From Branchiostoma floridae (taxonomy: Eukaryota > Chordata > Leptocardii > Amphioxiformes > Branchiostomatidae), in contig NC_049992.1 of the NCBI RefSeq assembly GCF_000003815.2, positions 19,607,111-19,671,110 on the forward strand: a DNA stretch of 64,000 bases, written 5' to 3'. Each line of letters starts with the position of its first letter. Position 1 is the stretch's first letter. Shown piece by piece: positions 1 through 64,000 of the stretch. The notes under the pieces are model-generated. The model was not told the DNA's origin. It saw only the letters and a program-made list of their open reading frames with translations, and searched no databases. A program made the translations under genes and the position numbers.

Positions 1-276
1 CGCACGACGATGGAGAAACTTTGAACATTGTTAAAAAGCCATTTCAGCTCTAGTTTTCGCCATAGGACGCTCCCCGATTTACTATGATTTACTGCGATTG
101 ACGCAGGTACGCTCTTATGACTTCATCGTACGATGCGCTTCGCGCTTTGTGACCACGGCTTTATATATTTAAACTATTAATTTCTTCCGATTCTCCCCCT
201 ACTTACGACACACTGCGCTCATAATGTGCATCGCAAGGAATCGCAAAGAATCGTACGCTCTTTGTGACCGGGGCTT
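1..276 (-). mobile_element. Inverted-repeat DNA element, partial copy
   Basis: The end (about 250-276) reads tcgtacgctctttgtgaccg then gggcttt, matching the termini of the complete element at 49121-50190. The rest aligns by eye with the reverse complement of the first ~280 bases of that element, including 'ctccccgatttactatgatt' and 'gtgaccacggctttatat'. The other half lies beyond the window edge. It is a non-autonomous TIR element and no coding sequence is visible in it. Confidence 0.75.
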
Positions 277-539
277 TAACTTACAATTTAACAGAAAAGA
301 GTCCAGGAGTTTTCTGATTCAAGCTTGGCTAAACAATTACCAGGAAGGATATAAAAATACAACTAGACTCAGAAGTCCTCACACCTTCATGAAAAGATGG
401 CCTCAATATTTACATAATATAAATACAGTGATGTCTGTTTGAACCTTTGTTTATTCATCATCAACTACCTAGACGTGTCCAGGTATAAAGTTCCAATAAT
501 TTTTCATTAATCATTTTGCCATTATTGTATTAATCAGGC
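277..539. other. No feature seen
   Basis: AT-rich sequence with only chance ORFs. Nothing recognised. Confidence 0.5.
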
Positions 540-1180
540 AAATAAGCTCATTTGCATGTTAAGTATCTGTTTGTGTTCCTCCTGTCATGAATTTCATGTG
601 TTACATTTATCGAAGTACAGTTGTAAAAAACAATGGAAATATACAATTTCCTTTTTATGTATCCTAAAAAGGTCATCAGAATATGCATACCAGTGTGTAA
701 ATCTTTGCCTAAACTACATACGTGCCTAAAATAATGGAATTTTGTCGTTCCTTTCTTCAGTTGTTGTCTTTGAAACATTTTGACAAAAATGCCAAAGTAG
801 TGACAGAATTAAACGTTAAGGGGCTCAACATACTTACCTTGTCTTGACGACGAAGGCCATCTGCCACAACATTTTTAAGACCAATTTTCAATTTTTGGGA
901 CAAGAGATACATTTTAAAAACGGCTATGATAGAATATTCTTAGTAATATTGCATATGTCATCTTATTTGGCACAATTTTTACTTCATTTTGTTTATTTTT
1001 GTCCTAAAATCATGAAAATACGAATTTTTTTTTATTTCTTGAGGTATTCTGTTAAAATTATTTGAGTAAAAATGCAACTGCTATTAGTGCCGTCCAAACA
1101 TATGTCACTTCTTTCCGAGCACAAGAAATATCTAACATTCAACTATCATGACCATAGCTAGTTTTGAACACGAAATATCA
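540..1180 (+). repeat. Diverged dispersed repeat, copy 1
   Basis: Matches 6900-7500 in the same orientation: both carry a 'gtggaaatacacaat'-like stretch, a 'gcatatg/gcatgc' region, 'ggctcaa' followed by a reversed donor-like 'cttacc/ctacc', a 'gccatctgcca/ggtatctgcca' block and 'tatgatagaatattct'. The copies are clearly diverged. No coding sequence or clear termini were found, so this is an old dispersed element or a local duplication. Confidence 0.55.
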
Positions 1181-1559
1181 ATACCAGAAGTTTTAATGCA
1201 GTACCAAGGACAGTCGCTAGAGAGCTAAAAATCTAATAATTTCTAGTTTTTATCATACCGTAGTGACACCCCAAGCATGAAAGCAATCAATTTAGCCGTT
1301 CTTGCGATATTTTACTGACCATCGGATAGGCAGACAAATGGCAGTAAAATTATAACATCCATAAGTATTTTATGGAGATAATTAGTGGACGTTTCTTACG
1401 TTTGCAGGTTACTACATGATCTCTGGATGATGCTTTTCTTCCTGGACTCTGCCGAGTAGACGCCTCTCCCGTCAAACCCGACACCAAGGTAGGTCGCACC
1501 GTCGATAAGGTTCTAGATATGAGACAGAATTAGGACTTAGAAGAAGATCGCTTTGGGCT

Positions 1560-2030
1560 CAGGCCCAATAGGTCCTGGATTGAAAACCTGTCATGTCACC
1601 GATCTTGAGCCCTTGGGAAAGGCACTTGACACGACAAAAAAAGTATCTAGCTTCGGCTTGGGCCGACCTCTGAGAGGACGTTAAATTGAGGCACCGCACT
1701 TATATCAAAAGCGTCTTTTTTGTCCTGGTCAGCCATTGGCCCTCCGGTATGAAGTGATGCGGAAATTGTCGTCTGGATCCTGAAGTCACATATGCGCTGC
1801 AATGACCTCCCTCTAGCGGGCGTCTATTTCCGGGCAAAGCAGAAAACGTATTGAGGGCTTGGTGGATGGGTCCCTTCAGGGTCCAGACGTGACCGGAGGA
1901 CCGCCGTCGGACAGAGAGAGAGAATCCCTGCGCCGAATCATTATATACTGGGAGATCAAAAGGTCAACGTGCGAACTATTAACCGAACAAAATAGATAGA
2001 GTAGGCGTCCTTCCAGGTGTGAGTTAGACG
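1560..2030. repeat. SINE-like remnant
   Basis: Contains 'cccttgggaaaggcacttgac', 'gaggacgttaaattgaggc' and 'gtccttccaggtgtgagt'. The same kinds of phrases recur at 52620-52760 (gtaggacgttaaatggaggt, gtccttccctgtgtgagtgg). This supports a dispersed short repeat family with no ORF; class and exact ends are uncertain. Confidence 0.4.
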
Positions 2031-2120
2031 TCACTTGTAATCAATATATAGGTAAACATGTTTGTATCACCCACATATCCTAAACAATGGACTTCAATGA
2101 ATAAGTTATTGTATACTTAC

Positions 2121-2268
2121 AGGGCAACCTGTCCGAGGGATCTTGGCCTGAAAGCAGGGGTCCCCATTCTTATATCCGGTCCCGAAGCAGCCGTCCATCA
2201 GAACTGGTCCTAGTCCGGCTGGGTAGGTGTAGGCTGCTGTCTGCCCACTGGAGCTGCCCCTGTTCTCA
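2121..2268 (-). CDS. Unknown protein, exon 3
   Basis: Acceptor cattcaaactag| then T GAG AAC AGG. 148 nt ends GGT TGC CCT|gtaagt. It encodes a Ser/Gly start, TAAYTYPAGLGPVLMDG and three cysteines. The strong donor shows the gene continues, but no following exon was identified between 1 and 2100. Confidence 0.55.
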
Positions 2269-3882
2269 CTAGTTTGAATGTGCAGAATCAATTGTAATCA
2301 TTAGCAGCTATAAAATACTGTTACTTGTTGGGAGTTGTTGGCAGTTGTTCTTGTTGCAAAAGTTGCAAATACTACGTATGGCTTACTGATCAAAATGATA
2401 TGTTCAAACTGATATACGACGTATATTCCTTCTGGAAAAAAATATTGTGCCAATTTGTGGTAAAAAGCAGCTTGTAATTAAAAGAAGAATTTGCATGACA
2501 TGATTTATCAATAGCAATGCCTAACGAACTGCGAGCACAACCCTGCCATCCTTGTATTTGTATTTATGGCGTATCTCTCAGCCTGGCGGTGCATACATGT
2601 TACCCATCGTGTAGTGAATACACCAACCTGTCATCCTTGAACTTGTACTTATGGCGGATCTTTCAGCCTGGTGGTGCATACATGTTACCAATCGTGTAGT
2701 GAATACACCAACCTGTCATCCTTGAACTTGTACTTATGCCGGATCTTTCAGCCTGGCGGTGCATACATGTTACCCATCGTGTAGTGAATACACCAACCTG
2801 TCATCCTTGTACTTGTACTTATGGCGGATCTCCCAGCCTGCTGGTGCATACATGTTACCCATCGTGTAGTGAATACACCAACCTGTCATCCTTGTACTTG
2901 TACTTATGGCGGATCTCCCAGCCTGCTGGTGCATACATGTTACCCATCGTGTAGTGAATACACAAACCTGTCATCCTTGTACTTGTACTTATGGCGGATC
3001 TCCCAGCCTGGTGGTGCATACATGTTACCCATCGTGGCCCCTGGCTTGGGAACAAGCTGGATGTCCGCCTGATATATAAAAAAAAAATAAAGTGACATCT
3101 AACAGCTACATGTCCAAGCATATCAGTCTTTACTGTGAGAAGATAAACTATCAGGAACATCGACAAACAACTGTGAAAGGTTGGCCCTTATTAACACCGA
3201 GAAAGCGTATTTCAATTTATTTAAACGCTGCAAACGTGGAAACAAACTTCGGCCCATTCTATGCCTCAATCATTAGATCATATGTCCTCGCTGTTATATT
3301 TGCATAGACCGATCCCGCAAGGTGTTGTCTAAACGAGACTACTACTATCTGGGGAATACCTTCAAGGAATATTTTAAGTTTTTGGGGAAGTTAAATACTG
3401 TACCTATGGCCTTAACACTGAAGCGTCACCGAGAACACGTATTATAATCATTGACCTCCCACTCAAACTCTTTACTTATAAGCATCGCATTTTCAGGTCC
3501 AATATACACAGCAATAATTTTTGTAGTCTTTTCTTTAAAAAATGTTTTTAACACTGACTATATGGGGAAAGCTCTATGTAAGTATGATGTTGACCATTGC
3601 TGTCCTTACCTCCTCAATTTGACGGCCCAAACCCGCTGCAAGTCCACTGGTCTCCTTCAACAGGTCCTTGTACTCATCGTCAAACTTGTCAATCTGTTTC
3701 CCCAGGTAGTTCTGCAGACCGCTCACCACCTTCTCCTGGTGGTTTTCCATTACGCCTTCCGCGATCCTGTCACCGAGTTTGCTGACGACTTTCCCGCCTA
3801 TTTCTCCTGCTGCCGCAGCCAGAAACGCAGCGGGGAGAGCCCTCTTGGTCCTTACAGAGCCTTCGGATGAAGTCTCTGCCAT
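2121..3882 (-). CDS. Unknown protein, three exons, 3' end not found
   Basis: I do not recognise this protein. Three exons chain with matching phase: 3882-3610 (phase 0 out), 3068-2968 (leaves two bases), 2268-2121 (takes one base, phase 0 out). Together they encode about 174 residues. The start is an ATG followed by a Ser/Glu-rich stretch, an Ala/Gly-rich hydrophobic segment (residues ~15-32) and a charged, probably helical region up to residue 91. Exon 3 supplies a Gly/Cys-rich part with three cysteines (GCFGTGY, DPCFQ, TGCP). A good donor (cct|gtaagt) after exon 3 means at least one more exon, which I could not find. The 3' end of exon 2 is embedded in an 85-bp tandem array that repeats its donor. 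The first hydrophobic segment is not a classical signal peptide. Function unknown. Confidence 0.6.
2526..3035 (-). repeat. 85-bp tandem array copying an exon end and its donor
   Basis: The phrase gtagtgaatacac(c/a)aacctg recurs at 2611, 2696, 2781, 2866 and 2951, an exact 85-bp period; a sixth, degenerate unit begins near 2526. On the minus strand each unit is ~65 bases of exon 2 (ATGGGTAACATGTATGCACC onward) plus gatgacag|gttggt (gtttgt in the real one) and ~20 bases of intron. 85 is not a multiple of 3, and reading past the real donor meets TAA in the next unit (HDG then stop). Confidence 0.85.
2968..3068 (-). CDS. Unknown protein, exon 2 (abuts donor array)
   Basis: Acceptor tttatatatcag| then GCG GAC ATC CAG. 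101 nt encodes ADIQLVPKPGATMGNMYAPP and continues to KYKYKDD plus two bases, ending gacag|gtttgt. The two leftover bases join the first base of exon 3 to give Ser, so the phase agrees. The last ~65 bases are the top unit of the 85-bp array at 2526-3035. Confidence 0.55.
3610..3882 (-). CDS. Unknown protein, exon 1
   Basis: 91 codons from the ATG at 3882 to ATTGAGGAG followed by donor gtaagg. The long open frame on the plus strand over the same DNA (3451-3870) is its antisense shadow. The segment ALPAAFLAAAAGEIGGKVV is followed by a Lys/Glu/Asp-rich stretch that could form an amphipathic helix or coiled coil. Confidence 0.6.
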
Positions 3883-4789
3883 TTCATTTTGCGATCCTAC
3901 GTGGTATAAAGATTGACTGTTTCTTTCAGTTTAACAATCCAAGATCCTAATCCATACATAGCCTACTTCTAAATCTGACTCGATATCATTTACTAAGACC
4001 ATTTAGGGTCTTTGACCTACCATAAGTATACACTATATTAAACGTTTAATTTTTTTCAAAGTTTTGTTTTTTTAGAACAGAAATTCGGCTTGTGTTGTTT
4101 TTACGAATTTTGTGCATATGTTAATGCTTGCCATTTAATACTTTACTGTATTCTTCTATGTAAATGTTCCACTGTAGAATGTATGTAAACTATCTTCGAT
4201 GCCCCACCCCCCCCCTCCTAATATCAGTATTGCTGTCTAGGATCCATTGCCTTGTTGCAATTTCAATTTATTAGAATAATTAAATAATGTTATTCAATGA
4301 TCATACGAACATGATATCTTATGTCTCAGTTTTGTTACTAATAGCTGTAGACCAACAGTTTCACTCTCACTAAGGCCACGCCAATTTTATTCGTTGTTTC
4401 TCGGATTTTTAAAAAAAAAATTGGGTCGGTCGGTCGAAAAAAAAACTATTCAAAAAGTCGGGGGTAGGAGAAATCAACAACAAAAAAAACTTTCAACATT
4501 TAGGGGGTCCCTGGTAGCAAAGTCACAAGTTTGAAGAAAAATGATAAACGTACCGTCCAAAATAGGCACGTACGTACATATATATACAGATACTGGAATT
4601 TGAGGTCCATAGTTAATTGGAGAAAGGAGAGGCAGTGAAATTTTGTCAACACAAGGTGTGACCATCAATATGAAAAGTTTTTTTTTTTTCAGATCGGAAA
4701 AAATAGGGTCGAGAAATTAGAGAAACAACAAATAAAATTGGTGTTGACTTACCTTTCAAAACACAACCATGCAGTGATACAAACAAATC
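3883..4789. other. No gene seen; AT-rich, homopolymer runs
   Basis: Upstream flank of the unknown minus-strand gene. Contains A/T homopolymers (around 4408-4445 and 4679-4690). No convincing promoter element, ORF or repeat boundary was found. Confidence 0.4.
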
Positions 4790-4998
4790 CTACGAGTCTA
4801 ACTACTCTGTATGGTTGACTGTAAAACTTTGTAGAAATGACTACAGACTCTACTCTACTTTGGCCATTTATTTTCTTCGACCTGTATTAGCAGTAAGCCT
4901 CAAAACGTGTGAATGCCTGATAATAGTCTATTCACTTTTCAATACGTCCAACATCTGGTCACCGAATTTTGTTCAGGTCCGGTTTTTCCGGTTTTTAA
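4790..4998 (+). repeat. Dispersed repeat fragment (family of 58859-59396)
   Basis: The stretch from 'ctaactac' through 'gtccaacatc' to 'caggtccggtttttccgg' matches 59145-59357 in the same orientation with moderate divergence. Probably the 3' part of the same non-autonomous element; its 5' terminus is missing here. Confidence 0.55.
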
Positions 4999-5025
4999 TA
5001 TACTTGTTTATATGTTGACGCAAAG

Positions 5026-5105
5026 TGTTGATTTGATTTGATTTGATTTATTCGGCTGTATAATCATGAGAAATACAGCCAGGGCTACCCAACTAGCAAA
5101 GTGTT
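5026..5105 (-). mobile_element. LINE-type 3' tail with (TTGAT)n
   Basis: Short tandem ttgatttgatttgatttatt followed by 'cagccagggctaccc'. This looks like the 3' end of a CR1/L2-type non-LTR element in reverse orientation; comparable short-period tails occur at 20283-20310 and 39786-39805. No coding part is present. Confidence 0.35.
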
Positions 5106-5192
5106 AATATTGTTATCATCGCTAAAGGAGCAAATTATGCATTAATAAGCAGCGATGTCATCATGTAGAAAGCAAGAGAGGAAGAGAAAACT

Positions 5193-5335
5193 CTACTGAC
5201 CCGATGGTTCGATTTCCCTTGTGATAGTTTGTTTATCAACAAGGCCCACAGATTTGGTGACGTTTGGGTTGAATTTGGTGCCTTCGTCGTCCTTTCCCTT
5301 AGATAGCGGCAGTACATCTTCAACGGTGTCTGCGC
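5193..5335 (-). CDS. Secreted peptide, terminal exon
   Basis: Two bases complete Gly, then 46 codons and TAG. It begins ADTVEDVLPLSKGKDDEGTK, includes NVT and ends IEPSGQ. It has no cysteine and no transmembrane segment. Confidence 0.55.
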
Positions 5336-6626
5336 CTTAAAAAAAAAAATCACGGGTCTCAGTGGCAAGTGTGCAGATGTTGACACACTGGCAACACCAA
5401 GGTGTTTTGGGGCACCTTTAGACAGATTAGCCGTGAGGCTCGGTGGGCGTCACTCCACCGTCATGGGGGCAGGGACATGGCGAGTTTAGAACTCAGGACC
5501 TTCTGATTCTGACTTCAACGCTCTAACCGTTGCGCCACACAGACACACAGTCTGAGCCTAAGGTATATTATAAAAACAATGTATAAACTGACAGCTGTTT
5601 TTTTGTGACTAGGATTATGCAACGTGGGGAAGCAAAGGCGATACAGAATGAGTGCCTACGACTATTTCGTCTTTGCGTAAAGGAGAATGGCAGTAAGGCT
5701 AAAAAGTATCAACGGGCCCAACAAACAAGCTCGGCCCTCTGTGGCCATATTCTGGTTAGACGATCGCATTTCTAAAACATATTTGTAAGGTGCAATGTAA
5801 CATTCCCTCATTAACATCAGTACGCAATGCTATGTAAAGAAATAATTTTCCTTTTTTTCAAATATTGCAGCTTTAACCCTATTCAGGCCGGGCTTTTTGG
5901 TCAATCTTGGACGGGGAGGGGGCTTTTGAGGCCCTCCTCTTCTTACTCCTGTAACTATTTAACGACTTTTCAAAAGTCGTTTAATAGTTACAGGAGTAAG
6001 AAGACCACCTTGACCACATTTGACCACCAAATTTTATAAGAAGGGTGTAGACATAATATATAAAGAATGTAAGAAATTTGATGCAATTATAACGTGATAT
6101 GACGTATTTATGACGTCATCATTTGATGATATGGCGTCAAAATGATGTAATAAAATGACATCATAAAATGCCATTCATACCTAAGATACCAGTTGGCTTC
6201 CGCCATCTTATATATCAATACACACTTGTTACTTTTTACTGTCTGTACCCTTGCAATTAGCCCACTGGCATGGATTTGCAAATAAATAAATCAATATATA
6301 TCCACCACATTTTGATTTGTGAAAATGCATTTTTGAATAATGAAGAATGACAATGGAAATAGAGAAAACGTTCATTTTAATGTTTTATGATGAAAAATGT
6401 TATGCGACATCATAGTTGGCGCAGGCCCAAATGCCCCCCCCCCCTCCAGCGCCGGTCTTAATAGGGTTATGAAAATAGAAACTTAAAGTTAAGATAGTGG
6501 TAGTGGAACCGGTAAGGTGAGGTGAGAAGTAGTGGACATCCGTTTTGTCCCAAAAGTAATAATTGGTCAGGACTTACCGACATGTATAGCCACAGCAATG
6601 GCCAGAAGCAGTATCCACTGCTTCAT
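5193..6626 (-). CDS. Small secreted peptide, 63 residues, two coding exons
   Basis: Exon 6626-6578 starts ATG AAG CAG TGG and encodes MKQWILLLAIAVAIHV, a textbook signal peptide, ending tcg|gtaagt with one leftover base. Exon 5335-5193 follows a long pyrimidine acceptor (tttttttttttaag|), completes Gly and adds 46 residues to a TAG. The predicted mature chain is acidic/polar without cysteines and has one NVT glycosylation sequon. Upstream, an acceptor (tttttcttag|) at about 6642 and a distant TATA-headed leader exon (8801-8910) suggest a 5'UTR intron of about 2.1 kb. I do not recognise the family. A donor-like gtcagt overlaps the stop (tcg|ggtcagtag), so an alternative longer form cannot be excluded. 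Confidence 0.6.
5390..5560 (-). repeat. tRNA-derived SINE-like sequence
   Basis: On the minus strand, tggcgcaacggttagagcg fits the RNA polymerase III A box (TRGYNNARNNG), followed 40 bases on by a degenerate B-box region (ggtcctgagttc) and a non-tRNA body. This is the layout of a tRNA-headed SINE. It lies just upstream of the secreted-peptide terminal exon, in its intron. Confidence 0.45.
5873..6469. mobile_element. Inverted-repeat DNA element with internal palindrome
   Basis: Opens 'taaccctattcaggccggg' and closes 'gcgccggtcttaatagggtta', so the termini are imperfect inverted repeats. Internally it carries the long palindrome at 5938-6003 and a run of tgacgtca-like phrases. A relative opens at 9474 ('aataaccctatccagattggg'). 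No transposase ORF. Confidence 0.6.
5938..6003. repeat. Near-perfect 66-bp palindrome
   Basis: The left arm (tcttcttactcctgtaacta...) and right arm (...tagttacaggagtaagaaga) are reverse complements over 33 bases with one mismatch (ttaaac versus taaacg context) and essentially no loop. Able to extrude a cruciform or form an RNA hairpin. Confidence 0.9.
6578..6626 (-). CDS. Secreted peptide, signal-peptide exon
   Basis: 16 codons plus one base. The hydrophobic core is WILLLAIAVAI. The ATG lies 16 bases inside an exon that opens at an acceptor (gtgtttttcttag|gtgaagcg), so most of the leader sits in another exon. Confidence 0.6.
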
Positions 6627-6899
6627 GGTATTTCGCTTCACCTAAGAAAAACACAATGCCGTTATATTATAATGCAATAAAAATGAAGTGAGAACAAAGG
6701 TTAGTACAGTATTAATATCATGCATTGGACTCAATTTTCGACGAGGCCCTAGTGCCTAACCTTATATTTTCTACTAGTACTAGTTCAGCAACCTCATACC
6801 TCGATGAAATATTTAGAACTTTTTTAGATTTTATGCAAATGACTTGTACTTTTACATAACTTATGCATGGAAATCATTGATTGGCTAACACATGTTTGC

Positions 6900-7500
6900 C
6901 ATGTGTATATTTCTTATGCAATCCAGTTCCTCATTAGCATATTTGGTGTTTGATTATGTTCTACAAGTGATACCTATCGTAAATTCCATGTGCTACATTA
7001 TTGAGGTCCAGTTATAGAAAACAGTGGAAATACACAATTAATCACTTATTTGCATAACATGTTTATCGTTATGAACATCTATAGCTAAGCTACCTGCATG
7101 CATCAAATGATGGAAATCGGTTGTCATCCTTTTTGGAATATCTTGATAAAAGCGTCCCTGCAGTTTTAAAATTAAACATTAGGTGGCTCAAACCTACCGG
7201 CCTTGTTTCGACATGGAAAGGTATCTGCCACTCAAATGGCAAGACCGTATCATGTCCGGGACAAAAGATATATGGAAAACTGTTATGATAGAATATTCTC
7301 ATTAATTATGCAAATGTCATCCATATCGCTTAGAGTTATCCGCTTAGGAGTTTTTTTTTACAATTATGCACCTGCGATCCCAACCCTAGTCGCTAGAGGT
7401 TCCAAACTTGGGTCACTTCTTTCCGAACAAAAGAGCTAACCAGCGCTCAAACATCGTTACTATTGCTTGTTCAGGACAAGACATATCAAGAAATGGAATT
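6900..7500 (+). repeat. Diverged dispersed repeat, copy 2
   Basis: Same family and orientation as 540-1180 (shared tatgatagaatattct, ggctcaa and ctgcca blocks). It lies in the 5'UTR intron proposed for the secreted peptide gene. Chance ORFs here have no support. Confidence 0.55.
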
Positions 7501-7985
7501 TTGTTGCAGTTCCAAAGGTACCAGGATCCATCAACAACGTACGCCTCGAGTTATAGGCTGTTGTCCAACATACAGATGCAGCACACTGTGGGTCAACATA
7601 TTCCATAGCCATCTTAGCGAAGGCAACAAACGCGTGACGACAAGGAAGATCTTTAGAAGATGGAAGAGTCCATATCAACGAACAGTACTCAAATATCGTG
7701 GCATGAACCATGCATTTTGGATAATATAGCCCGTCAGAACTAAAACCACAGTGTTTCGTTTATCACATGATAAGCCATCTTATTAAAACCTGACGTTACC
7801 AAAGAGAGAGAGATTTAGCGATAGGTGATGTAAAGACACAGCATTAAATGTACAAGGAAAAATCTTCCCATGTGTTTTTTTTTTTTTCAAAATAAATTTA
7901 ATCAAACATGGGTTGCCCTTGCATCCTATTGAGTTTTACGGAATAAATACGAACTGTGTAAAATTCGTACGATCTACTACTAACT
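7501..7985. other. No feature seen
   Basis: Intronic or intergenic sequence with overlapping chance ORFs on both strands (7408-7729), none with splice, codon or domain support. Confidence 0.4.
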
Positions 7986-8262
7986 AAAGCTAAGGGAACA
8001 ACCCGCCGTACGTGCAAATACATACTGCCTACGTGCCAAGATGTGGTAAGTACCGACTTCGTACGAACTCGAAGGGAATCCGACGGATTTTGGAGCACGC
8101 AGACACACCGTAGAACTTAACGTGTAGGCAAAACTTTGTGTGCCGTCGGGCTGTGGATTCGGCCCCCGTACGTGCCAGTGCGGGCGACGCGCCTGCCCTG
8201 TACAGTCTGAACGTTTTCAGAAATACGTGGCGGACGTGCGGCGACTTGTGCCCTTAGCTTTA
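7986..8262. mobile_element. Inverted-repeat MITE, 'cccgccgtacgtgcaa' family
   Basis: Opens aaagctaagggaacaacccg then ccgtacgtgc; closes gacttgtgcccttagcttt. The same family occurs complete at 12434-12770 and, split by another insertion, at 14331-15858. GC-rich, no ORF. Confidence 0.7.
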
Positions 8263-8800
8263 AGAAACATACCATATGGATTCTGCTGAAAACGTATGAC
8301 GGATTTCACGGAATCTATGAGTTTTACGTAATACAGTGAAAAGCTTATCTAAAAGTCGAATTCCTGCACCAAACGGCGGTTAGACCTTATCTTGAAGTGT
8401 AAATAAAGCTAGAATGTCACCACTAGTTTGACTCGTTATCTAACTATCTCTAAGATTAAAATGAGAACAGATCAGTGACCACACACATCCGATCACAATT
8501 CTAGCTCTTGCTAGACATGGATTTTCAACGCGAAGTATTTACTTTTTTAAAACAAAAATGCATGGTTAACAACGATTTTAGTTTTAAAGGAAAATGATGA
8601 CACGCTTGATATGTTTGGTTAATCACAAAATCTAAGATATTCTCTTTTAGCCTGACGCCGCGAACACATTGGACACATTATTTCGTAAAACACTTTGAAT
8701 GACAAAATAAATGGTTCTAGTTTTGGTATTAGGCTGAGAGATTTGTACATGGAATAGAATGATATAAGACTAATATATATAAAGGAAAATGGCAACGTAC
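8263..8800. other. No feature seen
   Basis: Proposed intron of the secreted peptide gene. Nothing recognised. Confidence 0.4.
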
Positions 8801-8910
8801 TTAGTTTAAAAGTGCTCAGGTAATCTCCCCCTGCCAACTGCAGTCGTCCTCTTGCCGTCTTGGCTACCTCGTCTCCCTGGGTAGTCTCTCTGCAGAACCG
8901 GGTAGTCTGT
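8801..8910 (-). other. Putative noncoding leader exon of the secreted peptide gene
   Basis: About 30 bases downstream of a minus-strand TATA box, a ~110-base stretch ends in actaa|gtacgt, a usable donor. The nearest downstream minus-strand acceptor next to an ATG is at ~6642. The exon has no ATG-initiated frame of note. The link is an inference from spacing and orientation. Confidence 0.35.
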
Positions 8911-8933
8911 TTGAAGAACAGTGGACTTGTGTT

Positions 8934-8941
8934 CTTTTATA
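8934..8941 (-). promoter_or_regulatory. TATA box
   Basis: TATAAAAG on the minus strand (agtataaaagaacacaag). Followed at the expected distance by the proposed leader exon 8801-8910. Canonical in sequence; promoter activity is inferred. Confidence 0.4.
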
Positions 8942-8944
8942 CTA

Positions 8945-9473
8945 GTCCTAATCAAATAATATCCCTTATAGGGGAATTGTATCGTTTAGAATTTCATTCG
9001 TGTCAACTAGATTGTTCCCAATTTGTTGAGATTTGACAGGAGGAGGAGTCGATGGTTTTGAATTTGCACACATGCAACACTTTGTCAGCATTTTCACGGA
9101 TATTCAACCTCTACTTCTTAAGATAAAATTAGACACTAGTTGGTCTTAATTTAGACGTGTTGAAGCAATGTTTAAGGAGATCGCTATTATAATGTCAGCC
9201 GGGAATTTTGCGGTATTATGGTTAGCGTTGAATTCGTCATATCTTTAAGCATTTCAGCTGAAAAATGGCTAATGGCTAGTAGCTTAATGGTAAACATGCA
9301 CCAGATGAAACCACTCGTACGCAGACCCTACGTGACAGCGTAATAGTGATGTGACAAAGTAAGGCCCAAGATCAACACAGTAAAATTCCAAACCGTCATC
9401 GATTTCTCAACAATTTGAATGCATCTTTGATCACTGTGACACTGTCTAGTTTTAATCATAACTGACACTTGAA
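8945..9473. other. No feature seen
   Basis: Upstream flank of the secreted peptide gene beyond its TATA box. No ORF or repeat recognised. Confidence 0.4.
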
Positions 9474-9860
9474 TAACCCTATCCAGATTGGGCTATTTTG
9501 GCATTTGCTGGTCCCTTCATAACTTCAAAACGGCTTCTTATACGATCACCAAATTTGCAGGGAGTGATGTGCTTGTTACGTTTTATAATTTTGATATTGT
9601 TATGATGCAATATGATGTAATTATGACGCCATTAATTGATTTTATTGCCTAAAACGGGGAATTCCCATAATACTAATAATAAGTATGATCCTAGTCAGGC
9701 TGAGGACTTCATAACTTCATGCTACATAGTATCATCTATGGCTCTTGATTTTTTGTTACAAGTCGCTAACTTACGCAGACTTTTATGACGTCATGATTAC
9801 GTAATCAATAATTACAGGGCCACGCCCATTTTTACAAATATCATTCCCCTTCCCTAAGGA
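9474..9860 (+). repeat. Partial relative of the 'taacccta' element
   Basis: Begins aataaccctatccagattgg and contains tgacgtcat-like and 'cataacttcaaaacg' phrases, like the interior of 5873-6469. No matching right terminus found. Confidence 0.4.
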
Positions 9861-10184
9861 TCCAATGTACAATTTCGATATTTCAGTAGAAGATGCATAA
9901 TAGTAATTTTGTTTGATACATGGCAGCTTTTATGGATAAATTTTGCTATTGATTTTAATGATTTTTTTCAGGATTTTAAAGGGTACCTTCTGCAGTGGAG
10001 GGAGAATAGGAGATATGACAATAATGAATATCTGACATGGTAATAAATGTTGAGTCGATGTATGCACCTGTAGAGGTTTTGAATTGCCAGTTCTATGGGA
10101 ACAAGGGTACTTACATGAATATTGCATGATCGACTTCTTATGTTTAATCTCGGAATGTGGACCCATCCTTGGTTAGTGATGTAG

Positions 10185-10800
10185 TTCTTCTTCTTTCGGT
10201 TAAGGCAGCCGTCTTCAACTAATTGAAGATTATGCTGCCTATATTGTGAAGTCTACTGCGAAGCGTGGAGGTAATGGAGTATTGTAATGTGGAGGGAGGA
10301 ACGGGTGGGGAGGGAGCTATATATGTAATTTGAAGTTAGCCAGAGTGGCACTGAGGGCTACCTGTGCTGGGAGTCCATTCCAGTCCTTCACAGTTCTGGG
10401 GAAGAAGGTAAACTTTCTGTGGTTGGTTCGGCATGGGGGCATCTGATAGTAAGCTGGGTGAGTGCTCCGAGTACTCCTGGGCGGCTCACTAGGCGTGTGC
10501 TTGCTCCCTGAGTTAATGACGAGTAAGCCGTTGTGGTGCTTGTAGAAGGTGATCAAGCGCGCTCTCCTTCGTCTCTCCTGGAGAGTGGGCCACTGGAGCT
10601 CCTCTAACATGTCACTGACACTCGAGGTTTGTCTGTATCGATGCGATGTCCATCGGGCCGCCCTTCTCTGTACTTTCTCAATCATATTGATGTCTTTAGC
10701 TGTATAAGGGTCCCATACTTGGCACGCAAACTCAAGAAGAGGTCGAACTAAGGACATGTATGCTAGCTCTCTGATTTTCTTGGATCTCACTTAGCATGGT
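10185..10800 (-). mobile_element. 5'-truncated non-LTR retrotransposon (CR1/L2/RTE-like)
   Basis: A 157-codon frame (10790-10317, minus) carries the C-terminal part of a LINE polyprotein, downstream of the reverse transcriptase core. Recognisable phrases are SLVRPLLEFACQVWDPYT, IEKVQRRAARW, MLEELQWPTLQERRRRARL and FYKHHNGLL, the common 'V-RPLLEY-VWDP ... L-W-L-RR' motif of jockey/CR1/L2 elements. The upstream RT domain is missing, so this is a dead 5'-truncated insertion; its 3' tail extends to ~10185 (ccgaaagaagaagaac). Clade assignment is approximate. Confidence 0.8.
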
Positions 10801-11888
10801 TAAGATATGACTGTCATCATCTCTAGGACAGGACCGACCTTCCCCTGCTAAGAAAGGTAATTTGTCGTGCCCCTCACAGAAAAGTGAAAGAAACATAAAC
10901 TGACAAGAAGAGGCTGGACTAAGCTGTATGACTTCACTGTCACTGTCACTGACCTCGACTGGTGCCAACAGAAACAACATGCTGGTACAGTATTTAGGTA
11001 TCAATTAGTGAAATTTGTTATTTCAGTGGAGCTGGGGACTTGTCTCACTAACCTACTGAACCCAGGGCTTTAGAATTGACAGGGGATAATTTTACTTCTG
11101 GATTCCTATCTTGGCCTTTGCACTCCTGATATCACCAAAATGACAATCGGCTGAGATATCCCTGTTGACAGGACGCTGGGGGAAAACAAAAATTTCTCCT
11201 AATTTGACAATGATAGAAGACGTATGCAGGCCTGTATTGTCGCCTTTATACATGTATGTTTGACTACTGGTAGCTGACAAAGGTCTTTCAAGTTCACAAT
11301 TCGGTATCACTGACGAAGGATAGTGGCTTCTATCCGAAACGTCTGACCGTTTCCAAAACCGTATCCAGTTTCTTGAGTGTTTCAAGTTCTATGGTATAGC
11401 TGGCAGACAGAAGCGTGCTGATGGGTGATACCAACCGAGCGAGCGAGCAACTTGGCAGGGGGTTATCATACCAATTACACAGGATGTCCTTGTTTGGCTA
11501 TCCCTTCACAATTGTCTATTCAGCATGCTAGGATTAGTACTAGCAATGAACACGATAAGGCTAGGAGCCAAGAGTGTTGGTGGGTCAATTCTTTAATGTC
11601 TCTTTTTGACGCGTGAGATTTGGCATATGATATCTTCAACCCGTCAAAAAGGAAGAAATAGAACAAACCGCCAACAACTGAGGCCGAGGTAAATAAGGAA
11701 GTAGTAAATATGCTAGAAAAGATACAAGATGAATATAAAAGAATTTGAATCTAATTGGTTAAACATACGATGCAACGGTATGAACAAATAACGTTAGGCT
11801 GTCGCTATCATCAACAATGCCTGCAATGGAGTTATAATAATTTGAGTGCTATATCTATGTTAACTGATATCATATAAATACCCATAAC
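10801..11888. other. No supported gene
   Basis: Two minus-strand frames (11004-10732 and 11385-11092) are open but show no domain, splice context or initiation support. They may belong to an old element beside the LINE. Confidence 0.4.
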
Positions 11889-11946
11889 ACCCTCTGCCGG
11901 CTAAACTGCTTCCCATTTGCCACAGCAAGATCTGCTTGGAGATTAC
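11889..11946. repeat. Half copy of the 'taatctcca' palindromic MITE
   Basis: 'ctgccggctaaactgcttccc' and 'agcaagatctgcttggagatta' match the right half of complete copies at 17011-17180 and 20557-20742. Confidence 0.6.
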
Positions 11947-12423
11947 AGGAAATGCCCGGTAACGGCGGATAACTGACAGAGATCGTCAGTACGTGTGCTG
12001 GCATGGGGAGGGAAGTCGTGTACAACGATCAACTTGGCATCGTGTCAGAAACTTCTCTCTTATGCGTGTGCTACTGTAATAAAGGATATGGGACTGATGG
12101 CATAGAGAATGATCACAGACGCACAAGATCTGCCGTGGCCGAAGACTGTACGCTTATAAATGGAGTAACGTTTGCTTTCCAAGAGGCTGTCCCCTTTAAA
12201 GAAGACTTGCCGCTAGAAATTCGAGGGCTGTACGCTTTTCTAGAAGACTATACACATTCCCAAGGACTGTCCCTATTCGATTAGTCGGGATGAATTTATA
12301 TTGGTATTCATTCTGTACGCGGCATGGCGGCCTCAGCGCGGGTAGCCGGTATTATTTTGTTTTGAAAATCAGGGTGTTAACAAATATAGAATGGACGGAT
12401 GGTAATTTCGGCACAATTAAGGC
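11947..12423. other. No supported gene
   Basis: An open frame at 12003-12284 (93 codons, plus) has no recognisable domain, splice or promoter context. Left unannotated. Confidence 0.4.
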
Positions 12424-12780
12424 GCACTCCCGCTTTAAGCTAAGGACACAACCCGCCGTACGTGCAATTTGTCCTTACGTTTTTTTGGGAGGGCCATGTC
12501 TGCCACGTATTTCTGAAAACTTTCTGTACAGGGCAGGCGCATCGCCCGTACTGGCTCCGGGCGTCCGCAGACCGATGGCACAAAAAGTTTTCGCGGCCTG
12601 TACATAAAGTTGTACGGCGTGTCTGTGTGCTCCAAAATCCGTCGGATTCCCCACGAGTTCGTACGGAGGTCGTACTTACCACTTACGGATCCCAAAAGAT
12701 TGCCCACGTTTTGGCACGTAGACAGCACGTATTTGTACGTAAGGCGGGTTGTGCCCTTAGCTGAAGAAAAGCACTCCCGC
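12424..12780. mobile_element. Complete MITE, 'cccgccgtacgtgcaa' family, with 10-bp flanking repeat
   Basis: Inverted termini: tttaagctaaggacacaacc then cgccgtacgtgc on the left; cgtaaggcgggttgtgccct then tagctgaa on the right. The same ten bases, gcactcccgc, sit immediately outside both ends (12424-12433 and 12771-12780), a probable target-site duplication. The overlapping ORFs at 12290-12855 are element shadows. Confidence 0.75.
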
Positions 12781-13477
12781 GTAAGGCCGTCAAGGCCGGC
12801 ATCACGGTTTTGCAGACAAATTGCCATGACAAGATGCCACTGTACTTGCATTTAATATTTTTATGTTAATGGTTTAAAGTTCCTGGCAGCAAGTCGAAAA
12901 CCACACCGAGTGAATCGGGTCCTACAGATAGACGGATATAGCAGCCGCTTTTGGTGATTATCAACTGTCGGTGTCAATGTACGTATATTATCGGAAAACC
13001 AGGAGTGCTTTATTGACCTTTGACCGTTTGTGACCTTTACCGGAAGTCCACAACATCTGAGGGAGATATATATAAAACGGACGTTACTTGCAAGAATCGG
13101 AGTGCAGCGCGGCGTACATCTGGTAAGGTTTCTTTGTTAATGAGACACGCTAGGGCACTTAATGCACTGACTAAGCATAGCCTTTATGAAATGACAAAGT
13201 CCTTGTAATTTTACAGACGTTTGTGACGAGTCCGCTATTACACAAGGTTCGCCAATGTTCGTGTGTTACCGTGATCCGCGTGACTAGCACGGCCAGACCT
13301 AGATTTTCATGATTATTGTTCCAACTTGCCCACATGGACATGGTCCAAAATAACAGTTAACAGTTTTGGTTAATTTGTCAACGTAATGACAAGATACTAC
13401 ATCGAAACAAAGGGGGTTTTGACGGCGATAATTAAGTCCTGTGCGTCCGGCGAAGGTCGAACAGTGTGCACAGGATC
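12781..13477. other. No feature seen
   Basis: Unique-looking sequence without supported coding potential. Confidence 0.4.
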
Positions 13478-13755
13478 GTTTGTGTGTGTGTATGTGCATG
13501 TGCATGTGCGTGTGCGTGTGCGTGTTTGTGTGTGTGAATGTATGTGTATGTGCATATGCATGTGTGTGTGTGTGTGCATGTGCGTGTGTGTGTGTGCGTG
13601 TGTGTGTGAATATATGTGTCTGTGTGTATCATGCGTTTGTGCATGTGTGTGTGTGTGTGTATGTGTGTGTGTGTGCATGTGCGTGTGTGTGAATGTATGT
13701 GTGTATGTGTGTGTGTGTATCATGTGTGTGTGTATGTGTGTGCGTGTGTGTTATC
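13478..13755. repeat. TG/CA microsatellite, compound
   Basis: Almost unbroken tgtgtg with tgca, tgcg and tgta interruptions over ~275 bases. Long low-complexity ORFs on both strands are artefacts. Confidence 0.95.
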
Positions 13756-14189
13756 CATTGCTATTTATAACAATTTAATCTCCAAGAAGCTGTGGAATTA
13801 GAAATAGTAAACTTGTCTCATCTGTAGTCTTTTTTAAAGGCAGGAGAAAACCTAGTCCACCAAACATTTGATATTTCATTTCTTTTAAAAGAAGCATCAT
13901 GCACAATTTTAAAAGAAGCATCATGCACAATTTGAGACAAAGTGGCTGCCTGGTGACTCGTACATATATGGGAAATAGAATATCTAACAAGACAGTTTTT
14001 TTTAATCGATAGTAAATGAATAACTAGCCTGAGTACCATCATCCAAAGTGAGCCCTGGCTCAGTACTTTCGCTTGCTAAGCACGTAACTTCATGTATATA
14101 GATGAGTCCTAACCCTCTCCATGAGGAGATAAATATATAATTTTTCTATCAGTTGTTTGATTCCCAGGTGCTGTAGTGGTGACGTCACT
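13756..14189. other. 5' flank of the NTF2-like gene; 24-bp tandem pair
   Basis: Contains 'aaaagaagcatcatgcacaa' twice in tandem (about 13886-13932). An acceptor-like tttgattcccag| at 14167, 22 bases before the ATG of the NTF2-like gene, suggests a spliced 5'UTR. No TATA box recognised. Confidence 0.5.
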
Positions 14190-14321
14190 ATGGGGTTGAT
14201 CAAGCTGGCCCTGACGGCCTCTGCGCTCTACTACGCAGGCGTACATGGTTACGTCATGTACCATCTCCGGACGGCCGCTTTCAGAGTGGTTCGACCTCGA
14301 CTGGGTAGTCACGTTACCGAG
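14190..14321 (+). CDS. NTF2-like protein, exon 1
   Basis: 44 codons from ATG GGG TTG ATC to GTT ACC GAG|gtatgt. It holds the hydrophobic N-terminal segment. An upstream in-frame non-ATG extension is open, but the ATG is the natural start. Confidence 0.75.
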
Positions 14322-17300
14322 GTATGTATAAAGCTAAAGGGACAACCCGCCGTATGTGCAAATACGTGCTGTATACGTGCCAAAACATGGGCAATTTTTT
14401 GGGATCCGTAAGTGTAAAGGCCCCCTCTCACTTGACGTGCGGCACGCTTGCGGCATTGCTGCGTTCGTTCACTGCGGCACTGTTGTGTTAATTTCGCCGA
14501 TTTTGTCTTGCACTCACACTGACGTGCGGCACTGTTGCGTTTCTAAACTAAATGAACATGTTATTGGCAATTGCAGCGTTGTCAATTTATGAAAAATCAC
14601 TGTAAAATGATGAGAATGCCCAAAAATGAGATTTATAATGAAAAGATTTCCCTTATGATGAATTATATGATACATATGCTATAAATAACCTTGAAAGACT
14701 TTTACTGTAAAGGAAATGACCCAAATGAACGGACACGAACCATGTACCAGATTTGACTCGATGTGTATGTTTTGCACCATGTAACGTTATGTGTAATTAT
14801 GTAGGTTTATATGTTTATTCACCAATTTTGCTAATTTTTGAAATGAAAATGCTTGATATTTCGTCCCTTTTTTGTATGACGCGGAGTATTTTCATTGTCG
14901 GTGGATGGCTTGCCACCCTATTGATGTCTAAGTCTACCATATAATTTTGTAAAAAGTGAGAAAAATATGGCCCATGGGTCCGAATGACTGCAATTTTGTA
15001 TTTCATCGGCGGCAGGCTACCAGCAACGATTAGCTTGTAACGTTATAACGCAAACTCAAAAGCAAACGTTATCATCCAACATAAATAATTTCTTTCCGAA
15101 TGTTGTACTTGTATCTTTTTCTCTACATCTGTAGGTTAATCGATAAACCAGTTACTTATTTTTTGTTTTCAAGTATGAAATACTGACCTACTTCCAATTA
15201 AATAAATCAAAAGATGTATTTTTAAGTTAACTCTGAATACGGATACAAGGTAAGTTTTGTGGAATTCGCAGTGTTTTTACTGGATCGAAAGCCACTGTAA
15301 AATTATTAGAAATGCATCTAAAATAGTTTTTCGGTGATAAAAGGATGTTTACTTTTGATTCTTGGTGTAAAATAGGCAAAAGATATCCTTGATACTGTTT
15401 GGGGCATGGTGGCGGCACTGTTGCGGCATTGTTGGGGCACCGTTGGGGCACCGTTGCGGCACTGTTGCGGCACTGTTGCGGCATCTTGCCACTTTTTAAA
15501 AAACGTCGCGCTTGCTTGCGGCACTTCTAGGTTTGCTTGCGGCACCTCTAGGTTTGCTTGCGGCACCTCTAGGTTCCGTGGCGGTACATCTGCGTTTTCG
15601 AACGCAGCAATGCCGCAAGCGTGCCGCACGTCAAGTGAGAGGGGGCCTTAAGTTCCGCCTCCGTACAAACTCGTAGGGAATCCGACGGATTCTCGAGCAC
15701 GCAGACACGCCATAGAACTTTACGTGCAGGCAACACGGGGCCGGTACGCGCCTGCCCTGTACAGCCTGAACGTTTTCAAAAATACGTGGCTGGTGTGGCC
15801 TCCCCCCAAAAAAACGTACGGACAAATTGCACGTACGGCGGGTTGTACCCTTAGCTTAAAATGTCTATTCCTGTGTTGTACTCACTTCTATAGCCGCCAT
15901 TCAACGATCCACACCTGCAAGTACGTGGCTACGTTCATTTCTTTATGAGCGTCATTGATATTATCGAGACCGAGAGAACACACTAGGACGCGAAGAAAAG
16001 GGCAATTGCAAAAGATTGCACAGTTCACAACGTAATGAAGAAGTATGTGTAGTGCATCAACACATAAGAAATTGAACCCACCCTTCCACTGTTGTTTAAA
16101 AGCATAATAAATGAATAGACAAAAAGATTCTGAAATGTGACTACATACTTTGTAAAAAAAAAAAATCTGTAGCTTGTATAATCGATCCTTAAGTGCCGCG
16201 GCCGGGAATGTACAAACGAGAGACTCAGGCAGTGAATGGAATGTGGCAGGCAGCCTATGACGCCCTCCGTCTCTGTCCAGGGGCAGTTGATAGTTTCACT
16301 GTCTTTAATGTATAGGCCTTTCGAGTTTTACTTTCATTGCAAATTAAGTCAGGTTTACGCGTTCAACAATCTTACTTAGTGTCCAGTGAGTTTGCATGCC
16401 CTGGGTATGTACGTCTTTCTATAATATATTCCAACAGCCTACAGTATGCAACGTAATTATTTCATTTCCATTTCTTCACAGACGGAGAAAAAGAGAATCA
16501 TCCAGTCCCGCCAGCCGCTGGTACGAGCAGTTCTGTCTCTGTACCAGGCGAAGCCGTCCTCAGACCACCTCAGCTTCTACGCCCCGCGCGCCACCTTCAC
16601 AGACCCGTTCGCCAGGCTTCTCGGCAGGCGTGAAATCACCACCGCCTTCTGCCTGCTTCCCAAGGCCTTGGAGAAGGCTGAAACTCTAGGCTATACCGTG
16701 GAGCACGCGGAGGATTGGTTAGCTATTTCTTTGGTCCAGAGGTTGGTTGGCTGATTCTTCTAGAGATTTCATACAGATATATTTCATGTTATTAATTCTT
16801 GATGCCGGTGATGTGTAACGTTATAATGTACTATTCCTGTGTACTTGTAATTGTCTGTCTCTGCTTATAGACTTCAATATCAGCAATGCTGCCTGAGAGT
16901 CCTTGTAATGTTTTTGTCACTTTTTCCAATAAACGAATAAACAAACTCCACAGACTTTGAGCATATAAACGTCCATAACCATGCCACATTGGAATGATAC
17001 AGCTCAAACCTAATCTCCAATTGGCCAAACAGATCCTGCGGTGGCATAAGATAGTATCATAAGCTGGGGAAGTAGTTTAGCCAAAGGAGTTCACCGCAAA
17101 GGCCAATTAACTACTTTGCCGGCTAAACTCTTTCCCCAGTTCACGATAGCATCTTGTGCCACCGCAAGATCTGCTTAGAGACTATCTTAACTGATACTAT
17201 GTATACTATCAATTATAAATTATTGCTATTGCTAAGGTTTTGCTTAGAAAAATCTTCAAGAAGCATTAAGAGCAGAACGTTCAAATGATAGCAAACAGTA

Positions 17301-17629
17301 CTGCTAACAAAGAATGTGAACTTAATTTTGTGCTTTATCTTCAGTTGTTGTTTTTTTTTTCTTTCTACAGGTACACAGTCAGATATGTCCCGTTCAGTTT
17401 TGAGCTGCCATCTGTGATTCATCTGACTCTGACAGAAAGGACGGAGAAAGGGCGGGAAACTGTCGGAAAAGGGCGGGAAACCATCCTGACCCACAGCGAG
17501 TTCTGGTACGGAAAGGCTTTTGTGGACGAGTCTAACATGCGCACCTTAGGGGTGGGCAGGATGGCGGAAAAAATACGACGGTTTCACGGCTGGTTAGTTA
17601 CACGGTACGAGCTTAACCCACCGAGATAA
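14190..17629 (+). CDS. NTF2/SnoaL-like fold protein, 216 residues, three exons
   Basis: Exons 14190-14321, 16482-16741 and 17371-17629 join with matching phases (0, then 2/1) to a complete frame ending TAA. The N-terminus (residues ~3-27, starting LIKLALTASALYYAGVHGYV) is hydrophobic and likely a membrane anchor or uncleaved signal. After it comes an alpha+beta domain with the hallmarks of the NTF2-like superfamily: an early helix (VRAVLSLYQ), FYAPRATFTDPFARLLGR (the 'Y--da-F-DP--r--G--eI' motif), a central helix, then strands VRYVPFSFELP, VIHLTLTER, HSEFWYG, and a terminal helix with FHGWLVTRY. This fold includes enzymes and carriers; the known motif does not reveal the substrate, so function is unknown. 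Intron 1 carries a nested transposon pair that starts 10 bases after the donor; intron 2 carries a palindromic MITE. Confidence 0.8.
14331..15858. mobile_element. MITE ('cccgccgtacgtgcaa' family) split by a second element
   Basis: The left part 14331-14417 (aagctaaagggacaacccgc...) and right part 15649-15858 (...gtacggcgggttgtaccctt then agctt) are the two halves of the family seen whole at 12434-12770. They are interrupted by the element 14418-15648. It begins 10 bases past the exon 1 donor of the NTF2-like gene. Confidence 0.85.
14418..15648. mobile_element. Inserted TIR element with TAA target duplication (Harbinger-like)
   Basis: The termini are perfect inverted repeats of 50 bases, starting aggccccctctcacttgacg and ending cgtcaagtgagagggggcct, flanked on both sides by TAA (14415-14417 and 15649-15651). 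TWA target duplications are typical of PIF/Harbinger elements. At 1231 bp with no transposase it is non-autonomous. Near the right end are short tandem runs of tgttgcggcac and gcttgcggcacctctaggtt. Confidence 0.9.
15859..16481. other. Remainder of NTF2-like intron 1
   Basis: No repeat boundary or coding sequence recognised; an A run occurs at 16155. Confidence 0.4.
16482..16741 (+). CDS. NTF2-like protein, exon 2
   Basis: Acceptor catttcttcacag|; 86 codons plus two bases; donor gtccagag|gttggt (weak at +4 to +6). It contains the FYAPRATFTDPF motif. Confidence 0.8.
17011..17180. mobile_element. Palindromic MITE, 'taatctcca' family
   Basis: Left arm: taatctccaattggccaaac, then agatcctgcggtggcataag. 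Right arm: tgccaccgcaagatctgctt then agaga. Self-complementary around 'gccaaaggagttc'. It sits in intron 2 of the NTF2-like gene. Relatives: 11889, 19482, 20557. Confidence 0.75.
17371..17629 (+). CDS. NTF2-like protein, exon 3
   Basis: Acceptor ttttttttttctttctacag|; one base completes Arg; then 85 codons and TAA. The strands of the NTF2-like sheet and the terminal FHGWLV helix lie here. Confidence 0.8.
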
Positions 17630-18763
17630 CGGTGTTAACCTGCTGGTAGTTTGTTAACAAAATGATTAACTTGTTCATCAAGTATAGATTATTCATTACC
17701 GTTTGTTCTGAGCATTATACTGTATGATTAAATCTTGATTTTGTATTGGGCATGTTTGTTTGATTTTTTTGTCAACGTGCACTAAAATAGAATTAAGGAT
17801 GAAAAATAAATCAAAGAGTCTTCTCTCAAAGAATTTCTAAAGTCTAGAAAGGAGCGTTATTTCCCAATAGATTATGTATCAATCATCATCATCAACGTTC
17901 TTGAGCAAGTTAATCTGCATTAGCCATAGTTCAGTTGTGGTCGCCCAGTATGCGTATACCTGTGTGCTGGCTTCCACAGTATGAGTTCACTAGCAAGCTC
18001 TGCTTTGTTCCTGAAACAGTGAAAGTTCTATTCTAATCTGGTCTTGCGCTCCCTGATATGGTGGTTGATATGGCAGGATACAATCAAAGCATATTTTGTA
18101 TTTTGTAGAATTCTACTCGTGATGAATTACGCCATGTGTCTTTGTGAATAGTATCAATCGGAAAATAACACTTCCTTCTAGACTTTATGATTCATTTAAC
18201 TGTGCAGACATACCTTGTGTTTTGCGAAATAAAGAAAAAATAAAATAAATGGAATGCAATCATTCAATTCATTCCCACCCGATAGACGCAATAAAGCTAT
18301 GTAACTAACATGATTGAAAATTCGCAGATGCTGAGGAAAAACAATGAATCGTTTACTCCTGAAAGTTCTTTTATTGTGTGGAATCGAAGAAACTTTCATA
18401 GGCTGAACTTCGTACGCCGACTGCTAGGTGGCGCCTCTCCACAGTCACCTGCTATCCTGCAGGACGATATTTGACGTCAATGAGCCTAGTATCAAAGAAG
18501 AAGATTTTTCTATAAAAAGGTGAAAGCAAAAAAAAAAAAAAATTACAGAACAGAAAGGTTCTGCACAAAACAAAAGTTCTGCAATGCCTCGACAAATGTA
18601 GCCTTTGTAATGCTGGTTAATTGTCACATGATGTCATATATAAACTTGTAACAATGATGTACGTAAAATGGAAGAACTACGAAAAACCGTAACGTTTGCA
18701 CTCTTTCTTGTATCGGCATTATTTTGCGCGGAAAGTAAAAATATTAAATGGGACATGTCTTAC
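17630..18763. other. Intergenic; no gene seen
   Basis: Convergent tails of the NTF2-like gene (plus) and the defensin gene (minus). AT-rich. An ORF on plus starting 18668 with a signal-like N-terminus runs antisense into the defensin exon and is not accepted as a gene. Confidence 0.4.
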
Positions 18764-18900
18764 TCAGAAGAAGTTGTTGGGGTCGTAGTAGCAGATGCAG
18801 CGGTTGTCCTCGTTACAGAAGCCGCTCAACTGCTGCTGACGGCACCGGTACTGGCAGTAACCCTCCCCGTGAAGGACACATGGGTCCAGATCATTCCTCC
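18764..18900 (-). CDS. Defensin-like peptide, six-cysteine exon
   Basis: Acceptor ggatacttatgtcttacag|; two bases complete Gly, then 44 codons and TGA. All six cysteines of the CS-alpha-beta pattern are in this exon, including YCQYRC and GFCNEDNRCIC. Confidence 0.85.
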
Positions 18901-19877
18901 CTGTAAGACATAAGTATCCCTTTAGTACATCATCATGGACTGAGTACCGCGTAACACATACACAATTACAGATCATTCCTACCTGAAAGGCAAAAGTATC
19001 CCTTTATTATCCTTTATTACATCATCACAGACCGAGCACCACGTGACACATACACTGTTCAAAAACATTCCTTCCTTTATTGCATAAGTACATCACTACG
19101 GAATACAGTCAAACCTGTCTATTGCGGCCACTCAAGGGACCGGACAGATTTGGCTACTATAGACAGGTGGCCTCTGTATAGAGGTGGCAACTTGTAGATA
19201 AAATACCCAAGGGATCGACAAAAAGTGGCCACTATGGACAGGTGGCCCCTCTGTAGAGGTGGCCCCTAATAGTAATACAGGTTTGACTGTATGTACAGCC
19301 GGGCAAGCATACATTGTATCAGTCATTCCTCCCTGTAAAACAGTGACCTCCAACACATCATATTAGTACTGTACAGTATATAGTACATACAATGCACAGT
19401 ACATGAAGCGTCGACAATGAAGTAGGCGGACAGAGAACAGAATAAAAACTTCCTCGGCGGTTTTGAGTTCGCGGTTACTACTAATCTCCAGGCAGATCCC
19501 AGCCGGATAAGATAGTATCGAAAGCTGGCAGAGGAGTGAAGCAAGCCTCGGAGTGTGCATGGCTACCGGAGCCCGTCTGACTCTTTGGCAGGCTATACTC
19601 CTTGGCAAGCTTTGATACCGTGATTTTATGGCACCAGTCAATCTGCCCGCGGAGATTAGATCACTGCCAAAGCCGGGAACATAAACCCATCGCAAACGCA
19701 TTTACAGATTTTGTAAGTGTGGAACATATGGTACATGTGCGATCTACAGGAAAGTTCCTAGAAACGCATGGAAAGTAATCATGTTTTGAAATGACAACTC
19801 ATACCTTGGTTGGAAAGGCCCTTCACCACCACCTCTGACAACATGATGATAAGAAACAGACACACAAGACGCTTCAT
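18764..19877 (-). CDS. CS-alpha-beta defensin-like secreted peptide, 69 residues
   Basis: Two exons, 19877-19805 and 18900-18764, join in phase (one base plus two) to a complete frame ending TGA. Residues 1-~20 (MKRLVCLFLIIMLSEVVV) are a signal peptide. The mature part has six cysteines spaced C-x7-C-x3-C-x8-C-x5-C-x-C, with GFC before cysteine 4. That gives the C-x3-C / C-x-C pairing frame and the G-x-C...C gamma-core of CS-alpha-beta (cis-) defensins, the family of arthropod, mollusc, plant and fungal defensins. The expected role is secreted antimicrobial defence, inferred from the fold. The mature peptide is short (about 45 residues) with an Asn/Phe-rich C-terminal tail after the last cysteine. 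A kappaB-like site lies about 90 bases upstream of the ATG. The reading is firm; the target is unknown. Confidence 0.85.
19104..19291. mobile_element. MITE, 'acagtcaaacctgt' family
   Basis: Begins tacagtcaaacctgtctatt and ends aatacaggtttgactgta, a clean inverted pair. The body has repeated 'gacaggtggcc' and 'gtagaggtggc'. A degraded relative lies at 34040-34210. Confidence 0.8.
19482..19658. mobile_element. Palindromic MITE, 'taatctcca' family
   Basis: taatctccaggcagatccca on the left and atctgcccgcggagatta on the right, with 'gataagatagtatcgaaagc' mirrored by 'gctttgataccgtgatttta'. Confidence 0.75.
19805..19877 (-). CDS. Defensin-like peptide, signal exon
   Basis: 24 codons plus one base from ATG AAG CGT CTT to AAC CAA G|gtatga. 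It encodes the hydrophobic leader and a short Lys/Gly stretch. Confidence 0.8.
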
Positions 19878-20556
19878 GATGCACGTAAGGGGTCTTTCAG
19901 AAGTGTTCGGCTGTAAATGGCGGTCAAAGTTGTAATGACGACACAATATGGAACAACAGCTGTCAGAATTCCCAGGGACAGTCGAAGTTAATATGTATGC
20001 AGGTTGCCCCTGAATCTACAACGGATGTTAAAGAGCCCTCGTCGTATATTAGGCCACAGTGACGTTATTTTATGGAACAGTCAAACTGATGCGAGAGGCC
20101 GAGGGCGAAAAAAAAATAAAAATCCATAAAAGTGGCGCTAATACACCCCAGGACTACGAAGCTGTTATTACGAATTGCACCACAGAACACTGTAGGAACA
20201 AGTACGTTGCCTTGTTCATCTTAGCAGACTCAGCAAATAGACAAATGTTTGATATATCGGCAAGAACGATAAAAGCAGTACACAAGTCAAGTCAAGTTTA
20301 TTGCACAACGATTCCATCAGTTACAATGTTTTGCTAGCATGCTAACAACTACAGAGTATCTACATTAGTATACTAATCTAACATTATTACTGAATACGAA
20401 ATATAGTGGCATTGTGTATTTCACATTGTAATTGCACCTTTTTTTTGCATAGCAGCCTGATTTGTGATATTTTTTGACACCTTGAATGTGCGCTCCTTAG
20501 CGGTCGTTACCGGTACTGCAACTACCAGTCCTTCTCACAGCTCGGTCTGTACGCCC
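19878..20556. other. Upstream flank of the defensin gene; LINE-tail fragment
   Basis: Apart from the kappaB-like site, holds a 'caagtcaagtcaagtttatt' short-period tail at 20283-20302 reminiscent of a LINE 3' end. No ORF support. Confidence 0.4.
19964..19973 (-). promoter_or_regulatory. kappaB-like site upstream of the defensin gene
   Basis: GGGAATTCTG on the minus strand, close to the Rel/NF-kappaB consensus GGGRNNYYCC (one or two positions off), about 90 bases upstream of the start codon. Regulation by Rel is known for many antimicrobial peptide genes; here it is inferred from one short match. Confidence 0.3.
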
Positions 20557-20742
20557 TAATCTCCAAGCAGATCTTGCGTGGCATAAGACAGTAACATAAG
20601 CTGAGGAAGGGATTTAGCCGGCAGAGGAGTAAATTGGCCATGCCATCTACTTTGCGTGGACATTTACTCCTCTGACTGCCGGCTAAACTCCTTCCCCAGC
20701 TTATGATACTGTCTTATGTCACGCAAGATCTACTTTGGGGTT
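20557..20742. mobile_element. Palindromic MITE, 'taatctcca' family, best-preserved copy
   Basis: taatctccaagcagatcttg then cgtggcataagacagtaaca on the left; tgatactgtcttatgtcacg then caagatctactttggggtta on the right; also 'gccggcagaggag' against 'ctcctctgactgccggc'. Almost fully self-complementary. Confidence 0.85.
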
Positions 20743-20895
20743 AATATATGTACGCCCGTCAATCCCGGCTGTACCATTTTCACATGGGCTCGACACGGAT
20801 CATGTTGACATATCCTATTTACTGTTAAGTAGCAGGCTAAACAACAAGCCTGGGGTGTTGATTTAAAACCCGGCACCCTGGCGGCTATGGGAACA

Positions 20896-21111
20896 TACTG
20901 TATGTTCAGAAACTTTCACGGTGCTTTATGTTCGCGGTTTTCGCGGTGGCCGCTTCACCGCAAATTTAAAACCACCACGAACATTTTTCCATAAAGGTAA
21001 GAGACTACAGTGCATGGTGCTACCGCGAAATTAAAACCACTGCGGAAAGTCCCTTTTCCTGCTACCGCGAAAGTAAATCTCCGCGAAATTAAATGCATTT
21101 ACAGTACTGTA
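20896..21111. mobile_element. MITE, 'aaatgcatttacagta' family, copy 1
   Basis: Contains 'ttcgcggttttcgcggtggcc', 'aaaaccaccacgaacatttttcc' and ends 'aaattaaatgcatttacagta'. Other copies: 31729-31932 and 35731-35942. Confidence 0.75.
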
Positions 21112-23599
21112 TGTTCAAATTACTCGGCACCCCGGCGGCTATAGGAACATACTGTATGTTCAGTTTCTGGTGTTTACTTACAGGCGAGTCGGGATAAATA
21201 ATCAAAGCATTGAAAGGTAACTTAGCTCTCAAAACGTTTGCTTTGTCAAAGTTTGATTTATATTTGAGAAACAGAAAAGGAAACGGGCGGACCAGTCTGT
21301 AAGTGCTGGTCCCAAAGCCGTCAACTATAGCAAAACGACCAGTAAATAAAGGTTGCTTCCAAATCCGTAAAAAATATGTTAGTAAAACTATTGTTATTCA
21401 TCCCGAGACGAAATATAGGTTTGTTGCAACTAGTTAACTGTATTAGATTTTTGTGGTATGTAATTTGCTGACTACTGATTATACAACAAGTCTAATAGTA
21501 CACAATTTCCAACACTATCCGTAGCTGTATATAGCATAACATTGAAGGTTACTGTAGCTGTAACTGACGCACATAAATATGGGATCTAATTATGAGAATC
21601 TTTTTTTCATGACATTTTAGCATAGAAGAAACATGTTATACAACTCGAGAAAAAGAAAAACGGCATGCAAGCCCAGAAAAAACGCGTAATACATGTAATA
21701 AAAGCCAAAAGAAAAAGGGGCAAAATAATTATGGCACAAAGAAAACAAAACAAATGGTCCAACACTTAGTAAGTTATAATTTCATTGGCTCTACACCTTA
21801 CAATCTTTATTGATGTCTACACGAAAAGCATAGCATATAGCTCATGGTCAGAAAAAAAAAGAAATTCTTCGAGAAAACAAATACTTCAAGGAAACTTGGA
21901 ACAACCCCCTCCCCCTATAAAAACGTTTCAACTATTTTGACTTGATAACAACAGATCCATCGTGTGCTGCAATATAAACAGATCTCGGTGCTTCAGTGGA
22001 ACTGAGGCGTAGCTAATAAGCCAATTGTTTACATTACTGTTGACAATGACAATAAACACACCAGTGAAGAAGCGCTCAGACGATAAGATATGACCTCATC
22101 ATCCGGTGAGATCACTCGGTGACACCAAGGAGCTTTGATAAAAGCTCATTGGACTTGTTGACACCAAACCGTCTCCCTAAAAAGGAGTCATCGTACGTGG
22201 CACGTGGTTCCGAATAAAGACCTATCTCTCATTATCTCTTCTCTTTCTTCCGTCCAAAAAAAGCTTTCCGCTACCGTTCAAATCTTGATGTCTCGTATGG
22301 TAATTAGTCTAGTTTTGAAAGCCAGACTGTATACAGGCCGGATAGGGAAGGGCGATGTCTATAAGAAATATGACATAATTTTTCTTTTTAACTGATTTGC
22401 TTTTCAGGAATAACGAGTATTCTCTTTTTTTCAGTCAAAGCCGACTGATGTCATTCATTTTGGAACTGAGGCTATGGGTGTTTTTTATAGCTTATTTTCC
22501 AAATGACAAAGAATTGAAATCGTACACAATTCCCAGCGAAACGAATACGAGTAGAACATTTTTGAACGATGATATAGCCTTCAAGGTCTTTAAGTATTTT
22601 GTGGTCGGCATGCCCATGTTCTAGCTTTTCTAGCATCCTGTACAAATAGCAGATATCCGTTCCGGTAAGTGTTGTCTTTTGTGTGGGAATGTGGACGTTA
22701 AAAATGCATTTCAGAAGTGGTTCCGTTATCAATTATGGCGTCCCGCGAGACAGGTATGTACAAATCCCAAGATAACAGGATCTCTGGATGTATTTAAACA
22801 TGGTCAACTACATCTGTCCACATATTAACAGCTCTGGGCACAGGCTCATTTGGCCGTTTATCTTTGAATGCAAATAAAACCACGACAGCCGATATGTACG
22901 CGAAAGCATGTTTATTATATTAACAAACGTTTAAAAGATCAAAGCGATTTGTGATCTTTAATTTGCACGGGCACTTTTTGGGGTTATTATCGTCCAAAGT
23001 TTGAAGCAAATCTAAGTTAATTGACACCTTACAGTTCCATAAGAACCGCTAGGGGGCCCAAACTTGCACGCATCCTTCTATGCCCCAACAACTATCTACT
23101 AGTATCTCCAAAACATGTCCAGAACACAGGATATTAGAACCGGAGGCTCCGCTGCAGTACCTTTGAAACTGGCAGCATGAGAGGCCTAATGATCGAACTT
23201 CTTCTTCTGTGTAAAGCCCACATTCTTCATGTAGAATTTGACCTTCGTTTACCCAACCCCTACCCAACTACCAAATATCCCCAGGATCCATTCACAGCTT
23301 CCCGAGTTATGTTGTCCACTGACACTCATACGGCAACGAAAACATTAAACCTTCTTCAGTTCTTGGCGAAGGAAATGAACACCCCTTCGCTAGGAAGTGG
23401 TACAGCCATGACGTCATGTAGGGAGGGGTCCGGCCATGAGTCACCCATTACTACTAGTATTTACCTAGCCGTGCGACCTGAGGTGTGCCGAACTTTGTCC
23501 GCCGGCTTTCTTCTGTCTTTAGTATGCTTTCACCTGTGTAAAGTTGAACCGGCTACACCACCATTTTGGATCTGTGTACGTATGGCCGCCATGTTGAAG
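21112..23599. other. Intergenic; no gene seen
   Basis: 'gaacatactgtatgttca' palindromes recur at about 20890 and 21150. Otherwise AT-rich with unsupported ORFs (22204-22732, 23177-23617). Confidence 0.4.
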
Positions 23600-23838
23600 A
23601 CAGGAGCGCATTGGTGACATACCGTTCCGGGGAGTTAATTAGGGGCCAGGCTTGTCGGGTCACCCGGCCGGTCCACAGGGGAGTCCAGCCCGCCTGACTC
23701 GGGCGGGACAGCTGCTGCTTGGTGCCGCCGAGATTCCACAGTCTTCGACCAAAGCCCGACATACTTCCTGTATGAATATTCCATCGCGTGCCTGCTAAGT
23801 TTTTATGTCGACAAACAGTGGACTAAAGCCGCGCCAAG
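23600..23838 (+). promoter_or_regulatory. GC-rich candidate promoter and leader exon of the kinase gene
   Basis: A GC- and CpG-rich block (cacccggccggtccacaggg, gcctgactcgggcgggacag) stands out from its AT-rich surroundings and ends in a consensus donor gcgccaag|gtaagt. The first coding exon of the kinase (27978) is preceded by a plausible acceptor, catccgtttacag| at 27891, so a noncoding first exon here would splice to 27892. This is inferred from composition and splice signals only. A second donor-like site, ttcttcg|gtgagt at 27342, could mark an alternative leader. Confidence 0.4.
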
Positions 23839-26800
23839 GTAAGTACAATCCTACCGTGTGCTAACACCGCTCTAATTGTACTGGATGTCTCTAATACAAA
23901 TCAGATGTTTTAGTACCGGTTTTGTGTGTTTTGACACGCCATTGGGGTGAACCTTAATTACTTAGAATCCACTTCAGGTTTGTAAGTAAAACAGTAGGCG
24001 TACAAACACGTTTAATCTTTTGGAAACTACCAAAACTGGAGGCAATGTTTTCTTGTAGTGTAAAGGAAACTTCACACATATTCTTGAGTAAACTTGTCCG
24101 TTTCAAGTTGAAACATCAAGGATAAAGTTGTTTACCCTGGGTACACACAGACGTTCTTTATGTTCACAGGACCGTGTCAAAGGTATTCCCCGAACCCTTT
24201 TAGTTATTGGAACCCTTGTTGATACGGAGTTTTGAAGAAGCCCTAGGGCGTGTGTAAATTTAGTCGGGTGACTTCTTTTCTTACATGTCATGGACCGGGC
24301 AGATAGTGTAACACTCGTTACCTGTGTGTTATTTTGTCCAGCGTGTAGCTTGGATAGGGAGTCTACAACAGTCGAATGCCGTTCAAAAGGAAACGGAACC
24401 TTTGAAACTCTCACAGGCCATTTGCTCTTACTCATTCCCACTTGTAGGTTTTGTCTTCTGAAACTTTGCAGGAAAAACAAACCGAAACGATGCAGGACTT
24501 CAAAGACGTATCAATACTCTCTTACTATAGCTAGTGGATTAGATATTAGATGACTAAGCCTTAGATCTTTTACAGGTTCACAACGAATGCTATTAATTTG
24601 TGATGTGGTGTTCAGTTGGGACCTTAGTTTGAAAGGTATAAGTCGAGTCTGAACCTCCTTGTAACAAGCTTAGAGGTCCTGTCACTGTTTTCATTCAGCA
24701 ACGGCATTCTAACACTCTGTTATCTCTTCTGTGTTTTCCCTCTGTAAATAGCGATGCATGCAAAAGGGCACTTTCTTTCGGGGTACCTCTTGAGAATAGA
24801 GACATTTGCTCCAGAAAAGGCGTCTTTGTGCTCTTTTGTGAAAGAACATGGCTTTATGTTTGTGCAACTGTTACTTGGAGAGGACTGTGTAGTTCCACTC
24901 TCGCGCCATCCCCGCTATGTGAAGCTTTCAAAACGCCGTAACAACTCCGGTATGCGTGCATGGTCAGATAACTAGGGACCATTGTCCGATAATATGCAGT
25001 CTCGACTCCAAAGAATATTTGTCCTCCGCAACTTAGAAGATTGATCGTAGTAATGTCCCCGCCTTCGCTACCTCGTTCCAAACATGGGAGACATAAATTG
25101 TCAACAAAATCCCTTCACCGACTAACAAGAGCAGTTTAGAATACTTCCACGTCGCCACTAGTGTCTCATTTTGATATGTTTTTTTTTGTGTGTGTACGTG
25201 TCTTGTTTTAATAGATTGTGCTATTCGAAAAGAATACTTTGACAATTTTCTTACAAATATGATTTTTTAGATATTATGAATTATATTGGTATCATTGGCT
25301 ACCATTAATGTTTACGATCATTCTCTGATTCGTTATTTGTCATTATTATTTGTTACCATTTACTATCAATATATTCCTCTAATGTTGAATTTATATCATT
25401 TGGTAATTGGCAATTTTTGGAAGATATAGAACAAGCTGTTGTGTTAGCCTCCATAACAGGCTCTCTATGGGCTTTTTTGGCACTTTTTGTACTGGGTCGC
25501 TGATTGCTGGCCTCTCTCATAGCCGCCCAAATGGCTACTATTGTGTTTTGTTCTTCCAAAGCACATGTCTTTGTAAGTTGATTTAAGAAAAAATGATCTC
25601 ATAAGAAACTTAACAAGAGATATGAGAAGGTAGAAATTATCAATGTCAATAGCTTTTCGAAGTTTATTTTTTTTGTCCGTTATGAAATGGAACGTTTTCT
25701 GTATATTAAACAGTTTCTATGTTTATCTATGAATAATGAATGCGTGTTTGTGCAACAAACACGGATATCAAATATCACAAAGGTCTTCTCATGTTATAGA
25801 AAATCAATAAACTACCCAGTACAGTATCAACCACCCTTCGACCGAACACAACAGTTTGCAGAGGGACGTAATACGTTCCGTCGGGGTGGATTGTATTGAC
25901 CATTTTTTTCTAACGACTAACTTCCTTCTGTAACAGAGATTTCTTGAATTCTATGTTGATTTTTTAAGTCACGTTCAGACCATTTCTGTAAATTCTGACC
26001 CCAAACAGCGATTACCCGGTAGGTGTAACGGAAACTGAGGAAATATGATACGCCTCGCCTCCAGTCACCCTACACACCGCGTATTATCCCTCTAACGTAA
26101 ACCTAATCAACATCAAACCCTCGAGAATCGCCCGGTGTTTGCAGAGAGGAATTCGAGATGTTCGGAACAGAAATTAGTCTCTGATTCAGTCACCGAGTCA
26201 TTCAATCACCGCAAACATGATGATGTGGCGAATCTGGGGCCACATTTCTCAGAGATCGGACGGATATTTGTTTGTTTGATGACGCAGCGCCCACCAACAA
26301 GGTGTGTTTGTGTGGTCACAGGTGAGGGGTCACCACCTCGGCGGTTCTCCTCACACAATTACAGGTGCATTCCTGGGTTTGTTTGGCTCGCGTGTCCAGA
26401 TGGCACCCTGGGGTTCGGAATGACTTCTACCAGGTTCCACTTGTCGCTGGAATTTCGGTAAATCGGCTAAATAGACAAATAATACACATGTATATGATTA
26501 CAAAATGGTTACAAGTAATCTCATTTATTTTTGTTCGACACATGTATAACTTGTGTTCAAGCATAATTGAGTTTAAATCANNNNNNNNNNNNNNNNNNNN
26601 NNNNNNNNNNNNNNNNNNNNNNNNNNNNNNNNNNNNNNNNNNNNNNNNNNNNNNNNNNNNNNNNNNNNNNNNNNNNNNNNNNNNNNNNNNNNNNNNNNNN
26701 NNNNNNNNNNNNNNNNNNNNNNNNNNNNNNNNNNNNNNNNNNNNNNNNNNNNNNNNNNNNNNNNNNNNNNNNNNNNNNNNNNNNNNNNNAAGACAGTATC

Positions 26801-27366
26801 GACTAATACCAGTTCGTCCGAGCGAGCGTCCGTACGGAGCGCCCATCTAAGCAATATTTTTTTAATGTCAAAGTAATATTTTTACGCGTTTTGGTTTCCA
26901 TTTTATTATAGTGTGAACATGTGAAATGATAATGTCTTTCATGTTTCAATCAATTGAAGTGCGTACGCAGAGTAAGTTCACAGCGTACAAATATATGTCG
27001 TTGGCCTGCAGCAGAACATTTGTTTTTTGTCTTTAGTGTAGATAGAATTTTTCTTTTTCATGTATTTTCTTCCTGTATGTTAATGTCATATTGTCTTCAT
27101 TTGGATTCCCCTTTCCTTTCTTATCACAGCCCGCGGGCGCTGTCCAATTTGTGCAATTTGGTTGTCAGTTAGAAAACCGCCATGTTAATATGTGGGACCG
27201 GTTGTACAAGTGTGTCACTGTCACCCAAATATCATGTCAGGGGAAGCCGTCATTAGTCATAGCTGGGTAGACTTCCGGAGTCCAGTCTTCATTTCTTACC
27301 GTGTTGTCTGGGTCTTGCGATAATTCGGTCTTCTTCTTCGGTGAGTTTTAACTCAAAACGTGGATA
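23839..27366. other. Probable 5'UTR intron or promoter region; nothing coding seen
   Basis: Interrupted by the assembly gap 26581-26789. Unsupported ORFs only. Confidence 0.4.
26581..26789. other. Assembly gap (209 N)
   Basis: Run of N. Confidence 1.
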
Positions 27367-27790
27367 AGAGTATAGATTTTCTGATAGAGAGAGTGGAAGT
27401 GTGTGTGTGAGAGAGAGAGGGTAAAAGAGGGAGACAGAAAGACAGAGGCAGAGAGAGAGAGAGAGAGAGAGAGACCGATAGAGAGAGAGAGGTAGAGAGA
27501 GAGAGAGACAGAGAAGCAGAGTGAAACTGAGAGAGGGACAGAGGGGGTTGGGGGGGCGCAGAGAGATCCGTCAGAGAAAAACAGAGGGAAAGACAGCAAA
27601 ACACAGAGGCAAAGAGAGGGAGACCGATAGAGAGAGAGAGAGAGAAACCGATAGAGAGGGAGGCAGAGAGAAACAGAGAGAAAGAGACCGACAGGGAGGC
27701 AGAGAAAGAGCCAGAGGGACAGAGAAAGAGAGAGACAGACAGAGAGAGACAGACAGAGAGAGGCAGGGAGAGACAGATAAATAGAGAGAG
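27367..27790 (+). repeat. GA-rich polypurine tract
   Basis: About 420 bases almost without pyrimidines on this strand except scattered c/t: gagagagagagag, gacagagg, gaaagag. It ends ~190 bases before the kinase start codon. Long ORFs on both strands here are low-complexity artefacts. Confidence 0.95.
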
Positions 27791-27977
27791 AGTTAAGTAT
27801 TACTACGGGACTAGGCCTGCACAAATTCATTCGTTAACGTTTCCCATTTCCGGTTGTTAATGTCAGTCTTTTCTCCACATCCGTTTACAGACAGGCAGTT
27901 TTATGCGGAAAAGATGCCCAGATTCTACACTGACAAGATAAACTGACAAGAATCGTGTCGTCTGACTCTGACCTGAG

Positions 27978-28100
27978 ATGCAGCGACAACCTTCCAAAAC
28001 CAAGATGGAGGTGGTGGGGGACAAGAACAACGACCTCTTCGAGTTCCTAGTCGGGGCAGAGCTGGAGATGTACACCAATGCCTTCAAGGAGACACTAAAG
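27978..28100 (+). CDS. TNK2-like: Kinase exon 1 (SAM-like, part 1)
   Basis: 41 codons from ATG to CTAAAG|gtaaga. [17 protein letters not shown] resembles the first helices of the ACK SAM-like domain (LLELLQEVQLEQYL type). A second in-frame ATG is codon 10; the first is kept as the longer form. Confidence 0.85.
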
Positions 28101-29854
28101 GTAAGAAAAAACATTACCTACAGTTCAAGCTATTCGTATGATCGCTGAGTACAGATTTTAGTACACTATACAATAGCGCCACTACACCTAATTTCTGTTG
28201 CTTTTGAAAATAGGGTGGTAAGTGATATCAAGTTGATCAATGGCGGTTTCAAACTTCAACATATAAAAACTATTGCAATTTTAAGTCATTGTTTGTCGAC
28301 TTGATACCATGTTGAAAAAAAAAAAACATCACGGACATAGGGGAACGGGTTTTCTGCGCGTGGAGAATTTGCGCGTGCGCGTGAAAAAATTGCGCGTGAA
28401 AAATAAAGTTCCTGAAATATGTCAGAAAATGTGTAGCAAGGAACTTTAAGACAGAAAAATTTGAACCTATGATATAATTTTCCATCTGTTACCTGAATTT
28501 TTGGTTTGAAAAAACCTTGATTTTTAGATCCCTTGGGAATAGGTTAATTTGCATATTTTGAACATTTCTAAATCACGTAAATTTGACCAAAATACATGGA
28601 AAAATTACTCATATAAGGTTTTATATTGTAAAATGTAACAATTTGAGGCTTTTCTCCATTCTAGAAGCTTCATTTCATCTTTTTTGAAGCAGATTGTTTC
28701 ACGCGCAGATTTCGACCTTTTTTGCGCGTGACAACTTAACATTCAAAAATCACTTGAAAATCACTTGGATCAAGATTTTGTACTCTAGAATGCAACAATA
28801 TGATATTTAATTCCTTTTTGTGCCTTCTCGTTTGAGCTTTTAAGTATAAAACTGCAAAAACTTTTTTAATCCCTTGGGAATAAGCTAATTTGCATATTGT
28901 CACGCGCAGATTTTTCACGCGCAAGTTTTCACGCGCAAATTTTTCACGCGCACAAAACCCCAACCCGGACATAGGTTACCCCGTAGATAGTGTTAAGATG
29001 AAAATACTTTGACACCAACACATTGTTTGGAAACTCAAGTATGGATTGAGGACAACACGATGTCCTTTACTAATCCACTAGTAAACAAGGTATAAGGAGG
29101 TTAGGGGAAGGTGTTGCTCTCAAAATGAGTAAAGGTCTTCTTGTTGATAATAAAAAAAATACCTCAAAACAGGATTCTAAAGGCGAGACTTTTATCATTC
29201 TTACCAAGTACCATTGGAGTGACTGAATATCTGTTGGAAACGCGTTGGGATATTGTTTAAGGTGTATTTTATAACATTTTCTCGTATTTCTTTAAAATGT
29301 TTTTTTTTTTTTTTGGTCTTAAAAAGACGAACAGAACGCGCTTAAAATAAAGAGCAAGAAGCCGACCCCTGCCGGGGAGTGTCTCTAAACGTTCCAACTT
29401 AATTTAACGACATAATTGTAGTTGTGGCGTAGTAATTAGGTTGTGTTTTTCTTTCCCTTTTTTCTGTGTTACATATACACCTGCCGTATATGTTCTCGGA
29501 TTGTTGTGTCTTGTATCATTTTAACTTCTTGTCAATATACGATCTTAGTCAACTAGTGAACACAGAACACAAGTCTTGCCCCATGCAGTTTGTGTGTGTG
29601 ACACGAAGGGTCGTAATTTACAGGGACCAAAGCCGTCTCCAGTTCATTCTGTAGTCTGTAAAACTGAACCAGCCAACACCCCAGCCACCTCGGGGTCAAG
29701 GGGTCACGCCTGGCGTAAAATTGGCCATAAATGGCGGTGTCACCTGTTGGTAGAGTTCATTTGGAGTGTCAGGAGTCCTTATAAGGGACTACTTCTAGTA
29801 CTAGGGACACGTTTTACTTAAACCTTCGCCTAGAAGGTTATGTTTTTCGTGGCA

Positions 29855-29938
<84 letters not shown>

Positions 29939-32900
29939 TGTGTGTGTTTGTGTTTTGTGTTGTGTTAATTCGGGCCCTCCAGCAGCTTTCTTTAGAACTA
30001 CATGGAACGTTTTTTCAGTTGTAGATTTTGAAACAAACAAACAGAACGTTACGTCAGAAAGATCTAAAGACTTTTGAAATTTTATGATATTTGCGCTTTA
30101 ACCACGACATGATTGTACAATCAATTAGGGCATTTTACATTGCAATTGTGCTAGATGATAGTACAAATACCATGTAAACTGAAGGTGCTGCCCTCCAGTT
30201 GAGATCCATAAATGAAAACTAAAATACCAAGGCAGAACAAAGTGTCACAAAAACCCATCCAACGGCCGGAGCCGAATTTTTGCTCGGAAAGAATCTATCT
30301 AGTTGTAAAGGACTTTTTAGCTCCTGTTGAAATGTGTAGCATTTTTTATCCACCTCCGCACGAAATATTTGATGCCACTCTCCAAACATATAGGCTAAGC
30401 TCCAACTGTTTTCTCAAGTCTTTGAGGTAGTTTTGTAGGGCCTTCTATTTTGTCAAGTTTTGTTTTTGTTCACCAGAAGAGCAAACCTTACAGTGTCAAA
30501 ATAGATAACCCGCCAAAATCACAAAAAAAGACGTAAAAAAAGTAACAGCCGGAGCCTAACCTCTGCTTGTACAGTAATTTGGTACGTCCCTAATCTTGAC
30601 TTGAAGAGATGACTCATACTTCTAACAAGTGCTTTTAAAAAAGCTGGCATTTTGCCAATGTTTGCGTGTGTGAACGTTTTTTTCTAGTTATTAGAATGTC
30701 ATATAAATAGAACAGAGTAACTAAACCTGATATTGGCGCATGGAGAGATTCACATATGTGCCTGAATCTAGATCTAGACGCCACCTGTTAAAATTTGCGT
30801 GAACTGCAGCAAATTTCACTACACTGCCTGTTTTTGAGTGAGCATTTTTAAGTTTTTTTTTTAAATTTTTATTTCTATTCGGCAAAAAAACGAAGCGGCG
30901 AATCCGTTAACCAAAGAAATAAATTGGTGTGGCCAAATGGATGTAAAAATTAGTATTTTAATGGATGTAAAAAAGAAAAAAAAAATCTACCTCCCCGGAT
31001 TCGAACCGGGTGCATTGGTTTAGAACGCGTAAACTTTAACCACTGCGCCAGTGCGAACATGTTGAAGAAAGGCCTGTTTTAACAGGTATAGAAATGTTTG
31101 GCATGAATTGAACAGGTCCGTTCATCTCAACATCACTCCATCACCCCATCACAACGGCGACTACTATGGATAGAAGGCATTTTGCGACTGCAAGTCGCAA
31201 AATGCAAAAATAGATCCTTGCTGCACAGCAGTCCCCGGGAGAGAACACGTCATGAGATTTTTCCCGCGTTTTTACCGACCTCCTGGAGGGAGTATCCACA
31301 CAGCTATGTGTAACAGAAAATCCGTTATCAAACAAGTTACATTCGCATGTCGAAGTTAGATAAGATTCTATACGGTAAAAGATAAAGAAGGCAGTCTTCA
31401 ATGTGAATAGTCCACTAGAAAAATATGTTTTGGATGGTCTCCATGTGTGTTTCTATCTGTTTGTGAACTGTAACGTAATAACTCGATGGATGGATCATTG
31501 TGATATTTGGTAGTTGGGTACAGTTTTCGCCATTTTCCGGGAAGTATTAAAAATGAACAATTTTTTTTTCGGTCAATAAGCGTATCATTTTGCTTAAAAT
31601 CCTAAACTAAAGAAAATGTAATTGAACAACAAATAGATGTTTGATTAATTTGACTTGGTCGTGCATGGGCGACATCTTTGTACTATCAAATACAGACTAG
31701 CTTTTTTTGAGACTAGATTTGAAAGGTCTGCACATGCAGAAACTTTTGCGGTGGTTTAATGTTCGGGGGTTTCGCGGTGGTCGCTTTACCGCGAACTTAA
31801 AACCACCGCGAACATTTTTCCATGGCAGAGACTACAGCACATGGTGCTACCTCGAACTTAAAACCATCGCGAAAAAAGTCCTTTTCCCACTGCGAAATTA
31901 AATCCCCGCGAACTAAAATGCATTTACAGTATCTCTAAATTTTGCTGAGAGAAGAGGCCGCACTAGAAGATAAGAATCAAGAGGAAGTAGCAAAGACCCG
32001 GAACGACAAGCCCCGAATCTGACGGAAACACGAACGGACTGTAGGGACTGTTCATAAACTATGTTAAAGGGAGTATGGGNNNNNNNNNNNNNNNNNNNNN
32101 NNNNNNNNNNNNNNNNNNNNNNNNNNNNNNNNNNNNNNNNNNNNNNNNNNNNNNNNNNNNNNNNNNNNNNNNNNNNNNNNNNNNNNNNNNNNNNNNNNNN
32201 NNNNNNNNNNNNNNNNNNNNNNNNNNNNNNNNNNNNNNNNNNNNNNNNNNNNNNNNNNNNNNNNNNNNNNNNNNNNNNNNNNNNNNNNNNNNNNNNNNNN
32301 NNNNNNNNNNNNNNNNNNNNNNNNNNNNNNNNNNNNNNNNNNNNNNNNNNNNNNNNNNNNNNNNNNNNNNNNNNNNNNNNNNNNNNNNNNNNNNNNNNNN
32401 NNNNNNNNNNNNNNNNNNNNNNNNNNNNNNNNNNNNNNNNNNNNNNNNNNNNNNNNNNNNNNNNNNNNNNNNNNNNNNNNNNNNNNNNNNNNNNNNNNNN
32501 NNNNNNNNNNNNNNNNNNNNNNNNNNNNNNNNNNNNNNNNNNNNNNNNNNNNNNNNNNNNNNNNNNNNNNNNNNNNNNNNNNNNNNNNNNNNNNNNNNNN
32601 NNNNNNNNNNNNNNNNNNNNNNNNNNNNNNNNNNNNNNNNNNNNNNNNNNNNNNNNNNNNNNNNNNNNNNNNNNNNNNNNNNNNNNNNNNNNNNNNNNNN
32701 NNNNNNNNNNNNNNNNNNNNNNNNNNNNNNNNNNNNNNNNNNNNTGTGGTGAGTGTGGTTGTTGTGTTTGGGTGTGGCGTGTGCGTCGGGTGTTCGTGTG
32801 TGTGTGTATGTGTGTGGTTGTGTGTTTGGGTGTGCGTGTTTGTGTGTGTTCCGTGTGTGTGTGTGTGTGTGTGTGTGCGTGCGTGCATGCGTGCGTGTGT

Positions 32901-35900
32901 TTGTGTTAGCCAGTCGACTTCAATATCTTCCGCCGTGAGATCCGTTATACGCAGTTGTTTTGACCGTCAACTGAACACATTCTCCTGTCCACCGTTTTTT
33001 CCCACCCTGTTATAGCAGCCAACATTGTAATCCGTGCCAAGTTAAGTCTACTTACAGCGATGTAAATTCCGGGGCCTGTCTTATCGTGTAGTTTCTTATT
33101 CGGAACGGAGTTCATGAAATTCCACCAGTAGGCTTATCTCTGCCTGTCAATCAAATGCCTTCAACCCCTCCCTTCTATTTATCCTGACCATACACATTTC
33201 CTAGATAACACATCTGTTTCCGCGCCACTAGTTCTTTCAAAACATTTAGATAAATGGTGCTGGTACACCGTGTTTCTTCTGGTAGACCTAGTGACACACA
33301 CCCCCAAAAAAGCACACTCTCCTACTAAATTTAGTTTCGGCTCCGACTGTTTTTTAACGTGTTTTAGGCCTTTTATTGTCGGGACTTCTATTCTGTACTG
33401 TTTTCGTCCTGTCCACCGACCAAACAAAATAAAGCCTGACAAAAATTTAAAAAAAAATGTCGAAAAACAGCCGGAGCAAAACCTCTGCTTGGAGAGTGCA
33501 GAAAGCGCCCATCACATTAGTAAATAAATAAAGAAATCTTTATTGAGACACGACAAAAGTACAGCGACTTTCGTAAGGTCTACACGTATAACAGCTTCTA
33601 ACAGTACAACTAAACACGCATATATGGATATCTGTAAGTATGAATAAATCAACATATAGGGTCTAGCTTGTCATTTACACTATTGGTTCTATGGTATAAA
33701 CATTCGTGGATATATTTGCCTACTTGTACACAGTACGAACGCAGGCTGCAACAGACCAACAACCCTGACCAGTACGTCTGTTTTAAAATCAGTTTAGCAT
33801 AACCTCTATGAAATGATGACATTATGCAACAGCAAAACATGAGCACCGACTCTTTCCCTAAACGTTTGCGGCGAACACCGAACCATCTCGGGTTTGGCTT
33901 GAGTTAGTGATGGGGATTAAGCGATTACTACCGGTTTATCCACTTTCTAATCTAATCAAAACAGAAAGGCTAATCGGTGGGCTACAGAAAAACATGTATT
34001 GTCGCTACTACCGGTAGTTCGCTCCAAGGATATACACACAGTCAAACCTGTCTGAGCGACCACCTCTTCTCAGCGACCACCTGGCCATTTCGACCGCTGT
34101 TTCTCGGTCCCGATTTTTTGACGTAAGCATTAAGCGACCTTTTCTCAACGACCACCTGGCCAACGCGACCGCGACCGGCCCAAATTGGGACCCATAACGA
34201 CCGCATCATTTTCAAAATTGAGTTTTTCATCGATTTTTGATGATAACTAGTGCGGTTTTGTGCTGAAATCGGCCAGTTTGCGTCGGATTTTGTATATCCA
34301 CTTTCTAATCTAATCTAATCCAAACAGAGAGGCTAATCGTTGGGCTACAGAGAAACACGTGATGTCGCTTCTACCGGTCGATCGCGTAGGATATACCTTC
34401 AACATACCCTTAACCGTGCAATACTACTTGGTGTGTGGACCGAGTGCTCTCTGTTCGCAGCTAGGAGCTAGAATTACGAGGAACTTAGCATAGGCGGGAC
34501 TAAATCGCAAGGGTCTGGAGTGAGCTGCCATTTGGCGCTAACTCAGGTGACCTCAATACGACAGTTGATACCCTAGGTGCGGCCATACAGCTGTAGGTTT
34601 TGAACCAACGACGCCAGAAATAACCCCTTCTCTTTATGTAGTAAGACACTACTATTTTATGACTGTGTCGCGCACCCGACATGCACGTTAATACGTTAAT
34701 AGAAAGGTTTGCAGTCCTCAAGCCGGCTTTACAAATCAAGAATTGAGCTCGGCCGAGTTGTCAGCGAGCTCTAAATTACAAGGAGGCATGACCCTGATGC
34801 CTACGGACAAATGGCAGAGTTTCTTTGTTGGCATCAGGGTCATACCTCCTTGTAATTTAGAGCTCGCTTACAACTCGGCCGAGCTAAATTCTTGATTTGT
34901 AAAGGGGGCTTCAGGACAGGTCCTAAATCCGTGGTCCACTGTTTATTGTGCTTGTCGAAAAGACCTAGGCTAATTTCTCCAGTACAATAATAAACCTGTA
35001 AATACTCATTGTACATAGTGTATGTCGTCTCTGTCAGGACTGGTGGACGAATAACTCTTACTTACTTACTTGAGATTACTTTGAATTTTAGTTTCTTATC
35101 TAAATACCGAGAATTATTAGAGCGAAATACCTTTATATTTATATATATATATATAATTAGCAAAAGCCGGTTCTATTTTACTATCTGTCCATGTGTGCCG
35201 CCATGTTTGTTGTCATGTGACACTCCTGTTAAGATTTTATTTTGATCATTCCGCTGTACAGGTGAACTCAGTAGCACAGCTGCGTGATGTGGATAAGAAG
35301 GACCTACAGATAGTCGGGCTGTCCCGGCCGGAGCAGAAGAGGTTCAAGAGATATTACGACAAGAGATTTGGGACGTGGAGCAAGCTGAAGAAGGTGAGTG
35401 CACGCGGCAAAACTTTCTTTCCCAGTATAGAGAATCTTAAGGTGGGGTCACACATGCGTATATATTCAAGTCCGTTTGAGGTGCGTATGAAGCTCTTAGT
35501 CTCTACCAGGCTCCACAGGTCGCGGGAAAAATAGTACAAATTGGACAAATATAGACACATAACATGCCAGATGAGATTGCTGATCGAGAAGTATATAATA
35601 CACTCGTTCTCATTGAAATGTCGGAAATGGCATTTTTTTGGTCGAAAAATAAATCGGCTTTATTTTCACTGAAAACTACTTGGTTGTTTGGAAAAATTCC
35701 TCTTTTAACCATAGCCAAAAAATGGCAACTTACTGTAAATGCAGAAATGTTCGCGGTGGATTAATGTTCGCGGTTTTCGCGGTGACCTCTTCACCGCGAA
35801 ATTAAATCCACCGCGAATATTTTTCCATTATGATATAAGACTGCGGTCTATGGTGTTACCGCGAAATTAAATCCACCGCGAAAAGTCCTTTTTCCCGCTA

Positions 35901-38067
35901 CCGCGAAATTAAATCCCCGCGAACTTAAATGCATTTACAGTATTATTTTCAGTCCCATTGGTAATGCATTACAGGGCATGTAACAAACGTTACCGGTAAC
36001 GTTTGTTACAACGGTAGACTTAACCCTGTTTTCTTCGAAAGGACTTACCTTATTGACTACATCATTTAGGTATAAGTGGATGTCCATAGGGACATTTGAA
36101 AAGTGGGAAGCTTTTTTACACCAGGTCAAATAGAAAGCTTAGACAGCATCGAACAATGGTAACGTTTGTTACAGTCATTTCTGTACAACAATTTGTTAAG
36201 CAAGGTGGGATACAAATGACAGTCAACAACCCTTTCTTGTTTCTTTAGAAAGCCAGAAAAACTGTGCAGCGTCACAAAAATGGCCATTTCTAGTCTTATA
36301 CGTGCATAATATAACCGTGGCAACCATCGTCCTAGCGGTGGTAACGTTTGTTACAGAATCTGGCGACAGGCATAAACCACCTCACACAGCCTCCAAGATC
36401 AGTGACAGGAGCGATCTGACGTGATCGGGCAGAGGGCCTGGGTAGTTGGTTTCACCTACGGAACAATCATTCTGGGAACTGAATTGTTACATTCTTGGCT
36501 ACTATTTGAATTCTTCGTTTCTTCTCAGGCGACAGCCATTTTTTAGGGTGTGAAATCCCACCCGTGGCTATATTAATCTTCTAACCCATCAACCTATGCG
36601 AATGTTGTGGTGCATATTTTGTAAAACATTGGGCTTGTGGAAAAATGAAGGAAATAGTGATGTTGTCTATAATTTGCTCCATATCAACGCGTAAAGTCAG
36701 GCGACAGCATTTCGACATTTAAATGAGAATGAGCCAATAGCGACCCAGCTAACTCGTCTGACATGTTACCTGTTTACGTTTGTCCAATTTGTATTGTTTT
36801 TCCAACGACCTGTGGGGCCTGGTGGAGGCAAATACTTCAATGCGCGCCTCATACGGACTTAAATATATACGCAAGTGTGACCCCACCTTAAAGGAGGCTA
36901 TACTACATCACAGACTGAGTCAGTGGTTGTATATTGGGTTTCAGCATCTATTAACATTTGCTAATTGCTATTCACATAAGTTATTTTTATCACTGATTTT
37001 AAATCTAGCCTGTCCAGAACCATATAGAATAGATTAGAATAGGATAGAGAAGATTAAGATATGATAGAAAAGAAAGGGATATGATAGATTACTGAAGTAT
37101 GAAATATAAATACAAAGTAATCTTTACAACCGTGATTTCCGTAAAACCATGTTACAACCAGGTAGAGCTAACCACCTGTTTAAATATATTTTGAAATAGT
37201 AATATTATGTGATTTTACCTATTTTGTGCAGTTGTCGCATCTAAAGATTTGCTTGTCTAGTTTCTTGATATTCACGTGGTTAGAAGCGAAAGTATTGAAC
37301 CAGCGGCTACTACGAAGGATGGTATCCAGGCTACTTAGTATCAGTAGATCATGAGTAAAATTATGACGTTATGTTTACATTTAATCTGTTGTGTCAAAGG
37401 GTTGCTGTGCTTGTTTTGCCGTAAAGAGTTTTTTGTTGCCGTTGCATTTTCTATGACTCAAGATTCTTTTTTTTTAATGACCCACACAGGTTTTTAAGAG
37501 AGAAACTGACTCCAAAGCAGCCCCGACTGACCGGCTCCCGACATCCCCTGCGAACGTGGGAAGGGACCGACACCTCATTCCTAGTGACGCCATCACCATC
37601 AACTACCGCGCGGAGCCTCTCGGGAAGGGCGAGTTCGGCATCGTGTACCGGGGTGTCTGGAGAAGGGAAGACGGGCAGAGGGTGGGTGGAGTAAAGTTTG
37701 GATTATTTGAAATGATAGAAGAACGCTAGACTATCAGAGAGAGCAGACTGTCCCTTTGAGCACGTACGCATTAGAATCACAGACGCACACGCCAGCGCGC
37801 GCGCATGTACACGCGTGTTTGCAATAGGAGTAAAGTTACAGCCACACACACACAAACGCACACAAACACGAGCACGCAGAGACACGCACATAAACACCCA
37901 CCCACTCACAAACAAACATTTTTTAAAGTACAGACATGCGCAATTGCACTAACATACATATCAGTACACACACACACAGACACACACACACGAGATTATA
38001 CACAAACAACACACACTTGCACAAATCACGCAAAGACACTGAAACACAAACACACATATAAACAGAT

Positions 38068-38102
<35 letters not shown>

Positions 38103-38907
38103 AACTAACACCTTGATCAAGAAAAGTTGTTTACTTCATCGAGTTTTAATGGAAATGAAGGCCGTTACGCTGATATTTGTTTTCGTCAATCACAACAACC
38201 AAACTCTAAGCTGACCCATACTGAAACCAATACCAGTATGTTGAGTAAAGTAGCCCATACCACAGTAGGGAGTTAAATGAAGGCCCACTGTATCAGGCAG
38301 TGTTTAGTACATGTGATGAACACAGCGTGCTGTAGGTCCCGTTTACTAGTACATGCGTGGTGTCGACATGTCATTTTCGTGGTGGGCTTGCGTCTTACTA
38401 ACTAGACAGGACTGCCGGGGGCACTTCCGCTTGACACAACAGCCCGGGGAAGTCAGAATCGCTCTGGTTCGACCCTGGGTCCGTCTTATTTGTAGACAGC
38501 TAATCACAAAAAGCAGTGTTTTTACTGAAGCGAATAGTGTCAAAGGGCAGTCAGGAAAAAACAAGTAGCTCTTTCGACAAGTCTGCAAGCTCAAAAATAC
38601 GTTATAAATATGACAGGTGCCATCCCTTTACTACTATAGGAAATACCGAATGTGGATCTAAAGTTTATATATCTTTATTTTGTATTTATTGGTCACTTTC
38701 CACTGCAGTCTACAAGTCTCCAATTACACACACACACATACACACATACACACACACACACATACAAACAAACACACACGCACGCACGCACGTACGTACG
38801 CGCGTACACACACACAAACACACACATACATACATACACACACACATACAAACAAACACACACGCACGCACGCACGTACGTACGCGCGTACACACACACA
38901 AACACAC

Positions 38908-38947
<40 letters not shown>

Positions 38948-41900
38948 GCGCGCGCGCACACACGCACACACACAGAAACACACACACACACACACGCGCG
39001 CGCACACACGCACACACACAGAAACACACACACACACACACACACACACTACACACACCCGTGCCCTATCACCCACGGCCTGTTGCCTGTTCCTGACAGC
39101 TAGTCCTATAACTACAAACGCTTCATCAATCTTGTGAGTGTAAGCTATTTGCCCCCGAGCCGACACAGCGACTAGAGAATGGAGAATGGAGAAAACGATC
39201 TGCCCTGGTGTAGTGTTCACTTACAAATCAACAATCCGATTTGCACTCGGCGTAAATACTTTTGTATCCTGCCCTTCTTTGCAGTCGAAAATGTAATATT
39301 GATTTTGAAGTTGTGAAAGAAAAGAAAATATCTTAAACTTTAACCTGGCATTAATTACGGACCGTCCAAATTTTGTGGTAATGTTAATGACCCTTCTCTC
39401 TTTATAAGAATGAATGAATGAACTTTCTCGATGGTATTATTAGACAGGAAGTTATGAATACTACGTGTCGTTTGTAATACGATAACACCCTTCATACGTT
39501 TTACGTCCAAAGAGAAGAGATGTCAGATTCCCTAATGCTGTTAGTGCAATAGTTGGTATTGACCTGTCCTTTTTTTTTCTGTAGACGTCCGACTTCTCTA
39601 AACTCGCCCGTGGCAGTAGTGGTTACCCTCATTCCCCCTGGTAGATATAAGACTCGGGTTCACGTTAAAGTCGTCTAAGTGGTGCGAAGCCAAATAAACG
39701 TGGCCTTGTCGGCTGTGTTTGATGATGGCGGAGTACTTGTCACGGTGGGCTGATTCTTAGCACATGTCGGGGTGTACGTAGTGTATCATTTCATTTCATT
39801 TATATTCTTTAACCAGGTATTACTGTCAGGGCTAATGCCCTGCTTTTCAGGAAACCCTGGGTACAACAAAACTTCACAAACATACAATGCAACAAACAGC
39901 ATAGTTACAAAAAAATAGAACAACAATGCATGATGACATATCAAATTCATATCAATGGGTAACATTCGTATTTAAAATCAGTCCTTGATCGAAATCAGTC
40001 CACGTTTGAATTCCTTTAATGAACTGGAACGCCTCAATTCTACGGTAAGGGTATTCCAAAGTGTTGGTCCATAGTGTTGTATGCCGCCTTTGAAGGACTG
40101 CACATTACTCTGGGGTAATTAGAACCTGTGATAAAAGGAGGAAAATCATCACTAAAGCACACCAATATAATGTTGTAAAAGTGCAGTCATTACCATACGG
40201 CTGTGTTAATTTGATTATATACATACTCGCATTGATCAATGTTCGGCCGTTCCAAAAAAAAAGTTTTCAACAATACTATTAATCGTACAAAGTAGCTGCA
40301 AAGTGAACAAATATGTTCCGCTAATTGTAAAAAAAAAACGGAAAACGTATTATTATTAATGTCATGCCAATGCCGTTTTTAAAATCAAAGAAGAATATGA
40401 AAACAAAAACGAAAAATAGTATACCATACTCAATGGTTTAACTTTCCTTCCCACTTAGATTCCATGTAAACGTTTTTTTTTAATCCGCACGCTCGCATCA
40501 GTTAGGGGTTTCCCAGAGGGGTCATCCATTTATCAAATCGAGATGACCTAACTGTAAAACTAGATATGTCGGGTTTGATTTGGCAAACTTCAGTATTTAT
40601 GACAAATAAATCGAAATTGCACCGGGTTTTGACCTCATTTCCAACGGGTCAGTGCATACCAGTGCAAGACGGGGTCATCTCATGGCGGGAGGGGTGTTGT
40701 AGGGTGGAACACATCGATAGTAAAACAGGTACGCAAGTCTTGAAAAAGATAAACGAAAACATGTCCTTGCTGGGTCATGATCACACAAAAAAGAGAAAGG
40801 AACTGGGTACTAGGAGGAATAGCAGACGAGACAGGAGGTTATGAGGATGACTTCAGTTAAAGGCAACCTAAGCAATATTACAGCGTCAAAGTGGAAATGA
40901 TCTGAATAAGGCAATCTACATGATATTGACATCTACTGCACTGTATTATCACATTTACATAATAATTTTATACTTTGAGCGGTTAAAAACAGCCCAGAGA
41001 CAAGTTGCATGAGGATATTCCTTATTATTGTACCCCCCCAAAATAAGGACTTGATCTGGAATCCTTGTGCAACTCGTACCCGTGCTGTTTTTAACTGCTC
41101 AATTTATGAAATAATGATGTAAATGTGCTAAAATAGTGCATTAGATGTCAATATTATACAGACTGCCTTATTCAGAATATTTCCACTTTTAACAATGCGA
41201 TATTGCTTAGGTTGCCTTTAAATAAGCAGGACAAGTCTGGATCCCTGACTGCTAAGTACATGTATAATATAAGAAGTTTATTTGCAATATAATAACATAG
41301 ACTAGGGTGTTTTTGTTTGAGTTGACATGAAATACTATCCTTCAATACATTCTCGCAATGAAGAAGGTATGAAAATATTTCATAATGTAAACTGTTTGAT
41401 ACACACTAAGTAACATCCCTGACTTTTTTTCTAAATCGACACAGTAGTATATAGTTGTGTGCATGTACTAAGTATATGTCTCGGTGTACATTGTGTATTG
41501 CAGCCGTCGCCAGGACGTACCCTTATGTCATACTTACAGTCATTGGCTAGTTGTTCAGACCTTCCTGACAGACTTAGCGTACAGAGATAAGTAACAGTGA
41601 CACAAATAAAACCCTGGGTCATGTTGGTAACTTGTCAAAACTCAAAACGCCTCTTTGAATCACCTAAATGATCATATGTAGGTTACACAGCACGCTGTTC
41701 TGCAGTCAACTCAAGCCTGACCAACGTTTGTATCCGTTTCTGTAAGGAATACATGTACACTTGTTGTGCCTTGTTCACACGGTTCTAATGTGTTCAAGAA
41801 GCAAATATTAGTTTCCTCGTAGTAGGAACACGTAGGTTTTGTAGACGTTTTAAAAACTCACTAGTAAGTCTAACGGTGGCGGCAGTTAGGATTTCGGCCG

Positions 41901-44900
41901 AGGTAACGTCACAGTCTTCTCTCATGGTGCAATAATAAGATAAAGCGACAGGCGGCGCTGCTGCACGGCATCATTATCACACCTGCTCAAACATCCGGGT
42001 GGCGTGTTTCCTAAGTCCTGGTAACACCCACAAGCTGTTACCATATATAGATGTCGCCGCGGGGTGAAATTGACGGAAGGGGCGTGGTCTTCCAGACAAC
42101 TCACATATGGTACTCTAAAATGGTCACACACAGGCATGGTGAGCCGTGGTTTGGGGGGAACAGCGTTGTGCGATCGGACGGTTCCCCACCATGGTATAAC
42201 ACAAACACGGAGCCCCTGTTGTTGGGTTAAAAAAGCGACACATACCGACCGCTTTGTAAACTCCATGGTGCCAAACCAACTCGACACTCGCCGGAAATTT
42301 TAGGATAACGTCGATTTCAGTTCCGTGTCTGTTTGCTGCATCTTGGTTCTGGGTTCGAATCCGTCACTCAGTGGGGCTCTTTTCACTGTTAATGTTGCTT
42401 CTTATTGCCTTTACCTTGCTTTAACTGTTTCTATTGTAGAAACTTTTGGTAAAGAATTCATAATATTTGACGATATTTCTTTTTTCATGTTTGTTCACTG
42501 TGAGTTACAATCATGCGTCGAAATGACGATGTTCCAGCTTGGCTTATATAAATATTTCTTAAAAGAAAATTATCATTTCGATAAAAGTTTCCTTTTCAAA
42601 TGTTTCCAAACGTTTTCTTTTCTTGAGCATAAGTGCTATGTTAAAAGTACACAAAAATTGTACTGGCGATACATATATCATTGAACAGTAGTAGTTGGAT
42701 CATTGGGCTGCCTTTCTTTGTAGCTATTTACATTGTAAACGAAGTTGGTAACAATAGTTTGGAAAAATCAAAAGACTGTGTCAATGGATCTTTGTCACAA
42801 TCTCTGATGTGACCAGTTGTGGTCGCTGTCGCGCTAATGTTTAAACTCACGTGACTATGGGTCTATGACGTAGTTTTCTTTGCCATATTAATTGAAAAAG
42901 TTAAACTTGAAATTTACCATTTAAGATTGGATGTGCATATACAACAATTGTTACATACAAATGCGCCATATGAATTCTCTGAAACGACTCCATTCGAATA
43001 TTTTCTATTTTCATACTCTTCAGATCCAGTGTGCGGTGAAGACGCTGACCAAGGAAAGATTCGAGACTGCACAGAGCGAGTTCTTCAAGGAGGCTACGAT
43101 CATGTGTAGCATGGAGCACGACAACATCGTGCGACTGTACGGCATCGTGCTGGACTTGTGTCTAGGATCGCTCATGATGGTAGGGTCAGCAACTTGTCCT
43201 AGCTAGATCTTATTGTTATTGGGTGGGCCGACTACTCACTCTTTGCAGCCAGGGGCCGAATTGCGAGCTTACAATAGGCGGGGCTAAATCGCAAGGGTCT
43301 GGAGCGAGCTGCCATTCGGCACCACCCAGGTGACCTTAATACGACAGTAATTGCCCCAGGTACGGCCAGGGTACTGTAGGTACTGTAGATCTGTGAGATA
43401 ACCTGTAAATATTCTCCCCAATCTCTTCCCCTTTGATGGCATGCTTAACACGTGTTCGAGGAAGCGAAAGTATTTTAGTTTGACGCTACTAAAAGTGACT
43501 CATATCATGTCAAACTAAGAAACGGCAGCAGGCTTATCACAGTATGATACAATGTTTTGCCAATTGTTTTCTTTATCTAATTGTTTTTCGTCTGTCGTTT
43601 TTAAAGTGTTTTTGTAAGAAAATTTGATGAATCTGAATGCGTGGATGGAATTCTATCCATTATTCGTGTCTTAAGCCAGGTGAAAAAAAAAAAATTTCAG
43701 TAATGGTTTTAGCTTGGTGGTGTCCTTAAAAAAAGTTGCATTCACGGAGAGCCTGCGAACGAACCACCCGTATCTGCTTGTAACAGTAATGGATCTCACT
43801 CATGAAAAGCCCGGAAGTGTAGGTTCTCCTCTGGAGTTTAAAGAGAACACAATTAAACAAGTTTTTTTTTCACTCATAATCAGGTGTCGGAGTTGGCTCC
43901 CCTTCGCTCCCTGTCTGACTGTTTGCGGGATTGGAACCAGAGACCGCTGTTCCCTGTGGTCATCCTGTGTGACCTGGTCATCCAGATAGCCAGTGGGATG
44001 GAGTATCTGGACAGCAAAGGGCTCGTCCACCGAGACCTTGCCGCTAGAAATATTCTCGTCTTCTCCCCGACTTTGGTAAGCACATACTTGTAGTGTATTG
44101 TTTTATTAGATTATGTTTTGCATTGTTCATGATAGGAAGTTCTACTGGACAACGTACATTTTTTTTGCATATTTTGCAACTATCAATCTTGTGTGCATGA
44201 TAATGCATAACGTTTGGGACCGCGTGTGTGATAATTCTTCACGTTTGGTACCGCATTGTTGGCAGCGACACCTAGCTGCAATGTGGAATAGTACAAGTCA
44301 GTCTTGCTGTGAGGCAGGTAACAGAGGGTTACCGATACGGAGGCTATTGATTATGCATAGGTCTTGGTTGTGAAAAATAACCTTGAACTCTAGTATGTTC
44401 TTGAAGTTTACACGAACTCTCACTGGCTGACTTTAATGCCCCCCCCCCCCCGTGGCAATTGTAGGGCAGGCCGCTAGGGGCGCGATTTAGTCAGGCTATA
44501 TGTTCTTGCGGTTTTAAAAATTTGTCTGGCTTCTCAACCGACAATAGATGATAAAATGGATAGGTCCAAAGTTTGTCTTATTATCAATGATATTTGATGA
44601 TAATTACCAATTCTTATTACTTGACACAGGTAAAGGTGAGTGATTTTGGCCTGACGAGAGCGCTCGGCGTGGGGAGGACGTACTTCAAGACAGCTACAAC
44701 GGACAGGAAACTGCCGTTCGCATGGTGAGTAACCAACGTTCGTCATCAGAGGGTACAAAAATACATCCCCAAATTTATGCACTTCATACTATTGGCGATG
44801 TAGTTTGCCATACTCCAGGTTTGGTGGTAACTATATCAAATACAATGTTTCACATTAAGAACTAAAGCATTATATGCCGAACGCTCTACCAGTTACGCCA

Positions 44901-47900
44901 CGCCCGACGCCATGTGTTAACGTTCTCGTTGCTTTCTGTTATGTCTTGCCTAAGATGTGCACCAGAAGCGATTAACGTTAACGTTCTCGTTGGTTCCTGT
45001 TGTGTCTTGCCTAAGGTGTGCATCAGAAGCGATTAACGTTAACGTTCTCGTTGGTTCCTGTTGTGTTTTGCCTAAGGTGTGCACCAGAAGCGATTAACGT
45101 TAACGTTCTCGTTGGTTCCTGTTGTGTTTTGCCTAAGGTGTGCACCAGAAGCGATTAACGTTAACGTTCTCGTTGATTCCTGTTATGTCCTGCCTAAGGT
45201 GTGCACCAGAAGCGATTAACGTTAACGTTCTCGTTGGTTCCTGTTGTGTCCTGCCTAAGGTGTGCACCAGAAGCGATTAACGTTAACGTTCTCGTTGGTT
45301 CCTGTTGTGTTTTGCCTAAGGTGTGCACCAGAAGCGATTAACGTTAACGTTCTCGTTGATTCCTGTTATGTCCTGCCTAAGGTGTGCATCAGAAGCGATT
45401 AACGTTAACGTTCTTGTTGGTTCCTGTTGTGTCCTGCCTAAGGTGTGCACCAGAAGCGATTAACGTTAACGTTCTCGTTGATTCCTGTTATGTCCTGCCT
45501 AAGGTGTGCAGCAGAAGCGATTAACGTTAACGTTCTTGTTGATTCCTGTTATGTCCTGCCTAAGGTGTGCATCAGAAGCGATTAACGTTAACGACCTCGT
45601 TGGTTCCTGTTGTGTCCTGCCTAAGGTGTGCACCAGAAGCGATTAACGCTAACGTTCTCGTTGGTTCCTGTTGTGTCCTGCCTAAGGTGTGCACCAGAAG
45701 CGATTAACGTTAACGTTCTCGTTGATTCCTGTTATGTCCTGCCTAAGGTGTGCATCAGAAGCGATTAACGTTAACGTTCTTGTTGATTCCTGTTATGTCC
45801 TGCCTAAGGTGTGCACCAGAAGCGATTAACGTTAACGTTCTCGTTGATTCCTGTTATGTCCTGCCTAAGGTGTGCAGCAGAAGCGATTAACGTTAACGTT
45901 CTTCTTGATTCCTGTTATGTCCTGCCTAAGGTGTGCACCAGAAGCGATTTACGTTAACGTTCTCGTTGATTCCTGTTGTGTTTTGCCTAAGGTGTGCATC
46001 AGAAGCGATTAACGTTAACGTTCTCGTTGGTTCCTGTTGTGTCCTGCCTAAGGTGTGCATCAGAAGCGATTTACGTTAACGTTCTCGTTGATTCCTGTTG
46101 TGTCCTGCCTAAGGTGTGCACCAGAAGCGATTAACGTTAACGTTCTCGTTGGTTCCTGTTGTGTTTTGCCTAAGGTGTGCACCAGAAGCGATTAACGTTA
46201 ACGTTCTCGTTGATTCCTGTTTCTGTCCTGCCTAAGGTGTGCATCAGAAGCGATTAACGCTAACGTTCTCGTTGGTTCCTGTTGTGTCCTGCCTAAGGTG
46301 TGCAGCAGAAGCGATTAACGTTAACGTTCTTGTTGATTCCTGTTGTGTCCTGCCTAAGGTGTGCACCAGAAGCGATTAACGTTAACGTTCTCGTTGGTTC
46401 CTGTTGTGTTTTGCCTAAGGTGTGCACCAGAAGCGATTAACGTTAACGTTCTCGTTGATTCCTGTTATGTCCTGCCTAAGGTGTGCATCAGAAGCGATTA
46501 ACGTTAACGTTCTTGTTGATTACTGTTGTGTCCTGCCTAAGGTGTGCATCAGAAGCGATTAACGTTAACGTTCTCGTTGGTTCCTGTTTCTGTCCTGCCT
46601 AAGGTGTGCATCAGAAGCGATTAACGTTAACGTTCTCGTTGGTTCCTGTTGTGTCCTGCCTAAGGTGTGCATCAGAAGCGATTAACGTTAACGTTCTTGT
46701 TGATTCCTGTTATGTCCTGCCTAAGGTGTGCACCAGAAGCGATTAACGTTAACGTTCTCGTTGATTCCTGTTATGTCCTGCCTAAGGTGTGCATCAGAAG
46801 CGATTAACGTTAACGTTCTCGTTGATTCCTGTTATGTCCTGCCTAAGGTGTGCAGCAGAAGCGATTAACGTTAACGTTCTTGTTGATTCCTGTTATGTCC
46901 TGCCTAAGGTGTCAACAGAAGCGATTAACGTTAACGTTCTCGTTGATTCCTGTTATGTCCTGCCTAAGGTGTGCAGCAGAAGCGATTAACGTTAACGTTC
47001 TTCTTGATTCCTGTTATGTCCTGCCTAAGGTGTGCACCAGAAGCGATTTACGTTAACGTTCTCGTTGATTCCTGTTGTGTTTTGCCTAAGGTGTGCATCA
47101 GAAGCGATTAACGTTAACGTTCTCGTTGGTTCCTGTTGTGTCCTGCCTAAGGTGTGCAGCAGAAGCGATTAACGTTAACGTTCTTGTTGATTCCTGTTGT
47201 GTCCTGCCTAAGGTGTGCACCAGAAGCGATTAACGTTAACGTTCTCGTTGGTTCCTGTTGTGTTCTGCCTAAGGTGTGCACCAGAAGCGATTAACGTTAA
47301 CGTTCTCGTTGATTCCTGTTATGTCCTGCCTAAGGTGTGCATCAGAAGCGATTAACGTTAACGTTCTTGTTGATTACTGTTGTGTCCTGCCTAAGGTGTG
47401 CATCAGAAGCGATTAACGTTAACGTTCTCGTTGGTTCCTGTTTCTGTCCTGCCTAAGGTGTGCATCAGAAGCGATTAACGTTAACGTTCTCGTTGGTTCC
47501 TGTTGTGTCCTGCCTAAGGTGTGCATCAGAAGCGATTAACGTTAACGTTCTTGTTGATTCCTGTTATGTCCTGCCTAAGGTGTGCACCAGAAGCGATTAA
47601 CGTTAACGTTCTCGTTGATTCCTGTTATGTCCTGCCTAAGGTGTGCATCAGAAGCGATTAACGTTAACGTTCTCGTTGATTCCTGTTATGTCCTGCCTAA
47701 GGTGTGCAGCAGAAGCGATTAACGTTAACGTTCTTGTTGATTCCTGTTATGTCCTGCCTAAGGTGTGCACCAGAAGCGATTTACGTTAACGTTCTCGTTG
47801 ATTCCTGTTGTGTTTTGCCTAAGGTGTGCATCAGAAGCGATTAACGTTAACGTTCTCGTTGGTTCCTGTTGTGTCCTGCCTAAGGTGTGCACCAGAAGCG

Positions 47901-50900
47901 ATTTACGTTAACGTTCTCGTTGATTCCTGTTGTGTCCTGCCTAAGGTGTGCACCAGAAGCGATTAACGTTAACGTTCTCGTTGGTTCCTGTTTCTGTCCT
48001 GCCTAAGGTGTGCATCAGAAGCGATTAACGCTAACGTTCTCGTTGGTTCCTGTTGTGTCCTGCCTAAGGTGTGCATCAGAAGCGATTAACGTTAACGTTC
48101 TTGTTGATTCCTGTTGTGTCCTGCCTAAGGTGTGCACCAGAAGCGATTAACGTTAACGTTCTCGTTGGTTCCTGTTGTGTTTTGCCTAAGGTGTGCACCA
48201 GAAGCGATTAACGTTAACGTTCTCGTTGATTCCTGTTATGTCCTGCCTAAGGTGTGCATCAGAAGCGATTAACGTTAACGTTCTCGTTGGTTCCTGTTGT
48301 GTCTTGCCTAAGGTGTGCACCAGAAGCCATTAACGAGTTCGTCTTCACATCAGCCACGGACGTGTGGAGCTTCGCCGTCACCATGTGGGAGATGTTCAGT
48401 TACGGGGAACAGCCGTGGGCCACTTACAGCGGGGAACAGGTACGTGATCTATCAGTAATATATTTAAATCCATTTGCATGCATACTACAGTATACAGCAA
48501 TAGCCGCATTACATCATCCTCCTAACGCCCGGTCCCCAACGGCATTAGCCTATGAGGCCCTGCTATCTAGATGCCTACCAGCGGTTATTATGATTGCCGC
48601 CACAAACCAGCTGTCAACCAATCAGAGAATAAGCTTTTCTTGGTTTTTTTGTTGTCGAAAGCTGTCTCGCAAAGGCCGCTGGGAAGCTATCAGCCAATCA
48701 TGTTACGTCTTACATAGCACCATCCTCCTACGCCCGATCCCCAACGACTGACTGCCCATATAAGGGTAAGCTCATTAATATTCATAAGCAGGGCGACGAG
48801 GAACTGAAAGTAACTGCGGGTAGGCCATGAGAAAGCAGGGCCCCATAGGCTGAGTCAGCTAGCCGTTTGGGACCGTGCGTAGGAGGATGCATTACATTGG
48901 ATGATTTTCGGAGGGGAAGCATGCTAACGTGATAAAATGTGGGCTCTTCAAATCAATGAGGTAAATTTATTTGAAATACAATTTACAATACGAGTTGAAG
49001 CGACGCGTGCATTATAAAATAAATCATAAATCTGCTATACAGAACAGCTCTCAGAGTTTCAATGCACTGGGCTTAAAGGATTGTTCATGCCGATTTCGTC
49101 TGCTGCAACGGGCGATAACTAAAGCCCCGGTCACAAAGCGCGTACGATTCCTTGCGATTCCTTCCGATGCGCAGGATAAGCGCAGTGCGTCGTAAGTCGG
49201 TGGAGAATCGGAAGCAATGGTTTAAGTATATAAAGCCGTGGTCACAACGCGCGTAGTGCATCGTACGATGAGGTCATAAGAGCGTGCCTGCGTCAATCGC
49301 AGTGGATCATAGTAAATCGGGGAGCGTCGTATGGCGAAAAATAGAGCTGAAATGGATTTTGAACATGTTCAAAATTTCGCTATCGTCGTAAGATTTTATT
49401 TGCCCCCATAGCAGAGTTCATTACGGCAATTTTTGTCTACTGATGAGGTTATAGATTTATGATTTTTTAGCATGTTGTGATGGTTTCAGTTTTCCCTGAT
49501 ATTGTCGATATTGACGAAAAGGGGAAATATATCAGTCGCAACTGCCACAGTCGCAACCAGAGAACAGCGCGCCACGCACAGGTGATGCAGACAATTGTTT
49601 GATCGCTTCATGCACGTGAGTTTATAATTAGATCAAATCTCAGCTCTCGTCGGTCTTGGGTCAGTTTACCATAATCGTAATAACCATGGGGACAACTCGA
49701 ACATAAAGGCAGGCTCTATGAGTCGGAAATATATATGATATAATGCTTATCATTTGATTTTTGTATGATGGCATCTTTTTGTTGATAGCATATCATGATC
49801 ATGACGATCTTCGAAAGAGCCTGACACGTAGAGCCTGCAAGCAGGCCGAGATAACCATACCAGTACTCACGCTTGATTTCAACTTTTGCTTGTAATACTC
49901 TTGTTGTCATGGTCTTTTTTAATTTATTTTTACAGTTAAAGATATTATAGGAAGGTATTTAACAGCTATGTCCACATTTTGTTGGTTAAAGAAGCACAAA
50001 AGCGGTCAGACGGCTATACAGAAGAGACACAAGTAAAAAATCTTGCGACGCTGGAAAAATTTTGAACACCATCCGATGCGTTGCGATGGCTTGCGATGCT
50101 TACGATTTTCTTGCGATGTACTGCGCTCATCGTACGATATGCGGAATAGTCCATCGCAAGGAATCGTACGCGCTTTGTGACCGGGGCTTTACGGTATGAC
50201 GTTGTGCTATACTTGCTCTATAAGTTGACATAAAATTACGGAGAGGACAGTCATCATCATTCGGAATGTTTTGAATGGTTCATAATGTTGCCTGGTCTCA
50301 CCCTGAGGACAGAGAAGGCAACTGTTAACTGGACCAGCTTTGTTTGATGAACTCTACAAGCATAGGTTCGGCTTCGACTGTTTTTGACATGAAGAAAGCG
50401 TTTTTGACATAATAGTAGGGTCTATTCCGGAGTCTGTCGGCTAAAAACTCGTCTTATCATGAAAAAAATGGTATAAGACATAAATCCCGGCAAAAACGCC
50501 TAAAATTAAAAAAAAACAGCCTGAGTCGGTCCTCTGCTTGGTTAATACAAAATTCCTTCCAAAGATTATTTTATTTTAATAGCTTGATAGTGTAGCGTTC
50601 GGTTGCAAAAGCATACTTTATTTAGTGTTCTTAAACCAGTCAAGGTGTTTACGGCAAAGTTAATGTCAGCCAACCGAATTAAATTATGGCTCAGCACTCA
50701 GCAGCATCCGTTTGTACTGCAATGGAACTTCACGTTTTAATGATTTTATCTTGCAACTACATTCTGGGAGGCGATAACCCTCACTGTGTACAAGTAGGCA
50801 AATATATCCACGAATGCTTATACCGGTAGAACCAATAGTGAAATGACATGCTAGACCCAATATGTTGACTTATTCAAACCTTTAGATATCCATACATGTC

Positions 50901-53900
50901 TGTTTAGGCCTAAGTCACATTTAATTTCCGAACCGGGGCCCGGTGGGGCTGTTTGAGAAAACGAAAAATAGAAATGTATACGTAAAAATATACACAAATT
51001 ATGCCCACGACTATTCTCTTTACGTCTTGTGTAATTTGGTGACTTTTATATCATACTTTTCGGTCCCGAAAGTTGCCCGGCCGGGCCCCTTTGTGGGAAT
51101 GTGACCTTAGCCTTAGTTGTATTGTAAGTAGTTGTTATACATGTGGACCTTACGAAAGTCGCTGTACTTTTATCGTGTCAATAAATATATCTGTAAATTG
51201 CAGATTCGGCAGGCCATTGGCCCTCCCATGTACCACCGCCTGGAGAGACCCCGGTTCTGCCCCTTCAGCCATTACCGCATCATGCACGAGTGTTGGAGTC
51301 ACAAGCCTAAAGAACGGCCCACCTTCACCAAGCTGTGTCACGTGCTGCAAGAGGTACGCGCTGATTGGTCAATCTATTAACCTCATTAGCATGCTCTATG
51401 AGTATGTCTTGTTGTTACCTGATGACATATCCGAATCCGTGTTTTTTTCCCGTCCAGTTCAATGTTGTTGGCCTACTCTACGAAAGTTGGCTACAATACA
51501 GTAAGACTTACTGAAATAGAATTGATTATCAGCCTGACAGCCAGAGAAAAGAAAACAGGCTCTTACACATACTAATTCTGATGTCCATGACTTTTTTTTC
51601 AAATTTGCAGGCGAAACCAGAGCAAAGAGTCGCCATTGATGACGTCGACGGTGACGTAGTACATAACCTTATGACCTTAAGGCTGGTGACGTCATCACAG
51701 TACTGGAAAAACCCGGTGAATCTTAGAGGCACTTTATGATTTACATATTCCGTATGTTTGACAGNNNNNNNNNNNNNNNNNNNNNNNNNNNNNNNNNNNN
51801 NNNNNNNNNNNNNNNNNNNNNNNNNNNNNNNNNNNNNNNNNNNNNNNNNNNNNNNNNNNNNNNNNNNNNNNNNNNNNNNNNNNNNNNNNNNNNNNNNNNN
51901 NNNNNNNNNNNNNNNNNNNNNNNNNNNNNNNNNNNNNNNNNNNNNNNNNNNNNNNNNNNNNNNNNNNNNNNNNNNNNNNNNNNNNNNNNNNNNNNNNNNN
52001 NNNNNNNNNNNNNNNNNNNNNNNNNNNNNNNNNNNNNNNNNNNNNNNNNNNNNNNNNNNNNNNNNNNNNNNNNNNNNNNNNNNNNNNNNNNNNNNNNNNN
52101 NNNNNNNNNNNNNNNNNNNNNNNNNNNNNNNNNNNNNNNNNNNNNNNNNNNNNNNNNNNNNNNNNNNNNNNNNNNNNNNNNNNNNNNNNNNNNNNNNNNN
52201 NNNNNNNNNNNNNNNNNNNNNNNNNNNNNNNNNNNNNNNNNNNNNNNNNNNNNNNNNNNNNNNNNNNNNNNNNNNNNNNNNNNNNNNNNNNNNNNNNNNN
52301 NNNNNNNNNNNNNNNNNNNNNNNNNNNNNNNNNNNNNNNNNNNNNNNNNNNNNNNNNNNNNNNNNNNNNNNNNNNNNNNNNNNNNNNNNNNNNNNNNNNN
52401 NNNNNNNNNNNNNNNNNNNNNNNNNNNNNNNNNNNNNNNNNNNNNNNNNNNNNNNNNNNNNNNNNNNNNNNNNNNNNNNNNNNNNNNNNNNNNNNNNNNN
52501 NNNNNNNNNNAATATCATACTTTTCGTTCCGATGGCTGCCCGGCCAGGCCCCGGTTTAAAAGGTGACGTAGGCCTATATTACGCTTCTAGCTAGCCGTCC
52601 ATTCGTAAGACCCTTATTTAAGGGGAAACCCCTATTAGCCCCTCTGGTAGGACGTTAAATGGAGGTTCCGTGTTGGAGGAAAGCCACACGTCGAGCACGT
52701 TAAAGATCACATCACACTTACCGAAAAGAGTAGGAGTCCTTCCCTGTGTGAGTGGTTCGAAACCTACAGTCCCATGGCCGCACCCGGGGAAATTACTATC
52801 GCTTTGAGGTCACTGAGTGGCGCCGCATGGCAGCTCGCTTCAGACCCTCGCGATTTAGCCCCGCCTATTGTAAGCCCCTTGCAATTCAGCCCTGGATGCT
52901 ATGAGAGAGTATTCAGCCCACCCAATAACAATAGCCTCTGACAGTAAGAGGTTGTGTAACACAGACTGTGTATCTTTCCTACTCGCAGTGACAACCATGG
53001 CTGGCTCGGCGCGTTAGATGAAGACAAGATCGGCTTCTTTGACCCTGAGATAACGGAACCGTTCCAAACGGAAGCAGAGAAGCAAGAAAAAGCTGCCGCA
53101 GCGATGGACAAGAAAAGAAAACTGAAGAAAAGTACGATTCGACTATACACTCAAAATGTATTTTATTGATTTTTTTTAAGAGCTGTTGTTAGAACTTTAA
53201 TCTAATTTGCAGAATTATATACATAATTATTAATTTGGTGGAACAATAGATTGTAGTTTTCATCGTACAAAAATTAATAACATCATATTTGTCAACACTA
53301 TAGCACCGCAGCCGTCAACAGTACAGAAAGAAGGGAACCATTATGAAACGTAAGCATTTTTTTATTTCCATATATGTCGGTAACCTGTCGTTTCACCACA
53401 CTGTCTGTCAGATACAGTATGTTTCGCTACATGGCGAGTCATTTGGCTACATGGAAACATCGTTTCTCTACGTTTGAATACCTTTTGTCTAATAAGTCTT
53501 ATGGTATAAGAAATCGTTCACTTCATGAATCTACAGATGTTAGACAAATGATAGTTAGTTAAATGTAGCAAAACGACATTTGCCATGTAGCAAAACGATT
53601 TCTGCAGCATAACGTCAACGAAACGACTTCACTTTTACCAAGTAGCGAAAAGACTAAAGCAAACTGACACTGTAGCGAAACGACCGGTTTCCTCATTATC
53701 CCTATGCTTTTGTTTGTTTTGAAGTCTGCATGTCTTTGTAAGAACATGTTAAAGTAAGAGCTATCTGTCTCTGTTGATACATCTCTAAATCACAAAGTCT
53801 ATTGCACAACAGTCGGCCATCTCCTAAGCATGACGGCTTCAGCGCGCTGTCCAAGTTCTAAGTACATGTAAAAGTAAGATCTATCTGTCTCTATGCTGAT

Positions 53901-56900
53901 ACATCTCTAAATCAAAGTCTATTGCACAACAGTCGGCCATCCTCTAAGCATGACGGCTTCAACGCGCTGTCCAAGTTCTAAGTACATGTAAAAGTAAGAT
54001 CTATCTGTCTCTATGCTGATATATCTCTAAATCAAAGTCTATTGCACAACAGTCGGCCATCCTCTAAGCATGACGGCTTCAACGCGCTGTCCAAGTTCTA
54101 AGAACACGTACAAGTAAGAGCTATCTGTCTCTGTTGATACATCTCTAAATCAAAGTCTATTGCACAACAGTCGGCCATCCTCTAAGCATGACGGCTTCAA
54201 CGCGCTGTCCAAGTTCTACATGAGCATGCGCGGGAAGCGGCGGCCGGGTGACGGGCAGTCGGACTCGGGAGGGGGCGCTTCTTCCTCTGCAGAGAGAGAC
54301 CAGTATTGGTAGGTGGCGCTTCCTTTTGTGCGGAGGGAAACACATGCTGTGTGGCGTGGTTATAACCCCGTCACATGTAGCGAAAATCGATCGGACGACG
54401 AGTTTACGAGCTCTAAATTACGAGGAGGCATGACCTGATGCCGACGAGGAAATGGCATACTTCCCCCCTTTCCCGTCAGGGTCATGCCTCCTCGTAATTT
54501 AGGGTCATGCCTCCTCGTCGCCCGATCGATTTTCGCTACATGTACCAGGGGTATAATGACATGACTTTCTGTGCATGCATAAAGTTTTTCACTTGAAGAC
54601 GACTTTTAGGGGATACTTTTTAGTGCATTGTTCCTCAGCTATTTGGCTGAAGATTTAGTCATAGACGGTCATTCTTGACAATTTCAAATAATGAGTTTCA
54701 CCTTTAGCTGCATCTAAAGGTTGCAGAATAACTTTTATCTTTTTGGATGTTTGTTTATGTTTGTTGTGGATGCTACATCAAAAAAAAAGGAAATTATATA
54801 TACAAAAAACTTAACATTCTCGTTGCAGTTCGCTTCAGGAAGATACACTTCAAGAGAAGCCCGGTAAGAAAGTTTATTTTTATGTACCTGTCTCTAAGGT
54901 GTTTATTACTAATATCTCCGCCTGGCGAATTTTGAACAAGCGCATTCTTACTAATATTCCTTTGTTGCAATTTCTTACTAATATATTCCTTTGTTGCAAT
55001 GGTATATTTGTCTGTTTTACTTAAGCCAAAATTACTAATACACAAATACACTCTGTATAAAGGGTTGTTGTGGTGCATATTTAACGAAGCAATTAGGATA
55101 TAGCAAAGATTGATATACTATCACTCAAAGTTATAAGTCATACAGATCTTTGAAAGGACCAAAATGTGTAACATTTTCGTATTTATTTGTAGCACCCTGT
55201 GCATATTGGTACAGTCGCCGGCACATGTAGGTACATGGTTAGCAAACTTTGTTAGAAAGCAGGACAAAATCTGGATTTTTTTTTCATATTATCAGATACG
55301 CCGAAGGAAGAACGCTCGGAGTCCGTAGACAGCCGTGGTGAGCCGAAGACATCGACGGTGAAGTTTGAGTTTCCTCCCGCCCAGCCCGAGTCCGGCGGTG
55401 CGGCGGGCGGAGTGGAGGACAGGCGGCACTATGAGAACCTGAACGGGACAGACTTACCAGGAGAACCGGTATGTCAGACAATTCAGAATTGACATATATT
55501 CTTACGTACCATATTTAAGGTGGTATCTAACTGCACTTGGGGCACCGGTGCGGCAATGCGGGGTTCGAAAAATACTCAACAAATTTCAGAGATAAAGGAC
55601 GAATTTTCGTACGTTTTGTGTATGTTGTTGTCTTCTAAGTTATACTTTTACGTATCACACAATATCTAGATATCGATAATTTAAAAAAAAAATCAGAGAA
55701 AATAACACATCAGCGCCGCAGAAACGAACCCCGCAGTGCCGTACCGGTTTCCCAAGTGCAGTGAGATGTCACCTTTACAAAGAACATTGACAATTATTTT
55801 ACAATCGTTTTACCAAGACGCAAGTGACTGTACCGTATTTAATCAGTGACATGTAGCCTATCTTATCTATCTAGATAATAATTCTAGTGCAAAATCTAGC
55901 CCAGTTGTTGAGTGCCGGTATATGTAACATTTGAAGAAATGACAAACAATACTCTAGTCTAAATATCCTAACTTTTGCAGGACCCGGATGTAGACCACGC
56001 CCTCATGCCGCTCTCGCCCAGACCGGACTATGACGTACCCAGACCCCAGCCTCGTCCTGAGGCAGTCGGAGCTGACGCAGACGGCCAGGAGACGTCAGTT
56101 GATGACGTCACGTACGACGTTCCCTCCCTAAACCCCCGTCCTTCCACCATGTACTTCATGCGCATGCCCGACCTGGGGTGCGAAGGGTTACTAGACGAGG
56201 TCATGTCAAGTTTCTCTACTGAGACACTAGAGAGTCTGGGTGTAGACGAACCGCCCAGAAGTCGTCCAACAAGTCAAACCGTCAAACGGGCGCCTCTTGC
56301 GACAGAGGAAAGTGACTCTCCTATTGTTTCAAGAACTAGGCAAAGAAACGAGTCCGCTCCTTCCGAGTTACATATATCTGAACCAGAGAAGACGAAGGCG
56401 TCATCCTCCAAAGTCTTAGATTTGAAAAGTAAGAAGAACGCCAGCGGTAAGAATGGCGCTCGTAGTAAACTCTTGAACGAGGTACCAAGACAGTCTCCAA
56501 AAGCGACAACTAAGGACCTGAAATTACAGGCATCTAAGAAAAGTACTGGAGTCAGTAAGACTCACTTAAGTAGTCGAACGATCGGTAAGGCGGGTACCGA
56601 TGTGCCTTCAAGACAATCTCCAAAACCTATGTTGGTCTTAAAGGAAGACGAAACTTCTGAGAAGTCAACGAGGGCACCTTCGAGTGAACGGTCACAAACA
56701 AGGGTCAAAACAAGTAACGGGTCTTCTAAACAGGCCTCAAAACCTGTGGGTAAAGCAGAGAAGAAGCCGATGGCAACGTGTCAGTGTGGGAGGAACGGGG
56801 CACGTGCGGCAGGGAAAGGTTCTCCCAGTGAGACAACAAAAGTGACGCGGAAGACGAGCCCCAAGGACGAAAAAGAGGAAGCAAGTAAAAAGTCGCACAG

Positions 56901-57692
56901 TAGGAAAAGTGAGCAGTCGCAGGAGACGGTTGGAGCAAACACCGTGGTGATGAGAAAACTCGGGCGGGAGAACAGGGAACGGAGACCGAGGAGCGGCAGT
57001 GGGGAGGACGGCCTTGTCAAGTTCATGAAGAGAGCTCTACCCGATGAGGTAGGTTTGAAGCATTCTCGCTGTTATAGCTCCGTAAGGTCTTGTGGGGGCA
57101 AAGTAGTAGATTAAAGCCAACTAGTCTAAAATCTATTAAACACACAGTAATATTGTAAATATCTAGACAAAGAACTGTTGGCAAATAAGGGGCTGCAAAT
57201 TTGACTTTAGTGTTGGTTATTAGACCAGAATTCATCAGAACTTCTCACGTGTACACTTGGAACCCTGACTAAGAATCGTGACTTATTGTTTGTGTTTCGT
57301 AAAAATTTACTCTTTGCATGAAGACATAGATTTGTAGCACCACAGGAAGAATAGCTAACAGAAATGTCAAGATAATTGTGGATCGAAATAGATTCAAAGT
57401 CAAAGACTAAATACGTTTGTTTTTATATTATAAAGATTCAAACTTTCCTCACGTTTGTCCGCAGGCTACGCCGGAGATGTGCGCCTTCGCCCTCCAAGCT
57501 ACAAACTGTAACGTGGAGCAGGCGAACAAGTTTGTGAAACTTCAGCTGCGCACGCGCCAGGACTACTCCCAACCTGACGTCAGAGCGCATGCGCTTCGGC
57601 GCCTGAAGCAAAACAACTGGGACATCAACAGGACCGCGCGGGTGCTTCTGGGAGAAGATGAGGACAAGCACTCTGTTGGGAAACTTCAGTAG
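27978..57692 (+). CDS. TNK2-like: ACK/TNK-family non-receptor tyrosine kinase
   Basis: Sixteen coding exons (about 1033 residues recovered) join with consistent phases except across the gap at 51765-52510. Order: SAM-like N-terminus (exons 1-2), tyrosine kinase (exons 3-8), SH3 (exons 9-10), disordered linker (11-15), two UBA-like modules (16). Kinase landmarks: GKGEFGIV glycine loop, CAVKTL lysine, EATIM helix-C glutamate, HRDLAARN catalytic loop, [11 protein letters not shown], activation-loop [33 protein letters not shown]. The N-terminal SAM, ACK-like 'FAWCAPE' and 'SELAPLRSL', the kinase-then-SH3 order and C-terminal UBA identify the ACK (TNK2)/TNK1 family, cytosolic kinases linked to endocytosis and receptor trafficking. 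Length matches ACK, but no CRIB motif follows the SH3 in the exons seen, a TNK1-like trait. Exon 15 has two YDVP motifs suited to SH2 binding. Introns hold many transposons, and exons 7 and 12 have acceptor-copy arrays. Confidence 0.92.
28333..28975. mobile_element. TIR element with 9-bp target duplication (Mutator-like)
   Basis: GGACATAGG flanks both ends (28333-28341 and 28967-28975). The body 28342-28966 opens ggaacgggttttctgcgcgt and closes cgcacaaaaccccaaccc, imperfect inverted repeats. It is full of subterminal 'cacgcgcaa/gcgcgtgaa' motifs and has an internal direct repeat 'cccttgggaata(g/a)g(t/c)taatttgcatatt'. A 9-bp duplication is typical of MULEs; non-autonomous. Confidence 0.8.
29859..29960. 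repeat. (GT)n microsatellite
   Basis: About 75 uninterrupted bases of gt, then tttgtgtgtgtgtttgtg. Confidence 0.95.
30390..30575. mobile_element. Short inverted-repeat element, 'cagccggagc' family, copy 1
   Basis: Opens ggctaagctccaactgtttt and closes acagccggagcctaacctct then gctt. Relatives with the same ends: 33330-33492 and 50359-50541. Confidence 0.65.
30987..31060 (-). tRNA. tRNA-like sequence, probably pseudogene or SINE head
   Basis: On the minus strand: tggcgcagtggttaaag is an exact A box, and 5-bp stem cccgg / loop ttcgaat / stem ccggg is an exact T arm with B box ggttcgaatcc, 33 bases later, followed by a T run that would terminate Pol III. However, the seven bases before position 8 (ttcgcac) do not pair with those after the T arm (gaggtag), so a functional acceptor stem is not formed. 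Confidence 0.35.
31729..31932. mobile_element. MITE, 'aaatgcatttacagta' family, copy 2
   Basis: Carries 'ttcgcggtggtcgctttaccg', 'aaaaccaccgcgaacatttttcc' and ends 'gaactaaaatgcatttacagta'. Confidence 0.8.
32080..32744. other. Assembly gap (665 N)
   Basis: Run of N; bordered on the right by a TG microsatellite, which may have caused it. Confidence 1.
32745..32910. repeat. TG/CG microsatellite
   Basis: tgtgtg with tgcg and ttgt interruptions, directly beside the gap. Confidence 0.95.
33330..33492. mobile_element. Short inverted-repeat element, 'cagccggagc' family, copy 2
   Basis: tttcggctccgactgttttt on the left, aaaaacagccggagcaaaac on the right: clean inverted pair. No ORF. Confidence 0.75.
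33525..33850 (-). repeat. Dispersed repeat, inverted copy of 50770-51195
   Basis: 'tttattgagacacgacaaaagtacagcgac', 'aaggtctacacgtataac', 'gtctagcttgtcatttacac' and 'tatatttgcctacttgtacac' all appear reverse-complemented at 50770-51195. Looks like a LINE or SINE 3' part. Confidence 0.7.
33939..34396 (+). repeat. Pair of ~95-bp direct repeats enclosing an 'acagtcaaacctgt' MITE remnant
   Basis: 'tatccactttctaatctaatc...ggctaatcg(g/t)tgggctacag' occurs at 33940-34030 and 34298-34390. Between them is a degraded copy of the 19104 family (acagtcaaacctgtctgagc, then cgaccacctggcc twice). Confidence 0.65.
34430..34610 (+). repeat. Dispersed repeat family, copy 1
   Basis: 'ataggcgggactaaatcgcaagggtctggagtgagctgccatt' and 'caggtgacctcaatacgacagt' recur at 43215-43390 (plus) and 52745-52935 (minus). 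Confidence 0.75.
34716..34917. mobile_element. Long-hairpin MITE
   Basis: The arms are reverse complements over ~74 bases with three mismatches: left tttacaaatcaagaattgag then ctcggccgagttgtcagcga...; right ...tcgcttacaactcggccgag then ctaaattcttgatttgtaaa. The loop is ~28 bases. A relative lies at 54373-54543. Confidence 0.9.
35262..35393 (+). CDS. TNK2-like: Kinase exon 2 (SAM-like, part 2)
   Basis: Acceptor cattccgctgtacag|; 44 codons, phase 0 both sides; donor aagaag|gtgagt. [19 protein letters not shown] matches the ACK SAM helix-5 region (NEDLEKIGMGRPGQRRL type). Confidence 0.9.
35437..36891. mobile_element. TTAA-flanked TIR element
   Basis: Flanked by TTAA (35437-35440 and 36888-36891). 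The termini ggtggggtcacacatgcgta and tacgcaagtgtgaccccacc continue as ~105-base inverted repeats (ctcaaacggacttgaatata against catacggacttaaatatata). TTAA duplications are typical of piggyBac-type elements; no transposase here. It begins 44 bases after the exon 2 donor. The interior repeats 'taacgtttgttac' at least four times (35980-36350). Confidence 0.8.
35731..35942. mobile_element. MITE, 'aaatgcatttacagta' family, copy 3, nested
   Basis: tactgtaaatgcagaaatgt ... ttaaatgcatttacagta, inserted inside the TTAA element 35437-36891. Best-preserved of the three copies, with 'gaaattaaatccaccgcgaa' motifs facing each other. Confidence 0.85.
36892..37489 (+). other. Rest of kinase intron 2
   Basis: Includes a purine-rich 'agataga' microsatellite-like stretch at 37024-37095. 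Nothing else seen. Confidence 0.5.
37490..37681 (+). CDS. TNK2-like: Kinase exon 3 (linker and glycine loop)
   Basis: Acceptor gacccacacag|; 64 codons, phase 0; donor cagagg|gtgggt. It ends in [20 protein letters not shown], the ATP-binding glycine-rich loop of the kinase domain, preceded by a polar linker from the SAM-like region. Confidence 0.92.
37835..38105. repeat. CA-rich microsatellite, compound
   Basis: acacaca with cgca, cata and aaca interruptions. Confidence 0.95.
38728..39055. repeat. CA/CG microsatellite with an 84-bp internal duplication
   Basis: The block 'catacaaacaaacacacacg' then 'cacgcacgcacgtacgtacg' then 'cgcgtaca' starts at 38761 and again at 38845. A second repeated motif, 'acacacgcacacacacagaaacac', follows. 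Nearly pure alternating purine-pyrimidine. Confidence 0.95.
39785..40115 (-). mobile_element. LINE 3' fragment
   Basis: The minus strand reads [18 protein letters not shown] then [15 protein letters not shown], the usual C-terminal 'F--R----WN-LP-----S---FK--L' end of CR1/L2-like RT polyproteins. A short-period tail (tcatttcatttcattta) lies at 39786. No longer open. Confidence 0.65.
40857..41221. mobile_element. TTAA-flanked hairpin element
   Basis: TTAA at 40857 and 41218 flank aggcaacctaagcaatatta ... gcgatattgcttaggttgcct. The interior is also inverted (gcggttaaaaacagcccaga / cccgtgctgtttttaactgc). Non-coding. Confidence 0.8.
43024..43179 (+). CDS. TNK2-like: Kinase exon 4 (beta-3 lysine, helix C)
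   Basis: Acceptor tttcatactcttcag|; 52 codons, phase 0; donor atgatg|gtaggg. CAVKTL holds the ATP-anchoring lysine; FFKEATIM the helix-C glutamate; then [13 protein letters not shown]. Confidence 0.93.
43215..43390 (+). repeat. Dispersed repeat family, copy 2
   Basis: 'caataggcggggctaaatcg', 'ctggagcgagctgccattcg' and 'ccttaatacgacagtaattg'. It starts 36 bases after the exon 4 donor; same orientation as 34430-34610. Confidence 0.75.
43391..43883 (+). other. Rest of kinase intron 4
   Basis: No feature seen. Confidence 0.4.
43884..44075 (+). CDS. TNK2-like: Kinase exon 5 (hinge to catalytic loop)
   Basis: Acceptor ttttcactcataatcag|; 64 codons, phase 0; donor actttg|gtaagc. [14 protein letters not shown] is the ACK-like hinge; [13 protein letters not shown] is the tyrosine-kinase catalytic loop with the catalytic Asp and Asn. 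Confidence 0.95.
44076..44629 (+). other. Kinase intron 5; nothing recognised
   Basis: A C run at 44440-44450. No repeat family assigned. Confidence 0.4.
44630..44724 (+). CDS. TNK2-like: Kinase exon 6 (DFG and activation loop)
   Basis: Acceptor ttacttgacacag|; 31 codons plus two bases (TG of Trp); donor gcatg|gtgagt. [20 protein letters not shown] includes the DFG metal-binding motif and a tyrosine aligned with the ACK autophosphorylation site; ends KLPFA(W). Confidence 0.95.
44871..44916 (-). repeat. tRNA 5'-half-like fragment beside the array
   Basis: The minus strand reads gtggcgtaactggtagagcg then ttcggcat: exact A box (tggcgtaactgg) and D-arm with no B box. It ends where the 61-bp array begins. 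Confidence 0.4.
44913..48336 (+). repeat. 61-bp tandem array of the exon 7 splice acceptor
   Basis: From the first acceptor copy (44955) to the real exon start (48313) is 3358 bases. That equals 55 x 61 + 3, which fits the four 62-base units (tttctg variant) and one 60-base unit (gtgtcaacag) I can see. Each unit holds a branch-like gttaac, the pyrimidine tract ttctcgttggttcctgttgt, gcctaag, then gtgtgcacca and gaagcgattaacg. The last two phrases copy the first ~20 bases of exon 7 (gtgtgcaccagaagccatta). Variants at fixed positions (caCcag/caTcag/caGcag; tCttgcc/tCCtgcc/tTTtgcc; gGttcc/gAttcc) show drift. The ORFs inside are artefacts of the period. Confidence 0.97.
48313..48439 (+). CDS. TNK2-like: Kinase exon 7 (APE motif and helix F)
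   Basis: Acceptor tgtgtcttgcctaag|; the first base completes Trp, then [20 protein letters not shown] and [20 protein letters not shown]; donor gaacag|gtacgt. The real copy is recognised because it alone continues into kinase sequence (gccattaacgagttcgtctt). Confidence 0.95.
48508..48893. mobile_element. Inverted-repeat element
   Basis: catcatcctcctaacgcccg on the left against cgtgcgtaggaggatgcat on the right, with a second inner 'accatcctcctacgcccgat'. Non-coding. Confidence 0.6.
49121..50190. mobile_element. Complete TIR element, 'aaagccccggtcacaaagcg' family
   Basis: The left end aaagccccggtcacaaagcg then cgtacgattccttgcgat is the reverse complement of the right end aatcgtacgcgctttgtgac then cggggcttt. 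TA adjoins both ends, compatible with a TA target. 1.07 kb, no transposase. A partial copy opens the window (1-276). Confidence 0.85.
50359..50541. mobile_element. Short inverted-repeat element, 'cagccggagc' family, copy 3
   Basis: ggttcggcttcgactgtttt on the left, aaaaaacagcctgagtcggt then cctctgcttgg on the right. Confidence 0.65.
50770..51195 (+). repeat. Dispersed repeat, split by a MITE
   Basis: Inverted copy of 33525-33850, interrupted at about 50908-51115 by a 'cctaagtcacatttaatttcc ... gtgaccttagcc' element. The last part (ttatcgtgtcaataaatata) runs to the exon 8 acceptor. Confidence 0.65.
50908..51115. mobile_element. Nested MITE with 'cccggccgggc' ends
   Basis: gcctaagtcacatttaattt ... 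ccggggcccgg against ccggccgggccc ... gggaatgtgaccttagcc. Another part of the same family borders the gap (52511-52575). Confidence 0.65.
51204..51353 (+). CDS. TNK2-like: Kinase exon 8 (C-lobe end)
   Basis: Acceptor atctgtaaattgcag|; 50 codons, phase 0; donor caagag|gtacgc. [19 protein letters not shown] is subdomain XI of the kinase (CW--kP--RPTF). Confidence 0.94.
51611..51715 (+). CDS. TNK2-like: Kinase exon 9 (start of SH3, end uncertain)
   Basis: Acceptor ttttttcaaatttgcag|; reads [20 protein letters not shown] then MTLRL. Two phase-0 donors are possible, ctg|gtgacg at 51686 or ccg|gtgaat at 51716. Neither phase fits exon 10 directly, so an exon is probably missing in the adjacent gap. 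Confidence 0.7.
51765..52510. other. Assembly gap (746 N) inside the kinase SH3 region
   Basis: Run of N. The phase mismatch between exons 9 and 10 and the missing middle of the SH3 domain indicate that coding sequence is lost here. Confidence 1.
52745..52935 (-). repeat. Dispersed repeat family, copy 3
   Basis: Reverse complement of the 34430 and 43215 copies (gcagctcgcttcagaccctc, gatttagccccgcctattgt). Confidence 0.75.
52989..53131 (+). CDS. TNK2-like: Kinase exon 10 (end of SH3)
   Basis: Acceptor tatctttcctactcgcag|; first base completes a codon; [20 protein letters not shown] is the W-x-G-x(n)-G-F-F-P half of an SH3 domain. Then a Lys/Ala/Glu-rich stretch. Donor aagaaaa|gtacga, leaving one base. 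No CRIB motif follows. Confidence 0.88.
53304..53349 (+). CDS. TNK2-like: Kinase exon 11
   Basis: Acceptor gtcaacactatag|; 46 nt, one base in and two out: [15 protein letters not shown](T). Small, but flanked by good sites (gaaac|gtaagc), and phase agrees with both neighbours. Confidence 0.75.
53739..54170 (+). repeat. 120-bp tandem copies of the exon 12 acceptor and 5' exon
   Basis: Copies of gcacaacag|tcggccatcc then tctaagcatgacggcttcaa start at 53813, 53933 and 54053 (period 120), and the real exon at 54171 (period 118). Each copy keeps 49 exon bases up to aagttcta, then diverges to aagtacatgtaaaa|gtaaga (or acaa|gtaaga). Each is thus a 61-nt acceptor-to-donor segment (53813-53873, 53933-53993, 54053-54113). 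In the exon 12 frame each ends TTC TAA. Confidence 0.92.
54171..54308 (+). CDS. TNK2-like: Kinase exon 12
   Basis: Acceptor gtctattgcacaacag|; takes one base, gives two. [20 protein letters not shown] then a basic, Ser/Gly-rich stretch. Donor gtattg|gtaggt. It alone of the four copies continues past TTC TAC ATG. Confidence 0.8.
54373..54543. mobile_element. Hairpin MITE, relative of 34716-34917
   Basis: acatgtagcgaaaatcgatc ... gatcgattttcgctacatgt, with an inner 'ctctaaattacgaggaggca' against 'atgcctcctcgtaatttag', the latter phrase repeated twice at the right. Confidence 0.85.
54829..54863 (+). CDS. TNK2-like: Kinase exon 13 (35 nt)
   Basis: Acceptor cattctcgttgcag|; completes Cys, then [11 protein letters not shown]; donor gcccg|gtaaga. 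Microexon supported by phase on both sides. Confidence 0.7.
55296..55468 (+). CDS. TNK2-like: Kinase exon 14
   Basis: Acceptor ttttttttcatattatcag|; two bases complete Asp; [20 protein letters not shown] then an acidic, Pro/Gly-rich linker and [16 protein letters not shown]; donor gaaccg|gtatgt. YENL is a possible SH2-binding tyrosine. Confidence 0.85.
55519..55777. mobile_element. Hairpin MITE
   Basis: aaggtggtatctaactgcac then ttgggg on the left, cccaagtgcagtgagatgtc then acctt on the right; inner 'gcggggttcg / cgaaccccgc'. It sits in kinase intron 14. Confidence 0.8.
55981..57048 (+). CDS. TNK2-like: Kinase exon 15 (long disordered tail)
   Basis: Acceptor ctaacttttgcag|; 356 codons, phase 0; donor gatgag|gtaggt. 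It starts with Pro-rich and tyrosine motifs ([19 protein letters not shown]), suited to SH2 and SH3 partners. It then becomes a Ser/Lys/Thr-rich, low-complexity region with RQSPK twice ([18 protein letters not shown]). It ends [12 protein letters not shown], leading into the UBA part. Confidence 0.92.
57465..57692 (+). CDS. TNK2-like: Kinase exon 16 (UBA-like pair, stop)
   Basis: Acceptor cacgtttgtccgcag|; 75 codons and TAG. Two short helical modules, [20 protein letters not shown] and [20 protein letters not shown], have the UBA pattern (hydrophobic helix, '-N-W/C-(N/D)-E-A---L'). C-terminal UBA is known for ACK, where it binds ubiquitin. Confidence 0.9.
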   Translation, partial: ATPEMCAFALQATNCNVEQANKFVKLQLRTRQDYSQPDVRAHALRRLKQNNWDINRTARVLLGEDEDKHSVGKLQ

Positions 57693-58858
57693 GACGTTTG
57701 CTGTCCGTTGAAACTGTCAATCATTGTTGTTGTGTTTCAATCATTGGTGTCAGACCAAAAATTGGCTTCTTGTGTACCTCTACTGCTGTGGACGTGTGAT
57801 CGATCGAAAAATTCGTTGGGGAAATCTAAATCGTATTTCAAGTCAAGTGTGAGATGAATTGTGCATTCCAATGAAAGGTACTGCGTTTGGGGGTTTAAAG
57901 TATTATTGATCTGAAAAAGGCTATTGTAAACTTTTAAAAAGAACGGATTAAAGAAAAGATTAAAGTTATTTTGCGTTTAAAGGAGGATTTACATATGCGC
58001 CAGTGGGTAAGGAAAGGGGATCACCAATGGATCGTTGAACCGAATGAAGGCTATATTTTACATGTTTCATGATGGAACTGATGGTCACGTGGTTATCACG
58101 TAGCTATCACGTGTTTTTCACGTGATTGTAATAACGGAGGTTTACGGCTGGAGAATACGTTAATGCGTGCTGAGGCAATGTATATATTGTTGGCTTGTAC
58201 AGATGAAGGATATTTGTGTATTGAATGCTTGCGAAACGTTTGTATAAGAGAAGATGAGAAAAGAGTAAGAGAAAGGTATTTTTCAAGAGTAATAAGATGC
58301 GAAAATTACGAAATTGTGCCATACATGTGCAGTTGAAGTCTGAAGTTGGAATTCTTAAGAGTTGTTTCGATTATGTATGCGTATTCAGGTCAATGTGTTT
58401 GTTACATCAATTGTTGTATTTTTGGCTTTTAGTATTTTGCCACCGAAGAAAATCAACTTGACCTCATGAAAAAAGTGAGACAGTCTATTTTTTTGTGTTG
58501 ATGATTTCTTTTTCATAAGCAGAAAACTACAAGGCCCGGCTACATGAAGACGCGTGAAATAGAATTACATGTAATATGCCTTCAGAAAAAAAAGACGATC
58601 TTTATAATTAGAGCCTGTAGACGTCATATAAGAAGGTACGCTCCTTAACCGTTTCAACCCTACCAACAGTTCGAATGATAATTCTCAAGAAAGAATTCGA
58701 AGGTTAAACTAGCCCTTCTTGATCATCTGGTCTGTTCATCTAGAAACGCCCTTTCAAACAATGTACTGTGGAAGCCGCTTAATTGCACACCCCATTTGCC
58801 AGAGTATTTCGTGCAATAATCCGAATGGTGCAACGAAGCACGGTGCCATGGTACTAAA
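57693..58858 (+). other. Kinase 3'UTR and intergenic tail
   Basis: ATTAAA hexamers at 57948 and 57959 are candidate polyadenylation signals. Several 'cacgtg(a/g)' phrases at 58086-58125. No gene seen. Confidence 0.4.
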
Positions 58859-59396
58859 TAGGGGTGGGTACCGGTACTGAAAATTCAGGTAGTCTGTGGA
58901 ACACAAACTCCGCTGTCCAGGGCTGTAACTGGCTCCTTCCTTCAGGGGCCGGCGGATGTTTGTCGGGCTGCTATAAGCGAGATTTAATCAGGCTAAGGTC
59001 CAGGAGATCAGGTCAAGATCCGTACCTGAACCTGGACCTGATTCAGTATATGAACACATGTGAATGGACAATCCTCAGAACAATAGTCTACTTCGCTATA
59101 AAGCAATATACATGGTGGAGTATTTGACTCCCACACAATCCTGCAAGACTAACTACCTTACAAGTACGATTGACTGTACAAATTGGTAGAAACAAGCAGG
59201 TTTCATCAAAGCTGCTTGGTAGAAATGACTATAAACTTTACTTCACTCTTGTTGTAAGATCCCAAAATGTTTGAATTCTTGATCATATAATCTGTTTATT
59301 TTCTAATAGGTCCAACATCCGGTCTATCGAACTTTTTCAGGTCCGGTTTTTCCGGACCGGTCCAATAAAAAAAAACGATGCACCGGTACCCACCAC
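58859..59396. mobile_element. TIR element, 'gggtgggtaccggt' ends
   Basis: ggggtgggtaccggtactga on the left, gcaccggtacccaccac on the right. The interior repeats 'tcaggtccggtttttccgg'. A partial relative is at 4790-4998. The ORF at 58864-59127 has no support. Confidence 0.75.
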
Positions 59397-59404
59397 GAGT
59401 ACTA

Positions 59405-59535
59405 AACTTGGCACTTGTCCGTGGTACTTAACATCACACAGGAACTCCTGTCCATGGTACTGAATATTACACAAAGAAACATTTGTCCATGGTACTGAAC
59501 ATTACACACAGAAACAGCCGTCCCCGGTATATGTA
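59405..59535. repeat. ~35-bp minisatellite at an assembly gap
   Basis: 'gtccatggtactgaa(t/c)attacaca(a/c)agaaac' recurs about three and a half times up to the N run, so the array probably continues into the gap. Confidence 0.85.
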
Positions 59536-59545
59536 TATCATTAAT

Positions 59546-59645
59546 NNNNNNNNNNNNNNNNNNNNNNNNNNNNNNNNNNNNNNNNNNNNNNNNNNNNNNN
59601 NNNNNNNNNNNNNNNNNNNNNNNNNNNNNNNNNNNNNNNNNNNNN
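59546..59645. other. Assembly gap (100 N, likely unsized)
   Basis: Exactly 100 N, the usual placeholder for unknown length. Confidence 1.
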
Positions 59646-60029
59646 ATGTACATATGTAGGAATTATGGGAAAGTTGTTGTGTTTTAACAGAAAGAAGTAC
59701 CTTTACAATAATATTCTTCTTTTTTTTTTGCAAGTTCATGCCCGCAGGCTAAATGCACAAATGACCACAAGTGGTCTACATAATTGATGAAAAGGAACAA
59801 CAACTTAACTTATACAGTAGTTTCAACTTAACTTATGGAAAATGATCTAAACTATCTAATGTATAGTTAAAAGCGTGTCTCTCCAGGGAACATCATAATC
59901 ATAATTGTACTGTAATCGTTAATCGCTACATCTGATATTTTCTTCTCTCTTTCAAAAACACACGCAGAAATATTAACATATGTATTTATCACATAATCAT
60001 TTGTGCATGACATTCAGTATTTAAAAGTA

Positions 60030-60250
60030 TCCTAGTGAGACATTTTCTTTCAGGCAGAGTATAAATGCTCTTTTAGACAGAGGATAAATGATCCTTCAAG
60101 CAGAGGGTCCATCCTAATTTATGCAGAGAATTTATCCTCTATCAGGCAGAGTAGAAATACTCCTTCAGGCAGAGGGTCCATCCTCCTTCATGCAGAGTAT
60201 TTATACTCTATCAGAGTATATATCGTCCTTCAGGCGGAGTACACATCCTC
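60030..60250. repeat. Degenerate short tandem repeat
   Basis: 'ccttcaggcagagtatttat'-like units (ttcaggcagagtataaatgc, tcaagcagagggtccatcct, tcaggcggagtacacatcct) repeat about nine times with a ~24-bp period. Confidence 0.75.
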
Positions 60251-61008
60251 CACGTTGCTGGACAATTGCTTAGATTCATAACATATCCTCAGTTAGGCTG
60301 GATTAGTTTTGATTTGTTTGATTATAAATCCTCATCTATTAGTTTGTGGTTACTTGAAGAAAGTTTCTTAAAAATACAAATACCAAGTCATGAAGGCTGC
60401 ATTTTTAGATATCATATTAAAGAAACCAATAAGAGCCGAAGAAGAAGATTAAAGAAAAGCTTAATTTTTGTGTTTTGAAGCCTAAAAAGGGAATAAAATG
60501 GATTTTCCCTTGTTATTTTGGAATCTGTTCTGTATACATAAAAGTTGTGCCATATGGGTGGGGTAAGTAATAATTGAGGGCAGATTATGCTAAATAAGAC
60601 ACCAACTGTGAGGAAATGTTGAAAAGTACTATATAACTAGATATCATTGGATTCAATGCATACTTTGTCAGTTTGTTACATCTTCTTTTGAATTATACGT
60701 ATGCCTTGGGTATTAAGAGTACTTTACACTTACTTATTTCTCTTACTTTAGTGTAAAAACATTATATATAATCATTTATATACATTGCTAATTACTGTAT
60801 TGATTAGGTCTTTATCAGTTGTCTATCTAAGTTGTACCAAGAAGAATGCATTAAGAACAGGTTTTAGTAATCTTCTTTTCATTCTTAGAAACTCTGTTTA
60901 TGTATGATGGAATACGTAGTTTTTAAATTGTCCTAATGTACGTAACATGATATTCAAAGTTTTACCGGTCCCATTAAAAGATATAAAAACAAATCGACAT
61001 GACTGCCA
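60251..61008 (-). other. Probable GPCR 3'UTR and flank
   Basis: Follows the GPCR stop codon on the minus strand. No clear AATAAA on the minus strand close by. AT-rich, no ORF support. Confidence 0.35.
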
Positions 61009-61376
61009 CTACAGCGAGTCATGGTCAGGTTTGCTACCAGATGACAGTGTGCTCAGCTCAAATGTCGGCGATGCCTGTGCAGCCGGAGAAAAAGACGAAC
61101 TCTCATTAACAGCATGCGGACCCTGGTCCTTATGTCCACTGCAGCTGAGCTTCTTCCACCACTTCCTTATGTCCTCCCTCATCACACAGTGGAAGACGAA
61201 GATGAAGAGGCCCTGAAGGGTGTTGAAGATGCAGAACAGATAGGCGAACACAGCGCGTGCGTCGTTGATGACGAAGAAGCCGAACACCCATGTGAGACCA
61301 AACAGAGCCATGATGCTGAAGGCTCGACGGATCTGGCGCGTTATCCGATTATGGTCTGAGTCGCTGAACTTATTAG
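61009..61376 (-). CDS. Adhesion GPCR last exon (TM6, TM7, C-tail)
   Basis: Acceptor catgtacag|; two bases complete Ala; 121 codons and TAG. ICL3 DHNRITRQIRRAFSIM, TM6, TM7, then REDIRKWWKKL and a Ser-rich tail ending DHDSL. Confidence 0.92.
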
Positions 61377-61789
61377 CTGTACATGAAAATAAAAATTTAC
61401 TTATACTTTTTACCTCAAGACCTAGGCACAACAATGCCCATCAAGGCCTTTTGTGGGGCCAAATAGACCAATAATGCTGGTGGCTTAATCAATACTGACC
61501 TACACCTCATTAGTCATATATCATCTTACCTATGGCTAAGTTACTAAGTGTCTTGAAGTTGGGTTTCTATTTATATTGGAAGAACATTTGTATTCTTATT
61601 TATATTGGAAGAACATTTGTATTCTTCGTTTGAAGGAATCAACAATGTTCAACTGCCATTTTTTTCTGTTAATGTGTTATGTATATTTTTTCCATGTGCA
61701 ACTTCTGTATCTGCAAACTCTAAATATATATATTTATGGTTTGTGTCCCTGTACGGCGGATTGTGTGTTGCTGTCATGGCATATGTGTG

Positions 61790-61834
<45 letters not shown>

Positions 61835-63950
61835 ACGTGCGTGTGTAACTTCCATGCAGATTCCTGTTTTACAACGTAAGACATTTTCCATATCTACCTC
61901 TTAACTGTTTCTGTCCCTGATCGTTTCTGACCAGTTTGCACATGACGACGATGAAGACCAGCACGTTGAACAGTAGGATGATACCCGCTGGGACCAAGAA
62001 TGCATAGAGCAGAGGCTTGTGTGCCAGCCAGCAGCTGTAAACAAAATGGGAAAATAGAAAAGGTTTAAAGATGCTTTGTTTCCTCCAACTTTCTAAAAGA
62101 CTTGTCCATGATAACATTACAGCATATCAACCAAAGATGTTGTCACAGTCAATGCGATAGTCATGTTTGCCAAAAGGGCCATGTATTCGGTGCCGTATTT
62201 CAGGTTAGCTGTTTTTTTTTAGTTTATTTTTTTAGACCGTATGACTCGAGAAACTGTAATTCTATTTGAAGTCGACTTGGACCTGCTGCTTCGATACCAA
62301 GTCACTAGTGCACTGGCCAGGTAACAGAGGTGGTAACACGTAAATTTTTTTTACCGTATATCAATGACCTCCTCGTCCTAATACCTAACACCTCTTCTCA
62401 TTTGTTCTTTCACAGTTTGAATGTGCAAAAATTGCAATATATTCTTGGAATATCTTGACGATGTCAAGTACGACGTCTCCATATGGCCATGCACAAGATG
62501 CAGAGCAAGAAAAAAGTAAAGAAAAGTGAGCTGTCATCTGCGTCTTTACATATCTAACTTACACTTTCTCCATCCTGTATTGGTAAAAACTTGAGAGCCC
62601 CGCAGCCGACACCGTAGCGACAAGTGGAAAGCCTGGAAAAATAGGTCAAAACATTCCTGTACTTTTGTTCAATCAGCTTTTATCATAGCTTTTTTTTTGA
62701 AGATCGGTTTACAACAAGGCTAGTCTACAAAACAGAATAACGACAGAAAGTCTAAACCGCCCTTCATCTCCATCTCCTTTCTTAATGGTGTCACATGTTT
62801 GTACGGCCAAATTACCTGAATGGTAGGTAAATTGATTTCGGGGAAAGAAAGTTAAGTAAGCAAACAGAGCAAATCCTCACCCCATGCTACAGCCGCAGCC
62901 TTGATGACGAAGTTCCCAGACACGTGATGGTCAAACACAAGCACAACGGCTCGGTATATGTTAACGGCCTCCACTGCCATCCACACCAAGGCAGCCAATA
63001 GGAAGTAGTGTAGCAAAGCTGCAACGACTGTGCAGCCAATGGGAGACGCCGTCCTGTTGATGCCAGCGAGGAAGATGACGAGAATGGCCAACAGAGCCAC
63101 ACAAAGGTTGATGAGGACGAGCCGCTGGTTCTTGGCATGACCTGTTCTTAAACTACGTCTGTAATTTCTGGAATCAAAACACCCAATATTCAATATCTTA
63201 CCGGTAAGAATCATGCATGTGTGTCCATTGCATTCATTATGTGCTGAAATACAATTTAGACACAATGTATACCTTAGAAGGGAATCATCTCTTTAATCAA
63301 GCCGATTTTGTTTCAATCTTTTGAGAATAACAACAACGTGTTGACAGATGTAATGATTTAGTATATAGTTATAATATAGCCTAAACGATTACTCAAATAT
63401 CAAATTACTATGTATGAACATCAACGTCTAATTTGTATAATAAATGAGAAATATTATAAGGAATCCACTGCATTCCATGGTAGGACTCTCACATGTAAAT
63501 GGTGAAATGTCGATAGATATCAATTATGCAAATAAAGGCTTCATTTGCATAATTAATAAGAAAGACAAATACCTAAAAAGTAGTAACTGATTGGAATTTC
63601 ATTCTCAGAGCATTACGAAGGTAAGCCAATGTTGACATCATCAAATCATCAATCATGCAAGTCAGTGTGACAGTCGCATTTACATTGTTTATAAGGAAAA
63701 ACTAAGATTCCCTTCTTTGCCAAAATAAGTATTTCATACTTTGAACAACTTAATATGCTCTTTAGCTGGTGAAGAAGATCAACCAAGACAATTTATGCGA
63801 ATGTATGCCATAAGACAGTATCGTTACATACCGTGTGAGGACAAAAGATAGTAAAGTGAGCACCAGGCAGACGATAGACACGACACAGCCCGCAATAGTG
63901 ATGACCTCTAGCGGCTTCTCATGCTGCCCAAAACCAACACCGAACACATC
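61009..63950 (-). CDS. Adhesion GPCR, seven-helix part and C-tail (5' truncated by window)
   Basis: Five exons join in phase: 63950-63832, 63167-62881, 62632-62563, 62034-61898, 61376-61009, together about 326 residues. TM1 is VITIAGCVVSIVCLVLTLLS; TM2 LVLINLCVALLAILVIFLAG; TM3 after GCTVVAALLHYFLLAALVWM (with the family's V-W-M-x-V-E-A); TM4 spans exons 2-3; TM5 LLYAFLVPAGIILLFNVLVF; TM6 ALFGLTWVFGFFVI; TM7 AYLFCIFNTLQGLFIFVFHC. The Cys in 'GCTV' and the Cys in 'VCWLAH' are the conserved extracellular disulfide. GLTWxFG and FNxLQGxFIFxFHC are class B2 hallmarks. The exon starts DVFGVG, the usual place just after the GPS stalk, so the GPS/GAIN and ligand-binding exons lie beyond 64000. Subfamily not assigned; the C-tail is short (~55 residues). 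Confidence 0.92.
61793..61850. repeat. (GT)n microsatellite in a GPCR intron
   Basis: About 40 uninterrupted bases of gt, then gcacgtgcgtgtg. Confidence 0.95.
61898..62034 (-). CDS. Adhesion GPCR exon with TM5
   Basis: Acceptor cattttgtttacag|; one base in, one out; donor ttaagag|gtagat. CWLAHKPLLYAFLVPAG onward; ICL3 start KLVRNDQGQKQLR. Confidence 0.9.
62563..62632 (-). CDS. Adhesion GPCR exon with TM4 end
   Basis: Acceptor cctatttttccag|; 70 nt; donor gaaagt|gtaagt, chosen over aaa|gtgtaa because it gives the right phase (Val-Cys-Trp) and the better consensus. Confidence 0.85.
62881..63167 (-). CDS. Adhesion GPCR exon with TM2-TM4 start
   Basis: Acceptor gattccag|; one base in, one out; donor catggg|gtgagg. 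The loop NYRRSLRTGHAKNQR precedes TM2. Confidence 0.92.
63168..63831 (-). other. GPCR intron between TM1 and TM2 exons
   Basis: AT-rich; 'aattatgcaaataaaggctt / atttgcataattaataag' forms a short inverted pair at 63521-63561. No other feature. Confidence 0.5.
63832..63950 (-). CDS. Adhesion GPCR exon with TM1
   Basis: Acceptor aatgttacgtttccag|; 39 codons plus two bases; donor cacacg|gtatgt. DVFGVGFGQHEKPLE then TM1. Confidence 0.9.
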
Positions 63951-64000
63951 CTGGAAACGTAACATTAAAACATTAGAGGAAAGAAATAAAGAATATTCCG

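What the first reader, a model, noticed from the sequence alone, without database searches (positions are those of the whole stretch)
44913..48336. Fifty-five tandem copies of a complete 3' splice site in front of a kinase exon
Every 61-bp unit repeats the branch-like gttaac, pyrimidine tract, gcctaag and the first ~20 bases of exon 7 (the Trp-Cys-Ala-Pro-Glu segment of the kinase). The copy-to-exon distance (3358 = 55 x 61 + 3, explained by four 62-base and one 60-base units) shows the array runs without a break into the real acceptor. Use of any upstream copy would extend the exon by 61n bases and meet a stop (AGC GAT TAA, or AGC CAT TAA from the last copy) within about 27 codons. So the spliceosome must pick the last of 56 near-identical sites, or the gene makes mostly non-productive RNA.
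Basis: partly seen in the sequence, partly recalled or inferred. Interest (0 to 1): 0.93.

Follow-up and report, generated by a model that had tools for sequence, protein, structure and literature searches.

The report
Fifty-six-copy splice-acceptor minisatellite in lancelet
In what appears to be a lancelet tyrosine-kinase gene, a 61-letter stretch carrying a complete splice signal is repeated 55 times in front of the real exon; repeats of this sort ("mirages") are already known from lancelets, so this is a very long example and a good natural test of how cells pick the right splice site.

Summary
Window 44916-48335 is a 61-bp tandem array with 56 GCCTAAG acceptors. The last (48313) is the real 3' splice site of a 127-nt kinase exon; the other 55 all lead to a premature stop. 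Decoy 2 is identical to the real site from -53 to +7, so nearby sequence alone cannot tell them apart. The gene is an ACK/TNK-family kinase in a genome that looks like Branchiostoma floridae.

The kind is known: lancelet tandem repeats that duplicate exon-intron boundaries, published as "mirages" (PMC3087553, PMC3902484), reportedly without disturbing splicing. In this assembly I found a globin and an ADH example matching the published kinds, two donor-side sets in a paralogous kinase, and one at 2542-3036 of this window with 4 to 16 copies across eight related loci. The kinase array is the longest I saw.

Best reading: an inert minisatellite, with splicing steered to the last acceptor by the real exon and its donor (inferred). 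Copy number needs long reads.

The parts
44630..44724 (+). upstream kinase exon (VKVSDFGL...LPFAW), ends in the Trp codon (phase 2), donor ATG|GTGAGT
   Evidence: reading frame and splice sites
44725..48312 (+). intron of 3588 nt when the last acceptor is used; 230 nt if the first decoy were used
44916..48335 (+). 61-bp minisatellite, 56 copies, running from the intron into the first bases of the exon; unit GTGTGCACCAGAAGCGATTAACGTTAACGTTCTCGTTGATTCCTGTTGTGTCCTGCCTAAG
   Evidence: TRF; unit list; consensus
44955..44955 (+). first decoy acceptor; AAG|ATG instead of AAG|GTG, gives an immediate stop (TGA) when joined to the upstream exon
45016..45016 (+). decoy acceptor 2, identical to the real acceptor from -53 to +7
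46412..47766 (+). stretch holding a 501-bp exact repeat (copies begin at 46412 and 47266, 854 bp = 14 units apart), within which units 25-32 equal units 39-46
48313..48439 (+). real exon ([20 protein letters not shown]...GEQ), 127 nt, acceptor CCTAAG|GTGTGC, donor CAG|GTACGT
43024..43179 (+). kinase exon IQCAVKTL...GSLMM
43884..44075 (+). kinase exon VSELAPL...[16 protein letters not shown]
51204..51353 (+). kinase exon IRQAIGPP...LCHVLQE
35157..35534 (+). open frame holding an upstream SAM_TNK-type segment, marks the ACK/TNK family (exon edges not determined)
   Evidence: ORF; Pfam SAM_TNK E=5.5e-9

Best explanation
It is a 'mirage': a single-locus minisatellite made by tandem duplication of the intron-exon boundary, here grown to 56 copies. 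An old, conserved phase-2 intron was there first; a segment from the branch-like TTAACG in the intron to a TTAACG about 20 bases inside the exon was duplicated, and the copies then multiplied and were homogenised by unequal exchange or slippage (inferred from the block repeats). The upstream copies are not kept by selection for protein or, as far as the sequence shows, for splicing. Most transcripts are probably spliced correctly to the last acceptor, because only that copy begins an exon of normal length (127 nt) ending in a good donor; wrong choices would carry stop codons and be destroyed by nonsense-mediated decay. Shown: the array, its register, the stops, the conserved intron, other boundary arrays in the same assembly. 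Inferred: how it arose, how the last site wins, and that the gene is expressed.
For: Array and register. Three related kinases share the intron site without an array at that acceptor: paralog L056 (366-nt intron), L057 (about 512 nt), L059, so the intron predates the array. 26 distinct units among 55; the APE proline codon is C/T/G in 23/20/7 of the fifty 61-base units, so decoys are not held to the protein; 48 of 61 columns are invariant, and the GCCTAAG columns would all be invariant by chance with P=0.17, so no sign of selection on the acceptor. Array-like behaviour: a 501-bp exact internal repeat at 14-unit spacing. Same kind of array elsewhere in the assembly: globin L025 158 bp x 4.2; ADH exon L061 59 bp x 6.9 at its acceptor and 33 bp x 9.8 at its donor; kinase paralog L056 11.9 copies at one donor plus a looser set at the next; window 2542-3036, 85 bp x 5.8, with 4-16 copies across eight related loci and a single exon match at two others. 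[quoted passage not shown] PMC3902484). Donor of the real exon scores 5.5 against 3.5 for the unit's donor-like site (human frequencies recalled by me).
Against: No RNA evidence here. Exon definition is not a clean discriminator: 53 of 55 decoys are followed 60-62 nt later by an acceptor-donor pair of their own, so a decoy unit could also be defined as a short exon. The first decoy would make a 230-nt intron against 3588 nt for the real site, which distance alone would favour. RNA folding gave no consistent difference that would hide decoys: the real branch region ranks 2, 8 and 6 of 56 for openness at three window sizes, its AG 13, 5 and 3, but its pyrimidine tract 45, 49 and 43 and the whole site 25, 56 and 47; with unit order shuffled 12 times the branch region was more open than the decoy mean in 9 of 12 and the AG in 5 of 12.
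Confidence: 0.7

Rival explanations
1. Recursive splicing clears the array. Because the exon begins GTGTGC, each decoy is an acceptor directly abutting a donor-like site (AAG|GTGTGC). Splicing the upstream exon to any decoy leaves ATG|GTGTGC, which could act as a new donor and jump to a later copy; the end product is the same correct mRNA whichever copy was used first, so errors are repairable.
For: 53 of 55 decoys have AAG|GTGTGC, scoring 3.5 against 2.8-5.9 for five authentic donors of the gene; 2.8% of 4282 GT sites on the + strand of the window reach that score. Juxtaposed acceptor and donor is how ratchet points are described in Drosophila (PMC8605326, passages). The three acceptor-side arrays seen (this one, globin L025, ADH L061) all repeat AG|GT, though one ADH copy has AG|GC.
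Against: The regenerated donor ATG|GTGTGC scores only 1.5, below the 3.5 of the next unit's donor; by the donor competition reported in PMC8605326 that favours keeping the 61-nt piece. The AG|GT in the globin and ADH copies scores low (0.5 and -0.2). GTGTGC at this exon's start is also found in paralogs L056 and L057 without an array, so it is explained by the Trp-Cys codons. Three arrays are too few to test enrichment. A 61-nt intron is very short.
Confidence: 0.1
2. Poison-exon cluster: single units or small multiples are included as 61n-nt exons in a share of transcripts; 55 of 55 decoy entries lead to stops, so the array lowers kinase output, possibly in proportion to copy number.
For: 55 of 55 decoy entries end in stops when read on through the array; each unit has acceptor, branch-like motifs and a donor-like site 60-62 nt away.
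Against: No RNA data; no sign of selective upkeep of the acceptor columns (P=0.17); published mirages are said not to generate aberrant mRNAs. One-unit inclusion itself was not run as a separate transcript; models acceptor choice only.
Confidence: 0.07
3. The array is real but its length in the assembly is wrong (collapsed, inflated or a mix of two haplotypes).
For: PMC3087553 reports that a globin mirage was 'aberrantly assembled' in a draft and had 6 and 3 units in two haplotypes; PMC3902484 reports 2 against 7 and 3 against 6 units for PGBD5 in two sequence versions. The array here holds a 501-bp exact internal repeat. The window has four runs of N elsewhere (gaps or withheld stretches).
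Against: The array has no N, 26 distinct unit types in mixed order, and reads without a break into both flanks; only one locus was found in the assembly.
Confidence: 0.25
4. The reference allele of the kinase is no longer working, so the array is tolerated because nothing depends on it.
For: Behind the kinase domain (about 51.61-51.74 kb) the linker-like and SH3-like pieces lie in different frames; the SH3-like piece has a weak match in L057 (E=0.033).
Against: Five kinase exons join in frame with conserved [11 protein letters not shown] and APE motifs and canonical sites; the frame change could be a sequence error, a haplotype, or a splice site I did not recognise; the pieces were too short for a Pfam match.
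Confidence: 0.08

Closest known systems
Amphioxus 'mirages': minisatellite-like duplications of exon-intron boundaries (globin BflGb6, BflGb9, Adh3; PMC3087553; term credited there to Canestro et al. 2002, which is not held and was not read)
   Same: Tandem units spanning an intron end and the start of an exon, with AG/GT signals in many units, concerted evolution within the cluster, in Branchiostoma
   Different: Reported globin clusters: 3-6 units of 150-160 bp; Adh3 units 10-72 bp. Here 56 units of 61 bp in a kinase gene
Lancelet PGBD5 (and, as cited there, troponin C) boundary repeats, PMC3902484
   Same: 60-bp and 108-bp tandem repeats overlapping splice sites; copy number differs between sequence versions
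   Different: 2-7 imperfect units, not 56 near-identical ones
Tandem duplication of AG|GT as a source of introns (Rogers model, as discussed in PMC3087553; Rogers 1989 itself not read)
   Same: The duplicated unit contains AG|GT
   Different: The intron here is older than the array: related kinases share its position and phase
Recursive splicing / ratchet points (Drosophila; PMC8605326, passages read)
   Same: Acceptor directly abutting a donor-like site
   Different: No RNA evidence; weak regenerated donor; in tandem array, not single sites in a very long intron

Membership tests
amphioxus mirage | tandem repeats that span an exon-intron boundary | tested here: met
   units carry intron tail, AG and first ~22 exon bases, in register with the real acceptor
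amphioxus mirage | occurs in a Branchiostoma genome | tested here: inconclusive
amphioxus mirage | splice signals present in many units | tested here: met
   56 of 56 acceptors keep GCCTAAG (by construction of the search, but no spacing gap); 53 of 55 decoys keep AAG|GTGTGC
amphioxus mirage | concerted evolution / turnover within the cluster | tested here: met
   mean pairwise identity 0.946 among fifty 61-base units, 26 types of 55, 501-bp exact internal repeat
amphioxus mirage | regular splicing not disturbed | not testable with these tools
   no RNA data
amphioxus mirage | length polymorphism between haplotypes or cells | not testable with these tools
   one haplotype only; no second locus found
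recursive splice site (ratchet point) | juxtaposed acceptor and donor | tested here: met
   AAG|GTGTGC in 53 of 55 decoys
recursive splice site (ratchet point) | regenerated donor stronger than the downstream exon donor | tested here: not met
   1.5 against 3.5 with recalled human frequencies
recursive splice site (ratchet point) | splicing intermediates or lariats | not testable with these tools
   no RNA data
ACK/TNK kinase | kinase domain closest to ACK1 plus SAM_TNK segment | tested here: met
   PDB: apart from one EGFR entry with two kinase stretches per chain, the best are Activated CDC42 kinase 1, 1.7e-60; SAM_TNK 5.5e-9

The most novel reading that the evidence does not exclude
The array is a run of 53 back-to-back acceptor|donor pairs that the spliceosome really uses: transcripts enter at early copies and are cleaned by repeated re-splicing (or lost as poison exons), so that kinase output depends on array length. 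More generally, lancelets tolerate boundary arrays because AG|GT in each unit makes wrong choices repairable.
Probability: 0.1. Interest if true: 0.85.

Novelty: new member of a known kind. Interest (0 to 1): 0.5.

Why it matters
It is the longest boundary array I saw (56 units; others in this assembly at most about 16 units among those examined; published ones I read of, up to 7 units for PGBD5). Decoy 2 matches the real acceptor for 60 consecutive bases, so the locus is a natural experiment on what, beyond the local site, tells the spliceosome which of 56 acceptors to use. The 85-bp family, with 4-16 copies in eight related loci and a single exon match in two, offers a ready series for copy-number effects and for how such arrays start and grow.

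Tried and rejected
Selection on the decoy acceptors: rejected for lack of evidence (P=0.17 for invariance of the seven columns). RNA structure hiding the decoys: three units fold better than shuffles (z -4.43), but accessibility of the real site is not consistently higher and shuffled unit orders scatter around zero (one search used a branch window one base off, one search corrected it). A dispersed element: not supported, 24 of 24 matches lie in this array. A known RNA family: none at gathering threshold in 43800-49500. Intron created by the array: rejected, related kinases have the intron. My first pattern search had the wrong spacing between the two motifs and did not list the array; it is no evidence. 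Simple microhomology collapse at the origin: TTAACG stands at both ends of the duplicated segment (44917 and 48330), but the two are 55 bases apart in the last copy while the unit is 61, so both were kept; the exact route is unknown. Survey for boundary arrays: 47 of 51 loci from L017 on were scanned around the match (9 globin, 30 kinase, 8 ADH; L056-L059 looked at apart); 2 of 47 had arrays across a match edge (L025, L061). Many kinase matches lie in long open frames, so few boundaries were sampled, and this is no frequency estimate. Searches in print: (library of open-licence PMC papers only) listed no report of this kinase array; I did not search for the gene by name.
Full report
What is there. 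Window 44916-48335 is a 61-bp tandem array (TRF: 56.0 copies, 94% matches). Each unit ends in GCCTAAG; the 56 acceptors lie 60-62 bases apart (50 x 61, 4 x 62, 1 x 60). The last copy runs into the exon 48313-48439. The exon before it ends at 44724 in GCATG|GTGAGT; exons 43024-43179, 43884-44075, 44630-44724, 48313-48439 and 51204-51353 join in one frame to a kinase piece with [11 protein letters not shown] and APE. Its best solved relatives, apart from one EGFR entry with two kinase stretches per chain, are Activated CDC42 kinase 1 (1.7e-60); Pfam gives PK_Tyr_Ser-Thr at 3.6e-71 and, for an upstream piece, SAM_TNK at 5.5e-9. It is an ACK/TNK-family gene.

What the decoys would do. Joining the upstream exons to each of the 56 acceptors gives an open frame only with the last; 55 of 55 decoys meet a stop, 43 at codon 27, the others at 0, 20, 29, 47 or 49. 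The first copy has AAG|ATG and gives TGA at once. Pyrimidine content of -20..-5 is 11-13 of 16 in all 56. Decoy 2 is identical to the real site for 53 bases upstream and 7 downstream. What singles out the real site must therefore lie further into the exon, or in its position. I infer that the 127-nt exon with a good donor (5.5 bits against 3.5 for the unit's donor-like site; human frequencies recalled) does this.

Because the exon starts GTGTGC, 53 of 55 decoys are acceptor and donor back to back (AAG|GTGTGC, 3.5 bits; authentic donors of the gene 2.8-5.9). This allows two further readings: recursive splicing, in which a wrong choice is repaired, and poison exons of 61n nt. Against the first, the regenerated donor ATG|GTGTGC scores only 1.5, and work on Drosophila (PMC8605326, passages seen) says the stronger donor wins. 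It also weakens a simple exon-definition argument, since decoy units could be defined as short exons. Neither can be settled without RNA.

How it changes. 26 unit types occur among 55; 48 of 61 columns are invariant among the fifty 61-base units, and mean pairwise identity is 0.946. Units 25-32 equal units 39-46, within a 501-bp exact repeat 854 bases apart. This is what unequal exchange produces, but it is also where an assembly could go wrong. The APE proline codon varies (C/T/G in 23/20/7), so decoys are not coding; the acceptor columns show no more constancy than chance (P=0.17). TTAACG stands at both ends of the duplicated segment. The unit was found nowhere else.

Age. Three related kinases in the assembly share the intron position: L056 (366-nt intron, ATG|GTGAGA ... 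TAG|GTGTGC), L057 (about 512 nt, ATG|GTGAGT ... CAG|GTGTGC) and L059 (ATG|GTAGGC ... CAG|GTACGC); none has an array at that acceptor. The intron is older than the array.

The known kind. PMC3087553 (passages) describes minisatellite-like duplications of intron-exon boundaries in amphioxus globin genes, credits the name 'mirages' to earlier Adh work, and states that Adh3 data and globin RT-PCR suggest no interference with regular splicing. PMC3902484 (passages) adds PGBD5 and cites troponin C. The original Adh paper is not held. In this assembly I found: a globin locus L025 with a 158-bp, 4.2-copy acceptor-side array; an ADH exon L061 with a 59-bp, 6.9-copy array at its acceptor and a 33-bp, 9.8-copy array at its donor; the kinase paralog L056 with 11.9 copies of about 91-95 bp at one donor and a looser set of about 155 bp at the next; and, in this window, 2542-3036 on the minus strand, 85 bp x 5.8, at the donor of an exon read ADIQLVPKPGATMGNMYAPPGWEIRHKYKYKDDR. 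A protein search with that exon and the next gave 120 matches; counting those that lie in rows, eight loci (this one included) hold 16, 14, 7, 7, 6, 5, 4 and 4 copies, mostly 85 bases apart, and two further loci hold a single exon match with no copies listed (the 14-copy locus has two double-length steps and may hold 16; the locus on C1 has partial copies only). In a scan of 47 loci, 2 had arrays across a match edge.

Which genome. The assembly is unnamed, 513,431,437 bases in 431 contigs. The globin and ADH arrays fit what is published for B. floridae; the genome size of B. floridae is recalled. PMC12373286 (passages) only names the reference GCF_000003815.2 and 19 chromosomes.

Verdict. It is a mirage, a known kind, and the longest seen here. 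Most likely inert, with correct splicing to the last site (0.7). Recursive splicing (0.1), poison exons (0.07) and a damaged gene (0.08) remain open; separately, the copy number may be wrong in the assembly (0.25).

Noticed in passing
window 2542-3036 (-), exon 3068-2968: Donor-side boundary array, 85 bp x 5.8; the same array has 4-16 copies in eight related loci (this one included) and none listed beside the exon in two others: a natural copy-number series.
   Followed up: partly
L061 (C6:27454842), 1122-1526 and 1712-2035: One ADH exon has an acceptor-side array (59 bp x 6.9) and a donor-side array (33 bp x 9.8) at its two edges.
   Followed up: partly
L056 1399-2539 and about 3200-3670: The paralogous kinase has donor-side arrays at two neighbouring exons, neither at the intron that bears the array in the window gene.
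   Followed up: partly
L025 954-1601: Globin exon with a 158-bp, 4.2-copy acceptor-side array, like the published BflGb6 type.
   Followed up: yes
window about 51610-51740: Linker-like and SH3-like pieces behind the kinase domain lie in different frames; damaged allele, sequence error or unrecognised splice site.
   Followed up: partly
window 53739-54218: 120-bp x 4 tandem array, 94% matches; not checked against exons.
   Followed up: no
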